Source: Euzebyales bacterium | GTDB lineage: Bacteria > Actinomycetota > Nitriliruptoria > Euzebyales > JAHELV01 | Length of the DNA stretch: 56,895 bases | NCBI GenBank assembly: GCA_035461305.1 | Contig: DATHVN010000040.1 | Coordinates: 1-56,895 of the forward strand | Direction: 5' to 3' | Part shown: positions 1 through 56,895 of the stretch, in pieces | How the letters are laid out: each line of letters begins with the position of its first letter | How positions within the stretch are numbered: the stretch's first letter is position 1 | Notes under the pieces: model-generated | Database searches by the model: none | What the model was told of the DNA's origin: nothing | What the model saw: the letters and a program-made list of their open reading frames with translations, nothing else | Translations under genes and position numbers: made by a program

Positions 1-9
1 GCGCGATCG

Positions 10-1149
10 TCAGGGCGTTTCGACCGGCTGGCGGCTCTCCTGGGTCGTCTGCGAGAACGGCGCGAGCAGGATCGCGCCCAATCCGAACACAACGACGAAG
101 AAGGCCAGCCAGCCGCCGACGATCGGTAGCGAGGTCGCGACCACGACCAGCAGCAGGCCGATGATCAGCGACCACCAACGTCGCCCGGTGGAGGTCGAGC
201 CGATCACCAGGTCGCCGAACGTCATGCCGACGATGGCGGGAGCGCCGAACGCCACGGCCAGGAACAGCAGGAAGCTCAAGACGACCAGCATGACGACCAC
301 CGCGAAGATGAGCGCGGCGAGCAGGTCACCCAGCCCGAGGAACCCAAGGATGATCGCGAGAAGGGTCACGATCAGGATGAGGATGGCCACCGCGACGAGG
401 ACGCCGGCCAGTGCCAGCACTCCAAGGCCGAGGCTCGTGAGAGGCCGCTGCCGCAGGGTGCGGACGGGATCCGTGATCACGCGCGGCGCAAACATCAGCG
501 CGAGCGCCGCCAGCGCCAGGATGCTCACGTACCGCTGCAGGGCGGCGAGTACCCGGTCGGCGACCGTCGGCGCACGCTCTTCGGGTTCGACAATGGTGAC
601 GTTCTCGGTCCCACCGATGGTCCCGTTTCGCGTGTAGGCACCGGCGGACCCCAGGACGTCGCCGCCGACACTGCCGTTCAACACCATCTGGCCCGTTCCG
701 AAGACCAGATCCTCACCGACGTCACCGGACAGCGTCACACGACCACCGGCGACGAACAGATCCTCTCCGATCGTCCCGGGCACGTTGAGTTGCCCGCCCG
801 CCGCCCGGACGTCGCCGCCGACCTCGCCGGCGAGGTCAACCTGACCCGCGGCGACCATCAGGTCACCGCCCACCCGTCCCGTGACGTCGACCTGCGCGGC
901 CGAAGCGATCAGGTCTCCGGTCACGGTGCCCTCGATGCGCACAGTCCCGCCGGACGCGTAGAGGTCGCCCTCGAAGACCTCACCTTCCAAGATCAGGATC
1001 TGTTCGCCCGCGCGCAGCTTCCCCCCGAGCTGCGTCGTCTGCGCCAGCGCCGCCGACGCACTCGCCGCGACGAGGAGTACCACAAGGACCGCCGCTCCGA
1101 TGGTCGAACGACGGCCTCGGGTGCTGACAGCAGCCGCGATGCTCGGCAC
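10..1149 (-). CDS. Bactofilin-like exported/membrane protein
   Basis: The 379-residue protein has three parts. A signal peptide covers about residues 1-37. Residues 45-185 are short glycine-rich strand repeats of the G-x-V-x-G-D type, as in bactofilin or polymer-forming cytoskeletal beta-helices. About five strongly hydrophobic segments follow (residues ~205-365), and the tail is polar. The architecture predicts an extracytoplasmic beta-helix anchored by a membrane domain, possibly a surface or scaffold structure. It is divergent from the ABC exporter to its right. The family assignment rests on the repeat pattern only, and no enzymatic motif is visible. Confidence 0.8.
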   Translation of the reverse strand: MPSIAAAVSTRGRRSTIGAAVLVVLLVAASASAALAQTTQLGGKLRAGEQILILEGEVFEGDLYASGGTVRIEGTVTGDLIASAAQVDVTGRVGGDLMVAAGQVDLAGEVGGDVRAAGGQLNVPGTIGEDLFVAGGRVTLSGDVGEDLVFGTGQMVLNGSVGGDVLGSAGAYTRNGTIGGTENVTIVEPEERAPTVADRVLAALQRYVSILALAALALMFAPRVITDPVRTLRQRPLTSLGLGVLALAGVLVAVAILILIVTLLAIILGFLGLGDLLAALIFAVVVMLVVLSFLLFLAVAFGAPAIVGMTFGDLVIGSTSTGRRWWSLIIGLLLVVVATSLPIVGGWLAFFVVVFGLGAILLAPFSQTTQESRQPVETP

Positions 1150-1370
1150 AACTCACTCCATCCTCCCTCGAGATGAGGGTCCGTCGACCCTACACCGCGC
1201 TCGTCGTAGCACGTCAATGTTCGGCTGCGGGCGTGGAGGGTCGAGAAGGGTTCGTCGAGGATCGCGTCAGGTACGTGGATCACGCTCACGCCGAGCACAA
1301 CGCATGCCGGCAGGATCCGCGAAGCACGAGCAGAGCTCAGCGGCCGTCGACGTCCATAGGATGTACGTCG

Positions 1371-2369
1371 ATGGCTGCCGACACTGGACCGGCGATCGTC
1401 GTCGAGGACCTCACCCGCCGCTTCGGCGACTTCGTCGCCGTGGATCATGTGAACTTCGCGGTCGGGCAGGGCGAGGTGTTCGGGTTCCTCGGACCGAACG
1501 GCGCCGGCAAGACGACCACGATCTCGATGCTGACGACCCTGCTACGACCGACCGAGGGCAGCGCGCGGGTCGCCGGGCACGACGTCGACCACGACGACGC
1601 GCAGGTCCGGCAGGCGATCGGCATCGTGTTCCAGGAGCCCAGCCTCGACGAGCGGCTGACGGCCCGGGAGAACCTGGAGTTCCACGCCGTGCTGTACGGC
1701 ATGCCGCGGGCCGAACGCGCACGACGGATCGACAGCGCGCTGCGCCTGGTCGACCTCGAGGACCGGGCTGACAGCATCGTCGAGAAGTTCTCGGGCGGCA
1801 TGCGACGCCGACTGGAGATCGCCCGCGGCCTGTTGCACGTCCCCGCGGTGCTGTTCCTCGACGAGCCGACGCTCGGCCTGGACCCCCAGTCACGGCGCTC
1901 GGTCTGGCAGCACCTCCGTAGCCTCCGCGAGCAGACGGGTGTGACCGTGTTCATGACCACCCACTACATGGAAGAGGCCGAGTTCTGTGACCGCATCGCG
2001 ATCATCGACCACGGCCGCATCGTCGCGCTGGACACGCCCGAGGGCCTGAAGCACCTGGTGGGCGGTGACGTCGTGGTGGTCACCGCCCCCGAGCCGCAGG
2101 CGCTGGTCGACTACCTGAGCGACCAGGCCCTCGAGCCGAGCCGGCGCAACTCCGAGGTCCGCGTCGAGGTCGACGACGGCGCGCGGTTCATCCCCAAGCT
2201 GGTCCGCGGGTTCCCCGGCGAGATCGACGGCGCCAGCCTTCGTCGGCCCACCCTTGACGATGTGTTCCTCAAGCTGACCGGGCGCACCATCCGCGAAACC
2301 GAACTGGACGCCGGCGACGTCGCGCGCGACCGGATGCGGCGATTCATGACCACGCGGAGGCGTCGATGA
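1371..2369 (+). CDS. ABC transporter ATP-binding protein (DrrA-like)
   Basis: The 332-aa ATPase subunit has a Walker A motif GPNGAGKT near residue 44, a Q-loop (FQEPS), the signature SGGMRRR, a Walker B motif (VLFLDEPT) and the switch His in TTHYMEEAE. The C-terminal extension of about 90 residues is typical of the DrrA/CcmA-like drug or lipid exporters. The ATG at 1371 was chosen because the conserved N-terminus begins there. Its stop overlaps the permease start (ATGA), so the two genes form a transcriptionally and translationally coupled exporter. The substrate cannot be read from the sequence. Confidence 0.93.
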   Translation: MAADTGPAIVVEDLTRRFGDFVAVDHVNFAVGQGEVFGFLGPNGAGKTTTISMLTTLLRPTEGSARVAGHDVDHDDAQVRQAIGIVFQEPSLDERLTARENLEFHAVLYGMPRAERARRIDSALRLVDLEDRADSIVEKFSGGMRRRLEIARGLLHVPAVLFLDEPTLGLDPQSRRSVWQHLRSLREQTGVTVFMTTHYMEEAEFCDRIAIIDHGRIVALDTPEGLKHLVGGDVVVVTAPEPQALVDYLSDQALEPSRRNSEVRVEVDDGARFIPKLVRGFPGEIDGASLRRPTLDDVFLKLTGRTIRETELDAGDVARDRMRRFMTTRRRR

Positions 2370-3277
2370 GCCCCGCCGCCGAACCCGGTTCCATCCGCGA
2401 CGCGCGCACACCGCTGACCGACGCCAGCGCCCAGTCAGGCCGCCACGCGATGATCGCGGGTGCGATCGGCATCATCTGGAAGCGGGAGATGCTGCACTGG
2501 TGGCGTGACAAGCCCCGCATCATCAGCTCGACGGGCTTTCCGCTGATCTTCCTGCTCGTCTTCGGCAGCGGGCTGTCCGGAGCGATGGGCAGCCTGATCG
2601 GCGGCGGTGCGCAGGCCGTCAACTTCGAGCAGTTCATCTTCCCCGGGATCATCGCGATGTCGGTGTTCTTTGCGGCGCTGTTCAACGCCGTCTCGTTGGT
2701 GTACGACCGCGAGTTCGGGATCCTCAAGGAGATGCTGGTCGCACCCGTCAGCCGGGCAGCGGTCGCGTTCGGCAAGACGCTCGGTGGGGCCACGGTCGCT
2801 ACGCTGCAGGGCACCGTCGTCTTCGCGTTCGCGCCGCTCGTGGGCGTGCGGCTGAGCCCACTGCTGGTGCTGCAACTCTGGCCGATCATGTTCCTGGGCG
2901 CCTTCGCGCTGTCGTCGATGGGCGTGGCGATCGCCGCGCGCATGCGCTCCATCGAGTCGTTCCAGATGATCAACCAGTTCGTCATGTTCCCGCTGATCTT
3001 CCTGTCGGGGATCTTCTTCCCGCTGCAGGGCCTGCCGGCGTGGATGAACGTCCTGGTCCGCATCAACCCGGTGAGCTACGCCGTCGATCCGCTGCGGCGA
3101 CTGATCCTCGAGGCCCAGGGCCTGCCAGACGCGGTGATGGACCGGCTGGCGGCGTCCGGCGTGGCGTTGTCGATCGGCGGTCAGCAGATCAGCGTCGCAC
3201 TGGCCATCGGGATCATCGCCGGGTTCGGCGTCGTCATGAACGTGCTGGCCATGTGGCTGATCAGCATCCGCGACTGA
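2366..3277 (+). CDS. ABC-2 type transporter permease (DrrB-like)
   Basis: This 303-aa integral membrane protein has about six hydrophobic segments after a cytoplasmic N-terminus of about 45 residues. It carries the ABC-2 signature region (LIFLSGIFFPLQGLP, then INPVSYAVDPLR), typical of DrrB/NodJ permeases. The start overlaps the stop of the ATPase gene by four bases. Together they should form an efflux pump for a hydrophobic compound or polymer. The substrate is unknown. Confidence 0.92.
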   Translation: MSPAAEPGSIRDARTPLTDASAQSGRHAMIAGAIGIIWKREMLHWWRDKPRIISSTGFPLIFLLVFGSGLSGAMGSLIGGGAQAVNFEQFIFPGIIAMSVFFAALFNAVSLVYDREFGILKEMLVAPVSRAAVAFGKTLGGATVATLQGTVVFAFAPLVGVRLSPLLVLQLWPIMFLGAFALSSMGVAIAARMRSIESFQMINQFVMFPLIFLSGIFFPLQGLPAWMNVLVRINPVSYAVDPLRRLILEAQGLPDAVMDRLAASGVALSIGGQQISVALAIGIIAGFGVVMNVLAMWLISIRD

Positions 3278-3335
3278 TGCCCCGCGCGTGTAGCGTGAGC
3301 TCAGGTCCCGGTCGGGCGGATGAGAAGGAGCCGTG

Positions 3336-3722
3336 ATGCCCGCAGAGCTGAACCACACGATCGTCGCCGCCCGGGATCCGGAGGGGTCGGCGAGCTTCAT
3401 GGCTGGGATCCTCGGGCTTCCCGCGCCGACACGGTACGGGCCGTTCATCGTGGTCGAGGCCGCCAACGGCGTGTCGCTCGACTTCATGCACACCGACGAG
3501 GAGGTCACGTCACAGCACTACGCCTTCCTTGTCACCGAGGCCGAGTTCGACGAGATCTTCGACCGCATCACGGCACGTGGGCTGGCTCACTGGGCCGACC
3601 CCGGCCAGCGACGTGCCGGTGAGATCAACACGCGCGACGGCGGGCGCGGCGTGTACTTCGAGGACCCGGAAAGCCACCTCCTCGAGATCCTGACCAGGCC
3701 GTACGGCAGCGGCGGCAGCTGA
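3336..3722 (+). CDS. VOC-family (glyoxalase-fold) protein
   Basis: This is a single 128-aa VOC module. It begins with LNHTIVAARD (first metal-ligand region) and ends with the paired motif GVYFEDPESHLLEI, the hallmark of the second beta-alpha-beta-beta-beta unit. A start codon pair GTGATG occurs at 3333/3336. The GGAG at 3327-3330 is better spaced for the ATG at 3336. VOC proteins are metal-dependent lyases, dioxygenases or resistance proteins, and nothing here fixes the substrate. It may be cotranscribed with the exporter upstream. Confidence 0.85.
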   Translation: MPAELNHTIVAARDPEGSASFMAGILGLPAPTRYGPFIVVEAANGVSLDFMHTDEEVTSQHYAFLVTEAEFDEIFDRITARGLAHWADPGQRRAGEINTRDGGRGVYFEDPESHLLEILTRPYGSGGS

Positions 3723-3918
3723 GCGTGTCGTACCAGGCTCCGTCGACATCGGTCGAGCTCGTGTCGTCAACGGTCACGGCGCATGTGAGGGTCTTACGCG
3801 CGGACAGCGAACCCAGCGGAACAGGGCGGATCGCTCCGCGGTGCCCGGGCGCGCTCGGTGCTTGACGCCACGCTGCAGAGGACACACAATCGCATGACAG
3901 CCGCGCGGGAGCTTCATC

Positions 3919-4869
3919 ATGCGACGTCCAGTGCTCGCCATCGCCATGCTCGTGACCGCCCTGGTGCTTGCGGCCAGTCCCGCCGCGGCGGCCAGCTACC
4001 CGGAGCGGATTCCGCTGCCGGACGGCTTCTACCCGGAGGGCATCGAGGTCGGCGCGGGCCATGACTTCTACGTCGGGTCCCTGTTCGACGGGGCGGTGTA
4101 CAAGGGCGACCTTCGCACCGGCGAGGGCGCCGTGCTCGCAGCGGGCGTCGAGGGACGGTTCCTCGCGGGACTGAAGTACGACCGCCGCTCCGGCCTGCTC
4201 TGGGCGGTGGGCGGTGACGGCGAAGGCACCAAGCTGTTCGCGTTCGACGGAGCATCCGGCGACCTGATCCACGAGATCGCCATCCCCGGCGCCTTCATCA
4301 ATGACCTCGTGGTCGCCCGCGACGCGGTCTACATCACCGACTCGCTGGCGGACGAGCTCTGGTCAGTCCCGCTCACCAACCGGGGAGCCCCGGCCGGCGC
4401 ACCCCGCGCCATCCCCCTGTCAGGTGACTTCCAGTTCGTCACCGAGGGGGACCTGCCGATCAACCTCAACGGCATCGACGCCACTGCCGATGGCAGGACG
4501 CTGATCGCGGTCCACTCCACGCTCGGGGTCCTCTACCGCATCAACCCGGCCACGGGAGTGGCGACCGAGATCGACCTCGGCGGCGGTGCCGTGCCCTTCG
4601 GCGACGGCATCGTGCTGCACGGCAGGACGCTGTACGTCGTGCAGAACTTCCTGAACACGGTTGCGGTCGTGGAGCTTCGGCCGGACCTCACATCGGGTCA
4701 GATCGTCAATGCGATCACGAGCGATCTGTTCCGCGTGCCCGCCACGGCAGCCATGTTCGGCAGTCGCCTCTATGTCGTCAACGCGCGGTTCGACGTCGCA
4801 CCGCCACCGATCCTCGGCGGCCCACCTGTCTCCATCGACTACGACGTCGTGCAGGTACCCACGCGCTGA
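3919..4869 (+). CDS. Secreted SMP-30/NHL-like beta-propeller protein
   Basis: The 316-aa product starts with a clear signal peptide (charged MRRP, hydrophobic core, ASPAAAA cleavage region). The rest shows repeated strand patterns: LPDGFYPEGIEVG, GLKYDRRSGLLWAV, LNGIDATADGRTLIAVH and DGIVLHGRTLYVV. These match superoxide-dismutase-like/SMP-30 gluconolactonase propellers. Such proteins are secreted lactonases or binding proteins. No catalytic residue can be assigned with confidence. The 195 bases before it carry no recognisable gene. Confidence 0.82.
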   Translation: MRRPVLAIAMLVTALVLAASPAAAASYPERIPLPDGFYPEGIEVGAGHDFYVGSLFDGAVYKGDLRTGEGAVLAAGVEGRFLAGLKYDRRSGLLWAVGGDGEGTKLFAFDGASGDLIHEIAIPGAFINDLVVARDAVYITDSLADELWSVPLTNRGAPAGAPRAIPLSGDFQFVTEGDLPINLNGIDATADGRTLIAVHSTLGVLYRINPATGVATEIDLGGGAVPFGDGIVLHGRTLYVVQNFLNTVAVVELRPDLTSGQIVNAITSDLFRVPATAAMFGSRLYVVNARFDVAPPPILGGPPVSIDYDVVQVPTR

Positions 4870-4981
4870 TCCACTGCGAACGACGCCCGGTGGTCACGCT
4901 GCGTGAGGTTGCGTGCGAAGACCACCGGCCCATCCTCGAATGTTGCGGCAGAGCTGGTAGGGCAGGGACGGCCCGGCGGGC

Positions 4982-5446
4982 TCACCACTCCGTATAGGGG
5001 TGGGCGATGAGGTTGGCGTTGAAGTAGCGGGGGTCGTCGGTGACCTCGTCGCCGAGCCAGTCGGGACGTGTGAACTCCTCGTCGGGGCTGTCCAGCTCGA
5101 CCTCGGCGACGATGAGCCCCTCGTTGACGCCCCCGAACTCGTCGATCTCCCAGATCGTGCCGTCGACCTCGACGACGTGTCTGGTCTTCGCGATGATGGG
5201 CTGCTCGCACAGCTCGTCGAGCATGGTGTTGGCATCCTCGACGGGGATCTCGTACTCGAACTCGGTCCGGGTCGCGCCGACCGTGATCCCCTTGATGGTG
5301 AGCGTGCCCTCGTCGCCGGCCGCGCGGACACGGACAGTGCGCTCCATGACCGTCGACAGGTACCCCTGGCGGATCACCGTCGACGTGCCCTGGTCCCGCC
5401 AGCTGTCGTCGGTGACGAGGAACTTGCGCTCGATCTCTGTGCCCAC
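4982..5446 (-). CDS. CYTH-domain protein (triphosphate tunnel metalloenzyme type)
   Basis: The 154-aa protein begins with GTEIERKFLV, the ExExK signature of CYTH (adenylate cyclase/thiamine triphosphatase) proteins. It continues with the alternating charged strands of the tunnel (TVRVRAAGDEGTLTIKG, EFEYEIP, WEIDEF, IVAEVEL). Length fits a single CYTH domain such as inorganic triphosphatase. The GTG start at 5446 is preceded by a GGGAGG ribosome-binding site and places the signature at the N-terminus. A second, divergent CYTH-like gene lies immediately upstream in the same direction. Confidence 0.88.
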   Translation of the reverse strand: MGTEIERKFLVTDDSWRDQGTSTVIRQGYLSTVMERTVRVRAAGDEGTLTIKGITVGATRTEFEYEIPVEDANTMLDELCEQPIIAKTRHVVEVDGTIWEIDEFGGVNEGLIVAEVELDSPDEEFTRPDWLGDEVTDDPRYFNANLIAHPYTEW

Positions 5447-5468
5447 GCGACAACCTCCCGGTCCGTGG

Positions 5469-6074
5469 TCAGCGGACCGCGAACCGCCCTCCGAGCATGT
5501 CCCGGATCGCCCGCGGATAGCTGACGTTGTCGTTCGTTTCCAGCCCGAGCTCCCGGCGAACCTCGCGCAACGCGTCGAGATCGGTCGACTCGATCGCGAC
5601 GGTCCGAATCGCACGCCCTTTGATGCGGACCTGCGAGACCTCGGCGCCGCACGGGTCGACCGTGTACATCTGACGGCGTTTGGTCACGTCGACGGCGGCC
5701 AGGTCCGGGTGCGGCTCCACCACCTCGTCGACCAGCTCGGACAGCGAGTAGGCCTCCCGGTCCAGTGACGACGGCGCCACCCCGAGCAGCGGGAACAGGT
5801 CATCCGCGAGCTCTCCGGCATCCACCGGGAACCCGACCTTCCGATGCACGGTCCACTGCTCGAACCCGTCCCGGACGTCGACGAGCCGCTTGATGTCGAG
5901 CAGGTCGGCTCGCGCCTTCGGGTTGACATCGAGCACCGCGGTTGACACGACGTAGGTCTCGGCGCTCTCACGGCCCTCGCCGGCCTCCGCCAGCGCGCGC
6001 AACCGGTCGCTCACGCCATCCAGACGGTCACCCCACACACGGAACTCAAACCGCGCTTCGCCCCCGGTGGTCAT
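5469..6074 (-). CDS. Divergent CYTH-like protein
   Basis: The product of about 201 aa is not a standard CYTH protein but has the same pattern. It has an EFRVWG strand at the N-terminus, then DTYVVS-like (ETYVVS), LLDIKRLV, EQWTVHRKVGFPV, DVTKRRQMYTV, EVSQVRIKG and TVAIESTD. Acidic and basic residues alternate on strands as in a triphosphate tunnel. It directly precedes the CYTH gene and probably shares its mRNA. The ATG at 6074 is taken as start, and a GTG at 6086 is equally possible. The function is inferred only. Confidence 0.7.
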   Translation of the reverse strand: MTTGGEARFEFRVWGDRLDGVSDRLRALAEAGEGRESAETYVVSTAVLDVNPKARADLLDIKRLVDVRDGFEQWTVHRKVGFPVDAGELADDLFPLLGVAPSSLDREAYSLSELVDEVVEPHPDLAAVDVTKRRQMYTVDPCGAEVSQVRIKGRAIRTVAIESTDLDALREVRRELGLETNDNVSYPRAIRDMLGGRFAVR

Positions 6075-6258
6075 CTGCGCACCCACCTCGCCGACTGCCC
6101 TCCCAGTGTAGAGGACGGGTCACGGGGAGGACCGCGTGCTGCCGTCGAGTCGACGGCGCTGCGGCATCGCAGCACGCGGCAGGCGCGCAGCACGGCGGGG
6201 CGATCCGCCGACGTGGGCGGACGTGTCGGTCACGCCCCAGCGCTGGCCCCTTGGCCGG

Positions 6259-7323
6259 TCACCCGACGAACGCCTCCAGCGCGGCCTGCTCGTCCTCCAG
6301 CTCGTCACGGAACCGCCTGGGGATCGGTACGAACGGAGCGACGACCACGCCGCGCTTCTCGATGGTCCAGGTGCCGGCGACCTGACCGTCGACCAGCACA
6401 GTGTTCACCGAGTGCGGCCGGCGGATGTGGAACACCTTGTCGCGACGGTCCTCCGGCAGGAGCTGGGTGCGACGCGCGTGCACGAGCAGGGTGGCGTCCC
6501 ACGTGCCGAGGAACCGGACGGGGACGTGCACGCACCCGTCGGGCAGGGGCCGGCGTGGCAGGTCGAGCAGCTCGCCACCGTCCTCGTCGGCGAACGTCCG
6601 CAGCGTCATCCGATCGAGCACGTCGTCGAACGCCCCGACCGGCATGCCCGCCCACGAGGCGAGGTCGTCGCGGCTCGCCGGTCCGAACCCGCCCAGGTAG
6701 CGCTCGACGAGCAGCGCCATGGCGGCGTCGTGCTCGACCGGCGCGGACCACGCGGGTAGCTCGTGGTGCGCCAGCCCGTACAGGTGGGCGCGCCGCCGCT
6801 CCCACGTCCCCTGCGGCGGCACCCGCAGCAGTTCGAGCCACTGGCTCAGCGTCTCCCAGTAGGCGGCGTCGATGCCCTCCGCCTCGAGCCGGTTGAGCAG
6901 CTCGGAGCGTTCCAGCGGACCGTCGGCGAACCAGCCGCGCACCTGCGCGGCGACCGCGTCGTAATCGAGCGCGTCGAGCTTTCGCATCCGCGCCGCCCGC
7001 GCACCGTTGTCCTGCCGGCTCTGACGCGTCGCCTCGAACAGCACCGGGTAGTCGGCGGCCGAGACCAGGTGGATCGTCGACCGCAGCAGAGTGGCCTGCA
7101 CGACCTGACGACGCTCCAGCGCCCGGGTCACGCGCGACCGCGTCACGCCCTCAAGGCGGGACCAGCACCCGACGTAGCCGCTCGGCGCGTACTGCATCTG
7201 CAGCCCACCCACCGACTCGAGCATCGCCGGTAGCGACGCCGTTGACCGCCGCAGCAGGTGCTGACGCGCCAGCAGGGCGCGGTTGAGCTCACGATCGGTC
7301 AGCGTCCTGATCGGCCCGGTCAT
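6259..7323 (-). CDS. Winged-helix DNA glycosylase of the AlkZ-like family
   Basis: The 354-aa protein matches the winged-helix DNA-binding (HTH_42) family, of which AlkZ/AlkX are the characterised members. Near residue 42 is LQMQYA, the QxQ motif that is catalytic in AlkZ. It is followed by the conserved GCWSRL and LRSTIHLVSAADY blocks, and the C-terminus carries the long beta-rich half (VLVDGQVAGTW). AlkZ enzymes excise alkylated bases and unhook interstrand crosslinks. The ATG at 7323 was chosen because the conserved region starts there. Two DnaA-box-like sites lie just upstream. Confidence 0.86.
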   Translation of the reverse strand: MTGPIRTLTDRELNRALLARQHLLRRSTASLPAMLESVGGLQMQYAPSGYVGCWSRLEGVTRSRVTRALERRQVVQATLLRSTIHLVSAADYPVLFEATRQSRQDNGARAARMRKLDALDYDAVAAQVRGWFADGPLERSELLNRLEAEGIDAAYWETLSQWLELLRVPPQGTWERRRAHLYGLAHHELPAWSAPVEHDAAMALLVERYLGGFGPASRDDLASWAGMPVGAFDDVLDRMTLRTFADEDGGELLDLPRRPLPDGCVHVPVRFLGTWDATLLVHARRTQLLPEDRRDKVFHIRRPHSVNTVLVDGQVAGTWTIEKRGVVVAPFVPIPRRFRDELEDEQAALEAFVG

Positions 7324-7377
7324 GTCCGTGAGCCTAGAGGGCGGATGGACACCCATCGCCGACCCGGAGCCCGCACG

Positions 7378-7397
7378 ATATCCACAGGTTATCCACA
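7378..7397. promoter_or_regulatory. Pair of DnaA-box-like 9-mers
   Basis: ATATCCACA at 7378-7386 and the perfect consensus TTATCCACA at 7389-7397 lie as direct repeats 11 bp apart, each followed by GG. They sit 55-74 bases upstream of the AlkZ-like start codon. In GC-rich DNA such AT-containing 9-mers are not expected twice by chance. They may allow DnaA binding for replication-linked control of the repair gene. Confidence 0.5.
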
Positions 7398-7413
7398 GGT
7401 GCGCGGAGCCGGC

Positions 7414-7962
7414 TCACTCCTCGACCGTCAGGTAGTCGGGCGGCACGACGTCGGTCAGCCACATGCCCGCGGCGGCCCGGAACAGCAGCTGACCGTCGGC
7501 CGCCATCCGCCCCGCGGCGACACGCAGCACCGCGGGCCGGCCGTGGCGCGCGCCAACGTCCCGTGCGGCCGCGACCGTCTCCGACAGGTGGACGTACCGT
7601 CTCCCGCGGCGGAGGATGCCGTCGGCCAGCGCCAGCGGCACCGTCGACGCCGCGGTACCGTGAAACAGCAGGTCAGGAGGCTGCGACGGCCAGTAGCCTA
7701 GGTCGACCTCGCGGCTGTGGCCGTAGCGTGCGCGGATCAGCGCGCCGTCCTCCGACAACTCGAAGCGCGGTCTTTCACCTGCCGCGACGACGGCGGCGAT
7801 CGCCTCCCGCGTCGCCGGAGACCGCAGCACCTCGAGCAGCGCGTCGACCCGCGCCCACCCACCGGGGAGCAGCGTGACGTGCCCGCCATGCCGCAGATGG
7901 TAGGCCATCGCCTTCGACAGCCGACGCCGGTCACTCAGAGCCGGTCGTCCTCGTGCATCCAC
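7414..7962 (-). CDS. kptA: RNA 2'-phosphotransferase (Tpt1/KptA)
   Basis: The 182-aa protein has the Tpt1/KptA hallmarks: RRLSKAMAYHLRH at the N-terminus, RARYGHS in the middle, then LLFHGTA, GRRYVHLSE and a final LTDVVPPDYL. KptA enzymes remove an internal 2'-phosphate using NAD+, a reaction with no obvious substrate in most bacteria. The GTG start at 7962 overlaps the end of the upstream Xre gene by 28 bases, indicating cotranscription with that small regulator. Confidence 0.93.
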   Translation of the reverse strand: MDARGRPALSDRRRLSKAMAYHLRHGGHVTLLPGGWARVDALLEVLRSPATREAIAAVVAAGERPRFELSEDGALIRARYGHSREVDLGYWPSQPPDLLFHGTAASTVPLALADGILRRGRRYVHLSETVAAARDVGARHGRPAVLRVAAGRMAADGQLLFRAAAGMWLTDVVPPDYLTVEE

Positions 7963-8168
7963 AGGTCGTCGGCGAGCACCGGCTCGCCGTGTCCGGCACC
8001 GCTGAGCCCATCGGCCAGCTTGCGAGCGCAGTCGGGACTCCCGCGGTAGCGCCCGTCCTCGATCGCCGTGATCACGTCGACGGAGACGCCCGACATCCGG
8101 GCGAGCTTGTTGACCGACAACCCACGCTCGTCACGCAGCCAGCGCAGCAGGTCCGAGTCGATCCGCAT
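7935..8168 (-). CDS. Small Xre-type helix-turn-helix protein
   Basis: The 77-aa protein contains one helix-turn-helix (LLRWLRDERGLSVNKLARMSGVSVDVITAIEDGRY) of the Cro/C1 type and a short acidic tail. It starts at the ATG at 8168. It overlaps kptA by 28 bases, so it may be an autoregulator of that pair. No partner toxin is recognisable. Confidence 0.8.
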   Translation of the reverse strand: MRIDSDLLRWLRDERGLSVNKLARMSGVSVDVITAIEDGRYRGSPDCARKLADGLSGAGHGEPVLADDLWMHEDDRL

Positions 8169-8319
8169 GCTGCAGCGTACAGGTCGTCGGCGCTCCTCAC
8201 GACACGCGCATCCATGCGCCACGGCGCCATCCCGCATCTTCGTGCACGGGTGGCGATGTCCATTGACCGCGGGCGCCCGCTCGGTCAGGCTGATCGCCGC
8301 GTCGAACAGGAGGGTCACG

Positions 8320-8757
8320 ATGTCGAAGGTGTACTGCAGCGCAATCGTGCCGGCGCCGGTGCAGGAGGTCTGGGCCCTGATCCGTGACTTCGGCCGCTTC
8401 GCGGAGTGGCACCCGGTGGTGACCGAGAGCAGGATCGAGGGCGACCAGAGGGGCGACACGGTCGGCTGCGTGCGGACGCTGCCGCTCCCCGACGGCGGCA
8501 GCCAGCACGAACAGCTGCTCGCGCTGAGCGACCTGGACCACTCGTGCGCGTTCACGATCACCGAGGGGCCGGTCCCGCTGGCGAACTACCTGTCGGAGCT
8601 GCGACTGCGCAGGGTCACCGCCGACGAGACGACGTTCGTCGAGTGGGTCGGGCAGTTCGACGTCGCCGACGCCGACGAGGCCGAGGTCTGCAACACGGTC
8701 ATGACCGTCTACCACGCCGGTCTGCAGGCGCTGACGGACCGGTTCAGCGGCCGCTGA
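8320..8757 (+). CDS. SRPBCC-family (polyketide cyclase/START-like) protein
   Basis: The 145-aa protein has a PYR/Bet v1-like fold signature: an opening strand, then VPAPVQEVWALIRDFGRFAEWHP, a glycine-rich strand pair (GDTVGCVRTLPLPDG), and a long final helix (VMTVYHAGLQALTDRF). An AGGAGG ribosome-binding site precedes the ATG at 8320. Such proteins bind hydrophobic ligands. Similar short forms are annotated as polyketide cyclase/dehydrase. It stands alone and the ligand is unknown. Confidence 0.85.
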   Translation: MSKVYCSAIVPAPVQEVWALIRDFGRFAEWHPVVTESRIEGDQRGDTVGCVRTLPLPDGGSQHEQLLALSDLDHSCAFTITEGPVPLANYLSELRLRRVTADETTFVEWVGQFDVADADEAEVCNTVMTVYHAGLQALTDRFSGR

Positions 8758-9060
8758 CCCGACCCTCGCCGTCTGTGGCATCGCCTTCGGCAAGCTGCGC
8801 GATACCGGCGACCACCGCTGTCGTTCCGACGCAGGTTCGAGGCCCAAGGCGATCGACTCGTCCCTGCGCTCCGGCTGCTGGCGGCGCTGATCCTGAGTCG
8901 ACGCTGTCGTACCAGCTGCGCATCGCCGAATCCTGCGGCCACCGGTTCGCCGTCCACAGGCTCCGGCCGACGGATGGCCCTGAGCGCCGGCGACGGCACC
9001 GGGGTGGCGGCGAGCGGTTCGGGCAGTCGACGTCCGGCCCGTGGAGCAGCGGGGGTAGCG
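8758..9060. other. Intergenic stretch without a recognised gene
   Basis: Between the SRPBCC gene and the marR gene, which converge, I find no frame with a recognisable protein motif, no tRNA fold and no strong hairpin. Open frames here look like GC-driven chance frames. Confidence 0.5.
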
Positions 9061-9582
9061 TCACGCATCCCCGGTCAGCCGGGCCACGTGGGCACGGTTG
9101 AGCGCCGTCGAACGCTCGAGCACCGCCCGCAGCAGGCGCAGGTCGTCGTCGGTGTGCTCACCGAGCAGGCGCATGCCGCCGACCACGAGCGGCATGAACA
9201 CCTCGCGGCGGCGCGCCCGCTCCAGTTCGGTCGTCTGCACGACGACGCGGCGGCGGTCGACCGGATCGCGTGAACGCTCGACATAACCCAGCGTGACGAG
9301 GCGGTCGACGACCTTCGTCACGGCGGCGGCCGACAGCGCGACGGCGTCGGCCAGTGCACCGGCCGTCAGCGGACCGCGGCGGTCGAGCACCTCGAGGCAG
9401 CGCAGGTCCGTGCGGTTGATCCCGAGGTGCGCAGCGGCGGCGTCGAGTGCGGTGTCAACCGCACTGAACAGCTCGCGGAAGGCACGATCGACCTCGACGA
9501 CGAGCGGCCGTCCGGCACCCGCCGGCGGTGATCCCTGATCTGCCCCTACCTCGTCGGGGTCGGGTTCGGGGTCGTCCCGCAT
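9061..9582 (-). CDS. MarR-family transcriptional regulator
   Basis: The 173-aa product has an acidic N-terminal extension, then the MarR winged helix. Visible elements are INRTDLRCLEVLD, the recognition region AGALADAVALSAAAVTKVVDRL, and the wing GYVERSRDPVDRRRVVV, which carries the conserved DxRxxxV motif. The ATG at 9582 is used, and a GTG at 9591 is an alternative. It is divergent from the cupredoxin gene, and a palindrome lies between the two starts. Local control of that operon, or autoregulation, is likely. Confidence 0.9.
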   Translation of the reverse strand: MRDDPEPDPDEVGADQGSPPAGAGRPLVVEVDRAFRELFSAVDTALDAAAAHLGINRTDLRCLEVLDRRGPLTAGALADAVALSAAAVTKVVDRLVTLGYVERSRDPVDRRRVVVQTTELERARRREVFMPLVVGGMRLLGEHTDDDLRLLRAVLERSTALNRAHVARLTGDA

Positions 9583-9596
9583 ATCCTTCACCAGGT

Positions 9597-9606
9597 TGAA
9601 CGTTCA
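9597..9606. promoter_or_regulatory. Palindrome between marR and the cupredoxin gene
   Basis: TGAACGTTCA is a perfect 10-bp palindrome. It sits inside the longer imperfect repeat GGTTGAACGTTCACC, 3 bases before the cupredoxin start and 15 before the marR start. MarR proteins commonly bind such sites over the divergent promoter. The assignment is inferred from position. Confidence 0.5.
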
Positions 9607-9608
9607 CC

Positions 9609-9989
9609 ATGCCAAGCATGAGAACGACACCGTACCTCCAGCTGACCGCCGTCCTCGTGACGGTCCTCCTCCTCGCCGGCTGCGGCGCCGTCGCGGCCGG
9701 GATCACCGATGAGCCCGGCCCACCCGTTGCGACGTCGACGGTGCGGGTGGTCGACAACGACTTCGAACCCTCGGACGCCGAGGTCACAGTGGGCGACACC
9801 CTGACGTGGCAGTGGGAGGGCGACAGCGACCACAACGTCGTTGGCGACGGCTTCTCCAGCCCCGTCCAGCGCGACGGCACGTTCGAGCACACCTTCAGCG
9901 AGCAGGGGACCTACGCCTACCACTGCACGCTGCACGGCGGGATGCGCGGCACCGTGACCGTGGTCGCCGCCGTCGGGCAGGGGGCCTGA
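9609..9989 (+). CDS. Cupredoxin (plastocyanin-like) lipoprotein
   Basis: The 126-aa product has a lipoprotein signal with lipobox LLAGC. One blue-copper domain follows: the first ligand His is in SDHNVV, and Cys, His and Met are in the C-terminal YHCTLHGGM motif. This is a complete type 1 copper site, so an extracytoplasmic electron carrier anchored to the membrane is expected. ATGs at 9609 and 9618 are both possible. The stop is one base from the next start, so it is cotranscribed with the membrane protein that follows. Confidence 0.9.
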   Translation: MPSMRTTPYLQLTAVLVTVLLLAGCGAVAAGITDEPGPPVATSTVRVVDNDFEPSDAEVTVGDTLTWQWEGDSDHNVVGDGFSSPVQRDGTFEHTFSEQGTYAYHCTLHGGMRGTVTVVAAVGQGA

Positions 9990-9990
9990 C

Positions 9991-10425
9991 ATGCGCGCGT
10001 TCCTGTCGCCGCTCCACCGCGGCCTCGTCCACCTCGTCACCCTTGCCGTGCTCGTGCAGGCGGTCCTGGCGGGGCAGTTCGTCAGCGGGCTCAACGACCT
10101 GCTCGGCGCGCACGGCGCCGTGGGCGGGATCGTGGAGCTCGCCGGCCTCCTGCTGTTCGTCGTCGCGATCGCACACCGGATCGCCGGTGAGCGCTCCCGC
10201 GTCGCGCTCTGGGGGACGGTCGGTCTGGCTGTCGCGCTCCAGGTGCAGGCCGGACTCGGTTGGGCCCCGGGCGCGCTGCCAACCGCGATCCACGTGCCGC
10301 TCGGCGTCGGCATCTTCGCAGGCGCGGTGGCGCTCAGCGGCTCGATCGGGCGGAGCCTGACGACGGGCACGCCCGACCGGTGGCAGGGTGGAGCCGAGCA
10401 CGCCCGGACCGCGATGCACTCCTGA
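9991..10425 (+). CDS. Four-helix integral membrane protein
   Basis: The 144-aa protein has four hydrophobic segments with histidines at helix ends (HRGLVH near the start, HGAVGG, AIAHRI and TAIHVPLG). It resembles small DUF6220-type or b-type cytochrome-like membrane proteins. Pairing with a cupredoxin would fit a small electron-transfer unit, but no haem ligand pair can be proven. It begins directly after the cupredoxin stop. Confidence 0.75.
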   Translation: MRAFLSPLHRGLVHLVTLAVLVQAVLAGQFVSGLNDLLGAHGAVGGIVELAGLLLFVVAIAHRIAGERSRVALWGTVGLAVALQVQAGLGWAPGALPTAIHVPLGVGIFAGAVALSGSIGRSLTTGTPDRWQGGAEHARTAMHS

Positions 10426-10489
10426 GCGACAGCGGACCGGGATCCCTTCCTACGGCACGGGACGATCCCAGGTGGTGCGGTTGGCGACG

Positions 10490-10930
10490 ATGTCACCCCG
10501 CCGCACCCGTCGCCTCGTCGCCTGGGCGCTGGCGATCGCCGCCCTTGTGCTCTACCTCGCCGACCTGATGGGCCTCAAGCCGCCTCCGCGGATCCTGCCG
10601 AGCCTGGTGCTGGTGGTCGCCGCGGTCCTGGTCGGCGTCACGCCGCGCCCGCGGGCGGTGAACCGCCCACCGGCGCCACGCGACCGGGCCATGGCGATCG
10701 CCGGACTCACCCTGCAGCTGCTGCTGTTCGTCCCGATCCTGCCCGTCGGACTGATCGCGCCGGGCGCGGGTGTGCTGACCATCCACGGGCTGTGGCTGGT
10801 CGGACTGCTCGGCGCATGGTGGCTCCGGCGCTCCGATCCCGCCGTCGCGCTGGCCATCCCATTCGTCACCGGGGCGACGATCGCCGGCGTGTTGTGGTAC
10901 GGCACGACGGTCCTGGGCTGGCAGCCCTGA
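10490..10930 (+). CDS. Small integral membrane protein, unknown
   Basis: The 146-aa product starts with a basic stretch (SPRRTRRL). It then shows four to five hydrophobic segments, with a proline/arginine-rich loop near residue 55. No family motif is recognised. The ATG at 10490 is used, and upstream GTG codons at 10472/10475 are possible. It follows the cupredoxin operon by 64 bases and may be its last gene. Confidence 0.6.
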   Translation: MSPRRTRRLVAWALAIAALVLYLADLMGLKPPPRILPSLVLVVAAVLVGVTPRPRAVNRPPAPRDRAMAIAGLTLQLLLFVPILPVGLIAPGAGVLTIHGLWLVGLLGAWWLRRSDPAVALAIPFVTGATIAGVLWYGTTVLGWQP

Positions 10931-11087
10931 CCTGTCGACGAGCGCGACGTGGCTGACGACCGGACCGGTCACGCGACCGGGGGCGACGCGCCTGCCTGGA
11001 TGAGCTGCACGGCCTCTGCGTCGCCGACGCCGACTGACACGGGCTAGCATCCCACCCGCCATCGGATGTCGGATGTGGGGAGCGGCT

Positions 11088-11624
11088 GTGCAGGCGGAGA
11101 CGGAGCTGACCGGAGCGCGGATCACGTCGTTTGGCGGGCACACGCCCGAGATCGCCGCCGACGCGTTCGTCGCCCCGGGCGCGACGGTCATCGGCCGGGT
11201 CCGCGTCGGCGCGCGGTCGTCGGTGTGGTACGGCACGGTGCTTCGCGGCGACGTCGCCGACATCTCGATCGGTGAGGACACCAACATCCAGGACAGCTGC
11301 GTCGGTCACGCCGACGAGGGCTACCCCCTGGAGATCGGCGACCGGGTCACCGTGGGCCACCGCGTCGTGATCCACGGCTGCAGGATCGCCGACGACGTAC
11401 TGGTCGGCATGGGTGCGGTGCTCATGAACGGCGTGACGGTCGGCAGCGGGTCGCTCATCGCCGCCGGTGCCGTGGTCACGCAGGACACCGAGATCCCCGC
11501 GGGTTCACTGGCCGCCGGCGTACCCGCCAAGGTGCGCCGCCAGGTCGCCGACGCCGAGCGCGAGCTAATCGCCGGCGGCGCGCGGCACTACGTCGAGCTC
11601 GCCGCGCAGCACCGCGACCTGTAA
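11088..11624 (+). CDS. Gamma-class carbonic anhydrase-like protein
   Basis: The 178-aa left-handed beta-helix protein has hexapeptide repeats (VIGRVRVGARSSVWYGTVLRGD) and the gamma-carbonic anhydrase metal ligands: the His in CVGHAD and the two in VTVGHRVVIHGC. The C-terminal helix follows (VPAKVRRQV to the end). The GTG at 11088 is preferred because GGGGAG ends 5 bases before it. An in-frame ATG at 11073 would add five residues. The likely activity is CO2 hydration or a related metal-dependent reaction. Confidence 0.92.
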   Translation: MQAETELTGARITSFGGHTPEIAADAFVAPGATVIGRVRVGARSSVWYGTVLRGDVADISIGEDTNIQDSCVGHADEGYPLEIGDRVTVGHRVVIHGCRIADDVLVGMGAVLMNGVTVGSGSLIAAGAVVTQDTEIPAGSLAAGVPAKVRRQVADAERELIAGGARHYVELAAQHRDL

Positions 11625-11625
11625 C

Positions 11626-11940
11626 GCGGGGTGGCTGCGACCCCACGTCCTGTGGTTCGACGAGACCTACGACGAGCCGCGCTTCCGTTTCGACAGCGCG
11701 CTCGCGGCGGCAGCGGACACGTCGCTGCTGATCACTGTCGGCACGTCGGGTGCGACCACGCTGCCGACCCTGGTCGCCCAGCGGGCCGCGGCTGTCGGCG
11801 CGACACCGATCGACGTCAACACCGACGGCAACCCGTTCGGCGACCTGGCACGCAGGACCGGCGGAGCGGCGCTGCGCGCGCCCGCGACGGCCGTGCTGCC
11901 TGCACTCGCGGACCGGGTCGCCGCGGCGACCGGCGGTTGA
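11626..11940 (+). pseudogene. C-terminal remnant of a Sir2-type NAD-dependent deacetylase
   Basis: Starting one base after the carbonic anhydrase stop, the frame reads WLRPHVLWFDE, then LLITVGTSGATTLP, IDVNTDGNPF and a final LPALADRV. This is the sirtuin C-terminal half (the LRPxVVWFGE and VGTSG motifs). The N-terminal Rossmann part, the catalytic His and the zinc Cys pairs are absent, and no start codon or ribosome-binding site is present. It is a 5'-deleted remnant of about 104 codons. Confidence 0.75.
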
Positions 11941-11955
11941 GCTGTCAGCCCGGGC

Positions 11956-12726
11956 TCACTTCTTCCGGTCCCACAGCGAGGACGCGAACCGTGCCACGAC
12001 CTTCGGCGCGGTGAGCCAGGCGATGCGCCTTCCCGACCGCGTGTTGGCCAGCACCTGATCGGCCAGCCACGGCGCGACCGTCTCGACGTCGTCGGCGAGG
12101 ACGTCGAAGATCCGCTTGGCACGGTCGGCGCGGTCGAGCGTCACGCTGCCCAGCAGCAGGTCGGTGCGAACCATGCCGGGACTGATCGTGCTCACCTTGA
12201 CGGGTGTGTGCTTCGTCTCACGTGCCAGCGCCTTCGCGAGGTACCGCACGGCGTACTTCGTGGTGCCGTACGGCACGGTGCCCGGGCGCACCTCACCGCG
12301 GCTGCCAAGGCCCTCCATGAGGTAGACGTGGCCCTCCCCCTGGGCGAGCATCCCGTGGATCGCCACCCGACTGCCGTGGACCGTACCGGTCAGGTTGGTG
12401 GCGACCACGGCGGACAGGTCGGCAGGATCCTGCTCCCACAGCGGCGCTGCGCGCGTCGAAATGCCGGCGTTGTTGATCCAGATGTCGACCCGGCCGAAGC
12501 GGTCGACCGCAGCGTCCCACAGCGCCTGCACCTGTGCGGGGTCGGCGACGTCGCACGGACGTCCCAGCAGGCGCGCCGCCGACCCGCGTCCGAGACGGCC
12601 GAGCGCGTCGTCGACGCGAGCCTGTGACCGGCCGCACAGCGCCACGTCGCACCCGCGGGTCAGCAGCGCCCGCGCCAGCCCGAACCCGATCCCCCGCGTG
12701 CTGCCCGTGACGACGACGGTGCTGAT
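11956..12726 (-). CDS. Short-chain dehydrogenase/reductase with a probable AUC start
   Basis: The 256-aa classical SDR has the cofactor motif TGSTRGIG at the N-terminus, NNAG near the middle (WINNAGIS), a Ser region, and the catalytic pair Y-x3-K in PYGTTKYA. The full domain can only be read from ATC at 12724-12726. It is placed correctly behind GGAGGTGG, with an in-frame TAG 18 bases further upstream. The first conventional start (GTG at 12645) would delete the nucleotide-binding motif. Substrate unknown. It converges with the sirtuin remnant. Confidence 0.85.
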   Translation of the reverse strand: MSTVVVTGSTRGIGFGLARALLTRGCDVALCGRSQARVDDALGRLGRGSAARLLGRPCDVADPAQVQALWDAAVDRFGRVDIWINNAGISTRAAPLWEQDPADLSAVVATNLTGTVHGSRVAIHGMLAQGEGHVYLMEGLGSRGEVRPGTVPYGTTKYAVRYLAKALARETKHTPVKVSTISPGMVRTDLLLGSVTLDRADRAKRIFDVLADDVETVAPWLADQVLANTRSGRRIAWLTAPKVVARFASSLWDRKK

Positions 12727-12848
12727 GGGTCCACCTCCGCTGCGCTAGGGCTGGACGCAGCTCAGTATCCCCGCCGCCGTCAGGACATGCGACGACCGGT
12801 GGCGCGTGGCCACCGGTCGTGTGCACGTCGGCGCTCGCGGCGCCAAGG

Positions 12849-13109
12849 TCAGCGGATCGCGGTCAGCACGCGCAGGGGGTCTGCGGACTCGCGGCCCTGC
12901 TGCCACAGGCGCGTTGCGACGATGCCGAAGGCGCGGGCACGGGCCACCTCCGGCTCGCGGGTGTCGCTGACAACGGAAAGCGCGGCGCCGGTGATCCCGG
13001 AGCGGTGTGCGTGGTCGACGATCGTCTCGACGTCGCACTCGACCGCGCCCATGCCGTGGCGGTCGATGTCGTCGGCGATCCGGTACAGGTAGCGGTCGTT
13101 GATGCTCAT
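12849..13109 (-). CDS. Small protein of unknown function under LysR control
   Basis: The 86-aa protein begins with SINDRYLYRIADDIDRHGM, has no cysteine pair, signal or membrane segment, and is rich in helix-forming residues. An AAGGAGG site precedes the ATG at 13109, so translation is well supported. It is divergent from a LysR gene and separated from it by an inverted repeat, which suggests it is that regulator's target. No function is recognised. Confidence 0.75.
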   Translation of the reverse strand: MSINDRYLYRIADDIDRHGMGAVECDVETIVDHAHRSGITGAALSVVSDTREPEVARARAFGIVATRLWQQGRESADPLRVLTAIR

Positions 13110-13153
13110 GATCTCCTCCTTCACAGGCAACGCTATGCTCGGCAGAGCATCAT

Positions 13154-13174
13154 GACTAGCGATAGTCTCTAGTC
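13154..13174. promoter_or_regulatory. LysR-type operator between divergent genes
   Basis: GACTAG at 13154-13159 and CTAGTC at 13169-13174 form a 6-bp inverted repeat with 9-bp spacing. It contains the T-N11-A pattern of LysR binding sites and lies 20-65 bases from the starts of the lysR and 86-aa genes. Confidence 0.55.
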
Positions 13175-13199
13175 GTATTGATAAGCGGAGCTGATGATC

Positions 13200-14126
13200 A
13201 TGGTCGCCGGACGAGCCCTCGAGATCAGACACCTCATCGCGTTCGACGCCGTCGCCCGCGCCGGCACCTTCGGTCGGGCGGCCGAACAGCTCGGCTACAC
13301 ACAGTCGGCGGTGAGCCAGCAGATCGCGGCGCTCGAACGCGCCGTCGGTGCACCGCTGTTCGACCGGCCAGGCGGCCCTCGTCCGGTGGAGCTGACCCCG
13401 CTCGGGGAGATGCTCATCGGACACGCGCACGACATGCTCGAGCGGGCCGACGCGGCCGCCCGCGACATCGAACGGTTCCGCGCCGGGGTCATCGGCCGCA
13501 TCGACATCGGCACCTACCAGAGCGTGTCGACCGCCCTCCTCCCCCAGCTGATCGGCGCGCTGCGGGCCGAGCGTCCCCAGCTCGAGGCCCGCCTGGTCGA
13601 GATCGACGACGAGGAGGAGCTGGTCCGCCGGGTGCTGGACGGGCAGCTGGACATCAGCTTCCTCGCCGGTGAGGCTCCGCCCGAGATCGAACAGGTCGAG
13701 TTGTTCATCGACCCGTTCGTGCTGGTCGCGCGGCCCGGTGACGTCGGGGACGGGCCGGTGCCGGTCGACGATCTGCGCGGGCGTGGGCTGATCGGGCAGC
13801 AGGACAACCAATGCCAGCGTCGCGTCGACAACGGGCTACGCGCGGCGGGCCTCGAGCCCGACTACGTGTTCCGCGCCAACGACAACGCGGCCGTGATCAA
13901 CATGGTGCGCGCGAACATCGGCATGGCGGTGCTGCCGCTGCTCGCGATCGAGCCGGATGACACACGCGTCGCGGTCCGCGACCTCGACCCGCCGATCCCA
14001 CCGCGGCACGTGTCGATCGGCTGGCGGCGCGGCCGCACCTTGTCGCCGACGGCGAGCAGGTTCATCGAGATCGCCCGCGAGATGACCGCCGACCTGCGCA
14101 CCCGCACGGTGGCCACGACCGGCTGA
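13200..14126 (+). CDS. LysR-family transcriptional regulator
   Basis: The 308-aa protein has the N-terminal LysR winged helix-turn-helix (LIAFDAVARAGTFGRAAEQLGYTQSAVSQQIAALERAVG). A periplasmic-binding-like effector domain follows (DIGTYQSVSTALLPQLI onward). The ATG at 13200 lies 9 bases after GGAG, and the ATG at 13194 is too close. It is divergent from the 86-aa gene and is followed by a doublet of palindromic repeats. The effector is unknown. Confidence 0.93.
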   Translation: MVAGRALEIRHLIAFDAVARAGTFGRAAEQLGYTQSAVSQQIAALERAVGAPLFDRPGGPRPVELTPLGEMLIGHAHDMLERADAAARDIERFRAGVIGRIDIGTYQSVSTALLPQLIGALRAERPQLEARLVEIDDEEELVRRVLDGQLDISFLAGEAPPEIEQVELFIDPFVLVARPGDVGDGPVPVDDLRGRGLIGQQDNQCQRRVDNGLRAAGLEPDYVFRANDNAAVINMVRANIGMAVLPLLAIEPDDTRVAVRDLDPPIPPRHVSIGWRRGRTLSPTASRFIEIAREMTADLRTRTVATTG

Positions 14127-14138
14127 CGGACCCCCATT

Positions 14139-14236
14139 CCGGGGAGCGCACCGACCACACCGGTCGACCGCCTCCCAGACCCACCCGACCCGCACCTCCG
14201 GGGAGCCAACCCACCACATCGGTCGACCTACTCCCC
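14139..14236. repeat. Doublet of REP-like hairpin repeats (copies 1 and 2)
   Basis: Two units, 14139-14176 and 14198-14236, each run from CCGGGGAG to CTCCC(C). Each has a central CACC-GGT core and complementary ends GGGGAG/CTCCCC able to pair. They lie just after the lysR stop. The same unit recurs as doublets at 50107-50206 and 56244-56348. Confidence 0.75.
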
Positions 14237-14325
14237 AGGACCGGCCGGGTTTCCCGGCGGCGAGTTGCGCGGTTCGGATCCGGGGTTGTCAGCCTGACCG
14301 AGCACCGGCAGGCTGTCGGCGGCCA

Positions 14326-14922
14326 TCAGCTACCGATGGCCGACGGCAGGTGCGGCGTCACGAGCCGGGCGATCAGACGCTCGGCCTCGTCGAACGCATC
14401 CTCGCTGCGGCGGATGCCTCCGACCGCGATGGCGCCCTCGAGGACCAGAAGGATCTGGGCGGCCAGCGCGTCGGCGTCGGCGACCCCGGCATCGACCAGG
14501 ATCTGGCGTAGACCCCGCTCGACGTTGTCGATCGACCCACGGACGACACCCAGCGCGGGATGCCCGTCGTCGGCGAGCTCGGCCGCGGCGTTGATGAACG
14601 CGCAGCCACGGAACGTGGTGCCGTCCGGTCGCTCGCCGTACCCGCGGACGTAGGCGCACAGGCGTGCGATTGGATCGTCCCCCGCCCGATCGAGCAGATC
14701 GGCCACGCGGCGGCGCCAGCGCTCCTCCCGGCGGTGCAGGTAGGCCGTGACGAGGCCGTCCTTGCTCCCGAAGTGGTTGTACAGCGTGCGCTTCGACACA
14801 CCGGCCTCCTCGGCCAGCGCGTCGACGCCGGTCGCCGTGATGCCTTCGGTGTAGAAGCGGCGCTGGGCGGCGTCCAGCATCCGCGTGTGCACGTCTTTGG
14901 TCGCAACTGTCTCAGCATCCAT
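14326..14922 (-). CDS. TetR-family transcriptional repressor
   Basis: The 198-aa protein has the TetR helix-turn-helix (RMLDAAQRRFYTEGITATGVDALAEEAGVSKRTLYNHFGSKDGL). The C-terminal ligand domain resembles regulators with the GCAFINAAAE motif. The start is the ATG at 14922. It is divergent from a small protein gene, and the 67 bases between them hold two well-formed 18-bp palindromes, very probably its operators. Confidence 0.93.
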   Translation of the reverse strand: MDAETVATKDVHTRMLDAAQRRFYTEGITATGVDALAEEAGVSKRTLYNHFGSKDGLVTAYLHRREERWRRRVADLLDRAGDDPIARLCAYVRGYGERPDGTTFRGCAFINAAAELADDGHPALGVVRGSIDNVERGLRQILVDAGVADADALAAQILLVLEGAIAVGGIRRSEDAFDEAERLIARLVTPHLPSAIGS

Positions 14923-14931
14923 GTGGCAATC

Positions 14932-14976
14932 GTACACCGATCGGTGTACTCTGGCGGTGTAAACCGATCTGTGTAC
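14932..14976. promoter_or_regulatory. Twin TetR operators
   Basis: GTACACCGATCGGTGTAC at 14932-14949 is a perfect 18-bp palindrome. At 14959-14976 a second copy differs at two positions (GTAAACCGATCTGTGTAC). Their centres are 27 bp apart. They cover the whole promoter region between tetR and the 69-aa gene. Confidence 0.8.
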
Positions 14977-14989
14977 TTCAGGAGGCGCC

Positions 14990-15199
14990 ATGTCCACGAC
15001 ACCGCTGCGCACCCCCGCGATCCGACGCACGCTCCGCGAGCTGTTCGGCCCGCGTCGCCCGCCACAGTCCGTGCGTCCCGGAACACCCACGCCGAGCGAC
15101 ACCCCCGCCCGCAGAGTCCCGGCACCGCGCTACGAAGCGCTGGCCATCGGCCTCGGGTGCGACCACCTGGGTCGCGACACCACCCGCCTGCACCGCTGA
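14990..15199 (+). CDS. Small proline/arginine-rich protein under TetR control
   Basis: The 69-aa product starts at an ATG behind AGGAGG. It has a basic helix-like N-terminus (TPAIRRTLRELFG), a Pro/Thr-rich middle, and ends with GLGCDHLGRDTTRLHR. No family is recognised. Its promoter lies across the twin TetR operators, so it is the regulator's most likely direct target. Confidence 0.6.
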   Translation: MSTTPLRTPAIRRTLRELFGPRRPPQSVRPGTPTPSDTPARRVPAPRYEALAIGLGCDHLGRDTTRLHR

Positions 15200-15305
15200 G
15201 GCCATCCGTCACGCGGCTGAGCCCGGCCCGCCCGCGACGCGCACCGGGGTTCCCCGCCCGGCACGTGAGGCGTAGCCTCGACGGTGTCCGTCCGAGGAGC
15301 AGCCG

Positions 15306-16643
15306 ATGACCGACGTACAACTCACCCGGCGTCTGCACGACGCCACGATCGCCGCGTTCGAACGCCGTGAGCCGGCCGGTCGCGCCCTGGCCGACATGGC
15401 CGAGCACATCGCGCAGGCCTGCCACGACATGGCCGTCCGGTTCCATCGCAGCGGCACGCTGCTGGCCTTCGGCAACGGCGGGCCGTCGACCGACGCGCAG
15501 CACGTGTCGGTCGAGTTCGTCCACCCCGTCATCGTCGGCAAGCGGGCCTTGCCGGCACTGTCGCTGGTCACCGATGCGGCGACCCTGATGGGCGTCGCAC
15601 GTCGGTCCGGGCTCGACGAGGTGTTCGCCCACCAGATCGGCGTGCTCGGGTCCGGCGACGACATCGCGCTGGGCATCTCCTCGGACGGCAACGACCGCAA
15701 CGTGCTGCGTGGGCTGGAGGCTGCACGCGGAGCCGGCCTGCTGACCGTCGCCCTGCTCGGCGGCGACGGCGGCCGGATCGCGGCGAGTCCAGCGGTCGAC
15801 CACGCCCTGGTGGTCCCCGCCGACGACCCGCACGTGGTCAAGGAGGTCCACGTCACCGCCTACCACGTGCTCTGGGAGCTGGTGCATGTGTTCTTCGAGC
15901 AGCCGGGTCTGCTCTCGGGTGGGGTGGGAGCACAGTCCTCCACGGGGGGTATCGAGGGGCTCTACCCATTCCTGTACGAGGGCAGCTCGGACCTCGACGC
16001 CGTCCTCGCCGACGTCGCGCGGTCGACGGCCGAGAAGGCCAGCGACATCGTCGCGCTGCGCCGGGCCGTCGGCGACGCGGAGGCCGGGCGCGTGGCCGGA
16101 TGCGCAGGCGACCTGGCCGACGCGTTCGCCGCGGGCGGCAGGCTGCTCGCCTTCGGCAACGGCGGCTCCAGCTCCGACGCGCAGGAGGTCGCGCAGAGCT
16201 TCCTCGATCCGGCGGACCCCGACATGACGCCCCTGCCGGCGCTGTGCCTGACCAACGACGTCGCGGTGATCACCGCCCTGTCCAACGACGTCGACTTCGA
16301 CGTGGTGTTCGCGCGGCAGGTCCGGGCGTTCGGCCGGCCGGGCGACGTCGTCGTGGGCCTGTCGACCAGCGGCAACTCGCCGAACGTCATCGCCGCGTTC
16401 GAGGCCGCCAGGGACCTCGGCATGATCACCGTCGGGCTCGCCGGCAACGAAGGCGGGCAGATGGCCGAGTCCGATGCGATCGACCACCTCTTCGTCGTGC
16501 CGTCCGCATCGGTGCACCGCATCCAGGAGGTCCAGACCACGCTGTACCACGTGCTGCGTGAGCTGACGGCGCTGGGCCTCGAGGCGTCGACGCCGTCCGA
16601 TGGCGACATCGACCGGAGGACCGATGTGACCAGCAGACCGTGA
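15306..16643 (+). CDS. Tandem SIS-domain protein (GmhA-like)
   Basis: The 445-aa protein consists of two sugar-isomerase (SIS) domains. The first has FGNGGPSTDAQH near residue 55. The second has FGNGGSSSDAQE near residue 282 and VGLSTSGNSPNV. Both resemble D-sedoheptulose-7-phosphate isomerase (GmhA), but normal GmhA is a single domain, so this is a fusion. A good GAGGAG site precedes the ATG. The last stop overlaps the methyltransferase start (GTGA). From memory, SIS genes also occur near group 1h hydrogenase loci in other actinobacteria. No heptose pathway is visible here. Confidence 0.88.
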   Translation: MTDVQLTRRLHDATIAAFERREPAGRALADMAEHIAQACHDMAVRFHRSGTLLAFGNGGPSTDAQHVSVEFVHPVIVGKRALPALSLVTDAATLMGVARRSGLDEVFAHQIGVLGSGDDIALGISSDGNDRNVLRGLEAARGAGLLTVALLGGDGGRIAASPAVDHALVVPADDPHVVKEVHVTAYHVLWELVHVFFEQPGLLSGGVGAQSSTGGIEGLYPFLYEGSSDLDAVLADVARSTAEKASDIVALRRAVGDAEAGRVAGCAGDLADAFAAGGRLLAFGNGGSSSDAQEVAQSFLDPADPDMTPLPALCLTNDVAVITALSNDVDFDVVFARQVRAFGRPGDVVVGLSTSGNSPNVIAAFEAARDLGMITVGLAGNEGGQMAESDAIDHLFVVPSASVHRIQEVQTTLYHVLRELTALGLEASTPSDGDIDRRTDVTSRP

Positions 16644-17431
16644 CGATGTACGACGAGCTCGCCTCGGTCTACGACTGGCTCGTGCCGGACGCGTTGCTCG
16701 AGCCCGACGGCGCCGTCGCAGCGTTCGGGGGCACGATCGGCGAGCTGCCGGCGGGTGCACACGTGCTCGACTGCGCGTGCGGCACCGGGCAGCTGGCGGT
16801 CGGACTCGCCGCCCGCGGGTTCGACGTCGTCGCGTCCGACGCCAGCGCCGGCATGGTCGAGCGCACCCGGGCGTTCGCCGCCGCCCATGGCGTGGATCTG
16901 ACAACGGTCGTGTGCTGCTGGGAGGACCTCCGTGAGGCGGTTCGCGGACCGTTCGAGGCCGTGTTCTGCGTCGGCAACTCGTTGACCCACGCCGAGGGTG
17001 CGGTCGGGCGCCGCGCCGCACTCGCGGCGATGGCCGATGTGCTGGCGCCCCGGGGCATGCTCGAGGTCACGTCGCGCAACTGGGAGCGGCTCCGGGCGCG
17101 GCGCCCCAGCCTCGATGTCGCCGACGAGGTGACCTGGCGCGCCGGCCGTGCCGGTCTGGCGATCCGCGTGTGGTCGCTGCCCGAGGCGTGGGACGCACCC
17201 CACCACCTCGAGGTGGCCGTCGCTCTGCTCGACGGCCACCGGGTCGTCGACGTGATCAGCGAGCGTGTGACGTTCTGGCCGTTCACGCACGACGAGCTGA
17301 CCGCCGAGCTGCGGACCGCCGGGCTCGACCCCGTGTCGAGCACCTACACGCCGGACGCGGAGCGCTACGCCGTCATCGCACGACGGCCGCACCGTCCGGA
17401 TGACGGCCCCCACATGGTCGTGGAACGGTAG
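16640..17431 (+). CDS. Class I SAM-dependent methyltransferase
   Basis: The 263-aa protein contains the SAM-binding motif VLDCACGTGQLAVGLAARGFDV near residue 41, then ASDAS (acidic ribose-binding position), and FCVGNSLTH as motif IV region. The GTG at 16640 overlaps the SIS stop, indicating coupled expression. The pair may modify the same small molecule, a phosphosugar or a product of it. This is inference from overlap only. Confidence 0.88.
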   Translation: MTMYDELASVYDWLVPDALLEPDGAVAAFGGTIGELPAGAHVLDCACGTGQLAVGLAARGFDVVASDASAGMVERTRAFAAAHGVDLTTVVCCWEDLREAVRGPFEAVFCVGNSLTHAEGAVGRRAALAAMADVLAPRGMLEVTSRNWERLRARRPSLDVADEVTWRAGRAGLAIRVWSLPEAWDAPHHLEVAVALLDGHRVVDVISERVTFWPFTHDELTAELRTAGLDPVSSTYTPDAERYAVIARRPHRPDDGPHMVVER

Positions 17432-17448
17432 GCGTCGACCGCGGCGAG

Positions 17449-17571
17449 TCAGGCTGCGCGTGCGTACTCGCTCGCAGCGGGCTGGTCTGTCGCCGGCTGC
17501 GGTTCCTGACTCGCGGCCGCCCGTGCCTTCGCGTTCCTGATGAGCTGTGCGAGATAGGCCGGACTGATCAT
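17449..17571 (-). CDS. Small MISPA-type protein (copy 1)
   Basis: A 40-aa frame begins MISPAYLAQLIRNAKARAAA and ends EYARAA, with GGAGG 8 bases before its ATG. The second half is rich in Gln, Pro and Ala. It matches the 45-aa product at 40092-40229 at the N-terminus (MISPAxLAxL, then AR) and at the C-terminal RAA. No known family. It is divergent from a decayed regulator pseudogene and converges with the methyltransferase gene. Confidence 0.6.
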   Translation of the reverse strand: MISPAYLAQLIRNAKARAAASQEPQPATDQPAASEYARAA

Positions 17572-17752
17572 GGCGTGCCTCCGTGTGATCGCCCGCCGGG
17601 GTCGGCTCCCGTCGGTCGTCGGGTCGTGCCGGCACCCTACGAACGATGGACCTTCCGACGGTGAGCGTCGGATGAGGACTTCATGAGGATCGTTGACAGG
17701 GTCGTGGCCGCCTCCGGTACGCTGATCCATGCCTGCCTGAGGGGTGAGGCCG

Positions 17753-19131
17753 ATGTCGACGGTCACGGGTCATCCTCAGCGTGGAGGTCTGTTCGTGACG
17801 CCACGACGAGATCGCACGCCTCCGTGGGCTCGTGGAGGGCTCAGCCTGTCGGGTGCTGTTCGTCCATGGGATGAGCGGGACGGGCAAGTCGATGCTGCTC
17901 CGGCAGACCGCCCGGTGGACCGACCCACCGGCGTCGCGGTTCGTGCTGCTCGACTGCCAGGAGATCGAGCCGACCGAGGCCGGCTTCCGCAGTGCGCTAC
18001 GGGGCGCCATCGGTGGCACCCCGGACGAGGACGGCTTCGCGTGGCTCGGGACGATCGCCGACCGAGTCGTCATTTGCCTCGATCAGTATGAGGTGCTACG
18101 CCTGCTCGACACCTGGCTGCGGCACGAGGTCGTCCCAGCGCTGCCAGCGAACGTGCGACTGCTCATCGCCGGCCGCGAGGAGCCACACACGGCGTGGAAG
18201 CGGCTGCCCGCCGGCACGTTCGACACCCGACGACTCGTCCGCTGTCGACCGCCGAGAGCACGGAGCTGCTGACGCTGCTCGGCGTCGACGACGTCGCCCG
18301 CGACACGATCGTCCGGTTCGCCGGGGGACATCCGCTCACCCTGGTGCTCGGCGCGCTCGCGGCACGTGAGCACCCCCACCCGCGCGCTCCGCGACATCAC
18401 GCTCGACCGGCTGCTCGACGAGTTCACGTTGGTCTACCTCGACGAGCTGGACCCGCACACGCGTGAGCTGCTCGAGGCGGCGGCGGTCGTCCGTCGCGTC
18501 ACGCGACCGCTGCTGGGCGCCCTGCTTCCGGACACCGACGCGTGGAAGGGCCTCGAGACGCTCGCGGCGCTGCCGTTCGTCGACCGGACCGGCGAGGGCC
18601 TGGCGATCCACGAGTCACTGCGGCAGGCGGTCGCCAACCACCTCCGGGCGGCCGAGCCGACCCGTCATCGGTTGCTGCGGCGGCACGCTGGACGTACCTG
18701 CGGACCGAGCTTCCACGGTGGCGCGATCCCGGACGACGCGGTCGAGATCGACGGGATCGCCTACCACGGCCTGTACCTGGACTTCGGCCCCTCGTCCGTC
18801 GACGGATGGCTCACCCATCGCCGCGGAGGAGCTGGGGCTGCCAGAGGACGACATTCTGGACGTCCGCCGACGGCAGCTGCTGCTCGACGGCGGTCGCATG
18901 GACCTTACGCCCCTCGAGTTCGAGGTCGTCCACTACCTGCGGGAACGCGAGGGCACACCGGTCTCTCGTCAGGAGATGCTGGGAGACATCTGGGGCTACG
19001 ACACCATCATCGGTTCGAACGTCGTCGACGCCGTCGTCGTCGGGCTCCGCCGCAAGCTCGACCGGCACGCCGACTTGATCGAGACGGTGCGCGGCGTCGG
19101 CTACCGCTTCCGCCGAGACGCGCGGGACTGA
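17753..19131 (+). pseudogene. Decayed ATPase/winged-helix regulator
   Basis: Pieces of one protein occur in several frames. Residues from ATG 17753 (STVTGHPQRGGLFVTPRR) shift near 17805 into DEIARLRGLVEG, then Walker A GMSGTGKS and Walker B VVICLDQYE. Near 18240 the frame changes to RPLSTAESTELLTLL. It changes near 18370 to LRDITLDRLLDEF, and again near 18820 to ELGLPEDDILDV and a complete OmpR-type DNA-binding wing (LTPLEFEVVHYL to GVGYRFRRD). At least four frameshifts and probably an internal deletion are present, so no functional full-length protein is expected. Confidence 0.8.
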
Positions 19132-19244
19132 CCCAGCCTGCTACGACCGGCGGAGCCCCGGGCCGCGGGATCCGGACGGTGCCCGTGTGTGTATCGACGC
19201 CACGACGGGCACACGTGGGGGGTCCACCGATCCGAGGAGCTCCC

Positions 19245-19433
19245 ATGGTCAGGTCACGACCCACGAGAACCGCCGGCAACGTCCTGCAGCGGGTCGGACG
19301 TGCGCTATCGGGCGGTCCAGCACCCCGCACGCGCGCCCCACGCAGCCGTCGGCCCCGCACGAGGACGCGCACCCCGCGCGGCCGTCGCACGCCCACCACC
19401 GGCAAGGGCCTGCTCCGGCGCCTGCTCGACTGA
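19245..19433 (+). CDS. Small arginine-rich protein, unknown
   Basis: The 62-aa frame has GAGGAG at a good distance before the ATG. Its product is strongly basic (PRTRAPRSRRPRTRTRTPRG) and ends KGLLRRLLD. No family is recognised. It converges with hypF, and two hairpins lie between them. It could be a chance frame in GC-rich DNA, so confidence is modest. Confidence 0.4.
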   Translation: MVRSRPTRTAGNVLQRVGRALSGGPAPRTRAPRSRRPRTRTRTPRGRRTPTTGKGLLRRLLD

Positions 19434-19451
19434 CGACGTCGCCGTCACGAC

Positions 19452-19511
19452 CGCACCCGGGTGCGCAGCCGGTCATCGGCGACCGGACCGCCACGCGGGT
19501 GCGGCACCCGC
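19452..19511. terminator. Candidate bidirectional hairpins before hypF 3' end
   Basis: CGCACCCGGGTGCG at 19452-19465 is a perfect palindrome. GCGGGTGC/GCACCCGC at 19495-19511 forms a second tight hairpin. No T-run follows, as is common in GC-rich actinobacteria. They sit between two converging genes. Confidence 0.4.
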
Positions 19512-19534
19512 CCGGACCGCCGCAGTTGGCCGGG

Positions 19535-21814
19535 CTACCCCGTGGCGGCGCGGTCGCGTGCGGCGGCGACGGCGGTCTGCCCGAGGCAGATGCCCCCGTC
19601 GTTGGGCGGCACGCGGACATGGGTCAGCACGTGAAAGCCCGCGCCCTCGAGCGCGGCGACCGTCCGCTCCACCAGCAGCACGTTCTGGAACACCCCACCG
19701 GACAGCGCGACCATCGTCAGGCCCGTGGCGTCGCGCACCCGCGCGCACGCGTCGACGGCCGCGGTGACCATCGCGCCGTGGAAGCGCGCGGCGATCACGG
19801 GGACCGGCGTCCCGGCGCACAGGTCGTCGACGACCGACCGGATGAGGTCCGACCCTGCGATCGCGAACGGCTCGGTGTCGGTCAGGACGGCCCGGTAGCC
19901 GCCACGCTCCACCGGATCCGCGACCTGCTCCAGCTCGATCGCGGCCTCGCCCTCGTAGCTGACGGCGTCGCGCACGCCGACCAGCGCGGCGACGGCATCG
20001 AACAGCCGGCCCGCGCTCGACGTCGGTGGCGAGTTGACGTTCGCCTCGGCCACGGCCAGCACCTGCGCCCACCGGTCCGCGTTGCGCTCGACGACCTCCA
20101 GCCCGTCCGGCATGTCGTCGCCGTAGGCGCGGCGCAGCCAGCTCGCCGCCATGCGCCAGGGCTCGCGGATAGCGGCCGCACCGCCCACCAGTGGCACCGT
20201 CTCGACGTGGCCGACCCGCTCGAACGAGACCAGGTCGGCGACGAGGACCTCACCACCCCAGATCGTGCCGTCGACACCGAACCCGGTGCCGTCGAACGCC
20301 ACGCCGATCACCGGATCGGATGTGCCATTGTCGGCCATGCACGACGCGATGTGCGCGTGGTGGTGCTGCACGCCGACCAGGTCGACACCGTCGAGGTCGA
20401 CCGCGTACTTCGTCGACAGGTACTCGGGGTGCAGGTCGTACGCGACGATGACCGGCTCGATGTCGAACAGCCGGCGCAGGTGGGCGATCGCACCGGTGAA
20501 CGACCGGTACGTCTCGTAGTTCTCCAGGTCGCCGATGTGGTGCGACAGGTAGGCGCGGCGGCCCTTGGCGAGGCACACCGTGCTCTTGAGCTCCGCACCC
20601 ACCGCGAGCACGGGCCGCGGCACGGGCCGGCCGAGCAGCACCGGCTGGGGCGCGTACCCACGCGAGCGGCGGACCAGCAGCGGGCGGTCCCCTACCATCC
20701 GCACGACCGAGTCGTCGACGCGGATGTGGATGGGTCGGTCGTGGGCCAGGAACGCATCGGCGATCCCAGCGAGCCGCGCCAGCGCGTCCCCGTCGTCGAA
20801 GGCGATGGGCTCGTCGGACACGTTGCCGCTCGTCAGGACGAACGGGCGACCAACGGCATCGGCAAGCAGGTGGTGCAGCGGAGTGTAGGGCAGCATCACG
20901 CCGAGGAAGCGGTTGCCGGGCGCCACCGACGGCGCGATCACCGGCACGTCAGGGCCCCCTGCATCGTCCCGGCGTCGCAGGAGCACGATCGGCGCGGTCG
21001 GACCCGTCAGCCGGGCCCGCTCGTGCGGGCCGACCTCACACAGCGCCCGCGCGACCTCGAGATCGGCGACCATCACCGCCAGCGGTCGCTCCTCGCGGTG
21101 CTTGCGGGCCCGCAGCCGGGCGACCGCGGCGTCGTCGGTCGCGTCGACGGCGAGGTGATACCCGCCCAGGCCCTTGACGGCGACGATCCGCCCGTCGCAC
21201 AGCAGCTCCGCCACACGCGCGATCGGCTCGCCGTCGAGCGCCGTACCGGCGGCGCCGACGAACGACAGCCGCGGTCCGCACGACGGGCAGCACACGGGCT
21301 GCGCATGGAACCGGCGATCGGTCGGGTCGGCGTACTCGCGGGCGCAGGCGTCGCACAGCGGGAAGCCGGCCATGGTCGTCGTCCGGCGATCGTAGGGGAC
21401 GTCGCGCACGATCGTGTAGCGCGGTCCGCAGTTGGTGCAGTTGACGAACGGGTACCGGTAGCGCCGGTCGCGGGGATCCCACAGCTCCGTGAGGCAGTCG
21501 GCGCACGTCGCGACGTCGGGCGAGACCGGCACGTGGCGGGCGCCCTGCGCCTCGCTGACGACGATCTCGAACGTCGGGTCCCCACGGACATCGATCGGCG
21601 TCGCGGTGACATCCTCGATGACCGCCATCGCCGGAGCCTCGTCCAGCAGTCGGACGAGGAACGCGTCGACCGCGACCGGGTCCCCCTCGACCTCGGCGAG
21701 CACGCCCGTGGCGTCGTTGCCGACGAACCCGCGCAGCCCGAGCTCGACCGCCAGCCCGTGGACGTAGGGACGGAACCCGACACCCTGCACGACACCGGTG
21801 ATCCGGATGCTCAT
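19535..21814 (-). CDS. hypF: Hydrogenase maturation carbamoyltransferase HypF
   Basis: The 759-aa protein is a complete HypF. The acylphosphatase domain spans residues 1-92 (GVVQGVGFRPYVHG). Two zinc-finger pairs have Cys at 104, 107, 126, 129 and at 154, 157, 176, 179. A YrdC-like domain follows (PLAVM, TSGNVSDEPI). The Kae1-like carbamoyltransferase domain holds the HHHAH metal site near residue 480. HypF activates carbamoyl phosphate and transfers it to HypE for the active-site CN ligands. It is divergent from the hhyS operon and shares its promoter region. Length is normal. Confidence 0.97.
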   Translation of the reverse strand: MSIRITGVVQGVGFRPYVHGLAVELGLRGFVGNDATGVLAEVEGDPVAVDAFLVRLLDEAPAMAVIEDVTATPIDVRGDPTFEIVVSEAQGARHVPVSPDVATCADCLTELWDPRDRRYRYPFVNCTNCGPRYTIVRDVPYDRRTTTMAGFPLCDACAREYADPTDRRFHAQPVCCPSCGPRLSFVGAAGTALDGEPIARVAELLCDGRIVAVKGLGGYHLAVDATDDAAVARLRARKHREERPLAVMVADLEVARALCEVGPHERARLTGPTAPIVLLRRRDDAGGPDVPVIAPSVAPGNRFLGVMLPYTPLHHLLADAVGRPFVLTSGNVSDEPIAFDDGDALARLAGIADAFLAHDRPIHIRVDDSVVRMVGDRPLLVRRSRGYAPQPVLLGRPVPRPVLAVGAELKSTVCLAKGRRAYLSHHIGDLENYETYRSFTGAIAHLRRLFDIEPVIVAYDLHPEYLSTKYAVDLDGVDLVGVQHHHAHIASCMADNGTSDPVIGVAFDGTGFGVDGTIWGGEVLVADLVSFERVGHVETVPLVGGAAAIREPWRMAASWLRRAYGDDMPDGLEVVERNADRWAQVLAVAEANVNSPPTSSAGRLFDAVAALVGVRDAVSYEGEAAIELEQVADPVERGGYRAVLTDTEPFAIAGSDLIRSVVDDLCAGTPVPVIAARFHGAMVTAAVDACARVRDATGLTMVALSGGVFQNVLLVERTVAALEGAGFHVLTHVRVPPNDGGICLGQTAVAAARDRAATG

Positions 21815-22029
21815 CCGCGTCGGCGCCGCCTCGCGCGATCCGTCGATGAAGGCTCACCTCACCTAACTGTGTAATGCCGTGATGGTCCGCGACGGCCAGA
21901 TGGAAATTGGTTCTCGACAGCGTGCCCCATGTCGTCTTATGGTGCGTAGTCCGTTCCCAGTTGTCCCGGATGGCAACGGTGTCGAGCGTCATCGCGGGTC
22001 ACCCGTCACTGGGACGGAGGAGGGTCGAG
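21815..22029. promoter_or_regulatory. Divergent promoter region hypF / hhyS
   Basis: This 215-bp region lies between two divergent starts and is locally less GC-rich than its surroundings (TAACTGTGTAATGCC, GGAAATTGG). It must hold both promoters. A GGAGG lies about 10 bases before the hhyS start. I see no convincing palindrome, so regulator sites cannot be assigned. Confidence 0.5.
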
Positions 22030-23112
22030 ATGAGCGCCGCCTCCACCATGCCCACCATGCGCGACAAGCCGGACACGATGGACGCGAAGGTCCACATCCT
22101 CTGGATCAACGCGGGCCTGTCCTGCGACGGCGACTCCGTCGCACTGACCTCCGCGACGCAGCCGAGCATCGAGGACATCGTGCTCGGCGTGCTGCCGGGC
22201 CTGCCTGAAGTCGCGGTCCACTGGCCGCTGATCGACTACGAGAACGGACCCGTCGGCGTCCGTGACGACTTCATCCACTGGTTCCACGAGGCGTACAACG
22301 ACGAGCTCGACGCGCCGTTCGTCCTGGTGGTCGAGGGCTCGATCCCCAACGAGAAGATCAAATCCGAAGGCTACTGGGCCGCGTTCGGCAACGACCCGGA
22401 GACCGGCGACCCCATCCCCACGTCGGACTGGGTCGAGCGGCTGGCACCCAAGGCGCTGGCGGTCATCGCCGCCGGGACCTGCGCCACCTACGGCGGCATC
22501 CACGCCATGGAGGGCAACCCGACCGGCGCAATGGGTGTGGCCGACCTGCTCGGCTGGGACTTCCGCACACCGGCAGGCATCCCGATCGTCAACGTGCCGG
22601 GCTGCCCGACGCACCCCGACAATCTCTCCGAGACGATCCTCTACCTGCTGTACCAGGCGACCGGGCAGGCGCCGATGATCCCACTCGACGAGAAGCTGCG
22701 CCCGACGTGGCTGTTCGGCGCGACCGTCCACGAGGGCTGCCACCGCGCCGGCTACTACGAACAGGGCGAGTTCGCCGAGGACTACAACAGCCAGAAGTGC
22801 CTCGTCAAGATCGGCTGCTGGGGTCCGGTCGTGAAGTGCAACGTCCCCAAGCGCGGCTGGATCAACGGCATCGGTGGCTGCCCCAACGTCGGTGGCATCT
22901 GCATCGCGTGCACCATGCCGGGCTTCCCCGACAAGTTCATGCCGTTCATGGACGAGCCGCCCGGCGCGACCGTGTCGAGCAGGGCCGTCAAGGCCTACGG
23001 CGGGATGATCCGCCGCCTGCGCTCGATCACGGCGAAGACCGCCGACAAGGAACCGTCGTGGCGCCGCAAGGGCACGGCGTTGACGACGGGCTACACGCCG
23101 CCCTGGCGCTGA
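22030..23112 (+). CDS. hhyS: Group 1h [NiFe]-hydrogenase small subunit
   Basis: The 360-aa iron-sulfur subunit matches the actinobacterial high-affinity (group 1h, formerly group 5) type. It has NAGLSCDGDS at residues 28-36 (the CxGD pattern noted for this group), GTCATYGGI, PGCPTHPDN, then the cluster ligand region HEGCHRAGYYE, IGCWGPVVKCNVP and CPNVGGICIACTMPGFPDKF. No twin-arginine signal is present, as is usual for this group. It passes electrons from the [NiFe] site to the respiratory chain. The ATG at 22030 follows GGAGG and matches the family N-terminus. Confidence 0.96.
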   Translation: MSAASTMPTMRDKPDTMDAKVHILWINAGLSCDGDSVALTSATQPSIEDIVLGVLPGLPEVAVHWPLIDYENGPVGVRDDFIHWFHEAYNDELDAPFVLVVEGSIPNEKIKSEGYWAAFGNDPETGDPIPTSDWVERLAPKALAVIAAGTCATYGGIHAMEGNPTGAMGVADLLGWDFRTPAGIPIVNVPGCPTHPDNLSETILYLLYQATGQAPMIPLDEKLRPTWLFGATVHEGCHRAGYYEQGEFAEDYNSQKCLVKIGCWGPVVKCNVPKRGWINGIGGCPNVGGICIACTMPGFPDKFMPFMDEPPGATVSSRAVKAYGGMIRRLRSITAKTADKEPSWRRKGTALTTGYTPPWR

Positions 23113-23155
23113 CCACCGACCGCACCTGACGCGTCCTCAGGACTAGGAGCCATCC

Positions 23156-24955
23156 ATGGCGCACACAGCGGACGTCACCTCCCCGAGCATGACCAGCGTC
23201 AGGGAGGAGGGGCTCGTCGAGATGGCGTGGGACCCCATCACCCGCATCGTCGGGAGCCTGGGGATCTACACCAAGATGGACTTCAAGAACAAGGTCGTGA
23301 AGGAGTGCTACTCGAGCTCCCACGTCTTCCGTGGCTACAGCGTGTTCATGAAGGGCAAGGACCCGCGCGACGCGCACTTCATAACCAGCCGCATCTGCGG
23401 CATCTGCGGTGACAACCACGCGGCCTGCTCGGTGTACGCGCAGAACATGGCCTACGGCGTGCGGCCACCCCCCATGGGCGAGTGGATCATGAACCTCGGC
23501 GAGGCCGCCGAGTACATGTTCGACCACGCCATCTTCCAGACCAACCTCGTCGACGTGGACTACTGCGAGCGGATGGTCCGCGAGACCAACCCCAGCGTGT
23601 GGGAGCGCGCCAAGCAGACCGAGGCGCCGCACGCGGCCCTGCACGGCTACCGCACGATCGCCGACATCATGACGGCGCTCAACCCGCTGGAGGGCGAGCT
23701 GTACCTCGAGGCGCTGCAGGTGTCGCGGTACACCCGAGAGATGTTCGTGCTGATGGAGGGACGCCACGTCCACCCGTCGACGCTGTACCCGGGCGGCGTC
23801 GGCACCCAGGCGACGGTGCAGCTGTTCACGGACTACATGGTGCGCCTGATGCGCTACGTCGAGTTCATGAAGAAGAACGTACCGCTGCACGACGACCTGT
23901 TCGACTTCTTCTACGAGGCGATCCCCGGGTACGAGGAGGTCGGCAACCGGCGGATCATCATCGGCAACTGGGGCTCGTTCCAGGACCCCGAACACTGCGA
24001 CTTCCGCTACGAGACCATGGAGCACTGGGGCCGCAAGATGTTCGTGACGCCGGGCATCGTGGTCGACGGCAAGCTGCTGACGACCAACCTGGTCGACATC
24101 AACCTGGGCATCCGCATCCTGCTCGGCTCGTCCTACTACGACGACTGGGAGGACGGCGAGACCTTCGTCACCCACGACCCGCTGGGCAACCCGGTCGACC
24201 GCCGGCACCCGTGGAACCAGCACACCATCCCCAAGCCCCGCAAGCGCGACTTCACCGACCAGTACACGTGGGTCATGTCGCCGCGCTGGTACGACGGCGA
24301 GAACCACCTCGTGATGGACACCGGCGGCGGACCACTCCCGCGGCTGTGGGTGACCGCGCTGGCGAACCTGGTCGACATCGACTACGTCCAGGCCACCGGG
24401 TCCAGCGTGAAGATCAACTTCCCCAAGACGGCGACGATGCCGGCGCAGACGCTCGAGTGGCACATCCCCGAGCGGTCCAACACCTTGGAGCGCAACCGGG
24501 CGCGCAGCTACTTCCAGGCCTATGCCGCCGGCTGTGCACTGCACTTCGTTCAGCAGGCGCTCGACGGGGTGCGTGCGGGTGAGACCGACACGTTCACGCC
24601 CTTCGAGGTCCCCGACGAGGCAATCGGCTGCGGGTTCCACGAGGCGGTTCGCGGCGTGCTCAGCCACCACGTGGTCATCCGCGACGGCAAGATCGCCAAC
24701 TACCACCCGTACCCACCGACGCCGTGGAACGCCAGCCCGCGCGACGTGTTCGGCCAGCCCGGACCGTACGAGGACGCGGTGCAGGGCCAGCCGATCCTCG
24801 AGGAGAACGAGCCCGACAACTTCAAGGGCATCGACGTCATGCGGACGGTCCGCAGCTTCGACCCGTGCCTGCCGTGCGGCGTCCACCAGTACCTGGGGAA
24901 GGGCAAGATGCTCAAGGAGCTGCACTCCCCCGCCGGGGTCCCGGACCAGCGGTGA
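23156..24955 (+). CDS. hhyL: Group 1h [NiFe]-hydrogenase large subunit
   Basis: The 599-aa catalytic subunit has the N-terminal nickel motif RICGICGDNH (Cys81, Cys84) and the C-terminal motif DPCLPCGVH (Cys571, Cys574, His577), followed by a 22-residue tail expected to be removed by the maturation protease. The motif wording CGDNHA and CGVHxYLGKGK fits group 1h. These enzymes oxidise H2 at atmospheric concentrations to support persistence. Its stop overlaps the next start (GTGA), so the NifU-like gene is coupled to it. Confidence 0.97.
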   Translation: MAHTADVTSPSMTSVREEGLVEMAWDPITRIVGSLGIYTKMDFKNKVVKECYSSSHVFRGYSVFMKGKDPRDAHFITSRICGICGDNHAACSVYAQNMAYGVRPPPMGEWIMNLGEAAEYMFDHAIFQTNLVDVDYCERMVRETNPSVWERAKQTEAPHAALHGYRTIADIMTALNPLEGELYLEALQVSRYTREMFVLMEGRHVHPSTLYPGGVGTQATVQLFTDYMVRLMRYVEFMKKNVPLHDDLFDFFYEAIPGYEEVGNRRIIIGNWGSFQDPEHCDFRYETMEHWGRKMFVTPGIVVDGKLLTTNLVDINLGIRILLGSSYYDDWEDGETFVTHDPLGNPVDRRHPWNQHTIPKPRKRDFTDQYTWVMSPRWYDGENHLVMDTGGGPLPRLWVTALANLVDIDYVQATGSSVKINFPKTATMPAQTLEWHIPERSNTLERNRARSYFQAYAAGCALHFVQQALDGVRAGETDTFTPFEVPDEAIGCGFHEAVRGVLSHHVVIRDGKIANYHPYPPTPWNASPRDVFGQPGPYEDAVQGQPILEENEPDNFKGIDVMRTVRSFDPCLPCGVHQYLGKGKMLKELHSPAGVPDQR

Positions 24956-25800
24956 ACGTCGACGCCGTCGGCCGGCGCGTCGAGGACCTGCTCGACCAGA
25001 TCGCCGGCCGCGACGAGGTCGCCGCCGAGCTCACCGAGGAGCTCGTGCGTGAGCTCATGGGGCTGTACGGTGCCGGGCTCGCACGGGTGCTGGACCGCAT
25101 GGCCGCGGCGGCACCCGACGCCCTGCGGGAGCTGACGGTCGACCCTCTCGTGGGCGGGCTGCTGGTCCTGCACGACCTGCACCCCGACGATGTCGCGGCC
25201 CGCGTCGAGAGCGCACTCGAGCAGGTCCGTCCGTACCTGGCGTCGCACGGCGGCGGCGTGCAGCTGCTCGGGGTCACGGGCGACGTCGCCCGGTTGCGGC
25301 TGGAGGGCAGCTGCGACGGCTGCGGGTCGTCGCAGGTCACGCTGCAGCACGCCGTCGAGGGCGCCGTGCTCGATGCCGCACCGGAGATCGGTCGCATCGA
25401 GGTGGAGGGGGCGGTCGGAACGGGCAGCGGTGGCACCGGACTGATCCCTGCCGAGTCGCTCTCACTGCGCCGCAGGGTCGCCGATGCCGGGTGGGAACCG
25501 CTGCCCGACCCGTCCGCCGCCGACGACGACACCGTTTCGACGCGGGACGTCAACGGCACGCGGGTCGCGGTCGCTCGCCTCGATGCCCAGCTCTTCGCCT
25601 ACCGGGACCTGTGCCCGGCCTGCGGCGGCTCACTGGCCGGCGGAAGGCTTCGCGGCGAGGTGCTCGCCTGTCCGACCTGCGACGTCACCTACGACGTGCG
25701 CCATGCCGGCGCCGCAGTCGACGGTGGCTCGGGACTCAGCCCGGTGCCCCTCCTGGCGGACGGCGCGGACGTGCGCGTCGCGGTGGGAGCCCTGCGGTGA
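24952..25800 (+). CDS. NifU C-terminal domain fused to a four-Cys Rieske-like domain
   Basis: The 282-aa protein has an N-terminal helical part, then a NifU C-terminal Fe-S scaffold domain around residues 80-145 (LASHGGGVQLLGV, Cys pair in GSCDGCGSSQVTL). The C-terminal domain contains LCPACGGSL and LACPTCDVTY. A Rieske site needs Cys-x-His and Cys-x2-His, but here both histidines are cysteines, so a rubredoxin- or zinc-ribbon-like site is more likely. It probably helps load Fe-S clusters onto HhyS or acts as an electron partner. Overlapping starts and stops tie it to hhyL and the next gene. Confidence 0.85.
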   Translation: MNVDAVGRRVEDLLDQIAGRDEVAAELTEELVRELMGLYGAGLARVLDRMAAAAPDALRELTVDPLVGGLLVLHDLHPDDVAARVESALEQVRPYLASHGGGVQLLGVTGDVARLRLEGSCDGCGSSQVTLQHAVEGAVLDAAPEIGRIEVEGAVGTGSGGTGLIPAESLSLRRRVADAGWEPLPDPSAADDDTVSTRDVNGTRVAVARLDAQLFAYRDLCPACGGSLAGGRLRGEVLACPTCDVTYDVRHAGAAVDGGSGLSPVPLLADGADVRVAVGALR

Positions 25801-26576
25801 CACGACGAGGCCTCGCACGGTTCACCCGGCCCTCGCCGGGCCCGGACGCGGGAGCCTCGGACGGCGCGGCTGGCATGGCCGGCGCCAGCACGTCCACCAA
25901 TGAACTGGACCTCCCACCGACGCTGGCCCGGTTCGTGGGTGCGCGCACGCGTCCGACGCCCGGCGAGGCGTGCGAGATGTGCGCGGTCGCCATCTCCGAC
26001 GACCATCGCCACGTCGTCGACCTCGAACGCCGGTCGCTGCTCTGCGTGTGCCGTGGCTGCGCGCTGCTGTTCGAACGCACTGCCGGCGGCACTCCGGTCC
26101 CCGACCGCCGGCTCGCTGACACCCGCCTGCACCCGCGCCGGTACCGGACGGTGCCCGACCGCTACGTCGAGATCACGCCGTTCACCCTGCCCGGCCCCGC
26201 ATGGGCGGCACTGCAGATCCCCGTCGGCGTCGCCTTCGTCGTGGCCAACACCCAACTGGACCGCACCGTCGCGTTCTACCCCAGCCCGGGAGGCGCGACC
26301 GAGTCCGAGCTGCCGCTCGACGCATGGGGTGACATCGTCGCGGCGAACCCGGCACTGGCAGAGGTCGAGCCCGACGTCGAGGCGGTGCTGCTGCGCACGG
26401 GCGGCGACGAGCCGACGTGCCACGTGGTGCCGGTCGACCGCTGCTACGAGCTGGTCGGCGCGATGCGGCTGCACTGGCGCGGCTTCGACGGTGGGACCGA
26501 GGTGCGTGAGCAGATCGCGGCGTTCTTCGACGCCATCAGCGCCCGGGCCCGAAGCCCGTCCGAGGTGGAATCGTGA
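25797..26576 (+). CDS. DUF5947-like hydrogenase-cluster protein
   Basis: The 259-aa protein is soluble. It has CEMCAVAISDDHRHVVDLERRSLLCVCRGCALLF near residues 60-95, that is CxxC and CxCxxC-like cysteine groups with nearby His, suggesting a metal or Fe-S site. It continues with RYRTVPDRY and a C-terminal half rich in hydrophobic strands. I recall this pattern as DUF5947, found next to high-affinity hydrogenases in actinobacteria. The GTG start overlaps the previous stop. Function unknown, and a role in hydrogenase assembly or electron transfer is inferred from context. Confidence 0.78.
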   Translation: MTRRGLARFTRPSPGPDAGASDGAAGMAGASTSTNELDLPPTLARFVGARTRPTPGEACEMCAVAISDDHRHVVDLERRSLLCVCRGCALLFERTAGGTPVPDRRLADTRLHPRRYRTVPDRYVEITPFTLPGPAWAALQIPVGVAFVVANTQLDRTVAFYPSPGGATESELPLDAWGDIVAANPALAEVEPDVEAVLLRTGGDEPTCHVVPVDRCYELVGAMRLHWRGFDGGTEVREQIAAFFDAISARARSPSEVES

Positions 26577-27265
26577 GCAGGTTGCGCTTCGAGGTGGTCG
26601 GCGCACGGGCGGACCCGACCGGCGCGGCGCCGACCGTGGTGCTCGGGCTGCACATCACGGCGCCGCCGGACCAGCAGGTGCAGTCGATCCTGCTGCGCTG
26701 CCAGCTGCGGATCGAGCCGGACCGGCGGCGCTACGACGAGGCGACGCAGGCGCGGCTGGTCGAGCTGTTCGGCGAGCCGCACCGATGGGCCGAGACGCTC
26801 AAGCCGTTCCAGCTGACCCACGTCACCCTGCCGGTCCGCGGGTTCTCCGGCGTGGCCGAAGTCGATCTGCCGGTCGAGCTCAGCTATGACCTGGAGGTCG
26901 CAGTCGGCAAGTACCTGCACGCCCTGCGCGACGGTGCCGTCCCACTCCTGCTGCTGTTCAGCGGCACCGTGTTCCATCAGACCCAGACGGGGCTGCAGGT
27001 CGAACAGATCCCGTGGGACCGCGAGGCGCCGTTCGACCTGCCGGTCGACGTGTGGCGGGCGGCGCTGGACACCCACCACCCGGGCACCGGCTGGCTCCGG
27101 CTGCACCGCGACACCATCGACGCGCTGCATGCCTACAAGACCAGCCGCGGCCTGTCGACCTGGGACGACACGCTCGCGGCGCTGCTGGACGGGACGACCG
27201 CGAACGCACCGATCGGCAACGGCCGGCACGTGCCGAACGCCGACACGGGTGGGCGGTCCGCATGA
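26573..27265 (+). CDS. DUF6084-like hydrogenase-cluster protein
   Basis: The 230-aa soluble protein is beta-rich and opens with LRFEVVGARADPTGAAPTVVLGLHI. It has RCQLRIEPDRRRYD and LLLLFSGTVFHQTQTGLQVEQIPWDREA in the centre. No cysteine-based cofactor site is seen apart from isolated residues. From memory this matches DUF6084, which accompanies DUF5947 and hhySL in other actinobacteria. The GTG start overlaps the previous stop, so strict co-expression is expected. Molecular role unknown. Confidence 0.75.
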   Translation: MSRLRFEVVGARADPTGAAPTVVLGLHITAPPDQQVQSILLRCQLRIEPDRRRYDEATQARLVELFGEPHRWAETLKPFQLTHVTLPVRGFSGVAEVDLPVELSYDLEVAVGKYLHALRDGAVPLLLLFSGTVFHQTQTGLQVEQIPWDREAPFDLPVDVWRAALDTHHPGTGWLRLHRDTIDALHAYKTSRGLSTWDDTLAALLDGTTANAPIGNGRHVPNADTGGRSA

Positions 27266-27305
27266 ATACTCGGGGCTGCAGTCACGTCCGCGGTTGGCAC
27301 ACGTC

Positions 27306-28817
27306 ATGAGCACCGCGACGACCGATGTCCTCGCGCGGGCGCGCCGGATCGCCGACGCGGTCCTCTACGAGGGCTACGTGCTGTTCCCCTACCGGGCGTC
27401 GGCGCTGAAGAACCGGTACCGGTGGCAGTGGGGCGTGGTAGTCCCGCAGGCACAGGTCGAGCTGGGCGCGACCGAGCCCTCGACGCTGTCGTGCGAGACC
27501 CAGGTCCGCTGCGCGCCCGGCACGCGGATCGACGTCACCGCACGGTTCCTGCACCTGCGGCTGCGCCAGCTCGTCGACGCCGGCGGCACCCCTGTCGACG
27601 AGCTCGACGTCGACGACACCCCCGTCCCGACCTGGGAAGAGGGCCTCGAGCACGAGGTCACTGTCCGGGTCACGACCCCCGACCGTGGCAACCAGCACCG
27701 GGACACCGGCACCAGCGGCCACACACCCGCCGAGCGTGGCAACCAGCACCGGGACACCGGCACCAGCCGCCACACCCCCGCCGACCGTGGCAACCAGCAC
27801 CGCGAGACCGGCACGGGCTGCCACGCGACGGAGCGGTTCGTGCTCGAGGCCGGGGAGGACGTCGAGCAGCTCGGGGCGACGGGGCACGCGGTGCGCACGA
27901 CATGGCGGGTCACCGGTGCGCTGCGGGTCGAGGCCGAGCCCGCCGGCGACGGCGTGTGGACATTGCGGACGGCCGTGCACAACGACACGCGGTGGTCCCA
28001 GCGCCGCGCCCCACGCGACGACGTGCTGCGCCACTCACTGATCGGCGTCCACGTCGTGCTCCACACACACGACGGCGCCTTCGCCTCCGTCATCGACCCG
28101 CCCGACTGGGCGGCACACGACCTACGCCAGCGCGGCCTGCACCCAGTTCTGATTGGCAAGAACCACGACGTCGTGCTCGGTGCGCCGATCATCCTGTACG
28201 ACGATCCGCAGATCGCTCCCGAGAGCCCCGGACCGTCGTTCGACGCGACCGAGGTCGACGAACTGCTCGTGCTCGCGGTCATGGGCCTGACGGATGACGA
28301 GAAGCGCCGTGCCCGAGCCACCGACCCGCGCGCGGCGGCCCTGATCGACCGCACCGATACCCTGCCACCTGCGGTGCAGGGGCGGCTGCACGGCGCGATC
28401 CGCGAGTGGGGGCCGACGACGCTGGCCCCCGAGCCGGCCGTCGGTGTCAGCGACGAGGTCCGGGACCTGCTCGGCGTCGGTGAGGAGCCGCTGCGTGCAG
28501 TCTCACTCGGCGGACACGACGTCGAGGTCGGTGATCGGGTCCGGCTGCGCCCACGCCGCCGTGCCGACGCGCACGACCTGTTCGTCGACGGGCGGGTCGC
28601 GTCCGTCGAGCGGATCGTGCGCACCGTCGAGGGCGAGACGTACCTGGCCGTCACCGTCGACGACGATCCCGCCGCCGCCCTGCACCGCTGGTACGGGCGC
28701 TTCCAGTACTTCGGCGTCGACGAGGTCGAGCCGCTGCCCGGCCATGCGCCGACGTCCCCATCCACCCCACCGGCGTCCGACGCGGGCGCCGGACACGCCA
28801 CGCCACAAGGAGGCTAG
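27306..28817 (+). CDS. Large conserved hydrogenase-cluster protein, unknown, with 17-aa repeats
   Basis: The 503-aa protein begins STATTDVLARARRIADAVLYEGYVLFPYRASALKNRYRWQWGVVVP, which I recognise as the N-terminus of a protein found in actinobacterial hydrogenase loci but without known function. It is predicted cytoplasmic. At residues ~126-176 it carries three tandem 17-aa units of the form RGNQHRDTGTSxHTPAx. The C-terminal part ends with HRWYGRFQYFGVDEVEPLPG and a Pro/Ser/Thr tail. The ATG at 27306 has only a weak ribosome-binding site. It lies between the DUF6084 and membrane peptide genes. Confidence 0.8.
   Translation: MSTATTDVLARARRIADAVLYEGYVLFPYRASALKNRYRWQWGVVVPQAQVELGATEPSTLSCETQVRCAPGTRIDVTARFLHLRLRQLVDAGGTPVDELDVDDTPVPTWEEGLEHEVTVRVTTPDRGNQHRDTGTSGHTPAERGNQHRDTGTSRHTPADRGNQHRETGTGCHATERFVLEAGEDVEQLGATGHAVRTTWRVTGALRVEAEPAGDGVWTLRTAVHNDTRWSQRRAPRDDVLRHSLIGVHVVLHTHDGAFASVIDPPDWAAHDLRQRGLHPVLIGKNHDVVLGAPIILYDDPQIAPESPGPSFDATEVDELLVLAVMGLTDDEKRRARATDPRAAALIDRTDTLPPAVQGRLHGAIREWGPTTLAPEPAVGVSDEVRDLLGVGEEPLRAVSLGGHDVEVGDRVRLRPRRRADAHDLFVDGRVASVERIVRTVEGETYLAVTVDDDPAAALHRWYGRFQYFGVDEVEPLPGHAPTSPSTPPASDAGAGHATPQGG
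27681..27833 (+). repeat. Three 51-bp tandem repeats inside the coding sequence
   Basis: Units at 27681-27731, 27732-27782 and 27783-27833 each contain GTGGCAACCAGCACCG followed by GACACCGGCACCAGC or a close variant. Copies 1 and 2 differ at only a few bases, and copy 3 is more diverged. The unit is an exact multiple of three, so the reading frame is kept and the protein gains 17 residues per copy. Confidence 0.85.
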
Positions 28818-28819
28818 CC

Positions 28820-28933
28820 GTGGAGAAATGGATCCTGCGCTTCATGGTCACCGCGATGCTCGCCATCGGCATCTGGGCCGTTGCCGCATCGGTCGATGAC
28901 ATCAAGCGCTACGCCAAGATGCGCCAGATGTGA
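28820..28933 (+). CDS. DUF6893-like single-span membrane peptide
   Basis: A 37-aa frame reads (GTG start) EKWILRFMVTAMLAIGIWAV then AASVDDIKRYAKMRQM. It has one hydrophobic helix of about 18 residues and a basic C-terminal tail, preceded by AGGAGG. I recall similarly placed small proteins annotated as DUF6893 in hydrogenase clusters. It may anchor the hydrogenase or an electron acceptor to the membrane. This is inference, as no cofactor residue is present. Confidence 0.75.
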   Translation: MEKWILRFMVTAMLAIGIWAVAASVDDIKRYAKMRQM

Positions 28934-28946
28934 CGAGGAGTCGACG

Positions 28947-29210
28947 ATGCCGAACCGCCGAGGCACCACCATCGAACCGCACGAGCTGGAGCGGGCCCAC
29001 CCGTTCCCCGCGGGCCGCTTCGCCGAGGCCGAATCCCAGGAGCGGCGCGGCCCGGCCGGCAGCCGTGACCGGGGGTCGGTGCCGACCCGCAACGTGAGCG
29101 GGCGTCCCGACTCGTCCCAGGAGGGGCCTGTCGGCTGGACAGGGGTCAACCCGTTGCCGCCGATCGACCCGGCGATGCCGCTGCTCGCCCCCGGTGACCA
29201 GGGGGGCTGA
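28947..29210 (+). CDS. Small hydrophilic hydrogenase-cluster protein, unknown
   Basis: The 87-aa protein starts PNRRGTTIEPHELERAHPFPAGRF and is rich in Arg, Gly, Pro and Ser. It looks largely disordered and ends in a Pro-rich stretch (GVNPLPPIDPAMPLLAPG). It lies 13 bases after the membrane peptide and 3 bases before the protease gene, so it is part of the operon. No family is recognised. Confidence 0.65.
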   Translation: MPNRRGTTIEPHELERAHPFPAGRFAEAESQERRGPAGSRDRGSVPTRNVSGRPDSSQEGPVGWTGVNPLPPIDPAMPLLAPGDQGG

Positions 29211-29213
29211 CCG

Positions 29214-29717
29214 GTGACCCAGCAGGTCCTGATCGCCGGCGTCGGCAACATCTTCCTGCGCGATGACGGCTTCGGCTCGGAGGTCGCGCAGCGCCTGGCC
29301 ACGCGGCCACTGCCGGACGGCGTGCGGGTCGTCGACTACGGCATCGGTGGCATCCACCTGGCCTACGATCTGCTCGCCGGCGTCGACCAGCTGATCCTCG
29401 TCGATGCGCTGCCGCGGGACCTCGCCCCGGGCACGGTGTCGCTGCTCGAGGTCCAGGCCGACCAGGACCTGCTGTCGACCGTCGACAGCCACGCAATGGA
29501 CCCCGCCACGGTGTTCGCCAGCCTGCGCGGGCTGGGCGGCCTGCCGCCACCGACCGTGGTTGTCGGGTGCGAGCCGGCCGACCTCTCGGAGGGCATGGGT
29601 CTGACACCGCAGGTCGCGGCCGCCGTCGATCCGACCGTCAAGCAGGTCCTGCAACTCGCGGCCGAACGGGCCGGCGGCGTGGGCGCGCAGACCCCGAAGG
29701 CTGCGGAAGGACGCTGA
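29214..29717 (+). CDS. Hydrogenase maturation protease
   Basis: The 167-aa protein belongs to the HyaD/HycI/HoxW family. It has VLIAGVGNIFLRDDGFG at the N-terminus (conserved Glu/Asp ligand region), VVDYGIGGIHLAYDLL, LILVDAL, and GCEPADLSEGMGLTPQV near the end. These endopeptidases remove the C-terminal tail of the hydrogenase large subunit after nickel insertion, here expected after His577 of HhyL. The GTG start lies 3 bases after the previous stop. Confidence 0.93.
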   Translation: MTQQVLIAGVGNIFLRDDGFGSEVAQRLATRPLPDGVRVVDYGIGGIHLAYDLLAGVDQLILVDALPRDLAPGTVSLLEVQADQDLLSTVDSHAMDPATVFASLRGLGGLPPPTVVVGCEPADLSEGMGLTPQVAAAVDPTVKQVLQLAAERAGGVGAQTPKAAEGR

Positions 29718-29718
29718 C

Positions 29719-30057
29719 GTGCATGAGATCGGCATCTGCGAGAGCGTGCTGGCCGCTGTCGAGCGGCGCGCCGACGGCCGTTCGGTCGACGCGTTCACCG
29801 TGCGCGTCGGCACGTTGCTGCGGGTCGTGCCCGAGGCCTTCGCCCAGTCGTTCGAGCTCGTCGCTGCCGGCACCGTCGCCGACGGTGCGCGTCCCGAGCT
29901 GGAGCTCGTCCCCGTCAGCTGTCGGTGTGAGCAGTGCGGCGGGACCTTCGACTCCGACGATCCCCTGCCAACGTGCCCGGACTGCAACAGCGTCCGCGTG
30001 GCACGGTCGGGCGGCGACGACCTGGTGCTGACATCCATCCGCTATCGGACCACGTGA
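29719..30057 (+). CDS. hypA: Hydrogenase nickel-insertion protein HypA
   Basis: The 112-aa protein starts MHEIGICESV, so the nickel-binding His2-Glu3 is present. The structural zinc site is formed by CRCEQCGG and CPDC near residues 72-95. It delivers nickel to HhyL, normally together with the GTPase HypB, which is not encoded in this window. The GTG start follows the protease stop by one base. Confidence 0.95.
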   Translation: MHEIGICESVLAAVERRADGRSVDAFTVRVGTLLRVVPEAFAQSFELVAAGTVADGARPELELVPVSCRCEQCGGTFDSDDPLPTCPDCNSVRVARSGGDDLVLTSIRYRTT

Positions 30058-30071
30058 CGAGAGGACCGCCT

Positions 30072-30344
30072 ATGTGCCTGGGGATCCCCGGACGGGTCGT
30101 CGACTTCCTCGACGAGACCGACCAGCTCGCGAAGGTCGAGGTCACCGGCGTCCGGCGCAACATCAACATCGGGCTTGTCAAGGACGAAGGCCTGGAGATC
30201 GGCGACTGGGTGCTGATCCACGTTGGCTTCGCCATGTCGATCATCGACGAGGACGAGGCCGCGAAGGCGATGGAGGGCCTCCGGCTGCTCGGCGAGCAGT
30301 TCGAGACCGAGGTCGCCGACATCGCGGGATCGAGGATCGAATGA
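30072..30344 (+). CDS. hypC: Hydrogenase assembly chaperone HypC
   Basis: The 90-aa protein begins MCLGIPGRVV, the exact HypC N-terminus whose Cys2 carries the Fe(CN)2CO unit. The conserved VGFAMSIIDEDEA follows. It works with HypD to assemble and deliver the iron moiety to HhyL. Its stop overlaps the next gene's ATG. Confidence 0.95.
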   Translation: MCLGIPGRVVDFLDETDQLAKVEVTGVRRNINIGLVKDEGLEIGDWVLIHVGFAMSIIDEDEAAKAMEGLRLLGEQFETEVADIAGSRIE

Positions 30345-30682
30345 CCTCGCACGATGTGACGGCGGACCGAGACCTTGCCACCACTGACGTCGAGGCCGGC
30401 ACCGGCGCGCTGCTCCCGGTGCTCGGCACACCGCCGCGGACGGTGCCCGACACCGGGGCGGCGTGCGCGATCGACGACGACGGCTGCATCACGTGCGGCG
30501 ACGTCGCGGTGGCCCTGACGGTGGAGGAGGTCGGCAAGTTCGACGCGTTGTGCCGTGACGACGAGGGCCGGACCGAGACGGTCGCGACCGAGCTCGTCGG
30601 TGCCCTGACGCCGGGTGAGCGGGTGCTGGTGCACGCCAAGGTCGCCCTCGAGCGCCTCGCACCGGTGGAGGGACGTCGCTGA
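30341..30682 (+). CDS. Second HypC/HupF-like chaperone
   Basis: The 113-aa protein has a variable N-terminus of about 45 residues. Then CAIDDDGCITCGDVAVALTV and RVLVHAKVALERL correspond to the HypC/HupF beta-barrel core. It lacks the MCLGIP N-terminus, and the conserved cysteines are instead in CITC. It may be a HhyL- or HhyS-specific chaperone partnered with HypC. ATGA overlap with hypC and TGATG overlap with hypD show tight coupling. Confidence 0.8.
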   Translation: MTSHDVTADRDLATTDVEAGTGALLPVLGTPPRTVPDTGAACAIDDDGCITCGDVAVALTVEEVGKFDALCRDDEGRTETVATELVGALTPGERVLVHAKVALERLAPVEGRR

Positions 30683-31806
30683 TGCGCTTCGTCGATGAGT
30701 ACCGCGACCCCGACCTGGCCCAGGCGCTGGCGGCGCGCATCGCGTCACTGGCCGACCCGGGCCGCCACTACAAGATCATGGAGGTCTGCGGCGGGCACAC
30801 GCACGCGATCTACCGCTTCGGCGTACACGACTTCCTGCCCGAGACCATCGAGCTGGTCCACGGTCCCGGGTGCCCGGTCTGCGTGATCCCGATGGGCCGC
30901 GTCGACGACGCGATCGCGATCGCCGAGGCCAACGACGACGTGATCATGACGTGCTTCGGCGACATGATGCGCGTGCCGGGCAGCACCGGGTCGTTCCTCG
31001 ACGCCAACGCCCGCGGTGCCGACATCCGCATGGTCTACTCACCGCTCGACGCGCTGCGCATCGCCCGCGACAACCCTGACCGGCAGGTCATCTTCTACGC
31101 GATCGGTTTCGAGACCACGGCGCCGTCGACGGCGCTGACGCTGGTGCGGGCCAGGCGTGAGCGCATCACGAACTTCTCCGTGTTCTGCAACCACGTGACG
31201 ATCGTCCCCGCGATCAAGGCGATCCTCGACTCACCGGACCTGCGCCTCGACGCGTTCATCGGTCCGGGCCACGTATCCACCGTGATCGGCTGCCGGCCGT
31301 ACGAGTTCGTCCCTGCACGCCACGGCAAGCCGGTCGTGTGCGCCGGGTTCGAGCCGCTCGACGTGCTCGAGTCGATCGCCTGGATCATGCAGCAGTTCGC
31401 CGACGGCCGTTGCGAGGTCGAGAACCAGTACACGCGGGTCGTGCCGTGGGACGGCAACCCGCAGGCCCTGGGCGTGATGGCCGACACCTTCGAGCTGCGC
31501 CCGCATTTCGAGTGGCGGGGCCTTGGGTTCATCTCACACTCGGCGCTGAAGGTCTCGGACCGCTACGCCGACTTCGACACCGAACTGCGCTATGAGGTGC
31601 CCGGCGTGCGCGTCGCCGATCCCAAGTCGTGCCAGTGCGGCGAGGTCCTCAAGGGCGTGCTCAAGCCCTGGGAGTGCAAGGTGTTCGGCACCGCCTGCAC
31701 GCCCGAGACGCCGATCGGCACGTGCATGGTGTCGTCGGAGGGCGCGTGCGCCGCGTACTACAACTACGGGCGCTACGCCAAGAAGCGCCTGCACGTCGAG
31801 GTGTGA
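30682..31806 (+). CDS. hypD: Hydrogenase formation protein HypD
   Basis: The 374-aa protein is a complete HypD. It has MEVCGGHTHAIYRFG near residue 33, GPGCPVCVIP, GFETTAPSTA, and the C-terminal Fe-S ligands CQCGEVL, WECKVFG and ACAAYYNYGRYAKK. HypD holds a [4Fe-4S] cluster and forms with HypC the scaffold on which CO and CN ligands are attached to iron. The start overlaps the upstream stop (TGATG). Confidence 0.97.
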   Translation: MRFVDEYRDPDLAQALAARIASLADPGRHYKIMEVCGGHTHAIYRFGVHDFLPETIELVHGPGCPVCVIPMGRVDDAIAIAEANDDVIMTCFGDMMRVPGSTGSFLDANARGADIRMVYSPLDALRIARDNPDRQVIFYAIGFETTAPSTALTLVRARRERITNFSVFCNHVTIVPAIKAILDSPDLRLDAFIGPGHVSTVIGCRPYEFVPARHGKPVVCAGFEPLDVLESIAWIMQQFADGRCEVENQYTRVVPWDGNPQALGVMADTFELRPHFEWRGLGFISHSALKVSDRYADFDTELRYEVPGVRVADPKSCQCGEVLKGVLKPWECKVFGTACTPETPIGTCMVSSEGACAAYYNYGRYAKKRLHVEV

Positions 31807-31810
31807 CGCG

Positions 31811-32914
31811 ATGCCGAAGCAGTTCACCGAGCACGAGGTCATCGAGCGCATAGAGGACATGCGCCGTCGGCGGCCACGGTTCATCGACAAGCACATCACC
31901 ATGTCGCACGGGGCCGGCGGCAAGGCGTCGAGGCAGCTGGTGGAGGGCCTGATCGTCCCGCTGCTGGACAACCCGACGCTGGCCCCGCTGGGCGACGCGG
32001 CAGCGATCACGGCCCGGGCCGGTGCCGGCAACGGTGCGGGCGTCCAGCTGGCGTTCACGACCGACTCGTTCGTCGTGCAGCCCATCCGCTTCCCCGGTGG
32101 CTCGATCGGCGAGCTCGCGGTCAACGGCACCGTCAACGACCTGGCGGTCTCGGGCGCCCAACCGCTGTGGCTGTCGGCCGCGCTCATCCTCGAGGAGGGC
32201 CTGGGCGCCGACGTGCTGACCGCCGAGGTCGAGGCGATGGCCACGGCAGCGCAGACCGCTGACGTGACGGTCGTGACCGGCGACACCAAGGTCGTCCAGC
32301 GCGGGAAGGCCGACAAGCTCTACATCACCACGGCGGGACTGGGGGCCAGGGCAACGGGGGCGGCCCTGGCCCCCGAACTGGTCCGGCCCGGCGACAAGGT
32401 GCTGGTGTCGGGGACCATCGGCGACCACGGTATCGCGATCATGCTGGCGCGCGGGGAGCTCGACATCGACGCCGACGTCCGCAGCGACACGCAGTCGCTG
32501 TGGCCGCTGGTGTCGGCCTCGCTGGACGCCTGCGAGGAGGCGGTCCACTGCATGCGCGACGCGACCCGCGGCGGCGTCGCGACCGTGCTCAACGAGATCG
32601 CGCTGGCCACGCGGCTAGGGATCGTCATCGACGAGCAGCGGCTGCCGCTACGCCCCGAGGTCGTCGGCGCCGGCGAGATCCTGGGCATCGACCCGCTCTA
32701 CGTCGCCAACGAGGGCAAGCTGATCGCGTTCGTGGCGCCCGAGCAGGCCGGCGCGGCGCTCGCAGCGATGCGGTCGCAGCCCGCGGGTGCGGACGCGGCG
32801 ATCATCGGCGAGGTCCGCGACGAACCTGAGGGCCGTGTGCTGGGTCGCACGACGTTCGGCGGGCACCGGATGATCGACATGCTCGTCGGCGACCCACTGC
32901 CCCGCATCTGCTGA
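31811..32914 (+). CDS. hypE: Hydrogenase maturation protein HypE
   Basis: The 367-aa protein has an N-terminal extension of about 25 residues. The HypE/AIR-synthase fold follows: ITMSHGAGGKASRQLVEGL, FTTDSFVVQPI, GDTKVVQRGKADKLY and MRDATRGGVATVLNE. The C-terminal PRIC carries the cysteine that receives the carbamoyl group from HypF and is dehydrated to thiocyanate. It is the last gene of the operon. Confidence 0.97.
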   Translation: MPKQFTEHEVIERIEDMRRRRPRFIDKHITMSHGAGGKASRQLVEGLIVPLLDNPTLAPLGDAAAITARAGAGNGAGVQLAFTTDSFVVQPIRFPGGSIGELAVNGTVNDLAVSGAQPLWLSAALILEEGLGADVLTAEVEAMATAAQTADVTVVTGDTKVVQRGKADKLYITTAGLGARATGAALAPELVRPGDKVLVSGTIGDHGIAIMLARGELDIDADVRSDTQSLWPLVSASLDACEEAVHCMRDATRGGVATVLNEIALATRLGIVIDEQRLPLRPEVVGAGEILGIDPLYVANEGKLIAFVAPEQAGAALAAMRSQPAGADAAIIGEVRDEPEGRVLGRTTFGGHRMIDMLVGDPLPRIC

Positions 32915-33043
32915 CCGGCGGTTCCCCGCGGCGCACCACGCTCGCGACGCACCTCCGACGCTCGGGAGTCCAGCGGTCACACGTCGCGTATCCGCCACCG
33001 CGACCGACAAACGTCGGCGCACGACCGTCCACGCGCCGTGATG

Positions 33044-33577
33044 TCAGGGCTCGATGCGGTCCGCGTACTCCTCGGACTTCACGGCGGCCGGATCACAAAG
33101 GAACGGCTCCTCCTGCGCGCCACCGGTGTGGTACCGGTAGAGCTGGTCGTCGACCCGCAGGTGCACGCGGGTGCCCTGATGGGGGTCACCGAGCCCTCGG
33201 CCGCCGTGTACCGGGCAACCCAGGGCATCGTCGGGCCACGTCACGCGCTGCGCGAGCACGACCTCGATCCGACCGGGCGGCACGCCGGCGCGCTCGGACA
33301 GGTCCCGGACAGCCTCGTCCACGACCGGACGCAGGCTGCGCTCCACCGGACGGTCGTCATCATCCGCGTTCGCGAGATCGTCGGGTGTCGCGGCATCGTC
33401 GGACCGTGGAGCTGCGTCCTGCTCGGTAGGTGCTGTCGCCGCGACCGCCACGTCCTCGGACGTGACGTCCTGCGCACTGCCCCCGACCTCCTGCGCCGCT
33501 CCGCAGGCGGTGGCCAGCAGCAGGCAGGCCGCAACGACCATCGTTCGCACCATCGTCTGCGCTCGCCTGTGCGCCAT
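33044..33577 (-). CDS. Predicted lipoprotein, unknown
   Basis: The 177-aa protein has a signal peptide with lipobox ATAC near residue 25. An acidic Ala/Asp-rich linker follows (residues ~35-80). The conserved C-terminal block contains VLAQRVTWPDDALGCP, RVHLRVDDQLYRYHTGG and FLCDP, with two cysteines likely to pair. Similar exported actinobacterial domains occur, but I know no function. It converges with hypE and is not part of the hydrogenase operon. Confidence 0.75.
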   Translation of the reverse strand: MAHRRAQTMVRTMVVAACLLLATACGAAQEVGGSAQDVTSEDVAVAATAPTEQDAAPRSDDAATPDDLANADDDDRPVERSLRPVVDEAVRDLSERAGVPPGRIEVVLAQRVTWPDDALGCPVHGGRGLGDPHQGTRVHLRVDDQLYRYHTGGAQEEPFLCDPAAVKSEEYADRIEP

Positions 33578-33753
33578 GTGCCCTCCGTCGACGCCGCCGT
33601 CCGTCGATTGGACGTCCCGGTGGAACGCTCGGTTCCCGCGACATCGCTGTCGCCGTCGAGCGTACCCGGCGCTCCGGCGCGCCTGACAGGCCGGGCGTGA
33701 CCGTGACAGGCGGATGACAGGCGGATGGGAGCGGCCCCCCGCATGGTTGTCCC

Positions 33754-34580
33754 ATGCAGGACATCGCCGCCCCGACCGTCCATCTGACGACCGGATGGGA
33801 GCCCGACGTCGCGCCGGGCGACACCGTGCTGCGGCAGTACGTGCTGCACCTTGCCGCCCAGCTCGCCTCAGCGGCCGAGGCCGCGGGTGGCCGGGTAGAG
33901 CGCACCGTCGACCTCCTCTGCGCAGACAGCGGCCGACCGACCGGGTTCTTCAACGCGGCGGTGCTGCTGCGACCCCCGCCACCGGACGGCTGGGATGACC
34001 TGCTCGACCACGTCGAGGCCTTCTACGCTACGTCGGGCACCGGCACCGTGCTGCTGTGGAGCCCGTGGCCGACGCCGGACCTGAGCCGGCGCAGCTGGCA
34101 CCTCGAGGGTCACCCCCCGCTGCTGGTTCGCCCATCGAGTGGTCCCGTGCCGGCCGCGGTCGACACCATCGACGTCGTCGAGGTCACCGACCGGCCGACG
34201 TTCGACGACTGGACGCGGACCGTGATCGCAGGATTCCCCCTGCGCGAGCTGCAGCACCGGCCCGGCGCACGCCTGGTGGACGAGCGCCTGCTCGACGACC
34301 CGCGCTGGCGGTTCTGGGTCGCATACGACCACCGCGCCCCCGCGGCCGCCGGGACCCTGTTCACCGACCTCGGCATCGCCCAGCTCGCCCTGGCCACGAC
34401 GCGCCTCAGGCCCGTGGCCGCGGTGCCTGGTACGCACTCGTGCGCGAACGCCTGCTCGCCGCACCACACCTGCTCGCTGGCGGCATCTTCAGCGACGACA
34501 GCCGCCCCGGCATCGAGCGCCTCGACTTCCTGCCGATCACCCGCTTCACGCTCTGGTACCGCCCTCGTCCGGCCTCGTGA
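33754..34580 (+). pseudogene. GNAT-like acetyltransferase gene with a frameshift
   Basis: From ATG 33754 the frame encodes about 220 residues (TVHLTTGWEPDVAPGDTVLRQ to DLGIAQLALATTR). Near 34405 the continuation RGRGAWYALVRERLL, GIERLDFLPITRFTLWY and the stop at 34578 lie in another frame. Joining the frames with one extra base restores the acetyl-CoA-binding (R-G-x-G/A) motif of a GNAT fold. So this is either a one-base deletion or a sequence error. If unread, the first frame runs on into the next gene. Confidence 0.75.
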
Positions 34581-34654
34581 CGAGAGGACCGCACCCGATA
34601 CCCCAGTCCGTCCCCCCAGCACCGCTGAACCACGAGACGAGCAAGGAGCACGTC

Positions 34655-35731
34655 ATGACCACGACCACCACGCCATCGATCACCAGCGACGCCGACACCT
34701 TCGCCGAGCACGTGTTCGGCGCGGCCAACCACGCGCTGGAGATCATGGGCGCCTACATCGGCGACCGGCTCGGATGGTATCGGGCGCTGGCCGAGGCCAG
34801 CGCCACGCCTGACGAGCTGGCCCAGCGCACCGACACGCACCCCCGCTACACCCGTGAGTGGCTCGAGCAGCAGGCCGTCATCGGCTGGGTCGACGTGACC
34901 GACGAAGGCGACACGCGTCGCTTCCACCTGTCGCCTGCAGCCGCGGAGGTCCTGACCGACGAGCAGAGCCTGCTCTACCTCGCGCCGCTCGCGCGGATGC
35001 TGGGTGCGTTCGTGCAGGTCCCCGAGCTGCTGGAGGCGTACCGCACCGGCGGCGGCGTGTCGTGGCAGCAGTACGGAGCGGACGCCCGTGAGTCGCAGGC
35101 CGACATGAACCGGCCCTGGTTCGAGCACGAGCTGCCGAGGGCGTTCGCCACCACCCCTGCGATCGACGAGGTGCTGCGCCGGCCGGGCGCCACGGTCGCC
35201 GACGTCGGCTTCGGCGCCGGCTGGTCGAGCATCGCGATCGCACGTGCCTACCCCCAGGTCACGGTCGAGGGCTTCGACACCGACGCCGCGTCGGTGGAGA
35301 TGGCACGCCGCAACGCCGTCGACGCCGGGGTCGACGACCGGGTGACCTTCACCCACGCCGACGTGGCGACGCTCGATGGCGAGTACGACGCGGTCTGCTT
35401 CTTCGAGTGCCTGCACGACATGCCCCACCCCGTCGAGGCGCTGGCCGCCGCCAACCGCATCGTTCGCCCCGACGGTGTCGTGGTCGTCATGGACGAGGCC
35501 GTCGGCGACGACTTCACCGCACCCGGCGACGACGTCGAGCGTCTCATGTACGGGCTGAGCATGCTGGTCTGTCTGCCCGACGGCATGTCCCACCAGCCGT
35601 CGGCCGGCACCGGCACGGTGTTCCGTCCGCCGATCCTGCGGGACTACGCACAGACCGCGGGGTTCCGCGACGTCGAGGTGCTGCCGATCGACGACTTCGG
35701 GTTCTGGCGCTTCTACCAGCTGCACCGCTGA
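34655..35731 (+). CDS. Class I SAM-dependent methyltransferase
   Basis: The 358-aa protein has an N-terminal helical/winged-helix region (TPDELAQRTDTHPRYTREWLEQQAV), as in O-methyltransferases. The SAM-binding core is VADVGFGAGWSSIAIARAYP near residue 191, followed by VEGFDTD, HADVATLDGEYDAVCFFECLHDM and a final hydrophobic strand. An AAGGAG site precedes the ATG. The substrate is unknown. It converges with the large BTAD regulator, separated by a strong hairpin. Confidence 0.9.
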   Translation: MTTTTTPSITSDADTFAEHVFGAANHALEIMGAYIGDRLGWYRALAEASATPDELAQRTDTHPRYTREWLEQQAVIGWVDVTDEGDTRRFHLSPAAAEVLTDEQSLLYLAPLARMLGAFVQVPELLEAYRTGGGVSWQQYGADARESQADMNRPWFEHELPRAFATTPAIDEVLRRPGATVADVGFGAGWSSIAIARAYPQVTVEGFDTDAASVEMARRNAVDAGVDDRVTFTHADVATLDGEYDAVCFFECLHDMPHPVEALAAANRIVRPDGVVVVMDEAVGDDFTAPGDDVERLMYGLSMLVCLPDGMSHQPSAGTGTVFRPPILRDYAQTAGFRDVEVLPIDDFGFWRFYQLHR

Positions 35732-35739
35732 CCCCCCGG

Positions 35740-35777
35740 GCGGATGCGGGCGGCCGCAACGGTCCGCCCGCGTCCGC
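35740..35777. terminator. Bidirectional hairpin terminator
   Basis: GCGGATGCGGGCGG at 35740-35753 pairs with CCGCCCGCGTCCGC at 35764-35777 (14 bp with one G-T pair, 10-base loop). It lies between two converging stop codons. No U-tract follows. Confidence 0.7.
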
Positions 35778-35795
35778 GTGCGTCAGCAGTCGCCG

Positions 35796-38700
35796 TCAGC
35801 CGTCGTCGTCGAGCGCAGCGAGGACGTCGAGCAACCACACGATCGCCGCATCGTCATCCATCGCCGCACCGCGGGCGCGGGCGGCCGCGAGCCGCTCCGC
35901 ACCCAGCCGGCCACCGAGCTCCTCGGCGGCCTCGGCGAGCCGCCTGGCGTCCGCGCCGTACGGCTCCGCCGCGGTCGTCCGGGTCGACAGCACACCGAGC
36001 AGCACGGCGGCGTCCTCGTCGGCGCGCAGGCGCAGCAGCATGCCGACGATGCTGCGTGTCGTCACCCACTGCTGGGTCCAGTTACCGGCGCGGTGCCAGC
36101 GGTCGACGGTCTCGCGGAACAGCGGCACGGCCCGTGCCGCATCGCCGTGTCGCGCCAGCAGCGATGCCGTCGTGACGAGAGCGACGCCGGTCAGGAAACG
36201 GTCGTCGAGCGCGCGGCTGCGCGCCAGGGCGTCCTCCGCCAGCGACAGCGCCCGCTGCGGATCCGTCTCGACCAGCGTCTCGGCCAGGCCGTATGCGGCC
36301 CACGCGATGGTCGTCGGCGCGTTGGCCCGCTGGCCCGCCTCGAGCAACCGCTCCGCCTCTGCGACGGCCGCGTCGGTCTCGCCGCGGTAGGCATGCGCCA
36401 GCGCCCGGTTGGCGCGGACCCACACGCCGAAGAGGTGCTGCGGGCCGTACGCCGGCATCCGTCCGAGGTCGTCGGCCAACCGCAGCACGTCGTCGAGGCG
36501 GCCCTCGTACAGCGCGACGTCCGACAGCGTGTAGCGCGCGACGTAGCCGGCCGGATCGTCTGGACCGTCGGCGTGCGCGAGGCCGCGCTCGGCGAGCTTC
36601 AAGGCGCGGGGGAGGTCGCCGCGGAACCGCGCGCTCATCGCGGCGGCGCCGTACGCCCCCGGCAGCCAGGGCGAGTCGATGCCGACCTGCTCCGCCACGT
36701 CGATCACCCGCTCCGCCCAGGCGAACGCCTCGCCCAGTGCGCGCTGCTCAACGTAGACCGGCAGCGCCGACACCAGCCGCAGTGCCAGCTCGAGGTCGTG
36801 CTCGACGCTCCACGCGTGCGCGGCCCGCAGCTCGTCGATCTCCCGGTCGATGATGACAGCGGACACCGGATCGTCGGCGTCGAACAGTCGGGCGGTGACG
36901 TGCTCGGCGAGGTCGACGTGGTAGGCGGCGTGCGCGTGCCGGGCCGCCCGTGTCTCCGCGCGGGCCTCGAGACGTTCCCTGCCGTAGGCACGCAGGGTGT
37001 CGAGCAGCCCGTAGCGCGCGACGTCGGCGTCGGTGTGTGCGACGACCATCGAAGCGTCCACCAGGTCGGCGACCACCTCGGCGACGTCATGGACGTCGAC
37101 GTCGGGAACCGCCGCGCCAGGGCCACCGACGTCGCGGGCCTCGACGTCGGCGTCAGTGCCAAGCGCGACGACGTGCTCGGCGGCGTCGAGCGTGAACGTG
37201 CCGGCGAACACCGACAGCCGGTCGAAGACCACGCGCGCCCGCTCGTCGAGCAGGCCGTAGGACCAGTCGACGACGGCCCGCAGGGTCCGGTGCCGCGCCG
37301 CGCCGCCGCGACGGCCGCCGCGCAGGACACGGAACCGCCACGACAACCGTGACGCCAGGTCTGCGGGTGTCATCGACCGCATGCGCGTCGCCGCGAGCTC
37401 CAGCGCGAGCGGCACGCCGTCGAGCCGCCGGCAGATGTCGGTCACCACTGCGAGGTTGTCCGGCGTCAGGGCGAAGTGCCCCCCGGCGGCGGCGCGGCGG
37501 GCGAACAGCTCCACGGCCGGGCTCATCACGGGTGTGGCACTGTCGCCGCCGGCGGGCGGCACCGCCAGCGGTGGCACCTCGACGACCCGTTCCGTCGTGA
37601 CGCCGAGCCGCTCCCGGCTGGTCACGAGCATCGCGATCCCCGGACACGACCGGACGAGCGCGCCGACCAGCGCGACCACGCCATCGATCACGTGCTCGGC
37701 GTTGTCGAGCACCAGCAGCCCGCGACGCGGGCGCAGCACCTCAACGATGCCCTCCACGGTCGTCATCCCCGCCCGGGGCTGGGCGTCGAGAGCCGTCATG
37801 ACGACCTCGGCCACCGCGTCGTCGGCGTCGATCGACGCCAGCTCGCACCACCAGGGACCGTCGCGGTGGCCAGGGCCGACGAGCATCGTCGAACGCACCG
37901 CCACGCTGGTCTTGCCGACGCCGCCCGGGCCGATCAGCGTCACGGGGCCGCCGGCTCCCAGCGCGGCGCAGACCCGCGCGACGAGATCGTCGCGCCCCAC
38001 GAGGTCCGGCGCGGGAGGCAGCCCCACGGGCTGCACGGGCGGCGTTGGACCCTGCGAGGTCGCGTCTTCGTCCTCGTTCCGCCCGGTCGCGACGGGCAGG
38101 TCCGCCGCGACCGACGGTCCACCGAGCTGGGGGTCGCCGCGCAGGATCTGCTGTTCCAGGGAGCGCAGCGCGGCCGAGGGCTCGAGCCCCAGCTCCCTGT
38201 CCAGCAGGTCCCGGTAGTCGCGGTAGGCGGCGAGCGCGTCGGCCTGCCGTCCGGCGCGGTACAGCGCCACCATGAGCAGGGCCTGCGGGCGCTCTCGCAG
38301 TGGCTGCGCGTCGTTCAGCACCTCGAGCCGCGCGACGGCGTCGTCGGTCCGTCCCAGCGCCAGCGCTGCCTCGATCCGCTCCTCGGTCGCCGTGACCCGC
38401 AGCTCACCGAGCCGCGCCGCCTCGGCTCTGGCGAACTCCTCGTCGCGGAACTCCGCGTACGCGTCCCCGCGCCACAGGCCGAGCGCCTCGTCGTACAGGT
38501 CGGCGGCCGCCGCGGGGTCACCGGAGGCCGCGCGGGCACGGTCCACGAGGTCGGCGAACCGCGTGGCGTCGAGCATGTCACGGGCCAGCGTCACCGTGTA
38601 GCCGGGCGCCCGTGTCTCCACCGTCACCGGCCGGGCGTCGTCGGCACGCAGCCGGCCGCGCAGGCGCGAGACCAGGTTGTGCAGCGCGCCGGTGGCGTTC

Positions 38701-38870
38701 TTCGGGGGATCGTCGCCCCACACCACGTCGGCGAGCCGGTCGGCCGACACGACCGAGCCGGCGTCGATCACGAGCGCCGCTAGCAGCCGGCGCAGCTTGG
38801 GTGACGGCAGCGGCACCGGTCCGCCGTCGTCGGTGACGACCTCGAGCGTCCCGAGCACCCGGACGTGCAT
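35796..38870 (-). CDS. BTAD/AfsR-type multidomain transcriptional regulator
   Basis: The 1024-aa protein has an OmpR-like DNA-binding domain (residues 1-90, VRVLGTLEVV, KLRRLLAALVIDAGSVVSADRLADVVWG). A BTAD helical domain covers ~95-245, ending in LDRELGLEPSAALRSLEQQIL. An NB-ARC ATPase follows (Walker A GPGGVGKTSVAVR near 317, GLLVLDNAEHV as Walker B, DGVPLALELAATRMR). A long TPR region ends the protein. Such SARP-like regulators control secondary metabolism or stress genes, but no biosynthetic cluster is adjacent. Length is typical. Confidence 0.93.
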   Translation of the reverse strand: MHVRVLGTLEVVTDDGGPVPLPSPKLRRLLAALVIDAGSVVSADRLADVVWGDDPPKNATGALHNLVSRLRGRLRADDARPVTVETRAPGYTVTLARDMLDATRFADLVDRARAASGDPAAAADLYDEALGLWRGDAYAEFRDEEFARAEAARLGELRVTATEERIEAALALGRTDDAVARLEVLNDAQPLRERPQALLMVALYRAGRQADALAAYRDYRDLLDRELGLEPSAALRSLEQQILRGDPQLGGPSVAADLPVATGRNEDEDATSQGPTPPVQPVGLPPAPDLVGRDDLVARVCAALGAGGPVTLIGPGGVGKTSVAVRSTMLVGPGHRDGPWWCELASIDADDAVAEVVMTALDAQPRAGMTTVEGIVEVLRPRRGLLVLDNAEHVIDGVVALVGALVRSCPGIAMLVTSRERLGVTTERVVEVPPLAVPPAGGDSATPVMSPAVELFARRAAAGGHFALTPDNLAVVTDICRRLDGVPLALELAATRMRSMTPADLASRLSWRFRVLRGGRRGGAARHRTLRAVVDWSYGLLDERARVVFDRLSVFAGTFTLDAAEHVVALGTDADVEARDVGGPGAAVPDVDVHDVAEVVADLVDASMVVAHTDADVARYGLLDTLRAYGRERLEARAETRAARHAHAAYHVDLAEHVTARLFDADDPVSAVIIDREIDELRAAHAWSVEHDLELALRLVSALPVYVEQRALGEAFAWAERVIDVAEQVGIDSPWLPGAYGAAAMSARFRGDLPRALKLAERGLAHADGPDDPAGYVARYTLSDVALYEGRLDDVLRLADDLGRMPAYGPQHLFGVWVRANRALAHAYRGETDAAVAEAERLLEAGQRANAPTTIAWAAYGLAETLVETDPQRALSLAEDALARSRALDDRFLTGVALVTTASLLARHGDAARAVPLFRETVDRWHRAGNWTQQWVTTRSIVGMLLRLRADEDAAVLLGVLSTRTTAAEPYGADARRLAEAAEELGGRLGAERLAAARARGAAMDDDAAIVWLLDVLAALDDDG

Positions 38871-39082
38871 CAGCCTGCCGGGTCCACGTCCCGACGACGA
38901 CGGCCAGTGGTGCCAGCTGCTCGTCCCACGCGCCGGATCGTACGCACGCCACTCCGGAGGTGCACTCGACGGCCGTCACCGCTGCCGTGCAGCGGCACAT
39001 GGCCGGCATCGGACCGGGCCGTGACCACCCGGCCGTCCGGCGTCGGCGTACGTCGACGGTGGGGTACCAGCGTGGGTGGTGA

Positions 39083-39499
39083 TCGATATACCAGCTGGAT
39101 GAGCAGCGCACCCAGGCAGACGAGCTCGCCGATCAGCTGCAGGCCCGGGATCACGAGATCACCGAACTGCGTGCCCAGGCCGCGACACTCGAGCAGGCCC
39201 GCGCCGCGGCCGACGACGACCGCGCGCGACTGACAACCCAGCTCGACCAGGCCCGCGCCGAAGCCGACGACGACCGGACCCTCGTGGAGGGGGTCGGCCC
39301 GAAGATCGCCGGTCTGCTGGCCAACGCCGGGATCGACTCGTGGCGGGCGCTGGCCGAGGCCGACGTCGAGCGCCTGTAGCTGGTGCTCGCCGGGGCGGGC
39401 CCGCGTTACCGGATCCACGACCCGTCGAGCTGGCCGACGCAGGGCAGGCTGCTGGTCGAGGGACGCTGGCCGGACTTCAAGGACGTGGTCACCGGATGA
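39083..39499 (+). pseudogene. Coiled-coil/helix-hairpin-helix protein broken by an amber codon
   Basis: The frame after a TGA at 39080 encodes a coiled coil (YQLDEQRTQADELADQLQAR, QARAAADDD repeats). A helix-hairpin-helix then follows (VEGVGPKIAGLLANAGIDSWRALAEADVERL). TAG at 39377-39379 interrupts it, and the frame continues LVLAGAGPRYRIHDPSSWPTQGRLL to TGA at 39497. CAG to TAG would explain the stop. No start codon or membrane N-terminus is found, so the gene is also 5'-truncated. Confidence 0.7.
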
Positions 39500-39514
39500 G
39501 CCGGGGGCCGCTGC

Positions 39515-39865
39515 TCAGCGCAGCACGACCAACGCGAGGACGGCGACGACGCCGAGGAACAGCCCGGTCGACGCCATCCGGACCAGCGGGCTGGCCTTGA
39601 CGAACCTGCGCTGCAGGCGCACGCCGCGGTCGATCATCTGGCGCAGCGCCCACTGGGCCCAGCGGAAGCGCACCGCCAACATGGCGAGCCCGATCGGGAC
39701 CACGATCGTCGCCGGGCCCGGCAGCACCGTCATGGCCAGTCCTGCGACGATCACGACGACCGCGACCACCACCCAGACGGCGCGCAGCGCCGGACCGCCG
39801 TCGTGGTAGTGCTGCTGCACCGCACGTACCCGCCGTTGGATGTCCTCTCGCAGCTCTTCCGTCAT
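39515..39865 (-). CDS. PGPGW-type transmembrane protein
   Basis: The 116-aa protein has a charged N-terminus, a hydrophobic helix, and the motif TVLPGPATIVVPIGLAMLA typical of the PGPGW family. A basic loop (RGVRLQRRFVK) and a second C-terminal hydrophobic helix follow. The ATG at 39865 gives the family length, and upstream in-frame starts are possible. Function unknown. Confidence 0.75.
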   Translation of the reverse strand: MTEELREDIQRRVRAVQQHYHDGGPALRAVWVVVAVVVIVAGLAMTVLPGPATIVVPIGLAMLAVRFRWAQWALRQMIDRGVRLQRRFVKASPLVRMASTGLFLGVVAVLALVVLR

Positions 39866-40091
39866 GTGGATCGACCGTGCTTCCTCGACCGTGCCACGCC
39901 GTGCCAGCGGGGACGCGTACCGGATCATCCATCCTGGCACGGCGGGTTGGTGCCCACAGGGGTTGGGCGATGTATCAGATGTAGGTCGTCCTCCTCCTCA
40001 ATGTAGGTGGTCGTCACCGATCTGCGATCACGGTGATGGCCGTACCGTCGCTCCCGTCACCACACCAGGCATTCGACAACGAGGAACCATC

Positions 40092-40229
40092 ATGATCTCT
40101 CCCGCGCAGCTCGCGAAGCTGGTCCAGGCCTACCAGGCCCGCCAGGCCGAGCAGGACTCGCAGACCGCCAACGTCACCGAGCTCGACGTCCGAGCCGGCA
40201 CGGACGCCGACGTCAGCAGGGCCGCCTGA
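40092..40229 (+). CDS. Small MISPA-type protein (copy 2)
   Basis: The 45-aa frame begins MISPAQLAKLVQAYQARQAE and ends DVSRAA, preceded by GAGGAA at normal distance. The first 20 residues look like one amphipathic helix, and the rest is acidic and Thr/Asp-rich. It matches the 40-aa product at 17449-17571 at both ends. It stands alone between a PGPGW gene and a peptidase gene. No known family. Confidence 0.6.
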   Translation: MISPAQLAKLVQAYQARQAEQDSQTANVTELDVRAGTDADVSRAA

Positions 40230-40348
40230 TCCCACAGCACATCCGATGGCACCGGCCTCACGCGCCGGTGCCATCGCCCAGTCCTGGGGGACGGCGTCGG
40301 GACCGACCGCAGCGCTAGCATCTGCGGTTCCCGTCGCCAGGAGCGCCC

Positions 40349-42049
40349 GTGTCGATCGCCACCGTGTCCGAGGAGTACTGGTCGTACCTGCTGTCGATCG
40401 CGCCGTCATGGGCGACGCTGCTCGGCATCCACGACCACGACGCGGAGATCGAAGACCTGTCGCGCGAGGCCGAGCGGGCGCAGCGATCGGCGTTCGCCGG
40501 CTTCGTCGAGCGGACCGAGCAGCTCGCACCCGACACCCACACCGACCGCGTCACGGTCAGCATGCTGCGCGCCGAGCTCGACTCCCGATTGCGGTCTCTC
40601 GGCGGCGTCGACGGCGATGCGCCATCGCACGTGCTGCTGTCGTGCACGCAGATGAACGGGCCGCACCTGCTGCTGCTCCAGGCGACCGCGTCGATGACCT
40701 TCCCGACGCCGCAGTGGGCCACCGCGGCGGTCGAGCGGTTCCGCCACACCGACACCTACCTTGCGCAGGCCATCGAGCGGTTCCGTGAGGGGCTCGAACG
40801 CGGGCTGACCCCGGTCACCCGCAACCTGCGACATGTCCTCGCCCAGGTCGACGGCTACCTCGCGTCGTCGGTCGACGACGACCCGCTGCTGGCGATGAAC
40901 GGCCCCTCAGACTGGGAGGGCGAGGACGCCTGGCGCAACGACCTGCGCCGGGTCGCCTCCGACATCGTCCGCCCGGCGATGCGCAGCTACCGCGATGCGA
41001 TCGAGGCAGACCTGCTGCCGTACGGCCGGGACGACGAGCACGCCGGACTGTGCTGGCTCGACGGCGGTGATCGTCTGTACCGTGACCTCGCTCGCATCTC
41101 GACCTCACTCGACATCGAACCCGAGCAGGTCCACACGGTGGGACGGGACTACATCGACGGACCGCTGGCCGACGAGTTCGCCGCCCTCGGCGGCGAGCTG
41201 TTCGACACCACCGACGTCGCCGCGATCTTCGAGCGTATGCGCACCGACGACGACCTGCGCTACCAGTCGGGCGAGCAGATGGTCCGCGACGCCGAGGACG
41301 CGCTGGCACGGGCACGGTCGGTGATGGACCAGTGGTTCGGCCGCCTGCCCGCGGCGGGATGCGAGGTCCGGCCGGTGCCCGAGTTCCTCGCGGCGAGCGC
41401 GCCGCCCGCCTACTACATCCAGCCGGCGCAGGATGGCAGCCGAGGCGGAACCTACTTCCTCAACACACGCAACGCGTCGTCGATGTTCCGCTTCGAGGGC
41501 CAGGCGACCGCGTTCCACGAGGCGATCCCCGGCCACCACCTGCAGCTCGCGATCGCCGGCGAGCTGGAGGGCGTGCCGGCGTTCCAGCAGCACTCCCTGC
41601 AGACGGCCTACGCCGAGGGATGGGGTCTGTACGCCGAGCGGCTGGCCTACGAGATGGGCCTGTACAGCCAGCGGCGCGACCTGCTGGGCATGCTCGCACT
41701 CGACGCGTTCCGCGCGGCCCGCCTGGTCGTGGACACCGGCCTGCACGCCACAGGCTGGTCCCGCGACGACGCCGTCGACTACATGCGGACCCATACACCG
41801 CTGCCATTCGACACGATCGACGTCGAGGTCGACCGCTACATCGCAATCCCCGGCCAGGCCCTGTCCTACAAGCTGGGGCAGCTCGAGCTCCGCCGGCTGC
41901 GCGCGCACGCCGAGGACGCCCTCGGCGACGCGTTCGACGTCCGCGGGTTCCACGACACCGTCCTCGGGTCGGGCATGGTCACCCTCGGCGTGCTCGACGA
42001 TCTGGTCGACGGCTGGATCACATGGCGTCGCGCGATGAGCAACGCGTAG
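40349..42049 (+). CDS. DUF885-family predicted metallopeptidase
   Basis: The 566-aa protein has the DUF885 hallmarks near residues 390-430. HEAIPGHHLQ (HExxxGHH-type zinc ligands) is followed by AYAEGWGLYAERLAYEMG, and the region YFLNTRNASSMFRFEGQATAFHE is typical. The C-terminus includes YIAIPGQALSYKLGQLELRRLR. Members act as zinc-dependent carboxypeptidase-like enzymes. No signal peptide is seen, so it is probably cytoplasmic. The start is GTG at 40349. Confidence 0.93.
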   Translation: MSIATVSEEYWSYLLSIAPSWATLLGIHDHDAEIEDLSREAERAQRSAFAGFVERTEQLAPDTHTDRVTVSMLRAELDSRLRSLGGVDGDAPSHVLLSCTQMNGPHLLLLQATASMTFPTPQWATAAVERFRHTDTYLAQAIERFREGLERGLTPVTRNLRHVLAQVDGYLASSVDDDPLLAMNGPSDWEGEDAWRNDLRRVASDIVRPAMRSYRDAIEADLLPYGRDDEHAGLCWLDGGDRLYRDLARISTSLDIEPEQVHTVGRDYIDGPLADEFAALGGELFDTTDVAAIFERMRTDDDLRYQSGEQMVRDAEDALARARSVMDQWFGRLPAAGCEVRPVPEFLAASAPPAYYIQPAQDGSRGGTYFLNTRNASSMFRFEGQATAFHEAIPGHHLQLAIAGELEGVPAFQQHSLQTAYAEGWGLYAERLAYEMGLYSQRRDLLGMLALDAFRAARLVVDTGLHATGWSRDDAVDYMRTHTPLPFDTIDVEVDRYIAIPGQALSYKLGQLELRRLRAHAEDALGDAFDVRGFHDTVLGSGMVTLGVLDDLVDGWITWRRAMSNA

Positions 42050-42298
42050 CCAGGGCCCCGACATCGACGACGTCGGGACGGTTCCAGGGGCTGTCTCCCG
42101 GACCGGTTGTGCGCTTGGTCGTCTCGCTGACGCTCGACTCCCAACGGCCCAGGGACCGTACGGCACGGTGACCAGGGCCGGTGCGCCCGGCTCGCAGGGC
42201 GCCGCGAGCGACGAACACCGGGCGTGTGTCGGCGCGAGCCGCCACGACGCGAGCCGGGAGCAGATCGACCGAATGCCGGCCGGGACAAGGTGCAGACC

Positions 42299-43474
42299 CT
42301 AGTAGGCGTCGCGCATGAACGGCGCAGGTGCCGTGAACGCGTCGGTCAGCGCTGTGGCGTCGTCGGCACCGGCACGCAGCCGCCCGGCCCGGATCAGGCC
42401 GCCGGCGGTCGCGAAGCCGGTGTACAGGCTGGCCAGCGCCCCCACGTCGACCGTCGCACGCCCGGCACCGCCGGGGGTCAGCGACGCCTCCCGATCGTGG
42501 ACCTCCAGCACGAACCTGCCGTGGTTCGCCGGGCGCCGGTCGTCGGTGATCTCCAGCTCGACGGTGACCGACACGGGAGGCCACCCACGGGCGGCGATCG
42601 CCCGGGGCGCGTCGACCAGGCGGGTCATGAAGTGCTCGCTGCCGGGCTCGGACCGCGTCAGCGAGTCCAGCTCGAACAGCAGCGGGTCGGCCGGGCGCGA
42701 CCGCAACACGGTGGTGTCCGCAATCGTGTGGTGGTGGCCGACCGAACGCAGCAGCGCACGCTCGACGTCACGGTCGACGCCGAACATGCGCAGCACGTGC
42801 ACGCCGTAGATCCCGCCGTCGGGCGGGGTCTTCGCCGCGAGCAGCAGACCAGCGGGACGGCCGTCACGGACGGCCACCACGGCCAGCTCCGGCTCCTCCG
42901 GGTCGACCTGCAGTGCCCTGGCCAGCCACCGGCGCCCGCCGAGCAGCCCACCCGGCTCGCCTGCCGCGACCTGGTCCTGCAGCGTGGCGAGCGCATCCAG
43001 GTCGTCGGGTTCGTACGGGCGCAGGCGCACCTTCGTGGCGGGTGCCGGCACGTCGAGCAGCGCTCGCGTCGGGAGGCGGCGGCGCACGTGCTCACCGGCG
43101 AACTCCCAGCCCCAGCGGCGGTAGGGTACGGGCGTCGACGGATACAGCGTCGAGATGACCATGCCGGCGTCGGCCATGTGGTCCAACCCCGCGGCGAGCA
43201 GCCTCGAGCCGATGCCGGCGCCACGCTGGTCGTAGGCGACCGCCACCGCGCCGAGACCGCCCATCGGCACCACGCGGTCGAGGAACGCCTGGTGGAACGG
43301 CCAGGCGCCGAGGTGGCCGACGACGCGGTCTCCGTCGACCGCCACGAGGCGGTGCTCGTCGGGGATGTAGATCTCGTCCGCGTCGTGGGTCGCGTGCGTG
43401 GCGGCGCTGAACGCGTTGACCCGCAGTGCGAACACCTGCTCGGCATCGTCGGGACGCATGGGTCGGATGTGCAC
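42299..43474 (-). CDS. Eis-like GNAT N-acetyltransferase
   Basis: The 391-aa protein has the Eis architecture. An N-terminal GNAT domain (GGLGAVAVAYDQRGAGIGSRLL) carries the acetyl-CoA P-loop, and a second GNAT-like half follows. The C-terminal domain is sterol-carrier-like (VLEVHDREASLTPGG, ALASLYTGFATAGGLIRAGRL). The protein ends in a free carboxylate after FMRDAY. In Eis this terminus takes part in catalysis. The GTG at 43474 sits behind GGAGGAGG. Such enzymes acetylate amines including aminoglycosides. The natural substrate is unknown. Confidence 0.92.
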   Translation of the reverse strand: MHIRPMRPDDAEQVFALRVNAFSAATHATHDADEIYIPDEHRLVAVDGDRVVGHLGAWPFHQAFLDRVVPMGGLGAVAVAYDQRGAGIGSRLLAAGLDHMADAGMVISTLYPSTPVPYRRWGWEFAGEHVRRRLPTRALLDVPAPATKVRLRPYEPDDLDALATLQDQVAAGEPGGLLGGRRWLARALQVDPEEPELAVVAVRDGRPAGLLLAAKTPPDGGIYGVHVLRMFGVDRDVERALLRSVGHHHTIADTTVLRSRPADPLLFELDSLTRSEPGSEHFMTRLVDAPRAIAARGWPPVSVTVELEITDDRRPANHGRFVLEVHDREASLTPGGAGRATVDVGALASLYTGFATAGGLIRAGRLRAGADDATALTDAFTAPAPFMRDAY

Positions 43475-43654
43475 GGCAGCCTCCTCCGGTCGGCGACACC
43501 ACCCGGTCGGTCACCGGCGCCAGCTTGGCAGGTGGGCCGCCAGCGGCGATCCAGGCGCGATCGTCGTTGCGGTGACACCTCGTGGCTCGGTCACACAGGG
43601 TGGTGCCGTCGGCGTCGATCAGTTCGCCGATACGTCGCTCCGGTCCGCGGCAGC

Positions 43655-44020
43655 TCAGCGCGGTGCACGCTGCTCCTCGAGCACGTCGCGGAGGACGACG
43701 GCGTTGTTGTGCTGCTGATCGCGTGCGCCGTACACCAGGGTGACCCTGCCCTGCTTGACGCGGTCGACCAATGCGTCCAGAGCATCGCGGCGCTCTTCCA
43801 GCTCGGCGCGGTAGCGACGCTGGAACTGGTCCCAGCGCTGCGGTTCATGGTCGAACCAGCGGCGCAGGTCATCGCTGGGTGCAAGGTCGCGGGCCCAGTC
43901 ATCGATCGCTGCGTCCTGCTTGGACACTCCACGCGGCCAGATCCGGTCGACCAGCACCCGGTAGCCGTCGTTGCGTGTCGCCGGGTCGTAGGCGCGCCGG
44001 AGCCAGATCCTGGCGGTCAT
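43655..44020 (-). CDS. DUF488-family protein
   Basis: The 121-aa protein matches DUF488 of the YeaO type: IWLRRAYDPATRNDGYRVLVDRIWPRGVSK at the N-terminus, WFDHEPQRWDQFQRRYRAEL in the centre, and VTLVYGARDQQHNNAVVLRDVL at the end. The ATG at 44020 gives the family length. Function is not established. It converges with no gene and lies alone. Confidence 0.9.
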   Translation of the reverse strand: MTARIWLRRAYDPATRNDGYRVLVDRIWPRGVSKQDAAIDDWARDLAPSDDLRRWFDHEPQRWDQFQRRYRAELEERRDALDALVDRVKQGRVTLVYGARDQQHNNAVVLRDVLEEQRAPR

Positions 44021-44199
44021 GGCGCGGCGCGTCGGTCGGCGCGTGTGCCGCGCCACGGACCGCAACCCATCCCTCGACACCTCGCCCTTCGCGCCCTGTG
44101 ACTCCTCATGCAGCCACGCTACAAGTGACTGTTGAGCTTTCATGCCGTCAGAGGGTGCGGTGAGTTGGATGCACGTACAGGTCAGCGTTGGCCGAGGTG

Positions 44200-44688
44200 T
44201 CAGCGGACAGCGCTCCAGTCGGCGGCCGGCTGGTCGAGCGTCTCGCACTCGGGGCACTGGATCGCGATGAACCTGGTGGTCTCGATCACGTCAGCGGGGT
44301 CCACCAGGGTGTGGTGTTCGTCGGCCATCGCGGTCTGCCAGATCTGACCCCACCGGTCCGCCACGGCGACCCAGGCGTCGGTCGATGACAGATCGCAGCG
44401 CGTGCGGAGGCGGTGATCGGCCTGACCGGTGATGCGGACGACGTCCTCGGCCGCTGGGCTGGAGGTATCAGCGGCCCTACCGACCAGCCATACGTCGCCG
44501 TCCCAGGTGGCCAGGCGGGCACGGAGCTCCATCAGGTCGCACGCATAGCTCGTACATGCAGCGCACTCACCGGGGTGTGTGAAGAACACAACCCGGTTGC
44601 GACGTGTGTCGCGCCAGTTCAACGGTCGCCCGCTGTCGTCGATCACGTTCTGCAGCCATGGCAGCTGATCGCCGACGTCCATGGTCAT
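44200..44688 (-). CDS. Thioredoxin-fold (peroxiredoxin-like) protein
   Basis: The 162-aa protein has a redoxin-like opening (VGDQLPWLQNVIDDSGRPLNW) and strand VVFFTHPGECAACTSYACDLMELRARL. The CAAC motif and a further Cys stand at the active-site position. The C-terminal IQCPECETLDQP has another CxxC. It may be a thiol-disulfide oxidoreductase or peroxidase. The ATG at 44688 follows GGAGG. It lies just downstream of the SufR-like regulator gene on the same strand, which fits a redox theme. Confidence 0.78.
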   Translation of the reverse strand: MTMDVGDQLPWLQNVIDDSGRPLNWRDTRRNRVVFFTHPGECAACTSYACDLMELRARLATWDGDVWLVGRAADTSSPAAEDVVRITGQADHRLRTRCDLSSTDAWVAVADRWGQIWQTAMADEHHTLVDPADVIETTRFIAIQCPECETLDQPAADWSAVR

Positions 44689-44797
44689 CGGTCCTCCGTG
44701 GTCGTGTCCGCTTCCACTCGGCGGCGCGTCCGGGTGCCGGTCGGTCACGGTCGCGCGATGTCGCCGGTCCCATGATCGCCGCGATCGGCAGCGCTGG

Positions 44798-45457
44798 TCA
44801 CGATGTGTCGACGAAGGCGACACAGCAGCGGTCGGATGCCGGGTCGAGCACGGCGCGCGTGTCGTCGCCGTCGCACGCTGACAGGAGTCCGCGCATGAGG
44901 GCGAGATTCATGCCGCAGACCAGGTCGGCGTGCTCCCGGGCGACGGCGTGGAAGGGGCAGTTGCGCAGGCGCAGCACGTCGCCGTCGCGGTAGGGCTCGT
45001 ATCCGCGGCGGGCCAGGGTCGTGGTCAGATCGCCGGCCGCATCGGTTCCCAGCTCGCGGCCGAACCTGGTCGCGACGGCTTCGACCGCTGCGCGCACCGG
45101 GCCGTCGCCGTCGGCCCGCATGGCTCGGGCGAACAGCTCGCCGAGCAGCCGGTAGTCGCGGGCGGGCAGGCTGACATGGACCTCGGTCGCCGCGCGGGCG
45201 TAGTGCTTGGCCGGGCGCCCGGCGCCGGGGCCGCTACGGCCGTCGCGGCGCGCGAACGACGCCGTCAGGAGGCCCGCATCGACGAGCTTGTCGAGGTGGT
45301 AGGCGGCCAGCGACCGGTCGATGTCCAGCGCCGACGAGATCTCGTCGCGGCTGACCGGGACAGGCTGTGCGACCACGAAGTCGTAGAGCCGTCGCCGGGT
45401 CTGGTCGTCCAGGCTGCACACTTGTGCCAGCTGCACGCCGAGCGCGTCGTCTGCCAT
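44798..45457 (-). CDS. SufR-like winged-helix regulator with Cys cluster
   Basis: The 219-aa protein has an N-terminal ArsR-like winged helix (VSRDEISSALDIDRSLAAYHLDKLVDAGLL). The C-terminal half contains Cys167, Cys181, Cys195 and Cys211/212, in the pattern C-x13-C-x13-C-x15-CC. The Fe-S regulator SufR has nearly the same spacing, so a redox- or cluster-sensing repressor is likely. It is divergent from the DoxX gene. Two palindromes with CTCTA half-sites fill the space between. The ATG at 45457 is preferred over GTG at 45463 by ribosome-site spacing. Confidence 0.85.
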   Translation of the reverse strand: MADDALGVQLAQVCSLDDQTRRRLYDFVVAQPVPVSRDEISSALDIDRSLAAYHLDKLVDAGLLTASFARRDGRSGPGAGRPAKHYARAATEVHVSLPARDYRLLGELFARAMRADGDGPVRAAVEAVATRFGRELGTDAAGDLTTTLARRGYEPYRDGDVLRLRNCPFHAVAREHADLVCGMNLALMRGLLSACDGDDTRAVLDPASDRCCVAFVDTS

Positions 45458-45463
45458 GTACAC

Positions 45464-45510
45464 CTCTAAAAATAGTAGAGCTTGACTTTAGAGATCTAGG
45501 CCTCTAAAGT
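45464..45510. promoter_or_regulatory. Twin CTCTA operators over the doxX promoter
   Basis: CTCTA/TAGAG at 45464-45480 and CTTTAGAG/CTCTAAAG at 45486-45509 are two inverted repeats sharing the half-site CTCTA. A sigma-70-like -35 TTGACT (45482-45487) and -10 TAAAGT (45505-45510), 17 bp apart, are covered by the second site. Repression of doxX by the divergent regulator is the simplest reading. Confidence 0.7.
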
Positions 45511-45545
45511 AAGGTCGTCTTGATTATAGACCGGAGGTGCTCGAG

Positions 45546-45995
45546 ATGACCATGACCACGACCAGCCACCGCACCGACGCGCGTGCCGACCTCACCGAAC
45601 CCGCCGGCCAGGCGTTCCTGCTGCTGCGGGTGGGATTCACCGTCGCGCCGATACTGTTCGGGCTCGACAAGTTTGCCGGCGTGCTCGCCGACTGGCCGGC
45701 CTACCTGTGGTCCGGTGTCGATCAGCTGCTGCCCGGCACCGCGACCGACGTGATGCTTCTCGTCGGCGTCGTCGAGATCCTCGCGGGCGTCCTGGTCGCA
45801 GTCCGCCCGCGCATCGGCGGGTACGTCGTCGCCGCCTGGCTCGCCTGCATCATCGGCAACCTGCTGCTGGTCGGCGACTACTACGACATCGCGCTGCGCG
45901 ACGTCGGGCTGCTGCTCGGCGCACTGGCGCTGGCGCGGCTGGCCAACGCCACGTCGCCGCGCGGGTTGGGCGCATCGCGATCATCCGCCGTGTGA
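45546..45995 (+). CDS. DoxX-family membrane protein
   Basis: The 149-aa protein has four hydrophobic helices and the DoxX opening AFLLLRVGFTVAPILFGLDKFAGVL. DoxX-like proteins are linked to quinone or thiol-stress functions in several bacteria. The ATG at 45546 follows GGAGG, and the GTG at 45537 is too close to it. Control by the divergent SufR-like regulator suggests an oxidative or Fe-S stress role. Confidence 0.88.
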   Translation: MTMTTTSHRTDARADLTEPAGQAFLLLRVGFTVAPILFGLDKFAGVLADWPAYLWSGVDQLLPGTATDVMLLVGVVEILAGVLVAVRPRIGGYVVAAWLACIIGNLLLVGDYYDIALRDVGLLLGALALARLANATSPRGLGASRSSAV

Positions 45996-46151
45996 TGCTC
46001 GACGTGATCACGGTCCGGGTCGCAGGACTGCGCGCGTCGACGTGGGAGGCGAGTGGATGCGCAAGCGCGCGACCGTGACGTGGTCATGCGCTGCTCGGCC
46101 GTCGGCTCGACGAGACGCTGTCTCCGCGGCCCGGTCGGGAGGCGTGGTGCC

Positions 46152-47252
46152 ATGAACCGGTTGGGCGTCGCGGCGGCCCTGGTCGACGGCGCGGTCGTGC
46201 CGGGCGACGTGGAGATCACCGACGGGCGGATCGTGGCGACCGGACGGCGGCCCGCCGGACGGGGTGGGCTCGCCGTGCCGGGCCTGGTCGACCTCCACAT
46301 CCACGGATGCGCAGGCGTGGACTTCCTGGCCGACGGCGCAGCGGGGCATACGACAGCGGCGCCCGCGCTGCTGGCCTCCGGTGTCACCGCCTACCAGCCG
46401 ACGTTTGTCTGTTCGCCGCCGGCCGTCGTGGCCACGGCGCTGGACGAGCTGGCCGCGGCACGGGTGCCCGACGGACCGCGTCTGCTGGGCGCCCACCTGG
46501 AGGGGCCGTTCCTGTCCCCTGCGCACCTGGGTGCGCACGACCCGCGCCATCGGCGTGATCCGGACCCAGCACTGGCGCTCCGGCTGCTCGACGCCGGCCC
46601 GGTGAGCGAGGTGACCATCGCGCCCGAGCTGCCGGGTGGGCTCGATCTGGTGCGCCTGCTCGCCGACCGCGGCGTCACGGTGTCGGTGGGTCACACCGGC
46701 GCCGACGCGGCACACGCACGCGCCGCGTTCGCGGCTGGCGCCCGCGCTGTCACGCACCTGTGCAACGCGATGCGCCCACTGCACCACCGGTCACCCGGCG
46801 TGGTCGGGGTGGCGCTGACGGCGGAGGGCGTGACGTTCGAGCTGATCGTCGACGGCCACCACCTCGATGACGACATGGTCCGGCTGATCTGGCGCGCAGC
46901 CGCGGAACGGGTCGCGCTGGTGTCCGACGGCACGGCGGCGACTGGCATGGCCGACGGCACCTATTCGCTGGGCGAGGGGACCGTGACCATCACCGAGAGC
47001 GTCGTCCGGGGCGGCGACGGTGGGCTCGCGGGGGGAGCCGCGACGCTGGTCGAGGCGGTGCGCAACCTCCACGCGCTGGGAGTGCCTCTGCCCGCGGCCG
47101 TCGACGCCGCGTCGCGTGTCCCGGCGAATCTCATCGGCCGGCGTGACCTGGGGAGGCTGCGGCCCGGCGCTGCGGCGGACCTCCTCGTGCTCGATGACGC
47201 GCTGACGGTGCGGGCGACGTTCGTGGCCGGCCACACGCGGTACGCCGTCTGA
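46152..47252 (+). CDS. nagA: N-acetylglucosamine-6-phosphate deacetylase
   Basis: The 366-aa amidohydrolase has VPGLVDLHIHGCAGVDF (HxH metal motif), LGAHLEGPFLSPAHLGAHDP (NagA signature with the metal-binding Glu), VSVGHTGADAAHA, AVTHLCNAMRPLHHR and LVSDGTAATGM (catalytic Asp). It ends with the usual urease-like barrel strand (GAAADLLVLDD). It removes the acetyl group from GlcNAc-6-P in amino-sugar recycling. No transporter or nagB gene is adjacent. Confidence 0.93.
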   Translation: MNRLGVAAALVDGAVVPGDVEITDGRIVATGRRPAGRGGLAVPGLVDLHIHGCAGVDFLADGAAGHTTAAPALLASGVTAYQPTFVCSPPAVVATALDELAAARVPDGPRLLGAHLEGPFLSPAHLGAHDPRHRRDPDPALALRLLDAGPVSEVTIAPELPGGLDLVRLLADRGVTVSVGHTGADAAHARAAFAAGARAVTHLCNAMRPLHHRSPGVVGVALTAEGVTFELIVDGHHLDDDMVRLIWRAAAERVALVSDGTAATGMADGTYSLGEGTVTITESVVRGGDGGLAGGAATLVEAVRNLHALGVPLPAAVDAASRVPANLIGRRDLGRLRPGAAADLLVLDDALTVRATFVAGHTRYAV

Positions 47253-47690
47253 CCCGCGGGATCTGACGCGCCGTTGACGTCCCGTGCGTTCGCAATCCCG
47301 AGGACGACTGAGGGTCGCGTGAATAGCACACTTGGCCGCGTCCCCGACCCGTCGGTGACGACGACGGCCACTTCCGACCAACCTTGACGCGCTGGGCGCC
47401 CGCGCAGGGCGGGAGAGGTGGCACGCCTGGTCGGACAACGCCTCGCTGGGCCCGTGACGGCCGCCGGCGAGACGCGCAGCAGACCGGCGCGCTGTCTGAG
47501 ATCGTCACGCGGTCACGACCTGCTGCCGGCAGCGAGCAGCACCTGCGATCGCGGTGCCGGCCTTCCCCGGATGCGGGACTCACCGGCCACGTGACGATCC
47601 GGCCGCGGACGTATCAGCAGCCCACGTCGGTGCTCTGAGGTCGTGTCGGCCCGCGCACGTCGCACATCGGCGACCGCGATCCGGCTGCAA
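47253..47690. other. Intergenic stretch without a recognised gene
   Basis: Between nagA and the converging alcohol dehydrogenase gene, I find no frame with a known motif or a good ribosome-binding site in this part. Possible decayed sequence. A direct repeat follows at 47691. Confidence 0.5.
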
Positions 47691-47769
47691 CACCCGATGG
47701 TCAACGCCGGCGCGACCCGGTGAGGTGTGACACCGATGGTCGGCGTCGGCGCGACCCGATGAGGTCTGA
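47691..47769. repeat. Two tandem ~40-bp repeats
   Basis: Copies at 47691-47730 and 47731-47769 share CACC-CGATGGTC, GGCGCGACCCG and TGAGGT-TGA, with a few differences. They lie shortly before the 3' end of the alcohol dehydrogenase gene. No hairpin is evident. Confidence 0.7.
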
Positions 47770-47818
47770 CGATCTGGGGTCCCAGGGCGGAGGACGGGAG
47801 CTCTGGGGCCCCGAACCC

Positions 47819-48876
47819 TCACGGCGAGAACACGACCTTCGGCGTGCCGGCGTCGTGGCGGGCGAAGCGAGCGTACGCATCCGGCCCCTCGACGAGGTCG
47901 ACGACGGGCCCGGTGAGCACGGCACCGGCGACCCGTGGCAGCAGGTCGTCCGCCCGCGGCAGCACCCGGTCGAGGGCCGACCGCGCCGACGCCCGTCCGA
48001 AGCGGACGGTGAGGTTCGTGTCATAGGCCGCGACCGGCGTGAACCCGAACGCGGTGCCGGTCTGGACGGCGATCACCGACAGGGTGCCGCCTGGTCGGAC
48101 CAGGGCACACGCGAGGCCCTGTGCAGCGGTCGTGCCAGCGGCCTCGACGACCGCCGGCGCACCCTCGGCGGCCACCAGCGCCGCCATGATCGCGACGGCG
48201 TCGTCGGGCGTCGCGACCTCGGCACCCAGCAGCGCCGCAGCCTCCCGACGCTCCGCCACCGGGTCGATGGCCAGGACGGGACCGGCACCCGTCGCGGTGG
48301 CAACCGCGACAGCGCACAGACCGACCGCGCCGAGCCCCACCACGGCCAGCGCGTCACCGGCCTTGGTCCCAGTGCGCTCGACGGCGGACCACCCGGTCGG
48401 CAGGTTGTCGGTCAGCAGCACCGCGGCAGTGTCATCGACGTCGTCGGGCACCAGCACGAGGGTGGACCCCGCCAGCGGCACGCGGACGTACTGCGCCTGG
48501 CACCCGTGCAACGCTGGGACGGTGGGGTCGTCGGCGGGACCGAAGCCGAACAGCTCGCCCCGCAGGCACCGGGCGGTCAGGCCGCGGCGGCAGGGCCCGC
48601 AGGCTCCACAGGACGTCGTGAAGGGCACCAGCACACGATCGCCGACGCTGATCCCGTCGACCTCCGAGCCCGTCGCCACGACCTCCCCCACCGCTCGTGC
48701 CCGCACACGACGCCGAAGCGCACCGACTCGCGGCCCTCGTAGGGGTGCAGGTCCGAGCCGCACAGCCCGGCGCGGCGCACTGCGACGACCGCGTCGGTCG
48801 GCGCCGTCACGGTTGGCTCGGGCAGGTTCGTCCGGTGGACCACCCGGCGCACGCCCTCCAGGACCAGCCCGCGCAT
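47819..48876 (-). pseudogene. Zinc-dependent alcohol dehydrogenase with a frameshift
   Basis: From ATG 48876 (good GGAGGTG site) the frame gives LCGSDLHPYEGRE and VVCGHE, the catalytic zinc Cys and the GHE motif. Near 48690 the continuation shifts frame to VGEVVATGSEVDGISVGDRV. It then has four structural-zinc cysteines (TSCGACGPCRRGLTARC), the NAD-binding VVGLGAVGLCAVAV, and the C-terminus VVFSP. One base is missing relative to HEAVGEVV. The product is a medium-chain dehydrogenase if the shift is a sequence error. Confidence 0.8.
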
Positions 48877-48907
48877 CACACCTCCATGGCTCGGCTGCCA
48901 CACGCTA

Positions 48908-48957
48908 CTGCCAGAAGGGTGGCAGCAGTGGTGGGGCTCCTGCCACACAGGTGGCAG
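48908..48957. promoter_or_regulatory. Twin 18-bp operators
   Basis: CTGCCAGAAGGGTGGCAG at 48908-48925 and CTGCCACACAGGTGGCAG at 48940-48957 share the arms CTGCCA/TGGCAG. Their centres are 32 bp apart, about three helical turns. They lie between the dehydrogenase and VOC starts and are likely bound by the WYL regulator encoded at 49406. Confidence 0.75.
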
Positions 48958-49011
48958 CAGGGGTCGGCGATGGTGGCGACATCGCACAGACGGACCACGA
49001 AAGGACCCGCG

Positions 49012-49419
49012 ATGTCACATCCCCACATGGTGCCCCTGCTGATCACCGAGGCACTGCCGGCGACCCGCGACTTCTACGTCGACGAGCTCGGCTGCACGGT
49101 CGTCATCGAGCAGGGCGCGTACCTGCAGATCCGCTTCGGCGACGATCCCGACACCCGCGAGCTCGCCTTCATGGCACCGGACCCGCCGGGCGGCCCGATG
49201 GCCGGCGTGCCGGTCTTCAGAGGTGGCCTGGTCGTGTCGATCGCCGTCGACGACGCCGACAAGTACCGCGAGGTCCTGGCCACGCGGGGCGTCGACACCC
49301 CGGAGGCAACCGACAAGCCGTGGGGATGGCGCAGCTTCGTCCTGCGCGACCCCAACGGGGTGGTGTTGGATTTCTTCCACGCCATCGCCGAGGATGCCGC
49401 ACAGGATGCGTCGAGCTGA
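49012..49419 (+). CDS. VOC-family (glyoxalase-like) protein
   Basis: The 135-aa protein consists of two beta-alpha-beta modules. It has ALPATRDFYVDELGCTVV, LQIRFGDD and the final WGWRSFVLRDPNGVVLDFFHAI, the standard VOC C-terminal motif. It overlaps the WYL regulator gene by 14 bases and lies downstream of twin operators shared with a dehydrogenase gene. A role in aldehyde or small-electrophile detoxification together with that dehydrogenase is a guess. Confidence 0.88.
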   Translation: MSHPHMVPLLITEALPATRDFYVDELGCTVVIEQGAYLQIRFGDDPDTRELAFMAPDPPGGPMAGVPVFRGGLVVSIAVDDADKYREVLATRGVDTPEATDKPWGWRSFVLRDPNGVVLDFFHAIAEDAAQDASS

Positions 49420-50098
49420 CCGGCTGTTCTCCATCGTCCTCGAGCTACGCCGCCGTCCGGTCACGACGGCGGCGCAGCTCGGTGAGCACCTCGAGGTGTC
49501 GGTGCGGACGGTGTACCGCGACATCGCGGACCTCATCGGTGCCGGCATCCCGATCGAGGGTGAGGCGGGCGTCGGCTACCGGCTGGGCGGCGACTTCGAG
49601 CTCCCACCGCTGATGTTCACCGTGGCGGAGGTCCAGGCACTGGTGCTAGGGGCCCGCATGGTCGAGGCCTGGGGCGACCCGCGGCTGCGCACCGCGGCCC
49701 GCAGTTCGCTACGCAAGGTCGAGGCCGTGCTGCCGCCGACCCAGCGCCACCGCGTGGCCGACACCGCGATGTACGCCGTGTCGTTCTGGGTGCCCGACGA
49801 GCCGCGCGAGACGCTTGGCATCGTGCGTGAAGCGATCGACCGCCAGCGCCGGCTGGCCATCAGCTACACCCGCGGCGACGGTGACACGACCAAGCGGGTC
49901 ATCCGACCGCTCGCGCTGTTCTTCTGGGGCCGCCAGTGGACCATCGGGGCGTGGTGCGAACTGCGTCAGGACCACCGCAGCTTCCGCGTCGACCGCATCA
50001 CGTCCATCGACACCCTGGATGACACCTTCGAGCACGAGCCCCCGGTGACGCTCGACGACTTCCGCGCCTCGATCGACCGCGACGCCGACGGGACCTGA
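49406..50098 (+). CDS. WYL-domain (YafY-like) transcriptional regulator
   Basis: The 230-aa protein has an N-terminal DeoR/HTH_11 domain (RADRLFSIVLELRRRPVTTAAQLGEHLEVSVRTVYRDI). The WYL sensor domain follows (LALFFWGRQWTIGAWCELRQDHRSFRVDRI). The ATG at 49406 gives the typical YafY start, and an ATG at 49394 is possible. It is translated with the VOC gene and probably binds the twin palindromes at 48908-48957, controlling both divergent transcripts. Confidence 0.93.
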   Translation: MRRADRLFSIVLELRRRPVTTAAQLGEHLEVSVRTVYRDIADLIGAGIPIEGEAGVGYRLGGDFELPPLMFTVAEVQALVLGARMVEAWGDPRLRTAARSSLRKVEAVLPPTQRHRVADTAMYAVSFWVPDEPRETLGIVREAIDRQRRLAISYTRGDGDTTKRVIRPLALFFWGRQWTIGAWCELRQDHRSFRVDRITSIDTLDDTFEHEPPVTLDDFRASIDRDADGT

Positions 50099-50106
50099 TC
50101 CACCCT

Positions 50107-50206
50107 CCGGGGAGCCACCGCACCACATCGGTAGCCTGCCTCCCCACACCCGCCCCGTGCCCGCCGTCCGGGGAGCCACCGCACCACACCGGTGACCTGC
50201 CTCCCC
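50107..50206. repeat. Doublet of REP-like hairpin repeats (copies 3 and 4)
   Basis: Units at 50107-50145 and 50168-50206 run CCGGGGAGCCACCGCACCAC and end in CTCCCC. They are almost identical to each other and closely similar to 14139-14236 and 56244-56282. They start 9 bases after the WYL gene stop. Confidence 0.8.
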
Positions 50207-50266
50207 ACGCCCGGAGGCACTAGCATCGCTGGCCGATCCTCGACCTTCCTCTGCAGCGAGCTGATC

Positions 50267-51289
50267 GTGACCCGACCAGTGATCATCGCCCACCGCGGGG
50301 CCAGCGGTCACCGGCCGGAGCACACGCTCGCCGGGTACGAGCTGGCGATCGCGATGGGTGCCGACTTCATCGAGCCCGACGTCGTGCCGACACGCGACGG
50401 CGCGTTGGTGGTCCGCCACGACAACGAGTTGTCGGCCACCACCGACGTCGCCGACCGCCCCGAGCTCGCCGACCGGAAGACGACGAAGACCGTCGACGGC
50501 CGGCAGCTGATCGGCTGGTTCGTCGAGGACCTGACGCTCGACGAGGTCAGGACGCTGCGCGCCCGCGAACGCATCCCGCACGTGCGTCCGGCCAACACCG
50601 CCTTCGACGGGATGTTCCAGATCGCCACGCTCGACGAGGTCCTCGCGCTCGCCACGACGGCGCACGTCGGCGTCTACCCCGAGACGAAGAACCCCACCTA
50701 CTTCGCCGAGCTGGGCCTGGCGCTCGAGGAACCGCTGGTCGCGGCCCTGCACGCCGCCGGGTTCACCGGCCGCGACGCGCCCGTCTACATCCAGTCGTTC
50801 GAGGTCGACAACCTGCGCCGCCTGCGGACCATGACCGACCTGCCGTTGGTCCAACTGCTGTCGTCGGACGGTCAGCCGCCGGACGTCGTCGCAGCGGGTG
50901 GCGATCTCAGCTACCCCGACATGGCGACCGTGGCCGGCCTGGCCGAGATCGCCACGTATGCCGACGGCATCGGCCCGCACAAGACCGTGCTGGTCCCTAC
51001 CGGCGACGACGGCGCGTCCGGCACGCCGACCACGGTCGTCGACGACGCCCACGCCGTTGGCCTGGTGGTCCACGCGTGGACGTTCCGCAACGAGCACGCC
51101 TTCCTACCGGCCGACCTGCACGCCGCGGCCGGTGACGTCGACGGGCTCGCCGCGACCGCGACGGGTCTGGCACCGGACGAGTACCGACGGTTCTTCGACC
51201 TGGGCGTCGACGGCGTGTTCAGCGACCACACGGACATGGCGGTGGCGGTGCGTCACGCCTGGCTGCGGGATCAGCACACAACCGCGTAA
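50267..51289 (+). CDS. Glycerophosphodiester phosphodiesterase
   Basis: The 340-aa protein of the GlpQ type has VIIAHRGASGHRPEHTLAGYELAI (catalytic His and Glu), IEPDVVPTRDGALVVRHDNEL (metal ligands and second catalytic His), VGVYPETKNP and the C-terminal GVFSDH. It hydrolyses glycerophosphodiesters to glycerol-3-phosphate and an alcohol. With the GTG at 50267 no signal peptide is present, so a cytoplasmic location is predicted, unlike periplasmic GlpQ. Confidence 0.93.
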   Translation: MTRPVIIAHRGASGHRPEHTLAGYELAIAMGADFIEPDVVPTRDGALVVRHDNELSATTDVADRPELADRKTTKTVDGRQLIGWFVEDLTLDEVRTLRARERIPHVRPANTAFDGMFQIATLDEVLALATTAHVGVYPETKNPTYFAELGLALEEPLVAALHAAGFTGRDAPVYIQSFEVDNLRRLRTMTDLPLVQLLSSDGQPPDVVAAGGDLSYPDMATVAGLAEIATYADGIGPHKTVLVPTGDDGASGTPTTVVDDAHAVGLVVHAWTFRNEHAFLPADLHAAAGDVDGLAATATGLAPDEYRRFFDLGVDGVFSDHTDMAVAVRHAWLRDQHTTA

Positions 51290-51365
51290 CGACTCCGCAA
51301 CAGCCGTGCCACTTCACGGGTGGACGGTTGGCATCACACGGTCGCAGGGGTGATCATTGGGACCC

Positions 51366-52799
51366 ATGGCTGCTCCAGGTGACGTGCTCGCCGACCGCTA
51401 TGAGCTGAACTCCCGGCTCGGTCGCGGCGGCATGGCCGAAGTGTTCCGCGCCCACGATCGTCGACTCGATCGCGAGGTCGCGGTCAAGGTGCTCGCGCCG
51501 CACCTGCTGTCGGACGCGCGCTCGATCGACCGGTTCGACCGGGAGGCCCGGGCCGCGGCATCGCTCAACCATCCCAACATCGTCAACGTCTACGACGCCA
51601 TCAACGAGGGCGACACGCACGCCATCGTGATGGAGCTCGTCGAGGGCCCGACGCTGGCCGACATCATCGAACGTGAGGGCCGCCTGTCGTTCGAAGAGGC
51701 GACGCGCACGGCGATCAACATCGCCGACGCGCTGCAGGCCGCGCACGACCGGGGGCTGGTCCACCACGACGTCAAGCCGCGCAACGTGCTGTTCGACAGC
51801 GACGGCTCGCTGAAGGTCACCGACTTCGGCATCGCGCGCGCGGCCAGCAGCGACATCACCACGGTGCAGGGCTCGCCGCCCTACCTCGCGCCCGAGCAGG
51901 CGCGTGGGGGTCAGTCCGACAGGCGCAGCGACGTGTACGCCCTGGGCTGCGTGCTGTTCGAGATGCTCGCCGGGCGTCCACCGTACGAGGGTGACAGCTC
52001 GTCGGCCGTCGTGATGGCCCACATCGATGCGCCGATCCCCGAGCTGTCCCGCTTCCGGCCCGACGTCCCCCGTGATCTCGAACGGGTCGTCACCCGTGCG
52101 CTCGCCAAGGACCCCGACGAGCGCTATGACTCAGCTGCGGCGCTGCGGGCGGACCTGACCCGCATCGAAGCCGGCCTCGCCCCGGCCGGCGCGACCATCA
52201 TCTCGTCGACGCGCGCGATGCCCCAGGAACCCACGATGGCGCTCGACGACGAGTGGCAGGACGCACCGCCGCCGGAGTACACGCGCCCCTACGACGACGA
52301 GCAACCACGACGGCGCCGCCGGGGGCTGTCCGCCCGTGCCGTGGCGATCGCGCTCGCGGCGATCCTGCTGCTGGCCGTCCTCGCAATGGCCTGGGCTGAC
52401 AACAACAACCGACAGACCGCCGCGGAGGACCCGGTGGTCACCGAAGCGCCGGCCGAGCCGGCGCCCGAGCCGGCGCCCGACACGCAGGACCAGAACAACG
52501 GTGCCAACGACAATCAGAGCCTGATCGACCGCCTGAACGAACGGGCCGACCGGCTCGAGGAGCTGCTCAGGCGGGGCCGCACCGCCGATGAGGCGACCCG
52601 GGAGCGCATCGACCAGCTCCGCCGTGAGCTCGAGGAGGCCCTGCAGAGCAACAGCGATGGATCAGGCGGCGGCGACAGCCGCCTGGACGAGCTCCAGCGG
52701 CGCATCGACGAGCTCGCCAGGGACCAGCAGGTGACCCAGGGCATCGTCGAACGGCTGCAGCAGCTGATCGAGGACCTCAACCCGTTCGGTGGTGGTTGA
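51366..52799 (+). CDS. Ser/Thr protein kinase with single membrane span
   Basis: The 477-aa Hanks-type kinase has a glycine loop GRGGMAEVF, Lys41, Glu60, a catalytic loop VHHDVKPRN (Asp135), DFG at 153-155 and APEQ at 176-179. The usual HRD arginine is His134. An acidic linker and a basic stop sequence precede a transmembrane helix at 324-344. The extracellular part (~345-477) has a Pro/Glu spacer and a predicted coiled coil rich in Arg, Glu and Leu, with no PASTA domains. The ligand is unknown. The ATG at 51366 is used. Confidence 0.93.
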   Translation: MAAPGDVLADRYELNSRLGRGGMAEVFRAHDRRLDREVAVKVLAPHLLSDARSIDRFDREARAAASLNHPNIVNVYDAINEGDTHAIVMELVEGPTLADIIEREGRLSFEEATRTAINIADALQAAHDRGLVHHDVKPRNVLFDSDGSLKVTDFGIARAASSDITTVQGSPPYLAPEQARGGQSDRRSDVYALGCVLFEMLAGRPPYEGDSSSAVVMAHIDAPIPELSRFRPDVPRDLERVVTRALAKDPDERYDSAAALRADLTRIEAGLAPAGATIISSTRAMPQEPTMALDDEWQDAPPPEYTRPYDDEQPRRRRRGLSARAVAIALAAILLLAVLAMAWADNNNRQTAAEDPVVTEAPAEPAPEPAPDTQDQNNGANDNQSLIDRLNERADRLEELLRRGRTADEATRERIDQLRRELEEALQSNSDGSGGGDSRLDELQRRIDELARDQQVTQGIVERLQQLIEDLNPFGGG

Positions 52800-52865
52800 C
52801 GCCGGGCGCTCAGCAGCGCGGCAGTGGCGTGTGGGTAGCGGGATGGACGGCGACGGTCGACGTGC

Positions 52866-53612
52866 TCATGGCCGGCGGGCCGTTACGACGTGCACCTCGA
52901 AGGGAGCTTCGAGGCTGCCGTCGGCGGGTGTGGACGGTGCGAGGACCTCGCGGGCGCCATCGCGGCTCCGGTCGTAGACCTCCGTGGTGATGCGCTCGCC
53001 CAAGGGCGTGCTGTCCACTTCGGTGGTCACGGCCGCGTCGACGGACGGAAAGCGTGCGGTGCCGAGGTGCGTGCCGGTGGTGGTCGCGGGGAGGCCAGCG
53101 TGCTCGAACAGTCCGGTGAGGTCGTCGCCGCAGGCGAAGTAGGTGCTGAGCAGGGATCGCGCCTCAGGCCCTGCGTGGCGCGCGGCCATGTCGACGAATG
53201 GTCCGTAGGCAGGCTGGGCGTCGACACTGCTCGGAACCAGCACCGCGACCGTGCCGCCCGGCGGCGCCACGCGGGCCATCTCCCGGAGCGCCGTGACCCG
53301 GTCAGGAAGACATGAGGGCCACCTGGCACAGCACGGTTTGGCAAAGTTCGTCTTGTGGATGACCGCGAGCCACACCGCGCACCGCGCCGCGCTCTCGACT
53401 TCACCTGACTCCCGGAACAGCACGTACGCGTGGCTGCACCGCTCGACGCAGGCGTGGTTCTCGCCCAGCCACCACAGCGCCATCGCCAACCCGAAACAGG
53501 CCTCGGCGCTCTCACGGCTGGCCAGCATCCGCTCGAACGCGTCGCGCGCGTCAGCCCACCGGCCGTCGGCGAGCGCGCCGGCCGCATCGACGGTCGGCTC
53601 GTCGGCTGTCAT
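52866..53612 (-). CDS. TPR fragment fused to a methyltransferase C-terminus (probable deletion chimera)
   Basis: The 248-aa frame has two unrelated halves. Residues ~1-95 look like the TPR-type N-terminus of actinobacterial LuxR-family regulators (AAGALADGRWADARDAFERML, ACFGLAMALWWLGEN). From about residue 104 it matches the C-terminal half of a UbiE-type methyltransferase (PDRVTALREMARVAPPGGTVAVLV). The SAM-binding N-terminal half and the HTH part are missing. This looks like a deletion that joined two genes, so no activity is predicted. The ATG at 53621 is also possible. Confidence 0.6.
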   Translation of the reverse strand: MTADEPTVDAAGALADGRWADARDAFERMLASRESAEACFGLAMALWWLGENHACVERCSHAYVLFRESGEVESAARCAVWLAVIHKTNFAKPCCARWPSCLPDRVTALREMARVAPPGGTVAVLVPSSVDAQPAYGPFVDMAARHAGPEARSLLSTYFACGDDLTGLFEHAGLPATTTGTHLGTARFPSVDAAVTTEVDSTPLGERITTEVYDRSRDGAREVLAPSTPADGSLEAPFEVHVVTARRP

Positions 53613-53742
53613 CACACCCATTCTGTCGTCGACGCCGGTGTGCGCGGACGACGGGCCCCGTCGCATCACTTCGACGTTCGAACGAGCCGATCGCCTTCGC
53701 CTGAGCCATCTCGTACGGCTCAGCGGCGCGCCCCGGGTCCGG

Positions 53743-55059
53743 TCAGCCGGCCTCGAAGCCCGGCAGCCAGCGCTCGATGACCGGGCGGACCGCGACGGTG
53801 GCCTCGAGCTGGCACAGCACACCCACGCAGCCGAGCCACACGCGATGGGTGAACAGATGCTCCGGCGGCATCGTCAGCTGCAACGCGACGGCGAACTCCG
53901 GGTTGCGCGGATCGTTGATGCGGGAGAACTGGCTCCGCAGCCACGTACGGCTGAAGCTGAAGGTGTCGTGGCCCGCAGGCACGGTGAACGGCGCGAGGTA
54001 GTCACGCAGCTTGACCGCGTCGACGCGCGCGCCGGGTCGCACGAAACCCTCCTCGCGCAGGCCGGCGACGATCTCTTCGCTGTCCCCGCGCCGCAGCACG
54101 GTCAGCAGCCGGCCGAACGTCAGCGGCATGCCGTCGGGCATCGCCAGCGTCGACCCGAAGTCGAGCACACCGAGCCGCCCGTCTGCCGTGAGCCGGAAGT
54201 TGCCGGCATGCGGGTCGGTGTGCAGCAGCCCGGTGTACTCGGGACCCGACAGCAGAAACCGCATGTACAGCGCCGCCGCACGGTCGCGCTGCTCCTGCGT
54301 GCCGACCGCCGCGACCTCGACGAACGGCGTGCCATCGAGCCACTCGGTGACCAGCACCCGCGGCGTCGCGATCAACACGTCGGGGACGACAGCGTCGGGA
54401 TCGTTGCGGTAGGCGGCCGCGAACCGGCGCTGGGCATCAGCCTCCGCCAGGTAGTCGAGCTCCTCGGCCAGCCGCGTGCGCATCTCCGCGACCAGTGGCG
54501 GCAGTGCGAGGCCCGGTGCGACCGTCGCCGCGGCGCGCGTCATCGCCGATACCGCGCGCATGTCCGAGCGCAACGCGCCCGCGATGTCGGGGTACTGGAT
54601 CTTCACCGCGACCGGGCGGCCGTCGGGCAGCGTGGCGCGGTGCACCTGCCCGATCGAAGCGGCGATCGGCGCCTGCTCGTCGATGGCGGCGAACCGTCGC
54701 CGCCACTCGAGCCCGAGGTCCGCGGCGAGCACGGGTTCGAGGCGGGCGAAGGGCACGACGCTGTTGCGCTCAGGCACGTCCGCCAGCGTCTGCTGCCATG
54801 TGGCGTCGGGATCGACGGGGAACAGCGCGTCGAGGGTGGCCAGCAGCTGGCCGGCCTTCAGCGCACCACCCTTGAGATCGCCCAGCACCCGCCGCGTGCG
54901 CTCGGCGTTACGGCGGCGCAGCTCGCGGCGCACGTGCTCGGCGTCCTGACCGATGCGGCGCCTGGCCAGGCCCTCAACGGCCAGCGCGACGGTTCCGAGC
55001 GGCAGCCCGAGCAGGCGCAGGGTGCGTCCGACGCGGTGGATGCCTCCGATGCCCGTCAC
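53743..55059 (-). CDS. ABC1/UbiB-type atypical kinase
   Basis: The 438-aa protein of the AarF/ADCK family has LKGGALKAGQLLATLDALFP (the KxGQ motif), ASIGQVHRATLPDGRPVAVKIQYP, LAEELDYLAEADAQRRF, LHTDPHAGNFRLTADG (catalytic-loop equivalent) and VLDFGSTLAMPDG (metal-binding DFG). These kinases or ATPases support isoprenoid-quinone or lipid metabolism. The GTG at 55059 overlaps the stop of the upstream cyclase gene, so the two are coupled. Confidence 0.92.
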   Translation of the reverse strand: MTGIGGIHRVGRTLRLLGLPLGTVALAVEGLARRRIGQDAEHVRRELRRRNAERTRRVLGDLKGGALKAGQLLATLDALFPVDPDATWQQTLADVPERNSVVPFARLEPVLAADLGLEWRRRFAAIDEQAPIAASIGQVHRATLPDGRPVAVKIQYPDIAGALRSDMRAVSAMTRAAATVAPGLALPPLVAEMRTRLAEELDYLAEADAQRRFAAAYRNDPDAVVPDVLIATPRVLVTEWLDGTPFVEVAAVGTQEQRDRAAALYMRFLLSGPEYTGLLHTDPHAGNFRLTADGRLGVLDFGSTLAMPDGMPLTFGRLLTVLRRGDSEEIVAGLREEGFVRPGARVDAVKLRDYLAPFTVPAGHDTFSFSRTWLRSQFSRINDPRNPEFAVALQLTMPPEHLFTHRVWLGCVGVLCQLEATVAVRPVIERWLPGFEAG

Positions 55060-55733
55060 CCGACCACGGCGTAGGCGCGTACGGGGAAGGTGCCGAACCG
55101 TTCGACCGGAGCCGGGACCGCGTGGAAGCGGAAGCCGGCGCCGGGGAGCTGCCCGAGTCCGCGCAGGTGCTCGACCACCGGGATGTCCGCGGCCAGCAGC
55201 AGCGAGTGCGCGGGCCGGCTGGGGTCCTCCATGTCGTCGATGTTGACCGAGTCGATGCCGACCAGCGCGGCGTTCTGGTCGACCAGCCACTCGGCAGACT
55301 GCCTCGTGACGAACCGCGCGTCGACTCCGTACGCCGGGGTCCGCCAGTGACGGTCCCAGCCCGTGTGGACGAGCAGCGCGCGACCGCCGACGTCGAGGCC
55401 ACGCAGGTCGTCGACGTCGACCGCTCGCCGGCCGCTGCTCGCGACGTCGAGGACCAGCCCGTCGAGGTCCGCGATCTGGTCGAGGCGCAGGCCCGCGAGA
55501 TCGGCATCGTCGGGGTAGCGGTGCCACGGGCTGTCGACGTAGGTGCCGGTGTTGGCGACCATCGAGATGCGGCCGACGTGGAAGGTGACGCCCGGGCCGT
55601 ACTGCGCCTCGGCCGCGTCGCGGGTGAGGTGGTCGCTGAGCTCGGGTCCGGGCAGGCCCGGGTAGGTCGTCATGCCCTCGGCGATGGGATGGCTCAGGTC
55701 GACCAGGCGGCGGGTGCTGTCCATGCCACCCAT
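55056..55733 (-). CDS. Cyclase-family (kynurenine formamidase-like) hydrolase
   Basis: The protein of about 225 aa begins with LVDLSHPIAEGMTTYPGLP. In place of the canonical zinc motif HxGTHxDxPxH it has NTGTYVDSPWH, so the first two His ligands are Asn and Tyr. GHDLVLD-like strands and the conserved GVDARFVTRQSAEWL and GIDSVNIDDM follow. This variant occurs in a cyclase subgroup, and its metal site must differ. It overlaps the ABC1 kinase gene downstream. Start at 55733 or 55724. Confidence 0.88.
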   Translation of the reverse strand: MGGMDSTRRLVDLSHPIAEGMTTYPGLPGPELSDHLTRDAAEAQYGPGVTFHVGRISMVANTGTYVDSPWHRYPDDADLAGLRLDQIADLDGLVLDVASSGRRAVDVDDLRGLDVGGRALLVHTGWDRHWRTPAYGVDARFVTRQSAEWLVDQNAALVGIDSVNIDDMEDPSRPAHSLLLAADIPVVEHLRGLGQLPGAGFRFHAVPAPVERFGTFPVRAYAVVG

Positions 55734-55744
55734 CGTCGCACGCG

Positions 55745-56209
55745 TCACCGCACGCCCGGGAGCAGCTTCCACCGCACGCGCTCGCGGTAGTCGGCGTAGC
55801 CGGGGTAGGTGGCTGCGAGCAGCGTCTCCTCGTACGCGCTCTTGCGGTCGAAGAACACCGCGCTCACCGCGATGACGAGGAGGCCCGCCACACTCAGCAC
55901 ACGGATCACCGAGCCGCCGATCAGCAGCAGCACAGCTGTGTAGATCGGGTGGCGCACCACTGCGTAGAGCCCCGTGTCGATGAGGGTGCCGTCCCGCACC
56001 GGCGACGGCTGGGGCACCGCCTGCCGGCCCAGCTGGAGCACCGCCACGACGCCGACGACCACGCCGAGCCCGAAGATCGCCCATCCGACCGGATCCGTCC
56101 CCAGCAGGTCGAACCGCCCGAACCACCCGTCGGTGCGGGGCACGATGATGAAGGCCAGGACGAACAGCACGCCCTGCCCGGTCAGCCACAGCACGTCGGC
56201 CCGTCGCAT
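55745..56209 (-). CDS. Isoprenylcysteine methyltransferase-like membrane protein
   Basis: The 154-aa protein has four to five hydrophobic helices. Its C-terminal region is GLYAVVRHPIYTAVLLLIGG followed by YPGYADYRERVRWKLLPG. This R-HP-x-Y...EE...Y-x-Y pattern is that of ICMT/PEMT-type membrane methyltransferases. The methyl acceptor is unknown, and many bacterial members act on lipids. It ends 12 bases before the cyclase start region, so the three genes 56209 to 53743 are probably one operon. Confidence 0.88.
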   Translation of the reverse strand: MRRADVLWLTGQGVLFVLAFIIVPRTDGWFGRFDLLGTDPVGWAIFGLGVVVGVVAVLQLGRQAVPQPSPVRDGTLIDTGLYAVVRHPIYTAVLLLIGGSVIRVLSVAGLLVIAVSAVFFDRKSAYEETLLAATYPGYADYRERVRWKLLPGVR

Positions 56210-56243
56210 GGATGCGGCCAGTGTGCCCGCAGCGCGACGCCCT

Positions 56244-56348
56244 CCGGGGAGCCAGCTCACCACACCGGTCGACCCACTCCCCCGGAACCGACCACCACCG
56301 ACCCCCAGGTTAGCCAACACTTTCACCACGTCGGTGGTCGGACTCCCC
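56244..56348. repeat. Doublet of REP-like hairpin repeats (copies 5 and 6)
   Basis: Copy 5 at 56244-56282 is a good match to the unit (CCGGGGAGCCA, then CACACCGGTCGAC, then CTCCCC). Copy 6 at 56308-56348 is diverged but keeps CCACGTCGGTGGTCG and CTCCCC. They fill the gap between the edge gene (ending at 56356) and the ICMT-like gene. Confidence 0.7.
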
Positions 56349-56355
56349 AAGAGCG

Positions 56356-56895
56356 TCACTGGACGAGTGCCTGCACCTCCGCGACGCGAACTGGCTGGGT
56401 GGTCTGGCTGGTCAGCTCGCCGAGGTCGCCATCGTTCCCATCCGAACCGGACCAGGTGGCAGTCCACACCACGGTCGCGGTCACGTCGTAGATCTCGCCC
56501 GGTTGGCCAGCAGACGAGTGTCGGTACGTGTACTTGCAGTCCGTCGCGTCCGGCCGTCCGGCGAAGCGCCTCTCGTACACACGCCCCGGGCCACGGCAGG
56601 TCACCGCGTCACCGTTGCCCATGTCCCACTCGACCCGCACGGGCGACACGGTAACAGTGGCCGACACGGGCCCAGCGGTTGCCGTGCGGTCCTGGCGACC
56701 CCAGTCACTGCGGTCGATCCACATCCACGACGGAAGCTGGGTGATCTGGTCGCCCTCGGGGCTCATCCCGATCGTCGGCGCCGGCAATGTCAGCTCCGCG
56801 AGTGCGAATTCGGCCAATGTCGCCGAGGAGACGATGAACGAAGGTGCTGCCCCGGACGTCAGTTCATCGGCAGGGATGGTGCCCGTGATCTCGCC
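56356..56895 (-). CDS. Exported-type protein, 5' end outside the window
   Basis: The open frame continues to the right edge without a start, so the gene is partial (at least 179 codons). Visible parts are ITQLPSWMWIDRSDW, VSATVTVSPVRVEWDMGNGDAVTC, CKYTYRHSSAG and YDVTATVVWTATWSG. The beta-sandwich, PKD-like pattern with two cysteines resembles secreted actinobacterial proteins of unknown function. The reverse strand ends in a free C-terminus QALVQ. Confidence 0.75.
   Translation of the reverse strand, partial: GEITGTIPADELTSGAAPSFIVSSATLAEFALAELTLPAPTIGMSPEGDQITQLPSWMWIDRSDWGRQDRTATAGPVSATVTVSPVRVEWDMGNGDAVTCRGPGRVYERRFAGRPDATDCKYTYRHSSAGQPGEIYDVTATVVWTATWSGSDGNDGDLGELTSQTTQPVRVAEVQALVQ

Follow-up and report, generated by a model that had tools for sequence, protein, structure and literature searches.

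The window analysed here, a stretch of 56,895 nucleotides from a Euzebyales bacterium, contains two very short open reading frames whose products begin alike, and thus raises the question of whether these are genuine, related genes and what such proteins might do beside large regulators. Gene A (17449–17571 on the minus strand, stop codon included) encodes the 40-residue protein MISPAYLAQLIRNAKARAAASQEPQPATDQPAASEYARAA, and no 40-residue MISPA product is encoded on the plus strand of the same interval. Gene B (40092–40229 on the plus strand, stop codon included) encodes a protein of 45 residues. The two are recovered by the family HMM with E-values of 3e-15 and 7e-24 respectively, A and B each being themselves part of the model, and a scan of their own 4.24-Mb genome with the pattern MI[ST]PAxLA matches only these two genes. 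Each has the ribosome-binding site claimed for it in the preliminary description of this DNA, lying 6 nucleotides before the ATG (GGAGG at 17578–17582, minus strand, for A; GAGGA at 40081–40085, plus strand, for B).

Evidence for a family of small proteins

A third member, C (MISPAYLAQLIEQYQARQAERSATVASLDSRRTSDEPVVRAA, 42 residues), is present as a single copy in the congener G003, one of three further congeneric genomes that were examined. It is syntenic with B, lying between a small minus-strand open reading frame and a DUF885 gene, and shares 60% identity with B as well as its start and stop, the two differing by a 9-nucleotide in-frame indel. No copy of A follows the orthologous methyltransferase gene in G003. 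In the window this methyltransferase gene is convergent with A; its product reaches only 54.8 bits against a daptide methyltransferase cut-off of 175. The conserved part of the three proteins is N-terminal (MISPAxLAxL[IV]xxxxAR) and is followed by a variable polar tail with an RAA end. The tails have no conserved core and no cysteine, and no hydrophobic secretion signal is visible in the sequences. An AlphaFold model of B predicts a single helix, with confidence in the first 20 residues (pLDDT 86–88). The preliminary description had called this N-terminal helix amphipathic; its amphipathicity is not significant against shuffled sequences (p 0.09–0.24).

That A is homologous to B and C is best seen from a profile built of B and C only, against which A scores 50.0 compared to 24.5 for the next best of 32,752 open reading frame starts, with a tail estimate of 6e-8 per start. 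The earlier claim of two related proteins is thus borne out, the profile of B and C singling out A. Pairwise blastp with filters off gives E-values of 4e-6 for A and B and 9e-9 for A and C; another protein-comparison run returned no alignment of A with B. The raw score of 43 for the first pair over 20 residues is borderline when taken alone, since the best shuffled pairs reach 41, and it is the orthologue C that makes the case for homology. A and C are identical at 14 of their first 20 residues, eight of these being encoded by different codons (including Ser AGT/TCC), and the Arg codon of the RAA end is AGG in B and CGC in A and C. Synonymous codon differences at residues common to A and C point to selection on the protein. 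The excess of third-position changes between A and C is not significant (p 0.08).

The alternative, that A is unrelated to B and C and the likeness is a chance one between short open reading frames, is very improbable. It draws on the height of the shuffled scores, on the absence of an orthologue of A and on its weaker coding signal (GC at codon positions 2 and 3 of 0.60 and 0.75, against 0.47 and 0.96 in B and 0.52 and 0.98 in C, where a high third-position and low second-position content is the signature of genes in GC-rich genomes). Against it stand the position of A far outside the distribution of starts on the B/C profile, the synonymous changes at residues common to A and its relatives, and the fact that start, ribosome-binding site, length and RAA end are all held in common.

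The pattern of substitution between B and C is less clear. Over their full length changes fall 14, 11 and 12 times at the first, second and third codon positions, without a third-position excess, and 5 codons differ synonymously compared to 17 nonsynonymously, whereas the adjoining DUF885 gene has 84, 63 and 201 changes. Either the tails are free to change, and would be hardly constrained, unlike DUF885 next door, or the data are too few. The synonymous-to-nonsynonymous comparison proposed earlier as a sign of coding selection therefore gives a mixed outcome, the expected pattern being visible in the common N-terminus between A and C and absent over the whole of B and C.

Restriction to one genus

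The MISPA proteins are a real small-protein family, found in one small genus only, undescribed in the family libraries searched and represented in the data by three sequences (A, B and C). In agreement with the earlier statement that no such family was known, neither A nor B matches any entry of Pfam or NCBIfam at E-values up to 10 or of PHROGs at E-values up to 1, and nothing was found in Rfam. No member outside the genus was recovered by a protein search of 41 relatives, by a relaxed start pattern in 66 genomes of the class, or by HMM in 396 genomes of the phylum; the best outsider in the phylum (G173, E 2.6e-5) was rejected, since it lies inside a longer open frame in which no start matches. 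A strict degenerate pattern applied to some 85,000 species genomes, a scan that would miss members with an altered start and a collection that may omit records close to the window, gave 82 stretches, none of which is a short homologue. Viral contigs, plasmids and phages yielded no member, and when small open reading frames were screened around all BTAD loci of the genus and around 17 matches to the ATPase facing A, only A, B and C were recovered. The preliminary description had named a lack of further homologues with the same start and frame in related genomes as a refutation; C answers this in part, being such a homologue, but within one genus only.

Two large regulators beside the small genes

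The regulator nearest to B is a 1024-residue SARP (35796–38870, minus strand) of AfsR architecture, assigned by profiles and PDB relatives. An N-terminal OmpR-type winged helix (Trans_reg_C, PF00486) is followed by BTAD (PF03704), an ATPase region recognised by alignment to AfsR, and a TPR part that gives a weak match to the FxSxx-TPR profile. Its solved relatives are AfsR (E 1.6e-37) and EmbR (PDB 2fez, E 3e-33). The best NCBIfam profile is that of AfsR (E 7e-58), but at 196.5 bits against an equivalog cut-off of 1430, and judged from its sequence the protein is AfsR-like and not AfsR. The distance of 1.2 kb between B and this gene is as previously described; B, however, is transcribed away from the BTAD gene, which is on the minus strand, and another minus-strand open reading frame (39489–39932) lies in between. 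A plus-strand coding stretch resembling a helix-hairpin-helix protein (39095–39500) appears to be interrupted by a TAG in this genome, and G001, G002 and G003 all contain DNA related to it.

In G003, which has C, the SARP is intact at ~59% identity. In G001 its frame is broken after the BTAD part, possibly by assembly error, and in G002 it is absent from the locus, which passes directly from the gene at 32.9 kb to 39.1 kb; none of the other BTAD-match loci fetched from G002 is more than 50% identical to it. Neither G001 nor G002 has a B-like open reading frame before DUF885, which is itself present at 77–79% identity, and thus in the four genomes compared the congeners without B are also without an intact SARP at this locus.

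Gene A faces what the preliminary description called a decayed ATPase regulator (17741–19131, plus strand), which is AAA/NACHT-like and does lie in pieces in several frames; it should be added that it ends in a C-terminal OmpR-type winged helix (Trans_reg_C). Related ATPases in other members of the class mostly occupy open frames of 600–890 residues, so that the broken state would reflect either decay or an assembly error. No orthologue is present in G003, where the best match is 32%. Paralogy of the two neighbouring regulators was considered and rejected, since the SARP does not match the ATPase region facing A, which argues against simple duplication of one module. Further along this side of the window, [NiFe] hydrogenase small and large subunit genes (21907–24955) adjoin HypF on the opposite strand (19535–21814). 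The HypF region has a different order relative to LysR and methyltransferase genes in G003, which indicates that the segment was rearranged between the species.

Sequences upstream and downstream of the small genes

Upstream of B is an octamer direct repeat with a 22-bp period (GATGTAGG-N14-AATGTAGG, 39978–40007, plus strand), which is conserved before C as GATGTAGG-N14-GATCTAGG within DNA that has otherwise diverged. Allowing at most one mismatch, this pattern occurs once in the genome of the window and once in G003, exactly before B and C, and nowhere in G001 or G002. Seven bp past the second copy, inside the invariant GTCACCGATCTGCG, lies a putative -10 element of B, CACCGA (40015–40020, plus strand). 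Between A and its divergent regulator there is a direct repeat with an 11-bp period, TCCTCAT-GAAG-TCCTCAT (17672–17689, minus strand), which has p ~0.02 taken alone and differs in sequence from that of B, and 8 bp after it is CACCGT (17658–17663, minus strand), a candidate -10 element by analogy with SARP promoters (PMC10936776). These -10 elements, and that of C, were assigned by eye. In all three genes the element is the sole CACCGW in 130 upstream bases; it starts 7–8 bp beyond the second repeat, 77–92 bases before the ATG. SARPs bind direct repeats spaced 11 or 22 bp apart, with 8 bp between the 3' copy and the -10, and in the promoter of afsS, a target of AfsR, the -10 is weak (CACTGT; PMC10936776). 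The layout before A, B and C, noticed post hoc, is therefore suggestive of SARP-type promoters.

A perfect 12-bp hairpin follows the stop codon of B (40244–40276, plus strand) and is conserved after C, with z-scores of -3.6 after B and -5.7 in G003 and no U-tract; it is likely to be a terminator or a 3' stabiliser. DUF885 follows on the strand of B, with this hairpin between the two, an arrangement in which B might serve DUF885 as a leader peptide or an attenuator. We consider this highly improbable, and rejected B as a leader for DUF885 because DUF885 occurs without B, two congeners having it without either the open reading frame or the hairpin. Furthermore, no gene follows A on the strand of A, and A and B are alike in amino-acid sequence and not in position alone.

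A possible regulatory circuit

The role of the MISPA proteins had been described beforehand as that of a signalling peptide, a small regulator or a leader. Of these the small regulator fits best; the leader is opposed by the hairpin after B, by DUF885 without B and by A without a downstream gene, and the secreted signal by the lack of a hydrophobic signal. We propose, tentatively and with rather less than even confidence, that the MISPA proteins are genus-restricted and cytosolic, and that the gene for each serves as a dedicated output of the large ATPase regulator beside it, in a circuit like that of AfsS. Taking as observed the genes, their homology and synteny, the repeats and their uniqueness, the hairpin and the co-absence in relatives, we infer regulator binding, a transcript and action on a protein partner. 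The ATPase and TPR parts of the SARP would receive a signal. Each regulator, which for B is the SARP, would then bind the repeat of 11- or 22-bp period and bring RNA polymerase to the weak -10 next to it. A short single-gene transcript, ended in the case of B by the hairpin, would give rise to the small protein, whose N-terminal helix may dock on a partner protein, so that it acts downstream as AfsS does below AfsR. It is rather doubtful that the two loci represent a recurrent two-gene module, in which an OmpR-type winged-helix ATPase regulator is paired with one MISPA target, with two regulator types in one genome and an AfsR–AfsS-like arrangement with an unrelated output.

It is also possible, and we think unlikely, that the MISPA proteins are real but independent of the regulators, the helix binding, for example, RNA polymerase, a membrane or an enzyme, and that linkage and repeats are coincidental. 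The genome encodes many large regulators (10 BTAD matches), no other BTAD locus of the genus has a MISPA gene nearby, and the repeat of A is weak. However, the repeat of 22-bp period is unique to the B/C gene in two genomes, B is absent where an intact SARP is absent, and the regulators adjoining A and B both contain an OmpR-type winged helix.

A conserved N-terminus with a variable tail resembles a leader plus core, and this, along with the TPR repeats of the AfsR-like protein and their weak FxSxx-TPR match, would suit peptides that are secreted as signals, or that are precursors of ribosomal natural products, and that the regulators would sense through their TPR part. This is quite improbable, since the neighbours tested, the larger open reading frames, included no identifiable peptide-modifying enzyme or exporter, and the proteins have no hydrophobic secretion signal, no cysteine and a polar tail without a conserved core.

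If the MISPA family alone is real, the gain is a further small protein specific to one lineage. The locus also offers a SARP that seems to have a single target, together with a clear candidate operator, and this is easy to test.

Relation to described systems

FxSxx-COOH systems are actinobacterial and link small peptides to NB-ARC/TPR proteins. The TPR part of the SARP resembles them through its weak profile match; the MISPA proteins differ in that they lack the FxSxx C-terminus, and a radical-SAM maturase was not identified nearby. In Streptomyces, AfsR is phosphorylated by Ser/Thr protein kinases, and the window that encodes the AfsR-like regulator also contains a gene for a Ser/Thr protein kinase (51357–52799), which is conserved in G003. 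EmbR, a SARP of Mycobacterium (PDB 2fez), has the winged helix-BTAD region in common with the SARP described here, but its chain is 388 residues long compared to 1024 with ATPase and TPR regions.

The closest parallel is with AfsR and afsS of Streptomyces coelicolor, in which a large SARP (winged helix, BTAD, ATPase, TPR) is likewise combined with a gene for a very small protein, and in which the afsS promoter likewise has direct repeats at 11- or 22-bp spacing near a weak -10 (PMC10936776). AfsS has 63 residues, three 12-residue repeats and sigma-like residues, whereas the MISPA proteins have 40–45 residues and are without such repeats, a comparison made with AfsS as published (PMC2267785). 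Judged from that description the MISPA proteins are not AfsS, and may be regarded as a circuit analogue that is unrelated in sequence. If the proposed circuit is correct, an unrelated protein in the position of AfsS would suggest that a large ATPase regulator with one small output is a general design.

Follow-up and report, generated by a model that had tools for sequence, protein, structure and literature searches.

A predicted operator-promoter module of WCX-less WYL regulators, traced from a palindrome pair in a Euzebyales genome

The two palindromes that stand upstream of a VOC-WYL gene pair in the analysed stretch of Euzebyales DNA (56,895 nt, in the following termed the window) are probably tandem operators, at which a homodimer of the adjacent class-B WYL protein would bind and activate the VOC-WYL operon from the proximal site. 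In its general form, CTGMCA-N6-TGKCAG, the motif is strongly supported by sequence comparison as the predicted operator of a WYL subfamily devoid of the WCX domain, and the occurrence of the same sites at a fixed distance beside related proteins in several phyla suggests a widespread on-switch. The new part is the promoter module around the operator pair and its spread over phyla: Motif and geometry together constitute a sequence rule that predicts target gene, direction and start for members of the subfamily, and that would give a handle on the signal sensed by VOC-WYL gene pairs.

The palindrome pair, its neighbouring genes and the WYL protein

The first-pass annotation had described two palindromes with identical arms, 32 bp apart, between a dehydrogenase gene and the VOC and WYL genes; sites and gene positions agree with this description (see Table 1). 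The 32 bp are the start-to-start distance, and both palindromes are contained in a 32-bp direct repeat of 81% identity. The distal spacer (GAAGGG) carries the A/G signature of the relatives (see below), and a -10 box at the fixed offset is absent; the proximal spacer (CACAGG) retains the G at its fifth base and has C at its third base, where most relatives have A. This C and the candidate -10 element GATGGT, a weak match to TANNNT, both count against the activator proposal set out below. A two-mismatch scan of the window gave three matches as against 2.85 expected, which is not significant; the decisive evidence is therefore the comparison with related loci. In the host genome (4.24 Mb, 237 contigs), the exact CTGCCA-N6-TGGCAG occurs at two places, both at this locus, and 16 places elsewhere match the exact arms with one mismatch; the relaxed CTGMCA-N6-TGKCAG occurs at three places, the third within an ORF, and the backward control pattern at six.

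Table 1. Positions of the features at the palindrome locus (window coordinates) and of the strict palindromes in two order mates (locus coordinates)
Feature	Position	Strand	Basis or remark
Zinc-binding alcohol dehydrogenase-like gene	47819..48876	-	divergent neighbour; start about 48876
Distal operator (predicted), 24-bp palindrome CTA-CTGCCA-GAAGGG-TGGCAG-CAG	48905..48928	+	arms 48908-48925; 32 bp upstream of proximal site
Proximal (promoter) operator (predicted), CTC-CTGCCA-CACAGG-TGGCAG-CAG	48937..48960	+	arms 48940-48957
Proximal spacer, six bases, in -35 register	48946-48951	+	register counted from -10 box
Candidate -10 element GATGGT	48969..48974	+	12 nt after TGGCA; the 53 promoters tabulated from relatives share this offset
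Predicted transcription start (about +/-2 bases)	48981	+	inferred from -10 position; leader ~31 nt
Possible ribosome-binding site AAAGGA of VOC gene	49000..49005	+	sequence
VOC-superfamily gene (glyoxalase/bleomycin-resistance/dioxygenase fold), 135 aa	49012..49419	+	Pfam PF00903, E 1.6e-8
WYL regulator gene, 230 aa	49406..50098	+	Pfam matches, structure model; overlaps VOC stop
Predicted recognition helix, residues 33-45, VRTVYRDIADLIG	49502..49540	+	structure model, alignment
Strict palindromes in G012 and G006	L145 1501 and 1821; L146 1501 and 1823		

The nearest neighbours of the pair are the dehydrogenase, VOC, glycerophosphodiester phosphodiesterase-like and protein kinase genes. The VOC gene is proposed to be the first gene of a VOC-WYL operon; the dehydrogenase gene was dropped as a target of the promoter, the minus strand being without a -10 box at the fixed offset. 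This latter gene is read in two frames at about 48580-48700 (ADH_N profile positions 2-42 in one frame, positions 40-98 and the rest in the other), which may reflect a frameshift or a sequencing error.

The WYL protein comprises an HTH_11 domain at residues 6-59 (PF08279, E 8.4e-16) and a WYL domain at residues 135-201 (PF13280, E 2.8e-19), both matches being above the cut-off. A WCX domain is absent: The protein stops at residue 230, 29 residues past the WYL match, and the structure model (pLDDT 87.8, pTM 0.67) reveals a single C-terminal helix after the WYL domain. In consequence, the protein is not placed in class A; it shares the HTH-WYL architecture of the class-B proteins and is assigned to this class as delimited in the accessible part of PMC6789036, where class B accounts for ~15% of the WYL proteins. 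An experimentally defined operator for class-B WYL proteins was not found among the papers listed from open-licence PMC text. In the predicted recognition helix, R34, T35, Y37, R38 and D39 are invariant in 84/84 proteins, part of the helix peptide having also served as search pattern for some of the loci; C184, R187, R191, F193, R194 and D196 of the WYL domain are likewise invariant (84/84). Foldseek placed PafBC (9fnd, E 3.5e-12) and DriD (8tp8, E 6e-11) nearest to the model, followed by CapW and BrxR, and the sequence profile matched PafBC (6sj9, 5.7e-23) and DriD (7e-9), so that PafBC is the best neighbour by sequence and by Foldseek alike. VIA-align ranked the repressor BrxR first (Z 14.7, rmsd 5.2, 167 aligned); the fold therefore cannot tell an activator from a repressor. 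CapW is a WYL repressor in phage-defence loci. The PafBC element has the form TTGTCRGTG-N8-TAnnnT, which was not found in the text searched and on which nothing rests here.

Recurrence of the motif beside related WYL genes

Three further genomes of the genus carry the locus (L006, L007, L148). The sites are CTGCCA-CAGGGG-TGGCAG and CTGACA-CGATGC-TGTCAG in L006 (WYL protein 82% identical) and CTGACA-GACCCG-TGTCAG and CTGCCA-GGAAGG-TGTCAG in L007 (77%), 32 bp apart in either case, and CTGACA-CGAAGC-TGTCAG with a one-mismatch site 32 bp upstream in L148 (genome G001); the hexamers at the place of the window's -10 element are CAGGGT (L006) and CATGGT (L007 and L148). According to this comparison, the arms drift between A and C at one position, whereas spacing and symmetry are constant. 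The operon of G001 is mostly missing (L148 about 1501-1720): A short ORF with a VOC-like beginning and a WYL-like end is left, and the promoter persists with its two operator positions; the operon may have shrunk by deletion, or its shortness may reflect faulty assembly.

The wider comparison comprised 80 loci with WYL proteins of 47-58% identity (one genome per species, best 80 of 575 candidates), which were retrieved through the conserved subfamily peptides MRRADRLF and T[VI]YRDIAD and are thus not a random WYL sample. Among these best 80 of 575, CTGMCA-N6-TGKCAG was present in 74/80 loci, with 81 sites in 435 kb; the reversed pattern gave 0 and first-order shuffles a mean of 0.05 and at most 1. 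Four of the six loci without the strict motif have a one-mismatch site and two (L037, L075) have none. The spacer length is sharply defined: TGMCA-Nk-TGKCA yielded 85 sites at k=6 and 0-6 at each of the 24 other spacer lengths between 0 and 24. By their record titles, many of which are those of metagenome bins, the site-bearing loci belong to Alpha-, Beta- and Gammaproteobacteria, Myxococcota (Polyangia), Acidobacteria, Dehalococcoidia, Nitrospirae and Zixibacteria. The composite pattern had 0 matches in viral_contigs, i.e. no phage copies.

The consensus over the 85 sites is CTNCTGACA-N6-TGTCAGNAG, and the GCC/GGC core of the window is, judged from these sites, a local variant of GAC/GTC. The first-pass annotation had regarded the arms as fixed and the spacers as free: The statement is correct within the window; in the relatives, one arm position can be either A or C, and the notion of a free spacer has to be abandoned, since two spacer positions are strongly conserved and asymmetric. 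The outer free base and its counterpart in the opposite arm covary (57/84 complementary versus 32 by shuffling), as expected of a symmetric dimer with a drifting preference. Protein columns 33 and 61 were considered as readers of this outer base; they are associated with it, but the loci share ancestry, and the assignment is not claimed.

No strict motif was present in the 25 loci of remoter WYL proteins (31-38% identity, related genomes; flanks of 1.5 kb or less, 86 kb in total), and the laxer arms TGNCA matched in 1/25. A further set was obtained by searching the orders to which two of the 80 loci belong; it amounted to 45 loci after two self-hits had been dropped from 47 and to 44 after removal of L175, which is the same DNA as L083 (seven additional matches had no locus). 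The motif was found in 22/44 of these further loci with 28 sites (two control patterns: 0 in 159 kb), namely in 10/16 at an identity to the query of 47% or more and in 12/28 below. From the sequence of 74/80, 22/44 and 0/25 it follows that the motif belongs to the WYL subfamily and fades with distance; this footprint, together with the 32-bp site pairs within the genus, strongly supports the earlier assignment of the window's pair as the predicted operator of the adjacent WYL regulator.

A gene matching the VOC seed profile follows 42/81 sites, and this is the unbiased figure. Among 54 proteins scanned, 46 matched the glyoxalase family PF00903, four DinB and one DUF1127, which is not an unbiased share, as 42 of the 54 had been chosen by the VOC profile (ten others were hand-picked and two are from the host genus). 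In 30 genomes taken from the 80, each with a site at the WYL locus, the motif has one match only in 11 and 2 to 12 matches in 19; the total of 96 versus 29 for the control exceeds one site per locus, and some further sites may therefore be real. The expectation that the motif would not be widespread away from WYL genes thus holds for the host genome and for the 11 genomes with a single match, and is qualified by the other 19. In Geothrix and a relative (L051, L057, L073, L078), the WYL gene is followed by the site and this in turn by DinB-family genes, which are the class of target known for SiwR. In Phyllobacterium (L085 about 1087, L104 about 1093), the promoter module is found in front of a gene for a small protein, at a distance of ~1.4 kb on the upstream side of the WYL gene; the small protein behind the L085 module is a DUF1127 protein.

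Promoter geometry, direction and helical phasing

The geometry was analysed for 59 sites located 130-1800 nt upstream of the WYL gene. TANNNT begins 12 nt after TGKCA in 26/59 sites and in at most 4 at any of 43 other offsets (-4 to 39). A table of 53 promoters was derived from these sites by exclusion of L060 and L086, for which the WYL gene itself had been picked as the ORF, of L070 with its unlikely ORF, and of the distal site in each of L035, L056 and L077; L060 and L086 have NANNNT at the offset and L070 does not, and the 53 promoters include three loci with an unconvincing picked ORF (L055, L084, L111). In these 53 promoters, A-11 is present in 53/53, T-7 in 44/53 and T-12 in 29/53, while the third spacer base is A in 51/53 and the fifth G in 53/53. 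Relative to the -10 box, the spacer with its six bases occupies the -35 register. A -35 element is absent by sequence: None of the 53 promoters matches TTGACA at more than 3/6 positions for spacings of 15-19, as against about 9 promoters with a match of at least 4/6 predicted from random places in the same loci, and the stretch where a -35 would stand is filled by the conserved operator. The offset rule is weaker in the further loci (NANNNT in 14/28 sites).

The spacer asymmetry is directional. Of 87 strict sites, 61 have the forward spacer signature, nine the reversed one, and 17 are ambiguous. The forward sites have NANNNT at the offset ahead in 46 cases and behind in 5, and TANNNT in 22 and 0, respectively; for the reversed sites, the counts are 5 and 2 (NANNNT) and 2 and 2 (TANNNT), and this lack of clarity with TANNNT counts against the direction rule. 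The indication that the asymmetric spacer predicts the direction of the promoter is thus suggestive, the reversed group being small. The nine reversed sites are located in seven loci, 6/7 of which have, by eye, a likely divergent target. Inspection by eye of the divergent side in 17 loci revealed a VOC-like gene in L039, L052, L059 and L091 (a fragment in the last of these), a long ORF of another kind preceded by TATAAT or TATACT in L089, L092 and L101, and in L050 a uvrA-like ORF 223 nt away; nine of the 17 are without a convincing divergent target (L090 reversed, five ambiguous, three forward). The divergent product of L089, L092 and L101 has ~300 residues, is not VOC-like by eye and contains DGGFG.

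Second sites are helically phased. With the host genus counted once, the ten strict pairs 24-110 bp apart have spacings of 32, 33, 33, 33, 33, 34, 43, 45, 53 and 54 bp, with none between (Rayleigh measure at 10.5 bp: R 0.91, about 3e-4); when one-mismatch partners are added, the spacings are again 32-34, 43-45 and 53-54. Some paired loci come from one order, so that the pairs are not fully independent. The 32 bp of the window are accordingly part of a rule by which second sites lie whole turns away on the same face.

A deviating layout was encountered in the order mates G006 and G012, the WYL proteins of which are 62-63% identical. Their WYL-adjacent site, which carries one mismatch, lacks a -10 box at offset 12 on both strands; each genome contains two further strict sites, before a DNA-alkylation-repair-like gene and a DrrA-type ABC gene (see Table 1). 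All four strict sites precede TAGCGT by exactly 43 nt and thus lie 31 bp upstream of the usual position; a start codon follows 7 nt behind each of these boxes, the genes being apparently leaderless. More than one geometry may hence be in use. In G008, G039 and G005, which have the repair-like gene (39-55% identity) and no close WYL relative, no site was found at that gene, a comparison that covers few, related genomes.

Proposed mode of action, known WYL systems and alternatives

DriD of Caulobacter crescentus is, according to the accessible part of PMC12340889, a class-A WYL activator with the site ATACGAC-N7-GTCGTAT; its sites keep one distance from the -10 box and overlap a poor -35, and its DNA-binding domains flank the -35 and sandwich sigma-4, which lies on the opposite face. 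The sites described here resemble this arrangement in that a pseudo-palindrome occupies the -35 region at a constant distance to the -10 box with a poor or no -35, and both consensus sequences contain GAC...GTC (N7 in DriD, N8 here). In contrast to DriD, the WYL protein has no WCX domain, and its predicted sites have the arms CTNCTGACA/TGTCAGNAG, an asymmetric conserved spacer and tandem phased copies; instead of a damage regulon, there is apparently one local target. SiwR of Mycobacterium smegmatis, as presented in the available sections of PMC10693628, is likewise a WYL activator that acts locally: It recognises a palindrome located between -35 and -10, its neighbour genes are of the DinB or glyoxalase type, and its function depends on two pairs of arginines, one in the helix and one in the WYL domain. 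The spacing of these arginines (4 and 3) is that of R34/R38 and R191/R194 here, a correspondence of spacing and not of aligned sequences. SiwR differs in that it possesses a WCX domain, that its 19-bp palindrome is imperfect with a conserved GGA at -26, and that the loci presented for it are actinobacterial. PafBC, in the excerpts available of PMC11804915 and PMC6789036, is a heterodimeric WYL activator with an element near -26 and an unused -35 (sigma adaptation); the -35-less activator layout is common to both systems, whereas the heterodimer, the non-palindromic site, the WCX domains and the DNA-damage regulon are peculiar to PafBC.

The -10 box at a fixed distance, the absence of a -35 and the directional motif point to activation, which is further favoured by the DriD-like layout, the likeness to SiwR and the kinship of the protein to the activators PafBC and DriD. 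In a promoter without a -35, sigma region 4 would be placed by the WYL dimer: The proximal half-sites flank the -35 register, the downstream half ending 12 nt before the -10 box, and the spacer would accommodate sigma region 4, enclosed by the pair of DNA-binding domains and held by the dimer as reported for DriD. By analogy, the rule would imply that a DriD-like sigma-4 contact can activate without a WCX domain. A second dimer would be contributed by the distal site, which lies upstream by three turns of the helix and faces the same way. The protein would be switched on by a signal that binds to the WYL domain, the VOC product may handle an electrophile, an oxidised metabolite or a drug, and the regulator gene, being on the same transcript, would provide positive feedback. 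Extended to the WCX-less subfamily as a whole, the proposal is one directional module in several phyla, in which half-sites replace the -35, sigma-4 reads an NNAYGY spacer, the -10 box stands at a fixed 12 nt, extra operators are optional at whole turns, and a self-amplifying on-switch serves each detoxifying VOC or DinB-type gene; we consider the chances for this extension to be evenly balanced.

The same promoter overlap, and the position of the regulator gene within its own operon, would also suit an auto-repressor, in which RNA polymerase is kept off the -35/-10 region by the bound WYL dimer as long as no ligand releases the latter. BrxR, a dimeric protein that represses a defence island, binds inverted repeats near the -10 box of its own promoter (accessible text of PMC9122601), and both BrxR and CapW, likewise dimeric WYL proteins with, by the model, the same overall fold, are among the neighbours of the structure model; the BrxR repeats, however, differ from the motif and are located downstream of the -10 box (same source). 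Such a repressor needs a promoter that is active alone, whereas a -35 was not found in any of the 53 promoters, and it has no need of the invariant 12-nt distance or of a spacer with an asymmetry directed towards the -10 box; repression is therefore regarded as unlikely. Sites closer than 130 nt to the WYL start (16 sites in 13 loci) had been considered as an indication of auto-repression and were rejected as such, because for several of them a reversed signature, combined with a -10 box on the divergent side, is the better explanation. If the palindromes were bound by another, unlinked regulator of VOC genes, their position upstream of a VOC gene at 42/81 sites would be readily understood, as they track the target type as well as the regulator. 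The sites nevertheless accompany the WYL gene whether a VOC, a DinB-family or a DUF1127 gene follows, and whether they are placed upstream, divergently or downstream; they are missing from the 25 loci of remoter WYL proteins, and G008, without a close WYL relative, has no site at the gene that carries one in G006 and G012, all of which renders this reading very improbable. Even less credible is an RNA element, be it a dispersed repeat of the REP kind or a hairpin that terminates, attenuates or stabilises the mRNA: A stem closed by a 6-nt loop is conceivable for either palindrome and the outer positions covary, but the fixed -10 box puts the start downstream of the palindrome and hence the palindrome outside the mRNA to be controlled, the motif is not dispersed (single-copy in 11/30 genomes), and no T run follows the palindromes in the window.

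Within the preferred activator reading, the nature of the ligand can be discussed separately. ssDNA arising from damage is the leading candidate by kinship to the known systems, and ssDNA or a related damage signal would be the likeliest single ligand, well short of certain. The alternative that the activator responds to a small electrophile, a drug or a metabolite handled by the VOC protein concerns the ligand only and is compatible with the promoter model; VOC genes behind 42/81 sites and the invariant C184 of the WYL domain (84/84) are in its favour. Against it, R187, R191 and R194 of the WYL loop are kept in 84/84 proteins, as in the ssDNA-binding SiwR (R204/R207; available sections of PMC10693628), and the sites at a DNA-alkylation-repair-like gene in two genomes would fit damage sensing, so that a small-molecule signal is given somewhat less than an even chance.

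Close relatives of the WYL protein are rare in the host phylum (3/296 sampled genomes at E 1e-50, the window's own included). Outside the phylum, many of the best matches among those listed are proteobacterial by title, and horizontal transfer may have contributed to this distribution.
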